Below are positions 1 through 36,318 of a stretch of DNA of 36,318 bases, piece by piece (the stretch's first letter is position 1; the number at the start of each line of letters is the position of its first letter). This DNA is from Eubacteriales bacterium (GTDB taxonomy: Bacteria; Bacillota; JASUSC01): the NCBI GenBank assembly GCA_030446285.1, contig JASUSC010000011.1, forward strand, positions 1 through 36,318. The letters are read 5' to 3'. Under the pieces are notes generated by a model. That model saw only the letters and a program-made list of their open reading frames with translations, searched no databases and was not told the origin of the DNA. A program made the translations under genes and the position numbers.

Positions 1-19
1 AACGGCGCCGGTCCCCGGA

Positions 20-41
20 AGAAGGGCGTCCTTCTCTTTTT
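20..41 (+). terminator. Terminator/attenuator-like hairpin in the leader of amt
   Basis: AGAAGG-GCGT-CCTTCT followed by CTTTTT, about 30 nt upstream of the amt start; leader truncated by the window edge. Confidence 0.55.
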
Positions 42-73
42 ATTACAAAAAAAAATTTAAGGAGGCGGTGGCG

Positions 74-1468
74 ATGAGAGGAAAAGGAAAAGTTCTTCTG
101 TTTCTAACCCTGGCAGGCCTGCTTTACCCAGGTATTGCTTTAGGGGCAGAAGGAGGGGTAAACGGAAGTGACACTACGTTCGTCTTCATCTCGGCAGCGT
201 TGGTGCTTCTTATGACGCCTGGCCTGGCTCTGTTTTATGGGGGCATGGTGCGGCGGAAGAACGTCCTCAGCACTATGATGTACAGTTTTGCTCCTATAGC
301 TTTAATTTCTGTGCAGTGGATTCTTATCGGCTACACCCTTGCTTTTGGTCCCGACATAGGACACCTCATCGGGGGTCTTGACTGGCTCGGCTTTAAAGGA
401 GTGGGGGCTGCGCCCAACCCTGATTATGCTCCAACCATTCCCCATCAGGCTTTTGCCATGTTCCAGTTGATGTTTGCCATCATCACCCCGGCTCTTATTT
501 CCGGGGCTGTTGCCGAGCGGATGCGTTTTTCTGCTTACCTGCTTTTCACCCTCCTCTGGGCAACTCTGGTCTACGACCCTCTGGCCCACTGGGTGTGGGG
601 AGTGGACGGCTGGATCCGGAATATGGGCGCGCTGGACTTTGCCGGGGGTACGGTGGTCCATATCAGCTCCGGCGTTTCAGGTCTCGTGGCGGCCCTGGTC
701 CTCGGCAAACGTAAAGGCTACGGCCGGGAGCCTATTCTTCCTCACCATTTGCCCATGACTCTTTTGGGAGCCGGTATCCTCTGGTTCGGCTGGTTTGGCT
801 TTAACGCCGGCAGTGCCTTGGCGGTGGGCGACCTGGCGATGAACGCTTTTGTCGTCACCAATACTTCAGCGGCAGCCGGTGCCTTAGCCTGGATGCTTAC
901 GGAATGGCTGCACCACGGTAAACCCACCGCTCTGGGAGCCGCATCTGGCGCGGTGGCGGGGCTGGTAGCCATAACCCCTGCTTCCGGCTTTGTTGAACCC
1001 CTTCCGGCGATAATCATTGGTCTGGTCAGCGGAGTTCTCTGCTATGGGGCTGTGGCTGGGCTGAAAAGTAAGCTGGGTTACGACGATGCCCTGGACGCCT
1101 TCGGCTGCCACGGTGTGGGCGGCACCTGGGGAGCTATTGCCACCGGTCTTTTCGCCTCGAAGGCAGTAAACCCGGCCGGGGCCGACGGACTCTTCTACGG
1201 TAATCCGGGACTTCTTGTGCCCCAGTTGATTAGCGTGGTTGCCACCTACGCTCTGGCTGCTGTGATGACCTTTATCATTCTCAAAGTTGTCAACGTTTTC
1301 TGCCCGCTGCGGGTCACGGTGGAGGAAGAGGAAATTGGCCTGGATATTACCCAGCACGGCGAAGATGCGTACCGCGACATGGTTCTTACTGCCAGTGCTT
1401 CCAGAAAAGGTAGCCCAGCTTCAGCGGAAGCAGCGGCGGTTAATCTTCAGGTCAGCACCAATTCTTGA
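74..1468 (+). CDS. amt: Ammonium transporter (Amt family)
   Basis: Signal peptide, then LMTPGLALFYGGMVRRKNVLSTMM, AGGTVVHISSG, GCHGVGGTWGAIATGLFA; adjacent to a PII gene; ATG at 74 has a better spaced SD than the GTG at 68. Confidence 0.97.
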   Translation: MRGKGKVLLFLTLAGLLYPGIALGAEGGVNGSDTTFVFISAALVLLMTPGLALFYGGMVRRKNVLSTMMYSFAPIALISVQWILIGYTLAFGPDIGHLIGGLDWLGFKGVGAAPNPDYAPTIPHQAFAMFQLMFAIITPALISGAVAERMRFSAYLLFTLLWATLVYDPLAHWVWGVDGWIRNMGALDFAGGTVVHISSGVSGLVAALVLGKRKGYGREPILPHHLPMTLLGAGILWFGWFGFNAGSALAVGDLAMNAFVVTNTSAAAGALAWMLTEWLHHGKPTALGAASGAVAGLVAITPASGFVEPLPAIIIGLVSGVLCYGAVAGLKSKLGYDDALDAFGCHGVGGTWGAIATGLFASKAVNPAGADGLFYGNPGLLVPQLISVVATYALAAVMTFIILKVVNVFCPLRVTVEEEEIGLDITQHGEDAYRDMVLTASASRKGSPASAEAAAVNLQVSTNS

Positions 1469-1491
1469 AATCCAATTTGTAGGGGGGATGA

Positions 1492-1833
<342 letters not shown>

Positions 1834-1887
1834 ACCAGAGAGGTAAGTTTCACTACCAAAAAAGTAATGTATACATATTATCTTCTC

Positions 1888-1916
1888 TTGCATTTCTTTT
1901 TTTTTTCACGTATAAT
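1888..1916 (+). promoter_or_regulatory. Sigma-A-type promoter for the ANTAR regulator transcript
   Basis: TTGCAT (1888-1893), 17-nt spacer, TATAAT (1911-1916). Confidence 0.75.
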
Positions 1917-1940
1917 AACGGCGTAAGCGAAATTGAATAG

Positions 1941-2017
1941 CCGGTACAGGGTCGTACCGGGGGAGAGGCAACGAAGCCCTTTTTCCGGCTTTTGTACAGC
2001 CGGAGGAAGGGCTTTTT
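1941..2017 (+). promoter_or_regulatory. ANTAR-type dual-hexaloop antitermination RNA with overlapping intrinsic terminator
   Basis: P1 CCGGTAC-AGGGTC-GTACCGG (1941-1960); P2 GGC-AACGAA-GCC (1967-1978); both hexaloops have A1 and G4; terminator AAGCCCTTTTTCCGGCT...AGCCGGAGGAAGGGCTTTTT (1974-2017) shares its left arm with the P2 3' arm; next gene encodes an ANTAR protein. Confidence 0.8.
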
Positions 2018-2047
2018 GTCTTTCGGCCCTGAGAGGGGGATGCCTGA

Positions 2048-2653
2048 GTGAAGCAATACAGGGTTGTCATTGCTGACAGTGACCCGGCCTGCCGGAAAAC
2101 TTTGAAGACTATGCTTCAGCAGGCGGGGTACGTGGTGGTAGGAGAGGCCCATGATGGTCTCAGTACTATTAAGCTCATCAGGAACCGCCAGCCGGACTTG
2201 GTGATCATGGAAGACCGCCTGGCAATGGCAGACGGGGAAGAAGTGGCCACCATTGTTCAGGAAGAGGCTTTAGCACCTGTAATTTTAATGACCAGCTATG
2301 ATCAGATCCAGTTTAGCGACCGTGACAAAACTTTGCGTGAGTATGCCTACGTGATCAAGCCCGTCAGTGAACAAAACTTATTTCCCATCATTGAACTGGT
2401 AATGCGTTACTACCGCCGCATCCGGGAGCTGGAAGAGGAAGTAGCTCGTCTCAAGGATATGCTGGAAACACGCAAGCTGGTAGAAAAGGCCAAAGGCATC
2501 CTGATGGAGACCTTGGGGTTGAGCGAGGCAGAAGCTTTCCGGCGGATTCAAAAGCAGAGTATGGATAAACGGATGTCCATGAAAGCGGTGGCCAAGGCCA
2601 TTATCTTAGCTTACGAACTACAAGCAGCCGACGAGAAGGATAAGAAGAGTTAG
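2048..2653 (+). CDS. ANTAR-domain response regulator (receiver-like domain plus RNA-binding ANTAR)
   Basis: N-terminal receiver fold; C-terminal LVEKAKGILMETLGLSEAEAFRRIQKQSMDKRMSMKAVAKAII is a typical ANTAR domain. Confidence 0.93.
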   Translation: MKQYRVVIADSDPACRKTLKTMLQQAGYVVVGEAHDGLSTIKLIRNRQPDLVIMEDRLAMADGEEVATIVQEEALAPVILMTSYDQIQFSDRDKTLREYAYVIKPVSEQNLFPIIELVMRYYRRIRELEEEVARLKDMLETRKLVEKAKGILMETLGLSEAEAFRRIQKQSMDKRMSMKAVAKAIILAYELQAADEKDKKS

Positions 2654-2742
2654 AAGGGCGGTGATGGAGAGTCCGGGATTTTGCTTGGAGCTAAATAAAC
2701 TAAAGATTTTTAAAAAACTTTAGCAGAAAGGGGTTTGAAATT

Positions 2743-4065
2743 ATGGACAAAAAAGAAGTGCTGGAGAGAGCAAGAGAATTGAATGTTAAGTTTGTTCGTC
2801 TGCAGTTTACCGACCTTTTTGGTGTGATGAAAAACGTGGCCATTACTGTGGAACAGTTAGAAAAGGCCTTGGACGGCGAGTTGATGTTTGACGGTTCTTC
2901 CATCGAAGGTTTCACCCGCATCGAGGAATCTGACATGTACCTGCGTCCCGACCCCAACACTTTCCTGGTTTTCCCCTGGCGGCCTAAAGATGGAGCAGTA
3001 GCCCGCTTGATCTGCGATGTGTACAAACCCGACGGTACGCCTTTTGAAGGAGACCCCCGCTACATTCTGAAGAAGACTATTCAGCAGGCAAAAGAAATGG
3101 GCTACACCATGTACGTGGGTCCGGAGCTGGAGTTTTTCCTCTTCCTGGTTGACGAACAGGGGCGGCCTACGACCATCACCCATGATAACGCTGGTTACTT
3201 CGACTTAAGCCCGGTGGACCTAGGTGAAAATGCTCGTCGCGATATGGTCCTTACCTTAGAGCAGATGGGCTTTGAAATCGAGGCTTCCCACCACGAAGTT
3301 GCTCCCGGTCAGCATGAGATTGACTTCAAATACTCGGATGCTTTAGACGTAGCGGATAAGGTTATGACTTTTAAATTAGTGGTACGAACCATTGCCCAGC
3401 GGCACGGTCTCCATGCCACCTTTATGCCCAAACCCATTTTTGGTATCAACGGTTCCGGTATGCACATGAACCAGTCCTTGTTTAAAGACGGGAAGAATGC
3501 TTTTTATGACCCCAACGGCTACAAAGGCCTCAGTGAAGATGCTCTCTACTACATCGGCGGTCTCCTCAAGCATGCCCGGGCCTTTGCTGCCCTCACCAAC
3601 CCCACCGTCAACTCCTATAAACGGCTGGTGCCGGGTTACGAGGCTCCTGTCTACCTGGCCTGGTCTGCTGCCAACCGCAGTGCCCTCATCCGCATCCCGG
3701 CCAAACGGGGCAACAGCACCCGGGTAGAACTGCGTAACCCCGATCCTTCCTGCAATCCGTACCTGGCCATCGCTGCAGCCCTGGCATCCGGCTTGGACGG
3801 CATCAAAAACAAGATCAAGCCGCCGGCCGAGGTCACGACCAACATCTACCACATGAGTGAAGAAGAACGCCGGGCGGCCGGAATTGTCAGCCTGCCCTCT
3901 AGTCTGGAGGAAGCCGTTAAGGAACTGGAACAGGACGAGGTTCTCCGCAACATGTTAGGCGAGCACGTCTTTACCAAGTTTATCGAGGGCAAGAAGAAAG
4001 AGTGGGACGAGTACCGGGTACAGGTTCATCAGTGGGAAATCGAAAAATACCTTACCACATATTAA
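2743..4065 (+). CDS. glnA: Glutamine synthetase type I
   Basis: [65 protein letters not shown]. Confidence 0.98.
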
Positions 4066-4091
4066 AAACAAAGGGTTCCATTCTCCCTTTT

Positions 4092-4117
4092 GCCGGACTT
4101 CGGTCCGGCTTTTTTTT
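4092..4117 (+). terminator. Intrinsic terminator of glnA
   Basis: GCCGGAC-TTCG-GTCCGGC followed by a T run. Confidence 0.92.
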
Positions 4118-4188
4118 GCTTTTTTACGATGAAATGTAGGGAAAATTTTACTTTTTTGTAACTGAAAGGTAAGCAAAAATTAAAGGGA

Positions 4189-4232
4189 ATGTGATATAAA
4201 TTACATTACTCTGATGGGGATTCCGGTATAAT
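4189..4232 (+). promoter_or_regulatory. CRP/FNR-family-like site plus -10 element for hcp
   Basis: ATGTGA-TATAAA-TTACAT (4189-4206), TATAAT at 4227-4232; site centre about 41.5 nt upstream of the predicted start. Confidence 0.65.
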
Positions 4233-4268
4233 CGAGGCAGAAGCGGCGGAGGAAAAGGAGGAAGAGGC

Positions 4269-5630
4269 ATGTTTTCGTGGTGGCAGAAGCTTTTTTCCCG
4301 GAAGCCGCAGACGGAAAAAATTTCCGAAGGGGGTATGAAAATGTTTTGTTACCAGTGTGAACAGACGGCCAACGGTACCGGCTGCACCAAAGTGGGGGTG
4401 TGTGGCAAAAACGAGGATGTCGCTGCCCTGCAGGACCTGCTAATTTTTGGCCTCAAGGGTGTGGCGGCCTACGCCTACCACGCCCGGGAGCTGGGTTACC
4501 ACGATGAGGAAATCGACGCCTTTATGGAGCGCGCTCTTTTCAGCACTCTGACCAACGTTGACTTCGACTTAGAACACCTTCTGGGTCTGGTGCTGGAGTG
4601 CGGCCGCATCAATCTGAAAGTGATGGAACTTCTGGACAAAGCCCATGTGGAGCGTTTCGGCGTTCCTGAACCCACTCCTGTTGCCACTGGAACTAAAGCC
4701 GGCCCTGCCATCTTGGTCACCGGTCATGACTTGCTGGACCTTTATGAACTGCTCAAGCAAACTGAGGGCACTGGCATCAATATCTACACCCACGGCGAAA
4801 TGTTGCCAGCCCACGCTTATCCCGAGCTGAAGAAGTTCCCCCATCTCGTAGGTAACTACGGTACCGCTTGGCAGAATCAGAGGACCGAGTTTGAGGAGTT
4901 CCCCGGTGCCATCCTCGCTACCACTAACTGCGTTCTCTTGCCCAAGGATTCGTACAAAGACAGAATTTTCACCTGCGGCGTAGCCAAACTGCCCGGTGTC
5001 AAGCATATCGAAAACCGCGACTTTACTCCCGTGATCGAGAAAGCCAAATCCTTACCGCCTCTGCCTGAGAAAGAAGGCGTAACCCTGATGACGGGCTTCC
5101 ATCACAAGCCTGTTTTGGGCCTGGCCGATAAGATTATCGAAGCGGTTAAGGCTGGCAAGATCCGCCACTTCTTCTTAGTGGGCGGCTGCGACGGCGTGAA
5201 AGCATCTCGCAACTACTACAACGAATTCGTCGAGAAGGTACCCAAAGACTGCGTCGTTCTCACCCTGGCCTGCGGCAAGTACCGCTTCAACCGGCTGCAG
5301 CAGCAGATGGGCGACATCGACGGCATTCCGCGTCTCATCGACATCGGCCAGTGCAACAACGCTTACTCGGCCATTCAGATCGCCTTGGCTCTGGCCGAAG
5401 CCTTCGGCGTAAGCGTCAACGAGCTGCCCTTGAGCTTGGTGCTGTCCTGGTTTGAGCAGAAAGCAGTGGCCATTCTCCTCACCCTCCTCTATCTGGGTAT
5501 CAAAAACATCCGCCTCGGTCCTACCCCGCCGGCCTTCCTCACGCCCAACCTCCTCAAAGTTCTGCAGGAGAACTACAATCTGCAACTCATCACCACGCCG
5601 GAAGAAGACATCAAAGCCATCCTGGGCTAA
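4269..5630 (+). CDS. hcp: Hybrid cluster protein / hydroxylamine reductase, short (class III-like) form
   Basis: [23 protein letters not shown] at N-terminus; GGCDG and FALPxD-like Hcp core regions; about 430 aa from Met-23; alternative start at 4335. Confidence 0.93.
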
Positions 5631-5638
5631 AGAATACT

Positions 5639-5665
5639 CCCCCGTCATTGTCGACGGGGGTTTTT
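5639..5665 (+). terminator. Intrinsic terminator of hcp
   Basis: CCCCCGTC-ATTGTC-GACGGGGG followed by TTTTT. Confidence 0.9.
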
Positions 5666-5791
5666 CTTTTTGGGTGGGGAGTCGCTTCTTGCCCGCAGTG
5701 TTCCCGTGGCGAAAAATGGCGACAAATTTTTACGCGGCAAGAGAAGGAGGGATAGTTTTTTTTATCCTTTCTGGAGCTACCGTTGTTCGGG

Positions 5792-5900
5792 TATAATGAA
5801 AATGTAGCCATCCCGGCTTCGAGCTTATCAAAAAGCGGGAAGTAGCCTGTGGTGACGGGTGACAACCGTTCCGTGAGGTTAAAAGGAAGGAGAGAAAAAT
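5792..5900 (+). other. Promoter -10 and roughly 95-nt structured leader upstream of the HEPN gene
   Basis: TATAAT at 5792-5797; leader can fold CCCG...CGGG and ACGG-GTGACAA-CCGT; no recognised RNA family. Confidence 0.4.
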
Positions 5901-6302
5901 ATGACCCGGGAACGTCTGATGGAAAAACTGCAAAACTATAAAAAAGCCCTGGCGCGGCTGGAAGAGGCCATAGCGGAGAAAGAACCGAATCAGTACGTGT
6001 ATGATGCGGTGGTAAAGAGGTTCGAGTTTACTTATGAGCTAGCGTGGAGGGTACTAAAAGCTTATTTAGAATATGCAGGAATAGCAGATCTGCGTTTTCC
6101 TCGCGAAATTTTTAAAGAAGCTTACGCTAAAGGACTCCTCCCCGACGGCGAGGTATGGTTGGAGATGTGGCAGGACAGGAACCTCTCCAGCCATCCTTAC
6201 AGTCAGGAAAGGGCAATAGAGATATACAGCTGGGTCAGAGAAAAATACCTGCAAGAGTTTGTCCGTCTCGCTGCGACTGTCGAAGGAGAAATGAGAAAAT
6301 GA
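5901..6302 (+). CDS. HEPN-domain protein, nucleotidyltransferase substrate-binding (HI0074) family
   Basis: YDAVVKRFEFTYELAWRVLKAYLEYAG and RNLSSHPY (RX4HXY motif). Confidence 0.88.
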   Translation: MTRERLMEKLQNYKKALARLEEAIAEKEPNQYVYDAVVKRFEFTYELAWRVLKAYLEYAGIADLRFPREIFKEAYAKGLLPDGEVWLEMWQDRNLSSHPYSQERAIEIYSWVREKYLQEFVRLAATVEGEMRK

Positions 6303-6490
6303 TGTTCGGGTATCGACCTTGCCGTCTACTGCGAGGGAAATATCCCGGCCGGGTTGTGGCAGGATTTGGACGAGGCGGCGGGAATTTACAAAATCGATGT
6401 GGTGAACATGGGCGCTTTGTCGGAGGAAAAGTTGCGGCAGCGAATCGAAGAGGAGGTGTGGAAATTTACGGGTACTATTTTTTTGTTTTC
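6302..6490 (+). pseudogene. Remnant of MNT-family nucleotidyltransferase (HI0073-like), N-terminus deleted
   Basis: SGIDLAVYCEGNIPAGLWQDLDEAAGIYKIDVVNMGALSEEKLRQRIEEEVWKF readable from 6306, lacks the GS motif; ATG at 6302 overlapping the HEPN stop is out of frame with it. Confidence 0.7.
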
Positions 6491-6495
6491 ACATA

Positions 6496-6524
6496 TTGAC
6501 AAAAACATATCAATTTACTATACT
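6496..6524 (+). promoter_or_regulatory. Sigma-A promoter upstream of SAM riboswitch
   Basis: TTGACA, 17-nt spacer, TATACT. Confidence 0.8.
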
Positions 6525-6550
6525 TTAGCCACAGCCGAAATTAATAGATG

Positions 6551-6655
6551 CCCTTATCGAGAGCGGCGGAGGGACTGGCCCGATGAAGCCCGGCAACCCC
6601 CCGGCAGGGGAAGGTGCTAAATCCTGCGGAACGTGCGTTCCGGGAGATAAGGGGA
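6551..6655 (+). ncRNA. SAM-I (S-box) riboswitch
   Basis: CTTATCGAGAGCGGCGGAGGGACTGGCCCGATGAAGCCCGGCAACC...GGTGCTAAATCCTGC...AGATAAGGGG matches the S-box core. Confidence 0.95.
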
Positions 6656-6662
6656 GGAGTTG

Positions 6663-6694
6663 TCCTCTTCTGTCTCCGGAAGAGGATTTTTTTT
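6663..6694 (+). terminator. Riboswitch expression-platform terminator
   Basis: TCCTCTTC...GGAAGAGGA followed by T8. Confidence 0.9.
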
Positions 6695-6710
6695 GTGCTG
6701 AAGGAGGTTG

Positions 6711-7666
6711 ATGGCAGTGAGGATTGACACCATCTTGGCCCAGGCGGGGATCTGTTCTTCTCCTCTTTCAGCCGGGGGATCATTTGGTGGTGAGCCAGGA
6801 TGTTTACGGCGGTACGTACCGGGTTCTGACCACTCTCTTCCGCCGCTGGGGTCTAGAAGTTACCTTTGTAGACAGTTCCGTCCCGGAGCAGGTAGAAAAG
6901 GCGGTGAGGCGCAATACCCGGGCCCTTTACGTGGAGACCCCCTCCAATCCCCTTTTGAAAATAACCGACCTGAAAGCAGTGGTGGAGATTGCCCGCCGCC
7001 ACGGGTTACTGACCATCATCGACAATACTTTCATGACCCCTTATCTCCAGCGTCCCCTGGCCCTGGGTTTTGATATCGTCATCCACAGCGCTACCAAATT
7101 CTTAGGCGGTCACAGCGATCTGATTGCCGGCTTAGTGGTTACGGCCGATGAGAAGACGGGGAAGAAGTTGAAATTCATTCAGAACGCTTTCGGTGCCATT
7201 TTGGGCCCCCCAGGACTCCTGGTTGCTGCTCCGCGGGATGAAAACCTTAGCGGTGCGCGTGGAAGCTCAGCAGGCGGGAGCAGCGAAGCTGGCTCGCTGG
7301 TTGAAGGAACGAAAAGGGATTAAGGCGGTGTACTATCCGGGCTTGGAGGAACATCCAGGCTATGAAATTCACCGGCGCCAGGCTGCGGGGGGAGGAGCGG
7401 TTTTGGCTTTTGAGCTTCCCGACAGGGAAAAGGTCTTCTGCTTCATGCGGGCGGTAAAACTTTCTCTGAAGGCGGTGAGCTTAGGAGGGGTGGAGAGTAT
7501 TCTCTCTTACCCGGCTACCATGTCGCACGCGGCTGTACCGCCGGAGGAGAGACGGCGTTTAGGGATTGGTGACGGACTGGTGCGGCTTTCAGTGGGGCTG
7601 GAAGCGCCGGAGGACCTTCAGGAAGATTTGGAACGAGCCTTGCAGCAGGCAGGAGTAGAGGGGTAA
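6711..7666 (+). pseudogene. Degenerate cystathionine gamma-synthase/methionine gamma-lyase family PLP enzyme
   Basis: N-terminal MAVRIDTILAQAGIC in one frame, then LFQPGDHLVVSQDVYGGTYRV...IHSATKFLGGHSDLIAG in a second, then DSWLLLRGMKTLAVRVEAQQ...YYPGLEEHPGY in a third. Confidence 0.88.
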
Positions 7667-7693
7667 AATTAAGAAAAAAAACGCTCGTCGCGG

Positions 7694-8377
7694 GTGAGAA
7701 AAATGCGCTTCAAAGTAATGACCTTCAATATCAGGCACGGCCGCGGTATGGATCACGTTGTTTCCCTGCGCCGGGTAGCGGAAGTAATCCGCCGGGAAAA
7801 ACCCCACTTCTTGGGAATAAATGAGGCCGATAAGTTCAATATCCGTTCTTTTTTTACCCACCAGCCCAAAATTCTTTCCCGCCTTCTGGATATGCACCAC
7901 TGCTTCGGCCAAAATCTCCGTCTCTGGCTGGCCGGTTATGGCAATGCCGTCCTCAGTCGTTTAAAGCTCCAATCTTTTCAGAACCTTCACCTTCCCAGTC
8001 AGAGAGAACAGCGGGGTTGTCTGCATACTCTGATTGAAACCGGGCGGGAACAAATATCTTTTCTCGTCACTCACTTGGGTCTGGACCGGGAGGAGCGCAG
8101 GAAACAGATTCACTTTCTGGCTGCTCTGGTGGAGAAAATAAAAAACCCCCTCATTCTCACCGGGGATTTTAACTGTGAGGGGGAAGAGTTGCTGCCGCTT
8201 TTGGGCAAGCTGAAGCTGGCCAGCCGTTCTTTTCCCACCTACCCGGCGGGAGAACCGGTGGCGGCTATCGACCACATCCTCTGTTCCCACCACTTCCGGG
8301 TTATAGACAGTTATGTAGTGCCTACCAATGCTTCTGACCACCGGCCGGTGGTGGCTTTGTTGGAAAGGGTGGATTAA
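7694..8377 (+). CDS. Endonuclease/exonuclease/phosphatase family protein
   Basis: VMTFNIRHGRG, LGINEADK, LVTHLGLDREERRKQ, LTGDFNCEGEE, IDHILCS, ASDHRPVVALLE. Confidence 0.93.
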   Translation: MRKMRFKVMTFNIRHGRGMDHVVSLRRVAEVIRREKPHFLGINEADKFNIRSFFTHQPKILSRLLDMHHCFGQNLRLWLAGYGNAVLSRLKLQSFQNLHLPSQREQRGCLHTLIETGREQISFLVTHLGLDREERRKQIHFLAALVEKIKNPLILTGDFNCEGEELLPLLGKLKLASRSFPTYPAGEPVAAIDHILCSHHFRVIDSYVVPTNASDHRPVVALLERVD

Positions 8378-8415
8378 GGAAATATTTAGCAAAATAGGCG
8401 GTGGACTAACAATTA

Positions 8416-8445
8416 TTGACAGATTACTGTTTTCTGCAATATAAT
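8416..8445 (+). promoter_or_regulatory. Sigma-A promoter of Fur-family gene
   Basis: TTGACA, 18-nt spacer, TATAAT. Confidence 0.7.
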
Positions 8446-8479
8446 GGAGCCAGCAAAGAGAATTTCCGAGGTGGGCCGC

Positions 8480-8884
8480 ATGAGTAGGAACGGCTGGCAA
8501 AAAACAACCCGGATGACCAAGCAGAAAAAGGTTATTCTCGATATTCTCCGCAGTACCAAGGTCCACCCGTCGGCGGACTGGATTTATGAACAGGCGCGGC
8601 GGATCCTGCCCGATATAAGCCTGGGTACGGTTTACCGGAATTTGCGACTGTTAAGAGAGAAGGGAGAAATTTTAGAGCTTAGCTACAGCCGCGATTTCAG
8701 CCGCTATGATGGTAACCCCCAGAATCACTATCATTTTATGTGCCGCAAGTGCGGGCGGGTTATGGACGTGGATCTGCCGCTAATGAATGAACTGGAGGAA
8801 AAGGTGGCCCGCCTGATAGGGGGTAAAGTGGAGACCCACCGCCTTGAGTTCTACGGTTTATGTCAGGATTGCTGTCAGGAGTAG
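8480..8884 (+). CDS. Fur-family transcriptional regulator (PerR-like)
   Basis: TRMTKQKKVILDILRSTKVHPSADWIYEQARRILPDISLGTVYRNLRLL, NHYHFMCRKCGRVMDVD, GLCQDC. Confidence 0.93.
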   Translation: MSRNGWQKTTRMTKQKKVILDILRSTKVHPSADWIYEQARRILPDISLGTVYRNLRLLREKGEILELSYSRDFSRYDGNPQNHYHFMCRKCGRVMDVDLPLMNELEEKVARLIGGKVETHRLEFYGLCQDCCQE

Positions 8885-8905
8885 GACGGCGGTCTTTTTT
8901 TATTT

Positions 8906-9577
8906 TTAGAGGGTCAAAGATTGGCCTGGCGTCAGCAAGTGAACGGCAACACCCGTTTCTTTTTCTACCTTCTCTTTAAAAGCAGCGGCGTCGACTTTGA
9001 TCACGTCCCAGGTGTTGTAGTGCATAGGGATTACAGCCTTAGGTTGAAGCAGTTTTACTGCTTCTACGGCGTCTTCCGGGCCCATAGTGTAGTTATCGCC
9101 AATGGGGAGGAGGGCCAGATCCAGCCCTTTCCTGCCGATAAGGCTCATATCGCTGAAGAGGGCCGTATCTCCAGCATGGTATACTTTCTTTCCTTCGCCG
9201 GCAATGATAAACCCGCAGGGTTCACCTAAGTATACCCCGTCCCGGGAACTGCTGTGCAGGGCAGGAGTCATCGTAATGCGCACAGGGCCGAAGGCAAAGC
9301 TGCCCCCGATGTTCATGCCGTGGGTTTTTACGCCCTCTTTGGCGCCTAAAGAGGCGATTTCGGCAATGGCTACCACCGTACTGCCGCTGCGGGAAGCTAT
9401 TGCGAAGGCATCGCCCATATGGTCGGCGTGACCGTGGGTGACCAGGATGTAGTCAGGCCGCAAATTTTCCGTACCCGGCGGGCAGAGGGGGTTACCCTTG
9501 AGAAAGGGGTCGATGAGGAGAGAAATACCTTCTACCTCCAGAGCAAAGGCGGCGTGACCCAGAAAAGTTATCTTCAT
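8906..9577 (-). CDS. UPF0173-type metal-dependent hydrolase (metallo-beta-lactamase fold)
   Basis: MKITFLGHAAFALE, VTHGHADHMGDA, HAGDTALFSDM, IPMHYNTWDVI. Confidence 0.93.
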   Translation of the reverse strand: MKITFLGHAAFALEVEGISLLIDPFLKGNPLCPPGTENLRPDYILVTHGHADHMGDAFAIASRSGSTVVAIAEIASLGAKEGVKTHGMNIGGSFAFGPVRITMTPALHSSSRDGVYLGEPCGFIIAGEGKKVYHAGDTALFSDMSLIGRKGLDLALLPIGDNYTMGPEDAVEAVKLLQPKAVIPMHYNTWDVIKVDAAAFKEKVEKETGVAVHLLTPGQSLTL

Positions 9578-9758
9578 TGCGGATCCTCCTTTCAGGAGTA
9601 TTCTGCCATAATTATAGCCTTTTTGCCCCCGGAGATAAAAGGGGTTTTTGGCGATTTCTGGGCACGATTGCCGTTTTCCAGCGAAAATGCACATCTTTTT
9701 TTGGTTGGAATGATATTTCTTTTCCGCTATAATTAAACATATGATGGGAGGGACAGCA

Positions 9759-10061
9759 ATGCCGGTAGCTGCTATAAGTGTTGTGCCGGTGGGTACCGGT
9801 TCCACCAGTTTGTCGGCCTATGTGGCGGAAATGCAGAAGATTCTGGCAGAAACGGAAGGAATAAAGTATCAGCTCACCCCTATGGCAACGATAGTAGAAG
9901 GGGAACTGGAGGATATTCTCCGCGTGGCCCAGAAACTGCACGAGCTTCCCTTTACCCAAGGGGTAATGCGGGTGGTTACCGACATCCGCATCGATGACCG
10001 GCGGGATCAGAAACTCACGATGGAGGGGAAGGTCCGCTCTGTCCAGGAAAAGCTGAAGTAG
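9759..10061 (+). CDS. MTH1187/YqgV-family thiamine-binding protein
   Basis: AAISVVPVGTGSTSLSAYVAEMQKIL...YQLTPMATIVEGELEDILRVAQKLHEL. Confidence 0.88.
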   Translation: MPVAAISVVPVGTGSTSLSAYVAEMQKILAETEGIKYQLTPMATIVEGELEDILRVAQKLHELPFTQGVMRVVTDIRIDDRRDQKLTMEGKVRSVQEKLK

Positions 10062-10086
10062 GCTTATAGGAAAGGGAGGAAGGGTC

Positions 10087-10962
10087 ATGTACCATTCTTT
10101 ACCTGGCACAGTGCTGACTTTTGTGATTACGGTAGCAGTGCTCCTTTTTCTTGCTGGTGGCGCCTCTCCCTGGCGGATGGTAAAAAAGTTTTTCGTCGCC
10201 CTTTTTACCGAATACCAGTTTTTCATGACCGTAGCCCTGATGCTCAGTGTTCTGTTGTTTAATAAGGCGGAAATATTTTTTGAAAACCATATTTTTCCTG
10301 CTCCCTGGGACATGACTCCTAAGATTTACAGCTTAGAGGGAAATGCCACTAAGTTTATTCAGGAAGCCCTGTATTCGGATATAGCGACTAATGTTTTTAG
10401 TTTTGTTTATGTTTTTCTTTTTCCGGCTTTGGTGTTGATTTCATTAATTATCTACAAATACCGGGATAATGAAGAGGGGATTCGTCGGGTCTTTATTGCC
10501 TTTACTCTCAATTACCTGCTGGCTATTCCCTTTTACCTCTTTTTCCCGGTTAAAGAGGTTTGGGCCTATAATCCCCAGGTAAGCTTGGCCATTTTAAAGG
10601 TTTACCCCACTTTTAATATCGACTACCGCCAACTTAGCGATTTGGACAACTGTTTTCCCAGTCTTCATACTTCCGTTTCCTGGAGCATGGCCTTTTCGGC
10701 TTTATTGGCGCGAGAAAAGGGCGTGCGGGTTTTCACCGTCATCGGTGCCATTCTGATAACCCTTTCTACCCTTTATTTAGGGATTCACTGGCTATCCGAT
10801 GTAGTGGGAGGTATTATTCTGGCAGCAGCGGTAGTGGCGGTGGGACATCGCTTTTGCCACATTCCCCAGCTCATTCCCCAGCCCCGTCCCCTCAGATGGA
10901 AGCGCTGGCTGGTTAAAGTGAGAAAATTCGTAGCGCAGCTGGCAGCGGAACTGTTTTCATAA
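10087..10962 (+). CDS. PAP2-family phosphatase / inositolphosphotransferase-like membrane protein
   Basis: DLDNCFPSLHTSVSW and LYLGIHWLSDVVGGI motifs; multiple TM segments. Confidence 0.88.
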   Translation: MYHSLPGTVLTFVITVAVLLFLAGGASPWRMVKKFFVALFTEYQFFMTVALMLSVLLFNKAEIFFENHIFPAPWDMTPKIYSLEGNATKFIQEALYSDIATNVFSFVYVFLFPALVLISLIIYKYRDNEEGIRRVFIAFTLNYLLAIPFYLFFPVKEVWAYNPQVSLAILKVYPTFNIDYRQLSDLDNCFPSLHTSVSWSMAFSALLAREKGVRVFTVIGAILITLSTLYLGIHWLSDVVGGIILAAAVVAVGHRFCHIPQLIPQPRPLRWKRWLVKVRKFVAQLAAELFS

Positions 10963-10974
10963 CAGGGTTCCGCT
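10943..10974 (+). other. Strong hairpin overlapping the PAP2 stop codon
   Basis: CAGCGGAACTGTT-TTCAT-AACAGGGTTCCGCTG, 13 bp with a 2-nt bulge, no T run. Confidence 0.7.
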
Positions 10975-11011
10975 GTCTGAGCTTTAACAGGATTGGCCGG
11001 GGTGGAGCTCT

Positions 11012-14000
11012 ATGACTGGCAACAAAAAGGAATTTGTCCACCTGCATGTCCACAGCGAATACAGTCTGTTAGACGGAGCCGGCCGTATTCCCAGGTTGGT
11101 AGAGCGAGCTATTCAACTGGGAATGCCGGCCTTGGCAATTACCGATCACGGGGTAATGTACGGGGTGGTGGATTTTTATAAAGCCTGCCGGGAGAAGGGG
11201 GTTAAACCCATCCTGGGCTGCGAGGTTTACGTAGCACCCCGTTCCCGCTATCAGAAGGAAGGGAAGCTGGATGACACCCCCTTCCATTTGGTGCTTTTAG
11301 CGGAAAACCAGGAAGGCTACCGCAACTTGATGGAGTTAGTCTCACGGGGGTTTACGGAGGGGTTTTATTACAAACCGCGGGTGGACAAGGGATTACTGGC
11401 CCGTTACAGCAGGGGGCTTATTGCCCTCAGTGCCTGTCTGGCTGGCGAGGTGGCGACTTACATCCTCCAAGAACAAATGGAAGATGCCGTGCGGGTGGCC
11501 GGCGAGTACCGGGACATTTTTGGGCCGGATTCTTTTTATTTAGAACTGCAGGATCACGGGTACGCCGAACAGAAGAAAGTCAACCAGGCACTTCTGGAAA
11601 TTTCAGCCCGGACGGGAATTCCCCTGGTGGCCACCAACGATGTCCATTACTGCGAGGCTGGAGATGCCGAGCTGCACGATATTCTTCTCTGCATCCAGAC
11701 GGGAAAAACTTTGTACGATACCGACCGGATGCGCTTTGAAAGCGGCGAGTTTTACCTGAAAAGCCGGGAGGAGATGGAACTACTATTCGGGGAAGTGCCG
11801 GAAGCTTTGAACAATACCCTGGTAATTGCCGAACGCTGTCAGGTTGAGCTGGAATTTAACCGTTTACATCTCCCCCAATATGAATTACCGCCGGGTTACG
11901 ATGAAGATACGTACCTGGAGATGCTCTGCCGGGAGGGATTGGTAAAACGTTACGGGCCGGAGCCGCCGGAAAAGATAAGAGAGCGGCTGGAATACGAACT
12001 TTCTGTGATCAAGCAGATGGGATTTTCGGGCTACTTTCTCATCGTCTGGGATTTTGTCCGTTTTGCCCGGGAACGGGGGATTCCGGTAGGGCCGGGCCGG
12101 GGTTCGGCTGCTGGAAGTCTGGTGGCTTATGTTTTAGGAATTACCAACATTGACCCGGTACGGTACGGCCTTTTGTTCGAGCGCTTTTTGAACCCCGAAC
12201 GGGTGAGCATGCCGGACATCGACATCGACTTTTGCTTTGAACGGCGGGATGAAGTTATCCGCTATGTGGTTGAGAAGTACGGAGCAGAACGGGTGGCTCA
12301 GATTATTACTTTTGGTACCATGGCTGCGCGGGCAGCGGTGCGGGATGTGGGCCGGGTGCTGGGGCTGCCCTACGGTGAAGTGGACCGGCTGGCCAAGATG
12401 GTTCCAGCCGGGCCGGGGGTTACTATCAGTAAAGCCCTGGAAGTAAACCCGGTATTGCGGGAAGTTTACGAAAGGAACGATACCGCCCGCCGGGTTCTGG
12501 ATTTAGCGGCGGCCTTAGAAGGGATGCCACGCCATGCCAGCATTCACGCTGCCGGGGTGGTTATTGCCAGGGAGGAGCTAACCCACTATCTGCCTTTGTA
12601 CCGGACTTCTGATGGGGTGGTTACTACCCAGTTCCCGAAAGAGACGGTAGAGGAACTGGGGCTCCTCAAAATGGATCTCCTGGGACTAAGAACCCTGACG
12701 GTCATCGGCCATACGGTGGAGCTAATTGAAGCCCGCAGAGGGATAAAGCTTGATCTCGAGAACCTGCCTCTGGACGACGAGAAGACTTACCAGATGCTTT
12801 CCCGCGGGGAGAGTATCGGTGTCTTTCAACTGGAAAGCAGCGGCATGCGCAATCTTCTCCGGGAACTTAAGCCGGGGAACTTTGAAGACCTCATCGCCCT
12901 GGTGGCGCTCTACCGCCCAGGACCGCTGGGAAGCGGGATGGTGGAGGATTTTATCAACCGCAAGCACGGTCGCACTCCCATCACTTACCTCCACCCCAGC
13001 CTGGAGCCTATCCTCAAAGATACTTATGGGGTTATTCTTTACCAGGAGCAGGTGATGCGCATTGCCAGCGATCTGGCCGGTTTTACCCTGGGCGAGGCAG
13101 ACCTCCTCCGCCGGGCCATGGGTAAGAAGAAACCAGAAATTATTGCCGGGCTCAGGGAACAGTTTGTAGAAGGGGCCGTCGCCCGTGGCATTGATCGGGA
13201 GACGGCGGGCCAGATCTTCGACTTGATGGAGTATTTCGCCGGTTACGGGTTTAATAAATCCCACAGCGCTGCCTACGCGCTGGTGGCCTACCAGACCGCC
13301 TATCTTAAGGCCAACTATCCTCTGGAATACATGACGGCTCTTCTCACCAGCGTGCTCAGCAACAGTGACCGGGTGGCCCTCTACATCGAAGAGTGCCGGC
13401 GGATGGGGATTGAAGTGCTTCCTCCTGACGTTAACGAGAGCGACCATTCCTTTACTATTGTCGGCGACAGGATCCGCTTTGGATTAGGGGCGATTAAAAA
13501 CGTCGGTCAGCACGCAGTGGAAGCCATAATAGCAGAAAGGGCTGCCCACGGCCCTTATACCTCGCTGATGGATTTTTGCCAGCGGTTGGACCTGCGAGTA
13601 ATCAACCGGCGGGTCCTGGAAAGTCTCATCAAAGGCGGGGCCATGGAGAGTCTCCCAGGCAACCGGGCCCAGAAGCTGGCCGTGCTGGATCAGTGTCTGG
13701 AGTTGGCGCAAAAGAAGCAGGAGGAAAGGGAAAAAGGGCAAATTTCTCTTTTTGAAGCTTTAAACGAGGCAGAAGCGGAAGAGCTGTGGACGGAGGAAAT
13801 AGAGTTTCCGAATTTAGAGGAGTTTCCTTCCCAGGAGCTTTTAGCCATGGAGAAGGAAATGCTGGGACTGTATATTTCCGGGCATCCTCTGGCTGCCTGT
13901 AAGGAAGCTTTAGAGATGAGGGTGACGTGGAAAGTGGGCGAACTGGCCGAGCAGGAGGACGGAGCCCCCGGCGTTATCGGCGGGATGGTGGCGGCGCTGC

Positions 14001-14461
14001 GGGAGGTTTCCACCCGTCAGAGCGAACGGATGGCCTTTCTCGTCCTGGAAGACCTGACGGGAAGCGTGGAAGTGGTGGTGTTTCCTTCCTTGTATCGGCA
14101 GGTGCGGCTCTGGTTGGAGAAGGAGCAGGTAGTTCTGGTGCGGGGGAGAATCGACCGCCAGGAGGAAGAAGTGAAGTTTCTTGCCGACGAGATCCTACCT
14201 TTGCCGGAGGGGGATGAGAGCCACGGCGGAGGGAAAAAGGAAAAGAAGGGGATTTTCCTGCGGGTGGAAGATAAGCCGGCGGTGAGAAAAGCTCTCTACC
14301 ATCTCCTCCAGGCTTACCGGGGCGATTTACCGGTGTTTATCAAATTTTCTTCCCGACCGGAAGTTATTCAGGCCCGGCGGGAGCTGTGGATAGAACCGCG
14401 GGAGGAAGTTATCCACCAACTCCGTGATCTTCTGGGAAGCGAGAACGTTGCATTTTTATAG
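11012..14461 (+). CDS. dnaE: DNA polymerase III subunit alpha (DnaE)
   Basis: FVHLHVHSEYSLLDGAGRI, PVGPGRGSAAGSLVAYVLGITNIDP, PDIDIDFCFERRDEVIRYV, YQEQVMRIA. Confidence 0.98.
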   Translation: MTGNKKEFVHLHVHSEYSLLDGAGRIPRLVERAIQLGMPALAITDHGVMYGVVDFYKACREKGVKPILGCEVYVAPRSRYQKEGKLDDTPFHLVLLAENQEGYRNLMELVSRGFTEGFYYKPRVDKGLLARYSRGLIALSACLAGEVATYILQEQMEDAVRVAGEYRDIFGPDSFYLELQDHGYAEQKKVNQALLEISARTGIPLVATNDVHYCEAGDAELHDILLCIQTGKTLYDTDRMRFESGEFYLKSREEMELLFGEVPEALNNTLVIAERCQVELEFNRLHLPQYELPPGYDEDTYLEMLCREGLVKRYGPEPPEKIRERLEYELSVIKQMGFSGYFLIVWDFVRFARERGIPVGPGRGSAAGSLVAYVLGITNIDPVRYGLLFERFLNPERVSMPDIDIDFCFERRDEVIRYVVEKYGAERVAQIITFGTMAARAAVRDVGRVLGLPYGEVDRLAKMVPAGPGVTISKALEVNPVLREVYERNDTARRVLDLAAALEGMPRHASIHAAGVVIAREELTHYLPLYRTSDGVVTTQFPKETVEELGLLKMDLLGLRTLTVIGHTVELIEARRGIKLDLENLPLDDEKTYQMLSRGESIGVFQLESSGMRNLLRELKPGNFEDLIALVALYRPGPLGSGMVEDFINRKHGRTPITYLHPSLEPILKDTYGVILYQEQVMRIASDLAGFTLGEADLLRRAMGKKKPEIIAGLREQFVEGAVARGIDRETAGQIFDLMEYFAGYGFNKSHSAAYALVAYQTAYLKANYPLEYMTALLTSVLSNSDRVALYIEECRRMGIEVLPPDVNESDHSFTIVGDRIRFGLGAIKNVGQHAVEAIIAERAAHGPYTSLMDFCQRLDLRVINRRVLESLIKGGAMESLPGNRAQKLAVLDQCLELAQKKQEEREKGQISLFEALNEAEAEELWTEEIEFPNLEEFPSQELLAMEKEMLGLYISGHPLAACKEALEMRVTWKVGELAEQEDGAPGVIGGMVAALREVSTRQSERMAFLVLEDLTGSVEVVVFPSLYRQVRLWLEKEQVVLVRGRIDRQEEEVKFLADEILPLPEGDESHGGGKKEKKGIFLRVEDKPAVRKALYHLLQAYRGDLPVFIKFSSRPEVIQARRELWIEPREEVIHQLRDLLGSENVAFL

Positions 14462-14621
14462 GCAGGGGCAGTTTTGGGAGGAGATAAGGGAAGGGGGACT
14501 GGCAGGGGAAGAAGGAGGAGCTAGGAGCTTGGCTGAATTAGTATCGGGCTGTCTGTTTTCGTCGTGAAAGGATGATGGACGATGCATCTGAATTAGGATA
14601 AATGCTGAAGCTTCCCGTTCC

Positions 14622-14771
14622 GTGTTAAAGCTTTTTGAGGATTTAGAAAAAGAGTTCCGGGCATTTTTTGCAGGGGAGGAGCAGCGGAAAGGGGCGCTTG
14701 CTTGCCAGCTGGAAAAGCTTGTGGTAACATTAAATAAACACATGCCTCTGCGGAAAGGGTGGGAATTATGA
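14622..14771 (+). CDS. Short ORF or gene remnant overlapping the mtrB start ([49 protein letters not shown])
   Basis: Open frame whose TGA overlaps the mtrB ATG (ATGA, 14768-14771); GTG start unsupported by an SD; upstream reading suggests a frameshift. Confidence 0.35.
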
Positions 14772-14998
14772 ACGGAGACATGAGAATATATGAGGATTAC
14801 GTGGTGGTAAAGGCCCTGGAGAACGGGGTTAACATTATCGGCCTCACCCGGGGCAAGGATACCAAGTTTCACCACACGGAAAAACTTGATGCCGGTGAAG
14901 TAATGATTGCTCAGTTCACCGAGCATACTTCTGCCATTAAAATCAGAGGGAAAGCTCTAATTCTCACCCGGCACGGATCCATAGAGAGCGGGAAATAA
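14768..14998 (+). CDS. mtrB: trp RNA-binding attenuation protein (TRAP)
   Basis: [61 protein letters not shown] matches Bacillus TRAP along its length. Confidence 0.95.
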
Positions 14999-15149
14999 GG
15001 GGCTGCTTGGTTAATTTGCGGGTAGGCTGGGTAGAATTTTTTTTCTGAGAAAAGAGGAATACGGAAGAGAGGGGAGAAGAAAAAAATAAAAAAGTTTAAA
15101 AATTTAAAAAGCGGGAAGCAACCGGTTACGGCAAGGGGGGCTTATTGAA

Positions 15150-15347
15150 ATGTGGACGGTGGTTTACATTGCACCACACAAAAAGGCCGCGGAAAAATTG
15201 AAGGACGTTCTTATGCGGGAAGGTTTGCTGGTACAGTTACGACCGGTGGGGCTTCCCCATGACAAGGGGGCGATGGAAGTTTTGGTGCCCGAGTCGGAAG
15301 CAGAGGAAGCCCTGGAGATCATCATCGAGAACGTGGGGGTTCGTTAA
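15150..15347 (+). CDS. Small conserved protein, DUF2007-like
   Basis: ATG with SD AAGGGGGG; WTVVYIAPHKKAAEKLKDVLMREGLLVQLRPV; directly before accD. Confidence 0.65.
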   Translation: MWTVVYIAPHKKAAEKLKDVLMREGLLVQLRPVGLPHDKGAMEVLVPESEAEEALEIIIENVGVR

Positions 15348-15378
15348 TCTTCAGGACATGAGCGATTGAGGTGTGGTC

Positions 15379-16212
15379 ATGCTCAAAGACATTTTCCGCA
15401 AGCCCAAGTATGTTACCGTCCAGTCGGAGAAAAAAGATATACCGGAGGGTCTCTGGCTTAAATGCCCCCGTTGCGGGGAAATTTTTTACACGAAAGAAAT
15501 CGAGCAGTATCTGAAGGTGTGCCAGAAATGTGACTACCATTTCCGGCTTACCGCGCAGGAAAGGATAGCCTTTACTCTCGATGAGGGTAGTTTTGTGGAG
15601 GTGAACGCCGACCTTAAATCGGCCAACCCCCTCGATTTTCCCGGCTATCCGGAAAAGATTGCCCGGGCTCAGGAAGATACCGGACTTGTCGAGGCGGTGG
15701 TTACCGGAACGGGGCGAATAAAGGGCCGGGAAGTGGCTATCGGCGTTCTGGACAGCCGTTTTATTATGGGGAGCATGGGCAGTGTTGTCGGCGAAAAAAT
15801 TACCCGTCTCTTTGAGTTGGCGGTAGAGAGGAAGCTCCCTGTTATTATTTTTTCGGCTTCCGGCGGGGCGCGGATGCAGGAGGGGATTATTTCCCTCATG
15901 CAGATGGCCAAAACCGCCTGCGCCGTTGCCCGCCACAGCGAGGCGGGGCTTCTTTACATATCGGTTTTCACCGACCCCACCACCGGCGGGGTTACGGCCA
16001 GTTTTGCTTCCCTGGGCGACATTCTCATAGCCGAGCCGGGGGCCCTCATTGGTTTTGCCGGACCCCGGGTTATCGAAGAAACGATCAAGAAGAAGTTGCC
16101 CGAAGAGTTCCAGAAAGCAGAGTTTTTGTTGAAAAAAGGTTTTCTGGACATGGTGGTTCACCGTTCGGAGATGCGGGATACGTTGAGCAGGATTCTCAGC
16201 CTGCATCCGTAG
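15379..16212 (+). CDS. accD: Acetyl-CoA carboxylase carboxyltransferase beta subunit
   Basis: Zn finger [69 protein letters not shown]. Confidence 0.97.
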
Positions 16213-16240
16213 GACGAGCGGGAAGACAGGAGGCCTGACT

Positions 16241-17197
16241 ATGCCTTTTATCCTGGACTTTGAGCGACCAATTTTTGAATTAGAGAATAAAATTCAAGAA
16301 CTGCGCCAGTTTTCTGCAGAGAAAGAAATAGATTTATCCGAAGAGATTTCCACCCTGGAAAAAAAAGCGGCCCGGTTGAAAGAAGATACCTACCGCAACC
16401 TCACTCCCTGGCAGAAGGTGCAGATTGCCCGCCATCCAGAACGCCCGTCGGTTTTGGACTACATAAATTTTTTTGTCGAAGATTTTGTGGAGCTGAAAGG
16501 TGACCGCCGTTATGGTGACGACCCGGCGGTGGTTGGCGGTATTGGGCGGTTCCGGGGCCGGCCGGTAACGATTATCGGCCATGTTAAAGGCCGGGGCACC
16601 AAGGAAAACATCGCTCGCAATTTCGGGATGGTACATCCGGAAGGTAACCGCAAAGCGGTCCGGTTGATGAAGCAGGCTGAGAAATTCCGCCGTCCGGTTA
16701 TTTGCTTTATCGACACGCCAGGCGCCTATCCCGGCGAGGGGGCCGAAGAGAGGGGACAGGGGGAGGCTATTGCCGCCAGCCTCCTCACCATGGCCACCCT
16801 GCGTACCCCTCTGATTTCGGTGGTTATTGGCGAAGGGGGAAGTGGCGGCGCCTTGGCCTTAGGAATGGGAGACCGGGTGCTCATGCTGGAGCATGCCGTC
16901 TATTCTATCATCAGTCCGGAGCAGTTTGCCAATATCCTCTGGAAAGAACCCGGACGGGCCCAGGAAGCAGCCGGTTTGATGAAAATGACGGCCCAGGATT
17001 TGCTGGCGTTTGGGGTTATCGATGAGATTGTCCCCGAACCTCTGGGCGGCGCCCACCGGGAGCCGGAACAAATGGCGGCAATTCTCGCCGATTGTATCGA
17101 GAAGCATTTGCGGGAAATTGAGGAGATGGGAGAGGAAGAGCGGCTACACCGGCGTTGCCAGCGTTTTCGGAGAATGGGAGCTGTGGTGGAAGAATAA
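16241..17197 (+). CDS. accA: Acetyl-CoA carboxylase carboxyltransferase alpha subunit
   Basis: LDFERPIFELENKI; IDTPGAYPGEGAEERGQGEAIA; GEGGSGGALALGMGD; SIISPEQFANILWK. Confidence 0.97.
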   Translation: MPFILDFERPIFELENKIQELRQFSAEKEIDLSEEISTLEKKAARLKEDTYRNLTPWQKVQIARHPERPSVLDYINFFVEDFVELKGDRRYGDDPAVVGGIGRFRGRPVTIIGHVKGRGTKENIARNFGMVHPEGNRKAVRLMKQAEKFRRPVICFIDTPGAYPGEGAEERGQGEAIAASLLTMATLRTPLISVVIGEGGSGGALALGMGDRVLMLEHAVYSIISPEQFANILWKEPGRAQEAAGLMKMTAQDLLAFGVIDEIVPEPLGGAHREPEQMAAILADCIEKHLREIEEMGEEERLHRRCQRFRRMGAVVEE

Positions 17198-17218
17198 GCC
17201 ACATAGGACTGGCAGTAG

Positions 17219-18214
<996 letters not shown>

Positions 18215-18231
18215 GCGGTGGAGGGAAGAAC

Positions 18232-19980
18232 ATGCGGCGGACCAAAATTGTCTGTACCATTGGCCCCGCCAGCGATAGTGTCGAAATACTGAAAGAGATG
18301 ATGCTGGCCGGCATGAACGTTGCCCGGCTTAATTTTTCCCACGGAACCCACGAAGAACATGCCCGCCGGGTGGAAAACATCCGCCGGGCGGCTCAGGAAG
18401 TGGGGAAAAACATCGCCCTCATGCTGGATACTAAAGGGCCGGAGATTAGAACGGGGCCCGTCCGGGAAGGTCAGGTAATGCTGGAAGCCGGGCAGCGGAT
18501 AGTTCTCACCGGCCGGGAGGTGCCGGGAGATGCCCGGGAGGTTTCTGTTACCTATCCCGACCTGGCCCGGCAGCTGCGGCCGGGGCAGAGGATTCTCATT
18601 GCCGATGGAGTTATCGAACTTAAGGTGGAGGATACGCAGGACCAGGACATTATTTGCCGGGTGGTGGCCGGAGGCCCCCTGGGCAGTCACAAAAACCTCC
18701 ACGTACCGGGGGTTTCCCTCGATCTGCCCGCTTTGACAGAGAAGGATATCGCCGATATCAATTTTGCCATTGAGCACAAGTTTGACTTCATCGCCGCTTC
18801 CTTTGTTCGGCGGGCGGCTGACGTCCTGGCTATCCGCCGGGTTCTGGAAGAGCGGGGAGTCAACATTGCCATTATTGCCAAAATCGAAAATCACGAAGGC
18901 GTGGAAAAGATTGACGAAATCTTAAAAGTGGCGAGCGGCATAATGGTGGCCCGGGGAGATTTGGGAGTAGATTTGCCGCCAGAAGAGGTTCCCCTCATTC
19001 AGAAGAAAATCATTGAAAAATGTAACCGGGCCGGTAAGCCGGTCATTACCGCCACCCAGATGCTGGAATCGATGATCAACAATCCTCGTCCCACCCGGGC
19101 CGAAGCGGCAGACGTGGCCAATGCCATTCTGGACGGTACCGATGCCGTCATGCTTTCCGGCGAGACGGCGGCCGGCAAGTACCCGGTGGAAGCGGTAAAA
19201 ACTATGGCCCGCATTGCCGCCCGGGCGGAGGAGGCCCTCACCTATCTCCGTACCTACCCGCCGGAGAAAGACGGAAGCAAGACTGTTACCGATGCCATCA
19301 GCCATGCCGGCTGCACCGCGGCGGCGGAATTGAAAGCGGCGGCCATTATTACTTCCACCAAGTCCGGCTACACGGCGCGGATGGTTTCCAAATACCGGCC
19401 CCGGGCTCCTATTGTTGCCGTAACTCCCAGCATGGAGGTGGTTCGCCGTCTGGCCCTAGTCTGGGGGGTGCAGCCCCTTTTGGTGAAAGAAACCAGCGGC
19501 ACCGACGAGATGATTGCAGCGGCCATTAAAGTGGCCCTCTCCGCTGGGTTCATTAAAGCAGGCGACTTGGTGGTGATAACGGCCGGGGTACCGGTAGGAG
19601 TGCCGGGGACTACCAACCTGCTCAAAGTCCACGTGGTGGGCGATATCCTGGCCCGCGGCCAGGGGATAGGCAGTCGGGCGGTAACAGGACGAATTAGGAT
19701 TGCCCGCACGCCCAAGGAAGCGCGGGAAAAGCTCCAGGAGGGAGAAATTTTAGTTACCGAAGCCACCGACCGGGATTTTATGCCGGTGCTGGAGCGGGCG
19801 GCAGCCATAATTACGGAGACGGGAGGGTTGACTTCCCACGCTGCCATTGTCGGATTGGAATTGGGGATTCCGGTTATCGTAGGAGTGGACGGAGCCACCA
19901 GTATTCTTCCCGACGGCGAAATAGTGACAGTGGATGGTGCCAGAGGAATTATTTACCGCGGCGTCAGCAGGGTATTGTAA
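18232..19980 (+). CDS. pyk: Pyruvate kinase with C-terminal PEP-utiliser domain
   Basis: MRRTKIVCTIGPASDSVEIL; MVARGDLGVDLP; TATQMLESMI; C-terminal GGLTSHAAIVGLELGIPVIVG. Confidence 0.97.
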   Translation: MRRTKIVCTIGPASDSVEILKEMMLAGMNVARLNFSHGTHEEHARRVENIRRAAQEVGKNIALMLDTKGPEIRTGPVREGQVMLEAGQRIVLTGREVPGDAREVSVTYPDLARQLRPGQRILIADGVIELKVEDTQDQDIICRVVAGGPLGSHKNLHVPGVSLDLPALTEKDIADINFAIEHKFDFIAASFVRRAADVLAIRRVLEERGVNIAIIAKIENHEGVEKIDEILKVASGIMVARGDLGVDLPPEEVPLIQKKIIEKCNRAGKPVITATQMLESMINNPRPTRAEAADVANAILDGTDAVMLSGETAAGKYPVEAVKTMARIAARAEEALTYLRTYPPEKDGSKTVTDAISHAGCTAAAELKAAAIITSTKSGYTARMVSKYRPRAPIVAVTPSMEVVRRLALVWGVQPLLVKETSGTDEMIAAAIKVALSAGFIKAGDLVVITAGVPVGVPGTTNLLKVHVVGDILARGQGIGSRAVTGRIRIARTPKEAREKLQEGEILVTEATDRDFMPVLERAAAIITETGGLTSHAAIVGLELGIPVIVGVDGATSILPDGEIVTVDGARGIIYRGVSRVL

Positions 19981-19993
19981 GCCCTGCTTTTTT
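19966..19993 (+). terminator. Intrinsic terminator overlapping the end of pyk
   Basis: AGCAGGG-TATTGTAAG-CCCTGCT followed by T run; the pyk TAA lies in the loop. Confidence 0.85.
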
Positions 19994-20068
19994 ATTTTTC
20001 GCCCCGTTCTAAAGAGGAAAGAATAGCCATATAAATGGTAAATGTAAACCGGGGTGTAGGGAGGGTGG

Positions 20069-21238
20069 ATGGTGAAAAGGAAGCTGGCACTTTTGGCTTT
20101 TATCCTGATTTTTTTCTTGACGGGGATTTTGCCGGCCGGGGCTCAGGAGGAAGAGGAGATTGAGACCACTGCTGAGTCGGCCCTTTTAATGGAGTACACT
20201 TCCGGCCAGATTCTCTACCAGAAAAATCCCCATAAAAAGCTGCCGCCGGCCAGCATGACCAAGGTGATGACCATGCTCTTAGCTGTGGAGGCGGTGGAAC
20301 AGGGCCGGGTGAAACTCTCCGACATGGTAACGGCCAGTGAGAATGCCTGGGAGATGGGTGGGTCAGAAATTTTCTTAGCTCCCCAGGAGAAAATGTCTTT
20401 CCGGGACCTGCTCATAGCCATTGCCGTGGAGTCGGCCAACGACGCCTGCGTGGCCGTGGCGGAGCATTTGGCGGGGAGCGAAAAGGCCTTCGTGCGCATG
20501 ATGAACAAAAAGGCGCAGGAGCTGGGGCTGAAGAACACCCATTTCGTCAACAGCCACGGTCTTCCGGCTAAAAATCACTACACCAGCGCTTACGACATGG
20601 CAGTTTTGTTCCGGGAAGCTTTCCGGCATCCTCTTTTTCGAGAGGTCAGCAAAATTAAAGAATACGAGCTCCGGGGCGGGAAAAATAAGCTGTATAACAC
20701 CAACAAGCTGCTCTGGTGGTACGACGGTGCCGACGGCGGGAAAACGGGCTGGACGGAAGAAGCTAAATACTGCCTGACCTCTACCGTCAAGCGGGACGGC
20801 CTGCGCCTCATCGCGGTGGTCATGGGGGTACCGGAGGCCCGCGGTAACTTCCGCGAGTCGATGAAACTGTACAACTGGGGTTTTGCTCGTTTTGAGGCCA
20901 TTCCGGTGAAAGAGAAAGGGGCCTATGTAGCCCGCTTGCCGGTAAATCAAGGGATAAAGGAACAAGTGGAAGCAGTAGCGGAAGACGACATTGCCGTCCT
21001 GGTGACGAAAGGGGAAGACGTCGCCATCTGCACCAAAATTAATCTGGTTTCCTCCGTGACGGCACCGGTGCCCAAAGGGAAAAAAGTGGGCGAAATTCTC
21101 GTTTTTCGGAAAGGAAAACTGATAACCAAAGGGAATGTGGTAACGGGGGAGGCGGTCGCCCGCGACACCCTGGCCGGCCAGATGAAGGAAATGGTTTACC
21201 GTCTCTTCACTTTTGCTCGCCTTCCGGCTACCCCTTAA
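20069..21238 (+). CDS. dacF: D-alanyl-D-alanine carboxypeptidase (DacF-like)
   Basis: Signal peptide; PPASMTKVMTMLL (SxxK), SVESANDA-like motif, DGGKTGWTEEAKYCL; directly upstream of the spoIIA operon. Confidence 0.93.
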   Translation: MVKRKLALLAFILIFFLTGILPAGAQEEEEIETTAESALLMEYTSGQILYQKNPHKKLPPASMTKVMTMLLAVEAVEQGRVKLSDMVTASENAWEMGGSEIFLAPQEKMSFRDLLIAIAVESANDACVAVAEHLAGSEKAFVRMMNKKAQELGLKNTHFVNSHGLPAKNHYTSAYDMAVLFREAFRHPLFREVSKIKEYELRGGKNKLYNTNKLLWWYDGADGGKTGWTEEAKYCLTSTVKRDGLRLIAVVMGVPEARGNFRESMKLYNWGFARFEAIPVKEKGAYVARLPVNQGIKEQVEAVAEDDIAVLVTKGEDVAICTKINLVSSVTAPVPKGKKVGEILVFRKGKLITKGNVVTGEAVARDTLAGQMKEMVYRLFTFARLPATP

Positions 21239-21278
21239 AAGTAGTGCTTTTCCGACAACTTTTTTACCATTATTTTGC

Positions 21279-21304
21279 AGGAATTCAGTGGCAAAATGGC
21301 GAAT
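21279..21304 (+). promoter_or_regulatory. Candidate sigma-H promoter of spoIIA operon
   Basis: GCAGGAATT, about 15 nt, GAATT; agrees with the sigma-H consensus and location. Confidence 0.55.
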
Positions 21305-21309
21305 TAAGA

Positions 21310-21336
21310 CCCCACCTGACAAGGGAGGGGTTTTTT
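21310..21336 (+). terminator. Terminator-like hairpin whose 3' arm is the spoIIAA SD
   Basis: CCCCACC-TGACAAG-GGAGGGG followed by TTTTTT and ATG. Confidence 0.6.
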
Positions 21337-21687
21337 ATGTTGCTGGACATGGAACTCAAGGGGAACATTCTCGTGGTCAGGCCGGAAGGGGAGCTGGATC
21401 TGACGGCGGCCGAAACCTTCCGGAAGAAGGTAGATGAGGCCATGGCCGCTTCCGGGGCTCTCCATCTGCTCATAGCTTTGGAGAAAGTGGAGTTTATCGA
21501 CAGTTCCGGGCTGGGAGCAATTTTGGGGCGTTACAAACAGGTGACGGACCGAAAGGGTAGAGTAGCCCTTGCCGGTGCTTCCCCAGCGGTGAGAAGGGTT
21601 CTGGAGCTGGCCGGGTTACCTCGGATTATGAAGCTTTACCGGGAGGAGAAGGAAGCCCTCCGGGAAATGGCCGCGGAGGCATCTTAA
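21337..21687 (+). CDS. spoIIAA: Anti-sigma F factor antagonist
   Basis: GELDLTAAETFRKKVDEAM; FIDSSGLGAILGRYKQV; operon order with spoIIAB and sigF. Confidence 0.96.
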   Translation: MLLDMELKGNILVVRPEGELDLTAAETFRKKVDEAMAASGALHLLIALEKVEFIDSSGLGAILGRYKQVTDRKGRVALAGASPAVRRVLELAGLPRIMKLYREEKEALREMAAEAS

Positions 21688-21708
21688 TAAGCAGCGGGAG
21701 GAAGGAAG

Positions 21709-22149
21709 ATGAAGAAGAGGCTTAACTGGGTAAAGTTCCAGTTTGCGGCCCGCCCGGAAAACATCGCTCTGGCCCGGGTGGCGGCTGCTTCCTTTGCCAG
21801 CCAGCTGGATTGGAATTTGGCCGATCTCGATGAAATTAAAGTTGCTGTTTCTGAAGCGGTGAGCAACGCCATTATCCACGGTTACGACCGCAACCCCGAG
21901 GGGGTAGTGGAACTGGAGATGAGCCTTCTTGAAGGCGAGGTCCTGGAATTTATCGTCCGGGACAGCGGTAAGGGCATACCCGATGTAAAGCAGGCCATGG
22001 AACCGGCCTTTTCCACCCTGCCGGACAGCATGGGATTAGGCTTTACCTTCATGCAATCTTTTATGGACGAATTGGAAGTTGAATCCAGTCCGGGCCGGGG
22101 AACCACGGTAACCATGCGGAAAAAGTTCCCTGCCGAAGCTGGGGTGTAA
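21709..22149 (+). CDS. spoIIAB: Anti-sigma F factor (serine kinase)
   Basis: EIKVAVSEAVSNAIIHGYDRNPEGVV; DSGKGIPDVKQAMEP; MGLGFTFMQSFMDELEVESSPGRGT. Confidence 0.96.
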   Translation: MKKRLNWVKFQFAARPENIALARVAAASFASQLDWNLADLDEIKVAVSEAVSNAIIHGYDRNPEGVVELEMSLLEGEVLEFIVRDSGKGIPDVKQAMEPAFSTLPDSMGLGFTFMQSFMDELEVESSPGRGTTVTMRKKFPAEAGV

Positions 22150-22152
22150 ACA

Positions 22153-22938
22153 ATGGGCAACTCTTTTGCCGGGATGAACTTACCCCACTTTCCCCTGCTT
22201 TCAGAAGAAGAGATAATGGATCTTTTGCGCAAGGCTCGGCAGGGGGATGCGGAGGCGCGGGAAAAACTCATCAACTGCAACCTGCGGCTGGTTTTCAACC
22301 TCGTTCAGCGTTTTCAGAACCGCGGCTACGATATGGAGGACCTCTTTCAAATCGGCACCATCGGCCTCATTAAAGCTATTGACAAGTTCGATTTCAGTTA
22401 CGGGGTGCGCTTTTCAACCTACGCCGTACCTTTGATTATCGGCGAGATTAGGAGATTTTTGCGGGACGACGGGCCGGTCAAGGTGACCCGGTCGCTAAAA
22501 GAAACGGCCAATAAAGTCAAGCAGGTGAAGGAGAAAATCGTCCGGGAGCAGAACCGGGAGCCTACCATCGGCGAAATAGCCCGGGAGCTGAATCTGTCCC
22601 GGGAAGAGGTAGTAGAAGCCCTGGAAGCTTTGCAGAGTCCGGCTTCCTTTTATGACACCCTCTACCAGGACGACGGCGATCCCATTTTTCTCCTGGACCA
22701 GCTGGCGGAGGATGACGGTGACGCTACTCGCTTACTGGACCGCTTGGCGGTGAAGGAGGCCCTGACAGAGCTGGACGACCGGGAAAAGGCCATTATCCTC
22801 ATGCGTTTCTTCCAGGACAAAACCCAGATGGAAGTTGCCAGGAAATTAGGGATTTCCCAGGTTCAGGTTTCCCGCCTGGAAAGACAGGCCCTGCGCAAAA
22901 TTCGGCTGCGCTTGGAGGGGAAAGGGGAAGAAAAATAG
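22153..22938 (+). CDS. sigF: RNA polymerase sporulation sigma factor SigF
   Basis: LINCNLRLVFNLVQRFQNRGYDMEDLFQIGTIGLIKAIDKFD; RFSTYAVPLIIGEIRRFLRDDG. Confidence 0.97.
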   Translation: MGNSFAGMNLPHFPLLSEEEIMDLLRKARQGDAEAREKLINCNLRLVFNLVQRFQNRGYDMEDLFQIGTIGLIKAIDKFDFSYGVRFSTYAVPLIIGEIRRFLRDDGPVKVTRSLKETANKVKQVKEKIVREQNREPTIGEIARELNLSREEVVEALEALQSPASFYDTLYQDDGDPIFLLDQLAEDDGDATRLLDRLAVKEALTELDDREKAIILMRFFQDKTQMEVARKLGISQVQVSRLERQALRKIRLRLEGKGEEK

Positions 22939-22954
22939 GAATGTTGTACCAACG

Positions 22955-22977
22955 TCGCCTCTCGGAGGCGATTTTTT
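22955..22977 (+). terminator. Intrinsic terminator of spoIIA operon
   Basis: TCGCCTC-TCG-GAGGCGA followed by TTTTTT. Confidence 0.92.
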
Positions 22978-23044
22978 GTCGATGCATATTTTTCGGCCGC
23001 AAGGAAAATCTTAAACTCAGAAAAAGTGGAAAGGGGGCTGTGAG

Positions 23045-23239
23045 ATGTTTATCAAAGTGATGGAACTGGTAGGAGAGTCGCCCGATAACTGGCGGGATGC
23101 CGTGGAAAGCGCTGTCCGTCAAGCTTCCCGCAGCGTACCCAATATTACCGGTGTAGAAGTTACCAACCTGACGGCCAACGTGGAAAACGGTCGCCTGACC
23201 GAATTCAAGGCTAATGTGAAGATTGCCTACACCGATTAG
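23045..23239 (+). CDS. Dodecin family protein
   Basis: FIKVMELVGESPDNWRDAVESAVRQASRSVPNITGVEVTNLTANVENGRLTEFKANVKIAY. Confidence 0.93.
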   Translation: MFIKVMELVGESPDNWRDAVESAVRQASRSVPNITGVEVTNLTANVENGRLTEFKANVKIAYTD

Positions 23240-23345
23240 GGCAAAGGTTAGCAGGAAGGGCACCCTCCGGCCGGGGTGTCCTTAAAAATTTTATCTTTTC
23301 TGAGGAGCGAAGGCTGCGAAATCCAGACGAAAGGGGGGTGTTCCT

Positions 23346-23816
23346 ATGCCCAAGGTAACCCTGCAGCAAAGCCAGAGTGAGGCGGAAAAGTGGGCTTATA
23401 AGAAACTAGTAAGTCGTTTTCAGCCCCGACCGCCGGTGGTGCGCAACGCCTTCTGGGCTTTTGTGGTCGGCGGCTTGATCTGTGTCCTTGGTCAGGTATT
23501 TATTAATCTTTACCGCCAGGCGGGTCTGGCGGAGACGGAAGCGGCCACCGGAGCATCTATTACTTTGGTTTTTTTGTCAGCTTTACTTACCGGGATTGGC
23601 GTATACGACCAGATCGGCAGGTTTGCCGGCGCCGGTTCTGTCGTCCCCATTACCGGGTTTGCCAATTCCATCGTGGCGCCGGCCCTGGAATTCAAACAGG
23701 AAGGCTTAATTTTCGGAGTAGCGGCCCGGCTTTTTACCTTTGCCGGACCGGTCCTGGTTTACGGGTTTGTCACCTCCTGGCTGATCGGTCTGGCTTACTA
23801 CCTCTTGAAGTTTTGA
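23346..23816 (+). CDS. spoVAC: Stage V sporulation protein AC
   Basis: NAFWAFVVGGLICVLGQVF; GAGSVVPITGFANSIVAPALEFKQEG; followed by spoVAD and spoVAE. Confidence 0.95.
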   Translation: MPKVTLQQSQSEAEKWAYKKLVSRFQPRPPVVRNAFWAFVVGGLICVLGQVFINLYRQAGLAETEAATGASITLVFLSALLTGIGVYDQIGRFAGAGSVVPITGFANSIVAPALEFKQEGLIFGVAARLFTFAGPVLVYGFVTSWLIGLAYYLLKF

Positions 23817-23838
23817 GGGAAGAAGGAGGAGGCTTGCT

Positions 23839-24867
23839 TTGCAGGCGGCAAAAAAAGTGGGGAAGCAGACAATAAAGTTCACCCAGCCTCCCTGCATTAT
23901 CTCCACCCATACGGTGGTGGGACCTAAGGAGGGGAGGGGACCGCTGGGCAAATTTTTTGACTATACCATCCCGGACAACCTGTGGGGGGAGCAGAGTTTT
24001 GAGAAGTGCGAGCAGAAGATGTTGCAGGAAGCCTTGGAGCAGGCCTTGCAGAAGGCCAATCTTTCCCCGCAGCAGGTGGACTATTTGCTAGCAGGAGATC
24101 TCTTGAACCAGATCATTTGCGCCAACTATACGGCCCGTAATCTGGGTATACCTTTTCTCGGCCTCTACGGCGCCTGTTCCACCATGGCGGAAGCCCTGAT
24201 TTTAGGAGCTATGCTGATCGACGGCGGATACGCCAATTACGTTTTAGGAGGCGCCAGTAGCCATTATGACACGGCGGAACGGCAGTATCGTTATCCCACC
24301 GAACAGGGTGTGCAGCGCCCGCCAACGGCCCAGTGGACGGTAACGGGGGCAGGCGGGTTTCTCCTGGCCCATCCTTCCCTGGCTCCGGCCGGGCCGGGAC
24401 TCAAGGTTACTTTTGCTACCTTAGGAAGGGTAATCGACATGGCCATTGCCGATGTCAACAATATGGGGGCGGCCATGGCCCCGGCGGCGGTAGATACCAT
24501 CATTCAGCACTTTAAAGACACGGGCCGCAGCCCGGTGGACTATCAGCTTATTATCACCGGTGATTTGGGCAGCCTGGGCAAGACTCTGTGCCTGAACATG
24601 TTGGAGAAAGCCGGTTATGATGTGGAAAAGATTTACACCGACTGCGGTGTGCTCATTTACGACCCGAGCCAGGATACCCACTGCGGCGGCAGCGGCTGCG
24701 GCTGTTCGGCGGTGGTAATGGCTGCTTACGTTTTCCGGCGGATGCAGGAGGGAGCCTACCGGCGGGTGCTGTTTGCCGGTACCGGGGCCCTGATGAGTCC
24801 TACCAGCGTGTGGCAGGGAGAAACTATCCCGGGCATTGCCCATGCTGTGGCTATCGAGTTCTTTTAG
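23839..24867 (+). CDS. spoVAD: Stage V sporulation protein AD
   Basis: GPKEGRGPLGKFFDYTIPDNLWGEQSFEKCEQKML; GLYGACSTMAEALILGAMLI; GGSGCGCSAVV. Confidence 0.96.
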   Translation: MQAAKKVGKQTIKFTQPPCIISTHTVVGPKEGRGPLGKFFDYTIPDNLWGEQSFEKCEQKMLQEALEQALQKANLSPQQVDYLLAGDLLNQIICANYTARNLGIPFLGLYGACSTMAEALILGAMLIDGGYANYVLGGASSHYDTAERQYRYPTEQGVQRPPTAQWTVTGAGGFLLAHPSLAPAGPGLKVTFATLGRVIDMAIADVNNMGAAMAPAAVDTIIQHFKDTGRSPVDYQLIITGDLGSLGKTLCLNMLEKAGYDVEKIYTDCGVLIYDPSQDTHCGGSGCGCSAVVMAAYVFRRMQEGAYRRVLFAGTGALMSPTSVWQGETIPGIAHAVAIEFF

Positions 24868-24880
24868 AGGAGGGGAGAAA

Positions 24881-25240
24881 GTGATTTTTCTCAAGGCTTT
24901 TCTGGTGGGAGGGGCCATCTGTCTTTTGGCTCAACTTCTCATGGACCTCACTTCCTACCGGATTACTCCCGCCCATATTCTGGTAGGTTTTGTCAGCGGG
25001 GGAGCGGTGCTTAGCGCCCTGGGACTTTACCAACCGCTGGTGAAGTTTGCCGGCGCCGGGGCTACTGTGCCCCTTCCCGGTTTCGGCCATTTGCTGGCCC
25101 AGGGAGCCATTAAGGGTGCGGCCCAGAAGGGTTTGTTAGGGGCCCTGGGAGGCGGGCTGGAGGCGGCGGCGGCCGGGGTGATGGCGGCGGTGGTTTTCGG
25201 ATATCTGGTGGCGGTTCTTTTTACCCCCCGGGGCGATTGA
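24881..25240 (+). CDS. spoVAE: Stage V sporulation protein AE
   Basis: FLKAFLVGGAICLLAQLLMDLT; PAHILVGFVSGGAVLSALGLYQPLVKFAGAGATVPLPGFG. Confidence 0.95.
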   Translation: MIFLKAFLVGGAICLLAQLLMDLTSYRITPAHILVGFVSGGAVLSALGLYQPLVKFAGAGATVPLPGFGHLLAQGAIKGAAQKGLLGALGGGLEAAAAGVMAAVVFGYLVAVLFTPRGD

Positions 25241-25343
25241 GAACTGGCAACAGGTCCGGTTTTTTCACGGTCGGGGGATGGGAATAATCCTGCCGCATAT
25301 GGTCAAACTATGAATGAGAAAAATTTTCCAGGGAGGTATAGCT

Positions 25344-26351
25344 TTGCGAGTAGGGATACCACGGGGCATGCTTTTTTACCACTACTATCCCCTATGGCGC
25401 ACTTTTTTCTCTGAATTAGGGGCGGAAACAGCCGTGTCTCCCGCCACCAACAAAGAGGTCCTCGGCCGGGGAGTGGCGGAAGCGGTGGACGAAACCTGTC
25501 TGCCGGTGAAAATTTTTTACGGTCACGTAGCCTGGCTGTTGGAACGGGGAATAGATGTGGTTTTTGTTCCCCGCCTGGTGAGTGTGGAGAAGGGTGCCTA
25601 TATCTGCCCCAAACTGCTGGGACTTCCCGATATGATCCGCAATCATTTCCGCCTGGACGGGAAAATTATCGACGTCACCGTCAACTTGAATCGCAAACCC
25701 CGGCAGCTCTACCGGGCCGTTTATGAGACGGGCCGACTCTTTACCAAGCGTCCGGACTGCATCTACCGGGCCTTCTGCCGGGGATTAGAGTGCCTGAAGC
25801 AGTACGAAAAGCTTCTGCAGAGGGGGCTTTGGCCGGAAGAGGCCCTGGCGGTTATGGAAAACCGGAGCGGGAGTAGGGAGGAGAAGGAAAAGGAAGGGGA
25901 AAGGCTCAACCTGGCCCTCATCGGCCACGTGTACAATTTGTACGATGGTTATGCCAGCATGAACCTGTTGACCAAATTGAACAGGATGGGGGTGCGGGTT
26001 TTCACTCCGGAGACCCTTCCTTGGTATCTCATCCAGCAGCGGGCGGCGACTCTGCCCAAACCCCTCTTCTGGACCCTGGGCAAACGAATGGTGGGAGCGG
26101 CTTTTCACTACCTGGCCGATCCAACCATCCACGGCGTGATTTACTACGTGGCTGCTTTCGGCTGCGGCCCGGATTCCTTCACCGCCGACATCGTCTCCCG
26201 GCAGGCCCGCCGGTTGCGTAAACCCTTCCTACTCCTTACCGTTGACGAACACAGCGGGGAAGCGGGGCTGGTGACCCGCCTGGAAGCCTTTGTTGATATG
26301 GTAAGATGGAGGCTGGAGAAGGATGAAAATAACCTTCCCGCACATGGGTAA
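25344..26351 (+). CDS. Acyl-CoA dehydratase activase-related protein (DUF2229-like)
   Basis: RVGIPRGMLFYHYYPLWRTFFSELGAETAVSPATNKEV; VDETCLPVKIFYGHV; VPRLVSVEKGAYICPKLLG; TTG start with SD GGGAGGT. Confidence 0.82.
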   Translation: MRVGIPRGMLFYHYYPLWRTFFSELGAETAVSPATNKEVLGRGVAEAVDETCLPVKIFYGHVAWLLERGIDVVFVPRLVSVEKGAYICPKLLGLPDMIRNHFRLDGKIIDVTVNLNRKPRQLYRAVYETGRLFTKRPDCIYRAFCRGLECLKQYEKLLQRGLWPEEALAVMENRSGSREEKEKEGERLNLALIGHVYNLYDGYASMNLLTKLNRMGVRVFTPETLPWYLIQQRAATLPKPLFWTLGKRMVGAAFHYLADPTIHGVIYYVAAFGCGPDSFTADIVSRQARRLRKPFLLLTVDEHSGEAGLVTRLEAFVDMVRWRLEKDENNLPAHG

Positions 26352-27444
26352 TATGTACATCTGCGTCCGAGCGCTGTTGGAGTACCTGGACCTGGACGTG
26401 GTGGTCCCGCCGCCCACCAGCAAAAGAACCCTTACTTTAGGGACGGCGGTAGCGCCGGAATTCGCTTGTCTTCCCCTCAAAATAAATTTAGGTAACTTCA
26501 TCGAAGCCCGCGAGTTAGGGGCTGATACCGTTATCATGGCCGGCGGCCGCGGTCCTTGCCGTTTTGGGTACTACGCCCAGATTGAAAAAGGGATTTTAGA
26601 AGACTTAGGGATGGAACTGAAGATGCTGGTGATCGAGCCGCCCCAGAAATCGGTGCGGGAGTTTCTCCAGGAGATAAAGGATACCGCCGGCGGCAAGTCG
26701 TGGTGGACCATTATCCGGGCTATCCGATTCGGCTGGGAAAAGATCAAAGCCGTAGATGAGATTGAGAAAGAAGTTATGCGGCTCCGAGCCAGGGAGGAGA
26801 AGACCGGCGTGGTGGATGCCGTCTATCGAGAAGCTCTGCAGGCCGTTGACCGGGCCGGCAGTTACGAGGAATTGAAGGGAGCGGTTCGGGAGGCGAAGGA
26901 GCGCCTGGCGGCCGTTCCTTTGAGGAAAGAAGAGGACGACATCCTCCGCATTGGCATTACCGGGGAGATTTACACCCTTCTTGAACCTTTTGCCAACCTG
27001 GATATTGAGCGCAAATTAGGACGGATGGGGGTGGAGGTGGAGCGGTCCATCATGCTCAGCGAGTGGATTGACGAACACCTTTTCTTAGGACTTGCCCGTC
27101 ACAACCACGGCCACGAGACCAAGAGGGCGGCCCGCCCCTACATCAACCATTTCGTCGGCGGGCACGGCCAGGAGACTTTGGGCAGTGTGAACCGCTACTG
27201 GCAGCAGGGGTTTGACGGGGTGATTCAACTCATGCCTTTTACTTGTATGCCGGAGATAGTGGCCCAGAGTGTGTTGCCTCGGGCCCGGGAGGAATTGGAT
27301 ATGCCCGTTCTCACCCTCATCGTGGACGAGCACACGGGAGAAGCCGGTTTTATCACCAGGTTAGAAGCTTTTGTCGATCTGCTCCGGCACCGGAAGGAAA
27401 GGAAGAGAGAAGGGAAACTGGTGGTACCGGTGGGAAGAGCTTAG
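26323..27444 (+). CDS. Acyl-CoA dehydratase activase-related protein (DUF2229/CoA-protein-activase-like), tandem partner
   Basis: KITFPHMGNMYICVRALLEYLDLDVVVPPPTSKRTL; FACLPLKINLGNFIEARELGAD; PFTCMPEIVAQSVLP; overlaps previous CDS by 29 nt. Confidence 0.82.
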   Translation: MKITFPHMGNMYICVRALLEYLDLDVVVPPPTSKRTLTLGTAVAPEFACLPLKINLGNFIEARELGADTVIMAGGRGPCRFGYYAQIEKGILEDLGMELKMLVIEPPQKSVREFLQEIKDTAGGKSWWTIIRAIRFGWEKIKAVDEIEKEVMRLRAREEKTGVVDAVYREALQAVDRAGSYEELKGAVREAKERLAAVPLRKEEDDILRIGITGEIYTLLEPFANLDIERKLGRMGVEVERSIMLSEWIDEHLFLGLARHNHGHETKRAARPYINHFVGGHGQETLGSVNRYWQQGFDGVIQLMPFTCMPEIVAQSVLPRAREELDMPVLTLIVDEHTGEAGFITRLEAFVDLLRHRKERKREGKLVVPVGRA

Positions 27445-27569
27445 GACCTGGTTTGAGGCCCGGTTTTTTCTTTTTCCTCCTTTTCTCTTTCTTCCTTTTC
27501 TGCCGCTAATTTTTCCCGGAGGCGAGCAAGGATGATACGGTGGCTTTCCCAGAGTTTGTTGTCACTCAT
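27441..27569 (-). CDS. 42-aa ORF MSDNKLWESHRIILARLREKLAAEKEEREKEEKEKTGPQTRS overlapping the end of dinB
   Basis: AGGAGG SD 11 nt upstream of ATG; starts inside the dinB stop region (ATGAGTGA, 8-nt overlap); below the length cutoff of the ORF track. Confidence 0.6.
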   Translation of the reverse strand: MSDNKLWESHRIILARLREKLAAEKEEREKEEKEKTGPQTRS

Positions 27570-28779
27570 CGCTGAGAATACCTCCTTCGCTCATCACTCG
27601 CGCCCGGCGCACCGCCGCCGGGCCGTATTTTTCCCGCAGCCGGTCGCAGGTCCGGGCCAGTTGGCGCAGGCGTTCCCGGTTGCTCCACAGTTCCCGTTGC
27701 CAGCAGGTGAGCGGCTGCAGGTTGCCTAAGGTAATACCCACCATGCGCACTCCCCGCCAGGAAGGCCAGTGGTCCTGGAAGATGGCGACGGCAGCGGCGT
27801 AAATGTCTTCGGCCAGGTCGGTGAGGTGGGGAAGGGTGTGGGACCAAGAATGGGTGACGAAATCGGGACTGCGCAGGGTGAGGGTGACGGTGCGGCCGCC
27901 ATAACCTTTGCGGCGGGCGCGGCGGGCTACCTCTTCAGCTAACAGGAGCAGCACCCCTTTCATCTCCTCTAAGGTGTGGTAGTCCTGGGGCAGGGTGATG
28001 CGGTTGCCCACGGACTTCATTTCTTCTAAGCTGCTCGGATCCACCGGGCTGGGGTCGATGCCGTGGGCGGAGAGGTAGAGAACCCGGCCCACAACACCGA
28101 ACTTTTTCTCCAGCAGTTTTACGGGGCAGCGGGCTAGGTCGCCGATGGTGCGGATGTTCATGGCCAGCAGTTTGGCTTCTATGCGCGGACCGACACCGAA
28201 CAGTTCTCGCACTGGCAAGGGCCAGAGGCGGAGGGGGACGTCTTCCCGGGTGAGGACGGTGAGACCGTCGGGTTTTTCCAGTTCCGCTGCCATTTTGGCT
28301 AAGAGCTTGTTGGGGGCCACTCCTACCGAGCACAGGACCCCTACTTCCTCCCGGATGCGTTCTTTGAGGCGGCGGGCAATGGTCACGCCGTCTCCCCAGA
28401 GGTGTTCACACCCGGTGACGTCTAAGAAGGCTTCATCGATGGAGAAGGGCTCCACCAACGGGGTGAAATCTTTCATTATTTTCAGGATACGGAGGGAGAA
28501 GTCCACGTAAAGGTCATAGGAGGGAGGGAGATATACGGCGTCAGGAAGGAGGCGGCGGGCTTCTCCTAAGACCATTCCCGTCTTGATACCGTATTTTTTG
28601 GCTTCATAGGAAGCCGCCAGGACGATGCCGTGCCGTTTGGCCGGGTCGCCGGCCACGACAACCGGTTTGCCCCGCAGGCGGGGGTCTAAGGCTTGGTGGA
28701 CGGAAGCGAAGAAGGAGTTCATGTCGGCTAGAAGAATGCAGCGCTCCCAGCGGGAGCTCTTTTCTTTTTCTCCCCTCAT
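27562..28779 (-). CDS. dinB: DNA polymerase IV (Y-family)
   Basis: ILLADMNSFFASVHQALDPRLRGKPVVVAGD; FSIDEAFLDVTG; SVGVAPNKLLAKMAAELEKPDGL. Confidence 0.96.
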   Translation of the reverse strand: MRGEKEKSSRWERCILLADMNSFFASVHQALDPRLRGKPVVVAGDPAKRHGIVLAASYEAKKYGIKTGMVLGEARRLLPDAVYLPPSYDLYVDFSLRILKIMKDFTPLVEPFSIDEAFLDVTGCEHLWGDGVTIARRLKERIREEVGVLCSVGVAPNKLLAKMAAELEKPDGLTVLTREDVPLRLWPLPVRELFGVGPRIEAKLLAMNIRTIGDLARCPVKLLEKKFGVVGRVLYLSAHGIDPSPVDPSSLEEMKSVGNRITLPQDYHTLEEMKGVLLLLAEEVARRARRKGYGGRTVTLTLRSPDFVTHSWSHTLPHLTDLAEDIYAAAVAIFQDHWPSWRGVRMVGITLGNLQPLTCWQRELWSNRERLRQLARTCDRLREKYGPAAVRRARVMSEGGILSDE

Positions 28780-28790
28780 CCCATTCCCTC

Positions 28791-28840
28791 CAAACATATG
28801 TTCGTAAAAACATTGTACTACCGAACAAGTGTTCTGTCAA
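28791..28840 (-). promoter_or_regulatory. dinB promoter with two LexA/SOS boxes
   Basis: Minus strand TTGACA (28835-28840), 17-nt spacer, TACAAT (28812-28817); boxes CGAACAAGTGTTCT (28822-28835) in the spacer and CAAACATATGTTCG (28791-28804) downstream, versus CGAACN4GTTCG. Confidence 0.85.
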
Positions 28841-28937
28841 GGGAAGGTCCGGGAGTGGCTGGTGAGGAGTTTTTGCGCTTTCCGAGCTGGAAGGGAAGAA
28901 AGACAGGCTATAGCCATTCTTTGTCACAGGAGTAATA

Positions 28938-28984
28938 GTGATAAAAATATTTTATAACTGCAATAACTAAACCCGATATATAAT
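28938..28984 (+). promoter_or_regulatory. Palindrome and -10 element upstream of the seven-gene redox cluster
   Basis: GTGATAAAAATATTTTATAAC (28938-28958) imperfect palindrome; TATAAT at 28979-28984; no good -35. Confidence 0.55.
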
Positions 28985-29026
28985 CGAGGCAGAAAATTTA
29001 AATTTTTTGCCTGGGAGGAAAGGTAA

Positions 29027-30301
29027 ATGAGCGACAACCGGCAGATGTGGGCTGAATTAGGAATGGATCTGGAAAAACACGATGATTTTCTGGCACCGCT
29101 CCCGGCGGTTTACCAGGAGTTGTTCCTGAACCGGCCCGACCGCCCGGCGGGGATGGGCTATTTCGATGCCGTGGTGGGGGACGTGCACGGGATTCGTGTC
29201 CGGGAATTAGTGGAGCACCGTCGGCAGGGCGGGAAGGTGGTGGCTTCCTTCTGCGTCTTCGTGCCGGACGAGATCACCTTAGCTTGCGGCGGGGTGAGCA
29301 TCGGTCTGTGTGCCGGCGCCCAGTACCCGGTGCCGGCGGCGGAGAAAATTCTGCCTCGAGCCCTCTGTCCCCTGATTAAGTCCAGCCTTGGTTTCAAGTT
29401 AGAGCGGATTTGCCCCTACTTCCAGGTGGCCGATTTAGTGGTGGGGGAGACCACCTGTGATGGAAAGAAAAAAGCCTGGGAGATTCTCAGGGAATACGTG
29501 CCTGTACACGTTATGGAGCTACCGCAAAAGAAGGGAGAGGCCGATTTCCGTCTCTGGCGCCACGAGGTGGAGGAATACCTGCGGCGAATGGAAGAAATGA
29601 GCGGGAAAAAGGTTACCGCTGCCGATCTGAAGGAAGCGGCGGCGGTGATGAACAGAAAACGCCGGGCTCTGAAAAGACTTTACCGGGCACGCCAGGCTGA
29701 CCCTGCTCCGATCAGCGGTCTGGATGCTATGCTGATTGTCCAGCTTTCCTTCTTCGACGATCCGGTACGGTTCAGCGAAAATGTAGAAGAACTCTGCGAG
29801 GAGCTGGAAGAGAGGATAGCCAACGGCAAAGGGGTGGCGGCGAAAGGAACACCGCGGATTCTGATAGCGGGGACTCCCATGCCTTTGCCGCACTGGAAAC
29901 TCCACGCTTTGATCGAAAATGCCGGCGGCGTGGTGGTGTGCGAGGAGAGCTGCACCGGTACCCGTTACTTTGAGCAGGAAGTGGATGTCAGCGGTGACAC
30001 CGTGGACGAGATTTTGGACGGTATAGCTCGCCGTGCCATGGGGATAAACTGCGCTTGCTTTACTCCCAATGAGGAGCGGGTAGAGGACATTCTCCGGCTT
30101 GTGCGGGAGTACCGGGCGGACGGGGTTATCTACTACAACCTCCAGTTCTGCCAGCCCTACAGCGTGGAGTTCTACCGGGTAGAAAAGGCCCTGACGAAGG
30201 AAGGAATTCCCGTCCTGCACTTGGAGAGCGATTTCAGCGACGAGGACACGGAACAGCTCCGCACCCGCATTGAAGCTTTCCTGGAGTTGATCCGGCGGTG
30301 A
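29027..30301 (+). CDS. Double-cubane-cluster protein / 2-hydroxyacyl-CoA dehydratase D-component-like (HgdB/BcrC fold)
   Basis: GYFDAVVGDVHGIRVRELVEHRRQGGKVVASFCVFVPDEITLACGGVSIGLCAGAQYPVPAAE; ERICPYFQVADLVVGETTCDGKKKAWEIL; followed by its activase. Confidence 0.88.
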   Translation: MSDNRQMWAELGMDLEKHDDFLAPLPAVYQELFLNRPDRPAGMGYFDAVVGDVHGIRVRELVEHRRQGGKVVASFCVFVPDEITLACGGVSIGLCAGAQYPVPAAEKILPRALCPLIKSSLGFKLERICPYFQVADLVVGETTCDGKKKAWEILREYVPVHVMELPQKKGEADFRLWRHEVEEYLRRMEEMSGKKVTAADLKEAAAVMNRKRRALKRLYRARQADPAPISGLDAMLIVQLSFFDDPVRFSENVEELCEELEERIANGKGVAAKGTPRILIAGTPMPLPHWKLHALIENAGGVVVCEESCTGTRYFEQEVDVSGDTVDEILDGIARRAMGINCACFTPNEERVEDILRLVREYRADGVIYYNLQFCQPYSVEFYRVEKALTKEGIPVLHLESDFSDEDTEQLRTRIEAFLELIRR

Positions 30302-31059
30302 TTACAGCCGGGCTGGATATAGGTTCCACGGCTACCAAGGCCGTCCTTTACGACGGGAAAATAAGGGCTACCGTTATTCGCCCCACCGGCTGGGATGTGC
30401 GGGCCACCGCCCGGGAGGTCTTGGAGGAAGCCCTGACGGCAGCCGGCGTCTCTTTTCCCGATTTGGCAGGAGTTGTGGTCACCGGCTACGGCCGCCAGGC
30501 GGTGGATTTCGGCGCTAAGAAGGTGACGGAAATCACCTGCCATGCCCGGGGAGTGCACCACCTTTTTCCGGAAGCAACCCTGCTTATCGATGTCGGCGGT
30601 CAGGACAGCAAGGTAGTGCGTCTCGGCTCCGGCGGACGGGCGTTGTCCTTTCGCATGAACGATAAATGTGCGGCCGGTACCGGCCGCTTTCTCCAGCTTA
30701 TGGCCGGTGTTTTGGGTATGGCGCCGGCGGAGATGGACTGGCCGGAAGGAGTGGAGCCGGTCAATATCACCAGCATGTGTGCTGTCTTTGCCGAGTCGGA
30801 AGTGGTGGGACTCCTGGGTCAGGGGGTGGCCAGGGAGAAGATCGTTGCCGGGCTGTTTAAGGCGGTGGCAGCCCGCTTCCTGTCCATGCTGCCGGAGGGG
30901 GGAACGGAAGGGCTCATCGTCTTTACCGGGGGCGGCGCCCTGTGGCCCGGTCTGCGTAAGGCCCTTGAGCGAGGTTTAAACCGGGAGGTGGTAGTGCCGG
31001 AGGAACCCCGTATAACCGGGGCTTTGGGGGCGGCGCTTATTGCGGCTGAAGGAAACTAA
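30298..31059 (+). CDS. ASKHA-type ATPase activator of the double-cubane/dehydratase protein
   Basis: AGLDIGSTATKAVLYDG; DVGGQDSKVV; NDKCAAGTGRFLQ and TSMCAVFAESEV (cluster-bridging Cys motifs); GTGA overlap with upstream stop. Confidence 0.93.
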   Translation: MITAGLDIGSTATKAVLYDGKIRATVIRPTGWDVRATAREVLEEALTAAGVSFPDLAGVVVTGYGRQAVDFGAKKVTEITCHARGVHHLFPEATLLIDVGGQDSKVVRLGSGGRALSFRMNDKCAAGTGRFLQLMAGVLGMAPAEMDWPEGVEPVNITSMCAVFAESEVVGLLGQGVAREKIVAGLFKAVAARFLSMLPEGGTEGLIVFTGGGALWPGLRKALERGLNREVVVPEEPRITGALGAALIAAEGN

Positions 31060-31099
31060 GGGCGGGTAAGTGCTTTGCCCGGGTAAAGGGGGAAAGAGG

Positions 31100-33070
31100 A
31101 TGGGGAGAAGAATAGGCGTTTTTGTTTGCTGGTGCGGTTCTAATATTGGCGGGGTAGTGGATGTCTCGCGGGTGGCGGAGGCGGCCAAAAAATTTCCGGG
31201 GGTTGTTTTCACTCAGGAATACAAGTACACCTGCTCCGAACCCGGGCAGGAAATGATGGTTCAGGCCATCAAAGAGCACCAACTGGACCGGGTGGTGGTG
31301 GCATCCTGTTCTCCCCGGATGCACGAACTGACCTTCCGCAAGACGGTGGCTCGGGCCGGTCTCAATCCCTACCTGATGGAAATGGTCAACCTGCGGGAAC
31401 ACTGTTCCTGGGTTCATCCCGATGACCCGGAGGGAGCCACGGAGAAGGCCATTGCCTTAGTGCGCAAGGCGGTGGCCAAAGCGGCACGATTGGAGCCCCT
31501 TTACGAATCTCGCATCGGTATTACCAAACGGGCCCTGATCATCGGCGGCGGTATTGCCGGGATTCAGGCTGCGCTGGATATTGCCGACCACGGCTATGAT
31601 GTGGTGATGGTAGAAAAAGAGGCCACTATAGGCGGGAAGATGGCCATCCTGGATAAGACCTTCCCAACCCTGGATTGTTCTGCCTGCATCTGCACGCCCA
31701 AAATGGTAGACGTGGCCCAGCACCCCCGCATAACCCTGTATACGCTGGCGGAGGTGGAACAGGTCAGCGGCTACATCGGCAATTTTGAAGTGACTATCCG
31801 GTTGAAGGCCCGCTATGTGGACATAAAAAAATGCACCGGCTGCGGTCTCTGTGAAACCAAGTGTCCGGTCAAAGTGCCCAGTGAGTTCGAACAGGGGTTG
31901 GGAATGCGCAGCGCTATTTACAAACCTTTTCCGCAAGCTGTGCCTAACAAGCCGGTCATTGACGCGGACAACTGCCGCAAACTGCGAGAAGGAAAGTGCG
32001 GTCTCTGCGCCAAAATTTGTCCCACCGGTGCCGTGAACTACGAAGATGAGGACGTTTTCATCACGGAAAAAGTAGGGGCCATTGTCATGGCTACGGGTTT
32101 TGAATTGATTGACTGGACCCAGTATTACGGCGAATACGGCGGCGGGAAATACCCCGACGTTATCACAGGCCTGCAGTTTGAACGCTTGGTCAATGCTTCC
32201 GGGCCCACCGGCGGGAAGATAAAACGGCCATCGGATGGCAAAGTACCGGAGACGGTGGTTTTTATCAAATGTGTTTCCTCCCGTGATGATAAGAAGGGCA
32301 AAGCCTACTGTTCCCGGGTCTGCTGCATGTACACGGCAAAACATGCCATCCAGGTGAAAGAAAAGTTGCCCGACACAGAGGTATACGTTTTTTACATGGA
32401 CGCCCGCAACCCTGGCAAGGGCTATGATGAATTTTTCGAACGAGCCAAAAAAGCAGGGGCCAAATACATCCGCGGCCGGGTTTCCAAAATCTACCGTGAG
32501 GGAGACAAATACATCGTCAAGGGAGAAGACACCCTGATAGGTCGCAATATTGTGGTGGAAGCCGACATGGTTGTTCTTGCTACGGCTATGGTACCCGTAA
32601 GCAATGCCGCCGATTTGGCCCAGAGAGTAGGATTTTCCTACGACAAGGAGGGCTTCTTCACCGAAGCGCATCCCAAACTGCGGCCGGTGGAAACCAATAC
32701 TGCCGGAGTCTTTCTCGCCGGGTGCTGCCAGGGCCCCAAAGACATACCCGATACGGTGGCGCAAGCATCGGCGGCAGCTTCTAAGGTAACGGCTCTCTTT
32801 TCCAGGGACGAGATGGAGACCACGCCCATGATTGCTAGCGTAAACCCAGACCTCTGTTCGGGCTGCGGTCTTTGTTTGAGTATTTGCCCCTACAAGGCTT
32901 TGAGCTTGCAGGAAACACCGGACGGGAAGCGGTTTGTGGCGTCGGTTAATGCCGGTTTATGCCAGGGCTGCGGGGCGTGTACGGCCGAATGTCGTCCGGG
33001 TGCTCTCAATTTAAAAGGCTTTACCAATGAGCAAGTCATAGCGGAGGTGAGGGCGGCATGTCTGTTTTAA
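31100..33070 (+). CDS. hdrA: CoB-CoM heterodisulfide reductase subunit A-like iron-sulfur flavoprotein
   Basis: GVFVCWCGSNIGGVVDV; ALIIGGGIAGIQAALDIADHGYDVVMVEKE; several CxxCxxCxxxC ferredoxin motifs. Confidence 0.95.
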   Translation: MGRRIGVFVCWCGSNIGGVVDVSRVAEAAKKFPGVVFTQEYKYTCSEPGQEMMVQAIKEHQLDRVVVASCSPRMHELTFRKTVARAGLNPYLMEMVNLREHCSWVHPDDPEGATEKAIALVRKAVAKAARLEPLYESRIGITKRALIIGGGIAGIQAALDIADHGYDVVMVEKEATIGGKMAILDKTFPTLDCSACICTPKMVDVAQHPRITLYTLAEVEQVSGYIGNFEVTIRLKARYVDIKKCTGCGLCETKCPVKVPSEFEQGLGMRSAIYKPFPQAVPNKPVIDADNCRKLREGKCGLCAKICPTGAVNYEDEDVFITEKVGAIVMATGFELIDWTQYYGEYGGGKYPDVITGLQFERLVNASGPTGGKIKRPSDGKVPETVVFIKCVSSRDDKKGKAYCSRVCCMYTAKHAIQVKEKLPDTEVYVFYMDARNPGKGYDEFFERAKKAGAKYIRGRVSKIYREGDKYIVKGEDTLIGRNIVVEADMVVLATAMVPVSNAADLAQRVGFSYDKEGFFTEAHPKLRPVETNTAGVFLAGCCQGPKDIPDTVAQASAAASKVTALFSRDEMETTPMIASVNPDLCSGCGLCLSICPYKALSLQETPDGKRFVASVNAGLCQGCGACTAECRPGALNLKGFTNEQVIAEVRAACLF

Positions 33071-33507
33071 ACAATCAAGATAAGGCCAAAGAATGGCGGC
33101 CGAGAATAGTGGTCTTTGCCTGCAACTGGTGCAGTTATGCCGGTGCTGACCTGGCTGGTATCAGCCGTATCAAGTATCCGGCCACTGCCCGGGTCATTCG
33201 GGTCCCCTGCTCGGGGAGGGTAAACCCCCACTTCGTATTGCAGGCTTTTCAATACGGAGCAGATGGCGTCCTGGTTTCCGGCTGTCACCCAGGGGACTGC
33301 CATTACGCTACCGGCAACTACTTTACCCGTCGCCGGTTCCAGGTTTTCCGACGTTTGTTGGAATACGTGGGTTTCGAAAAAGAACGTTTCCATGCCCGCT
33401 GGATTTCTGGCTCCGAAGGGGGTAAATTTGCCGAAACGATAACGGAAATTACTGCTGCCATCAAAAAATTAGGACCGAACAGAAAGATGAGGAGGGAGCT
33501 GCACTAA
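33058..33507 (+). CDS. mvhD: MvhD-like hydrogenase/heterodisulfide reductase iron-sulfur subunit
   Basis: FACNWCSYAGADLAGISRIKYPATARVIRVPCSGRVNPHFVLQAFQYGADGVLVSGCHPGDCHY. Confidence 0.95.
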   Translation: MSVLNNQDKAKEWRPRIVVFACNWCSYAGADLAGISRIKYPATARVIRVPCSGRVNPHFVLQAFQYGADGVLVSGCHPGDCHYATGNYFTRRRFQVFRRLLEYVGFEKERFHARWISGSEGGKFAETITEITAAIKKLGPNRKMRRELH

Positions 33508-34586
33508 TGTTAAAAAGGAATTTTATCGTCATTGCCGGGGTAGTAATCGGTCTGGTGGCTTTAGTTCTGGCGGCAGCCGGTAATCCGCCTAATATGGCCC
33601 TATGTGCCGCTTGTTTCGTCCGGGATATGGCCGGTTCCCTCGGTTTGCACCGGGCTAATACAGTCCAATATATGCGACCGGAAATTATCGGCATCGTTCT
33701 CGGCGCCTTTGTTACTTCCTTAGCTACTAAAGAGTTTCGTCCCCGCGGCGGGGCCAATACGGCCGTCCGTTTTCTCCTCGGGTTTTTAGTCATGGTGGGG
33801 GCGCTGGTGTTTCTCGGCTGTCCCATCCGCCTTATCCTGCGGTTAGCGGCGGGGGATCTGAATGCCTTTGTAGCGCTGCTGGGATTGATAGCCGGAGTTT
33901 TTGTGGGTGTAAAACTTCTCGCCGGTGGTTACTACAGCGGCCGTAGCAACCCGGAGAAGGGCGGCATTGGTGGTCTTTTGGTACCGGCTGCAATGGTGAT
34001 TTTCCTCCTTCTGCTTATTGCAAAGCCCGTATTTAACCCGCAGGCGGGCGGGCCCCTTTTCTTCAGCAAAGAGGGTCCCGGTTCCCTCCATGCTCCTCTG
34101 CTCTTCTCTCTAGTGGGGGGACTGGTGGTAGGAGTGGTGGCCCAGCGCAGCCGCCTGTGTTTGGTGGGCGGGATCAGGGATCTCCTGCTGCTGAGGGATT
34201 TTCACCTGTTAAAGGGCTTCGTGAGCATTTTCGCGGTGGTTTTCTTAGGCAACCTGATTATGGGGAAGGTTAATTTTGCTTTTGCCGGCCAGCCTATCGC
34301 CCATACCGCACACCTGTGGAATTTTTTGGGGATGTTTTTGGTAGGACTGGCTTCCACCCTGGCTGGAGGTTGTCCCCTGCGCCAGCTCATCTTGGCTGGG
34401 GAAGGGGATTACGATGCCGGCATGTACGTGGCCGGGCTCTTTGCCGGTGCGGCTTTCGCTCACAACTTCATGCTGGCTGCCAGTCCCAAGGGGGTAACGG
34501 TCTACGGTCAGATAGCGGTTATAGCCGGAATTATCGTTGCCGTAATAATTGCCCTGGTGAGCAGGGAAGTTTACCGGGAGGGATGA
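33507..34586 (+). CDS. yedE: YedE/YeeE-family membrane transporter (selenium/sulfur related)
   Basis: CAACFVRDMAGSLGLH, PEIIGIVLGAF, SRLCLVGGIRDLLLLRD, LAGGCPLRQLILAGEGD. Confidence 0.9.
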   Translation: MLKRNFIVIAGVVIGLVALVLAAAGNPPNMALCAACFVRDMAGSLGLHRANTVQYMRPEIIGIVLGAFVTSLATKEFRPRGGANTAVRFLLGFLVMVGALVFLGCPIRLILRLAAGDLNAFVALLGLIAGVFVGVKLLAGGYYSGRSNPEKGGIGGLLVPAAMVIFLLLLIAKPVFNPQAGGPLFFSKEGPGSLHAPLLFSLVGGLVVGVVAQRSRLCLVGGIRDLLLLRDFHLLKGFVSIFAVVFLGNLIMGKVNFAFAGQPIAHTAHLWNFLGMFLVGLASTLAGGCPLRQLILAGEGDYDAGMYVAGLFAGAAFAHNFMLAASPKGVTVYGQIAVIAGIIVAVIIALVSREVYREG

Positions 34587-34590
34587 TATA

Positions 34591-34803
34591 ATGGAGCTGA
34601 ACCTTTGCGGTCTGAGTTGTCCGCTGCCAGTGGTGCGGACGCGGGAGGCCTGGCAGAAATTGTCCGGCGGGGAAGAGCTGAGACTGGTGGTGGATTCGCC
34701 GGTGGCTAAGGAAAACGTCCTGCGTTTTTTAGAAAACAGCGGCGGTAAGGTGGAAAAGGTAGAGGAGAAGGATGGGGTTACGGTCATTTCTGTGCGGAAA
34801 TAA
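34591..34803 (+). CDS. TusA/YedF-family sulfurtransferase-like protein
   Basis: MELNLCGLSCPLPVVRTREAW (CxxxCPxP motif). Confidence 0.93.
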   Translation: MELNLCGLSCPLPVVRTREAWQKLSGGEELRLVVDSPVAKENVLRFLENSGGKVEKVEEKDGVTVISVRK

Positions 34804-34825
34804 AAGGGAAGGGGAGGACGCGGTT

Positions 34826-35074
34826 TTGCTCGCTTTCCCTTCCCTCCACTACGCTCTAAAGGCAGAAAGGATTGTGCAGGAGGCCGGAATAACCGGGGGA
34901 CTTCGGCCTACTCCCCGTTCAATCAGCACGTCCTGCGGTCTGGTTTTAGCGGTGAAAGAAAAAGACCTAGCGGCCGTGAAAGAACTTTTCGCTTCCCGGG
35001 CTTTCCCAGTAGAAAGGGTTTATTTCCCCGTCGCCGGAGGGTGGCGGGCAGAAGAGGAGGGAGAAACCGGGTAA
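34826..35074 (+). CDS. DUF3343 putative Se/S carrier-like protein
   Basis: LLAFPSLHYALKAERIVQEAGITGGLRPTPRSISTSCGLVLAVKEKDL; TTG start uncertain. Confidence 0.85.
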   Translation: MLAFPSLHYALKAERIVQEAGITGGLRPTPRSISTSCGLVLAVKEKDLAAVKELFASRAFPVERVYFPVAGGWRAEEEGETG

Positions 35075-35090
35075 AGGAGACAGCAAGGAA

Positions 35091-35108
35091 TTGTAATCAT
35101 TTTCACAA
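35091..35108. promoter_or_regulatory. CRP/FNR-family-like palindrome
   Basis: TTGTAA-TCATTT-TCACAA, same TGTRA-N6-TYACA form as the site at hcp. Confidence 0.45.
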
Positions 35109-35109
35109 T

Positions 35110-35157
35110 AGCCCGTTTTCCTTCTGGTAAGGACAGGGGGAAACGGGCTTATATTTT
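35110..35157 (+). terminator. Terminator of the seven-gene cluster
   Basis: AGCCCGTTTTCC...GGGGAAACGGGCT followed by TATATTTTTT. Confidence 0.85.
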
Positions 35158-35279
35158 TTGCCACGTTGCTGTCGAGGCCAAACCTACCAACGGAGGGAGG
35201 TAAACAGCATCTACTGAAAATTGAGGCCGTGTAAAATTTCAGTAGGTGAGAGCAGGAGATAAGGCAGGGGATAAAGAAA

Positions 35280-35330
35280 AAGAGACCTCACCAGAGCAAA
35301 CCAGAAATTAGAAGGAGGGTGAGGTCTCTT
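35280..35330 (+). repeat. 13-bp perfect inverted repeat enclosing the transposase SD
   Basis: AAGAGACCTCACC (35280-35292) and GGTGAGGTCTCTT (35318-35330); AAGGAGGG in the loop/3' arm; ATG at 35331. Confidence 0.9.
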
Positions 35331-36051
35331 ATGAAAAACATTCAGCTATTTAACATTCGCCAAATAGTGGGCTCAATCCTTCTTTTAGCGCACAAAATGG
35401 AGGAAATAATTACGGGGAGCAAAGATTTTTACGAGATAGAGAGAAGGATACATGAAGTGAGCCAGGAAATATGCAAGCGGATGCTGAGTTGGGCATTAGA
35501 GGAGATAGACAAGCGGCTGATGGAAGAGCGGGACCGGGAAAGGTGGGAAGTGGTAGGGTTTCGGACGAAGGGAGCGATAAGCAGCTTTGGGGAATTTCCA
35601 TTTAAGAGGCGGTTGTACCGGGACAAAAAGACTGGGGAGAGCAAATTTTTGTTGGATGAAGTATTAGGCTGGCCGAAGGGGGTGAGGATAACCCCGCGGC
35701 TGAGGGAGATATTGCTCAGATTAGGGAGCGAAGTATCTTTACAATGTAGCGCGGCGGATGAAGCGGTTAGGAGCACGGTGGACGATAGAAGGAGGCGACC
35801 GGATGGCGCGGGTATTAGCTGCGAAGGCCGATGGTAGACTGGCGGGATACGTTTGGCGGTGGCCTGTAGAGGGAGAGAAGATAAGAGGGGTGGTAGAGGG
35901 ACGGAGAGGAGGGAAATTTAAGGAAGAAGACATGGAGAAATGGCTGCGGGTAACCATACCGGCCTTAGAAGGGCCATATGGGGGGCGGCCATGGGTGAAG
36001 CATGTATTACGGGAGGCAGTACGGCATAGTACCAGATTTTTGGTGGGGTAG
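35331..36051 (+). pseudogene. ISLre2-family transposase remnant (internal deletion and frame change)
   Basis: N-terminal part through EVSLQCS (about 35748), then C-terminal LGARWTIEGGDRMARVLAAKADGRL...VKHVLREAVRH in another frame. Confidence 0.8.
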
Positions 36052-36318
36052 CACCCGGAAAAAGTCGATAAGGGAGGGGGCAGAGAGTTTTGGCTTAATG
36101 GTAAAAAGAAGCAATAATACAAAATAATCCCTGATAACATCCCTACGCTTGGTGAGGTCTCAGGACAAAAAATTTTTTTGGAAAAAGCACCTACTGAATC
36201 TTGACACGGACCAGAAGGTGGCATCGAGTAAAATTATTTCGGGGGAAGGAGGAGTAACACAAAAAAAGAAGAACCTCACTCCGAGTGGGAAGAAACAAAG
36301 ACAAATGGAGGGGAGTGA

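Follow-up and report, generated by a model that had tools for sequence, protein, structure and literature searches.

Why should the genes for a double-cubane cluster protein (DCCP) and its activase, for the electron-transfer subunits HdrA and MvhD, and for YedE, TusA-like and DUF3343 proteins be placed together? The question is raised by a locus at positions 29027-35074 of a 36,318-nucleotide stretch of DNA from an Eubacteriales bacterium (assembly GCA_030446285.1, contig JASUSC010000011.1), hereafter called the window. The source assembly is a 1.7 Mb MAG, 82%-complete, and no second genome of the same class was present among the genomes compared. The locus had previously been described from its letters and open reading frames, without database searches (hereafter the sequence-only reading), as a cluster in which the activase and DCCP receive their electrons from HdrA-MvhD, and the products of the last three genes provide substrate or cluster sulfur or selenium. 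We analyzed the organization of the locus, the families of its products, their paralogues in the same genome and their neighbourhoods in other genomes.

Seven open reading frames were mapped, all on the + strand. The DCCP gene (29027-30301, 424 aa) and the activase gene (30298-31059) share a GTGA overlap. They are followed by hdrA (31070-33070), the true start of which is probably the ATG at 31100, as suggested by its homologues. The mvhD/flxD gene (33058-33507) overlaps hdrA by 13 nt and has one base in common with yedE (33507-34586). The TusA-like gene (34591-34803) and the DUF3343/Se_S_carrier gene (34772-35074) overlap by 32 nt; the true start of the latter is uncertain and may be further downstream than 34772. 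A -10-like TATAAT is present at 28979-28984 on the + strand; it was spotted directly in the sequence, is absent from the output of the consensus promoter scan, and no good -35 paired with it was seen. It is abutted by a 26-bp near-perfect palindrome, AGGCAGAAAATTTAAATTTTTTGCCT (28987-29012, 12 of 13 pairs), which lies between the -10 and the ribosome-binding site. This palindrome is the longest of the window, and none of this length arose when the upstream region was dinucleotide-shuffled 500 times; we consider it a candidate operator. Downstream of the last gene, an intrinsic terminator on the + strand (35110-35160) comprises a hairpin at 35110-35149 (-25.2 kcal/mol, z -4.71, no shuffle equally stable) and a U run. 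Transposase remnants are found directly downstream of the operon. A sequence scan of 31060-31100, where the sequence-only reading had placed a possible split of the transcripts, revealed no promoter-like or terminator-like site. The gene order, overlaps, flanking promoter region and terminator described in that reading were reproduced, and the seven genes form one apparent transcription unit.

The first gene product matched the NF040772 profile with 502 bits (cut-off 350) and aligned end to end with the DCCP chains 6eno/7yyl of Carboxydothermus hydrogenoformans in the PDB (612 bits), against at most 116 bits for dehydratase profiles. Its eight cysteines are invariant across 133 aligned homologues. 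In the phylogeny a long clade of the DCCP family (60 members of about 424 aa, support 1.0), to which the window protein belongs, is distinct from short ones; the window protein is not placed among dehydratase subunits, as an ordinary dehydratase subunit would have been. Judged by profiles and phylogeny, gene 1 is a true double-cubane cluster protein. Gene 2 was identified by profile search as an acyl-CoA dehydratase-type activase, an ATP-dependent ASKHA protein (TIGR00241, 231 bits, cut-off 125; PF01869), with its cysteines in the motifs KCAAGTG and SMCAVF. An [8Fe-9S] cluster and the ATP-dependent reduction of small molecules, which characterize the DCCP family, would be expected of the window protein as well.

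At the other end of the operon, YedE scored 475 bits with the SelD-associated family TIGR04112 (cut-off 200) versus 47 bits with the thiosulfate family; it also matches PF04143. It is the only TIGR04112 match in the assembly, and SelD, itself containing selenocysteine (Sec) at an in-frame TGA, is encoded on contig C63 of the same genome, so that YedE has both properties by which a selenium-type YedE is recognized. SelA is also encoded on C63, and SelB and YedF on contig C29. A tRNA-Sec gene was not found in this 82%-complete MAG, the sole RF01852 match over the cut-off being tRNA-Ser(UGA). The TusA-like carrier matched PF01206 (74 bits), its best NCBIfam match being the YedF N-terminal half TIGR03527, below the cut-off, and the last product matched PF11823 (68 bits, cut-off 25). 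The chalcogen module named in the sequence-only reading is thus, by family assignment, a selenium-type module of TIGR04112 YedE, TusA and DUF3343. Its family associations suggest that the three proteins take up and pass on selenium. Deletion of yedE in Methanococcus maripaludis gave no clear selenium-uptake phenotype (PMC11097638).

The two central genes also have a relation to selenium. The 666-aa window HdrA matched NF040770 best, with 860 bits, which is under the cut-off of 1100 because the protein is without the fused C-terminal MvhD. Gene 3 covers positions 1-640 of this profile and gene 4, an MvhD by PF02662 (182 bits), positions 638-775; jointly they correspond to a fused HdrA2, which bears out the split HdrA/MvhD proposed before. 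The window HdrA is of the MvhD-linked type, a flavin/FeS bifurcating subunit. The sHdr sulfur-oxidation system was considered and rejected, the hdrC1B1A-hdrC2B2 and lipoate-binding protein genes being absent at 28600-36318. Neither HdrB, HdrC and FlxABC nor a hydrogenase or a dehydratase partner is encoded in the operon, as had been remarked for HdrB/HdrC, hydrogenase and dehydratase partners. HdrB, HdrC and FlxABC are encoded on contig C47 of the same genome, in a complete hdrC-hdrB-hdrA-mvhD-flxC-flxB-flxA operon (flxA, flxB and flxC were named from gene order and the NAD-binding domain of the last gene, without a curated family match). Within this C47 operon hdrA and mvhD each contain one internal in-frame TGA, and the other five genes contain none. 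The HdrA site reads LDCSAUISTPK on C47 versus LDCSACICTPK in the window, where the codon is TGC (31685-31687, + strand), and the MvhD site reads LVSGUHPGDC versus LVSGCHPGDC, with TGT in the window (33283-33285, + strand). Since cysteine stands at both TGA sites and the other five C47 genes are TGA-free, the window pair duplicates, in selenium-free form, precisely the two Sec subunits and no other subunit. Sec-containing HdrA and FrhD/MvhD are known selenoproteins of Clostridia, such as Moorella and Carboxydothermus (PMC1794560).

The C47 protein is the only other close HdrA of the genome (79% identity to the window HdrA), and the two MvhD proteins share 73-78% identity. In a tree of the sequences compared, the window HdrA is sister to the C47 HdrA with support 96/98. 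The dN between window and C47 copies is 0.16 and dS is saturated; the window copies are therefore old and have been kept by purifying selection. Stem-loops of 7 and 8 bp follow the C47 TGA codons and have counterparts at similar positions in the Sec genes of G099 (locus L186), a genome from a different family; the hairpins of the window cysteine copies are among the weakest of all copies compared. By whole-segment energy the SECIS-like folds are not significant versus shuffles, and some cysteine genes also give high hairpin scores, so the claim is confined to where the hairpins lie and to their conservation in two genomes: by these, the Sec copies appear to have a SECIS-like hairpin after the TGA, and the window codons have none.

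Selenium genes, an ATP-driven reductase and cysteine spare copies in one operon make a kit for selenium shortage the most likely reading. In our view the locus is probably a selenium-scarcity operon, which would pair selenium acquisition with selenium-free replacement subunits.

Alternatively, the whole locus could serve sulfur, with YedE importing a sulfur compound, TusA and DUF3343 relaying persulfide, and the DCCP and HdrA-MvhD acting in sulfur reduction or Fe-S assembly, the cysteine copies then being unrelated to selenium. YedE does belong to a sulfur-transport superfamily, as its PF04143 match indicates, and organisms that lack SelD can have PF11823 proteins as well (PMC5322559). We nevertheless hold this alternative to be unlikely, as YedE matches TIGR04112 far better than the thiosulfate family (475 against 47 bits), the genome encodes SelA, SelB and SelD, the operon has none of the sHdr components HdrB1/B2, HdrC1/C2 and lipoate-binding protein, and the pairing of Sec and cysteine forms would be left unexplained.

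The neighbourhoods of DCCP genes were then compared across 120 loci of the phylum, picked mainly from the best-scoring DCCPs and thus not a random sample. At least one of selA, selB, selD, yedE, yedF and DUF3343 was present in 48 of them. Counting DCCP and selenium-type YedE each over its profile cut-off, YedE was found in 78/116 genomes with a DCCP versus 75/283 others (Fisher p 5e-14, 399 genomes, kinship ignored). The two genes were at most 20 kb apart in 12 of the 76 genomes having both, with about 1.5 expected. A DUF3343 gene was immediately adjacent to 21/63 long DCCPs versus 2/70 short DCCPs, and to none within the subclade of the window DCCP itself (n=23). An MvhD of any kind occurred in just 2/120 neighbourhoods. 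The linkage of DCCP with selenium genes is thus recurrent and that with MvhD rare; therefore the DCCP belongs with the selenium/sulfur genes and HdrA-MvhD is the newcomer. The recurring neighbourhood suggests that the DCCP and its activase act as an ATP-driven low-potential reductase in the same chalcogen pathway as YedE, TusA and DUF3343.

These results bear on the electron transfer proposed in the sequence-only reading, according to which HdrA-MvhD would be a dedicated low-potential electron supply to the activase and DCCP, the last three genes delivering a sulfur or selenium substrate. The pair is apparently co-transcribed with the DCCP genes, and HdrA, as a flavin/FeS bifurcating subunit, could in principle reduce a ferredoxin that feeds the activase. 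The hdrA-mvhD-yedE linkage had been expected to be conserved in relatives; the window arrangement was present in 0/120 other DCCP neighbourhoods, the survey rules out HdrA-MvhD as a conserved DCCP partner, and this part of the earlier proposal therefore falls. Moreover, MvhD must itself be supplied with electrons by a hydrogenase, Flx or Fdh, and the operon encodes no such donor, and a role as electron supply does not predict duplicated Sec subunits with cysteine exactly at the Sec sites. That the window pair consists of cysteine paralogues of Sec HdrA and MvhD explains why it is found next to selenium genes, and no electron transfer to the DCCP has to be invoked. An electron route of this kind is neither needed nor conserved and is probably wrong, and we judge the model as a whole improbable.

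Among the 399 genomes, one had the full seven-gene combination, and no other MvhD lay within 20 kb of a YedE among the matches listed. This rarity, like the transposase remnants directly downstream, would fit a chance insertion of a duplicated hdrA-mvhD between unrelated gene pairs, without regulatory meaning, which we consider very improbable given the tight junctions (a 13-nt overlap and one base in common), the apparent transcription as a single unit equipped with an operator-like palindrome and a terminator, the specifically selenium-free nature of the inserted genes beside the assembly's only seleno-YedE match, and the long-term purifying selection on the cysteine copies.

Close pairs of cysteine and Sec HdrA paralogues were also detected in other genomes of the phylum: G004/G050, G089, G147 and G390, and probably G236. 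In G004 the cysteine hdrA-mvhD pair is followed after a few nt by a gene for a LysR-type regulator. In G147 the pair is accompanied by flxCBA; a cysteine-type formate dehydrogenase is encoded within a few kb of it, and a yedE-tusA-DCCP-activase-DCCP-DUF3343-selD-yedF cluster at a distance of 20-25 kb. As a parallel case of a cysteine pair near selenium genes it is suggestive only. Two further candidates were rejected: G390 has an orphan pair and no selenium genes, and a cysteine MvhD-like gene near a DCCP in G364 sits with an [FeFe]-hydrogenase-like gene. A scan for HdrA over all species returned 29 loci, mostly distant, the closest being that of Ammonifex (64%), which lies in an hdrCBA-mvhD cluster with a Sec MvhD.

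A selenium-scarcity operon might work as follows. When selenium is short, a repressor would release, probably from the palindrome over the start site, and the uptake kit and both cysteine subunits would be made together. YedE, TusA and DUF3343 would then increase selenium acquisition, probably aided by ATP-driven reduction at the DCCP. The cysteine HdrA and MvhD would replace the Sec forms and assemble in trans with HdrB, HdrC and FlxA, B and C from C47. The scheme starts from what is observed, namely the genes present, the pairing of cysteine and Sec forms and the linkage; the regulation, the assembly in trans, the direction of transport and the substrate of the DCCP are all inferred in it. 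More specifically, the DCCP and its activase might free or reduce an imported selenium (or sulfur) compound for TusA and DUF3343, within a dedicated bacterial selenium-scarcity operon that co-expresses selenium-free Hdr subunits; we put this forward as a tentative proposal. The operon contains no regulator gene of any kind, LysR-type ones included, and at 1e-20 no match to the LysR protein of G004 was obtained in the source genome. No Rfam riboswitch or leader was found upstream of the operon, and no convincing further copy of the palindrome in the parts of the genome examined.

A switch from Sec to cysteine subunits is documented in methanococci; for a bacterium, only conjecture was found in the literature consulted here. 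Cysteine copies beside a putative selenium transporter would place a bacterial Sec/Cys switch and selenium acquisition under a single promoter, and the selenium-free subunits, if they act in this way, would keep a bifurcating Hdr complex running during scarcity. The locus also adds indirect evidence for a function of YedE, TusA and DUF3343 in selenium handling and suggests that DCCPs have their setting in selenium (or sulfur) metabolism. If the DCCP indeed acts on imported selenium or sulfur in the manner proposed, this would be the first physiological role for a widespread family.

The operon can be compared with several known systems. The window DCCP is of the same family as that of C. hydrogenoformans (6eno, 7yyl) with its activase, the cysteines being conserved, and differs in its genetic context, a selenium-type operon. 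The window HdrA and MvhD have the domains expected from HdrABC-MvhD and FlxABCD-HdrABC complexes; in contrast to these, the operon is without HdrB, HdrC, FlxABC or hydrogenase, and the partners are found on C47 with the Sec HdrA and MvhD. In the selenium-metabolism gene neighbourhoods of Lin et al. (2015), YedE, SirA/TusA-like and DUF3343 genes are joined, in one organism, Slackia heliotrinireducens, by genes for a CoA-enzyme activase and 2-hydroxyglutaryl-CoA dehydratase-like proteins, which are listed there as STRING partners for YedE, YedF and DUF3343 (PMC5322559). The activase and dehydratase-like genes were not discussed there, and no cysteine isoforms of HdrA-MvhD were reported in such clusters (PMC5322559). 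The genome of Desulfobacterium autotrophicum, like that of the window, holds Sec and non-Sec Hdr/MvhD paralogues, and the cysteine paralogues were conjectured to replace selenoproteins under selenium limitation; the parts of that report consulted here do not describe a linkage of the cysteine copies to selenium uptake genes (PMC2702500). We found no description of bacterial cysteine paralogues linked to selenium uptake genes in the literature.

The operon also resembles the switch of M. maripaludis and M. voltae (HdrAU/HdrA, VhuD/VhcD, HrsM), in which cysteine replaces Sec in the same two families. Upon selenium depletion of M. maripaludis, transcripts of the cysteine HdrA and of the MvhD homologue VhcD increase strongly (PMC11097638). 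YedE and TusA, companions also present in the window operon, respond as well, YedE transcripts by +5.3 log2 and TusAD transcripts by +4.5 (PMC11097638); in that archaeon the set is spread over separate operons. The cysteine isogenes of M. maripaludis are controlled by HrsM, a LysR-type repressor (PMC11097638), and the regulator beside the cysteine pair of G004 is of this class. The signature of an HrsM/LysR-controlled regulon, a LysR gene linked to the cysteine isogenes, is present in G004 and not in the window operon. The window thus differs from the methanococcal switch in that its operon is without a LysR gene and just the Sec subunits are duplicated in its genome. It differs further in that the host is a bacterium, with hdrA, mvhD, yedE, tusA, the DCCP pair and DUF3343 gathered in one operon.

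Several HdrA proteins of the Cys type, which carry a Cys codon in place of the in-frame TGA of the Sec forms, share the motif CSACICTP (31676-31700 in the window, with homologous sites in loci L201, L203, L208 and L214). They have an additional Cys two residues past the Sec site, where the Sec forms read CSAUISTP; this is possibly a compensating change.

The terminator of the DCCP operon is closely followed by an ISLre2/UPF0236-type transposase remnant (35319-36051), apparently split into separate frames. A few kb from this operon lies a second dehydratase/activase-superfamily pair of the window, composed of two mutually overlapping DUF2229/CoA-enzyme-activase-related genes (25314-26351 and 26323-27444) and preceded by a SpoVAE-type sporulation gene. 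Elsewhere, a SAM riboswitch (6551-6653, 95.8 bits) lies upstream of a cystathionine gamma-synthase-like PLP enzyme gene (6708-7666), which looks like a single gene in two overlapping pieces, as if frameshifted. On another contig of the same genome, selB is directly followed by yedF (L200:4816-7353) at the contig end, and the tRNA-Sec gene may lie just beyond it.

Cys-type hdrA-mvhD pairs were also found in other genomes of the phylum. In G147 (L201:769-13362), an hdrA-mvhD-flxCBA operon of the Cys type is preceded, at a distance of a few kb, by a formate dehydrogenase alpha subunit gene, which looks to encode Cys at the usual Sec site (ARLCHASTVGG), and a selenium gene cluster is on the same contig. 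In G004, a Cys-type hdrA-mvhD pair is followed by a LysR-type regulator gene (L208:7898-11226), and contig C31 bears an additional hdrA-mvhD copy in the Sec (TGA) form. The G004 Cys-type pair and the adjacent regulator gene, of the class repressing Cys isogenes in M. maripaludis, are, together with the Sec copy, another candidate case, after the window operon, of Cys isoforms under the control of selenium.
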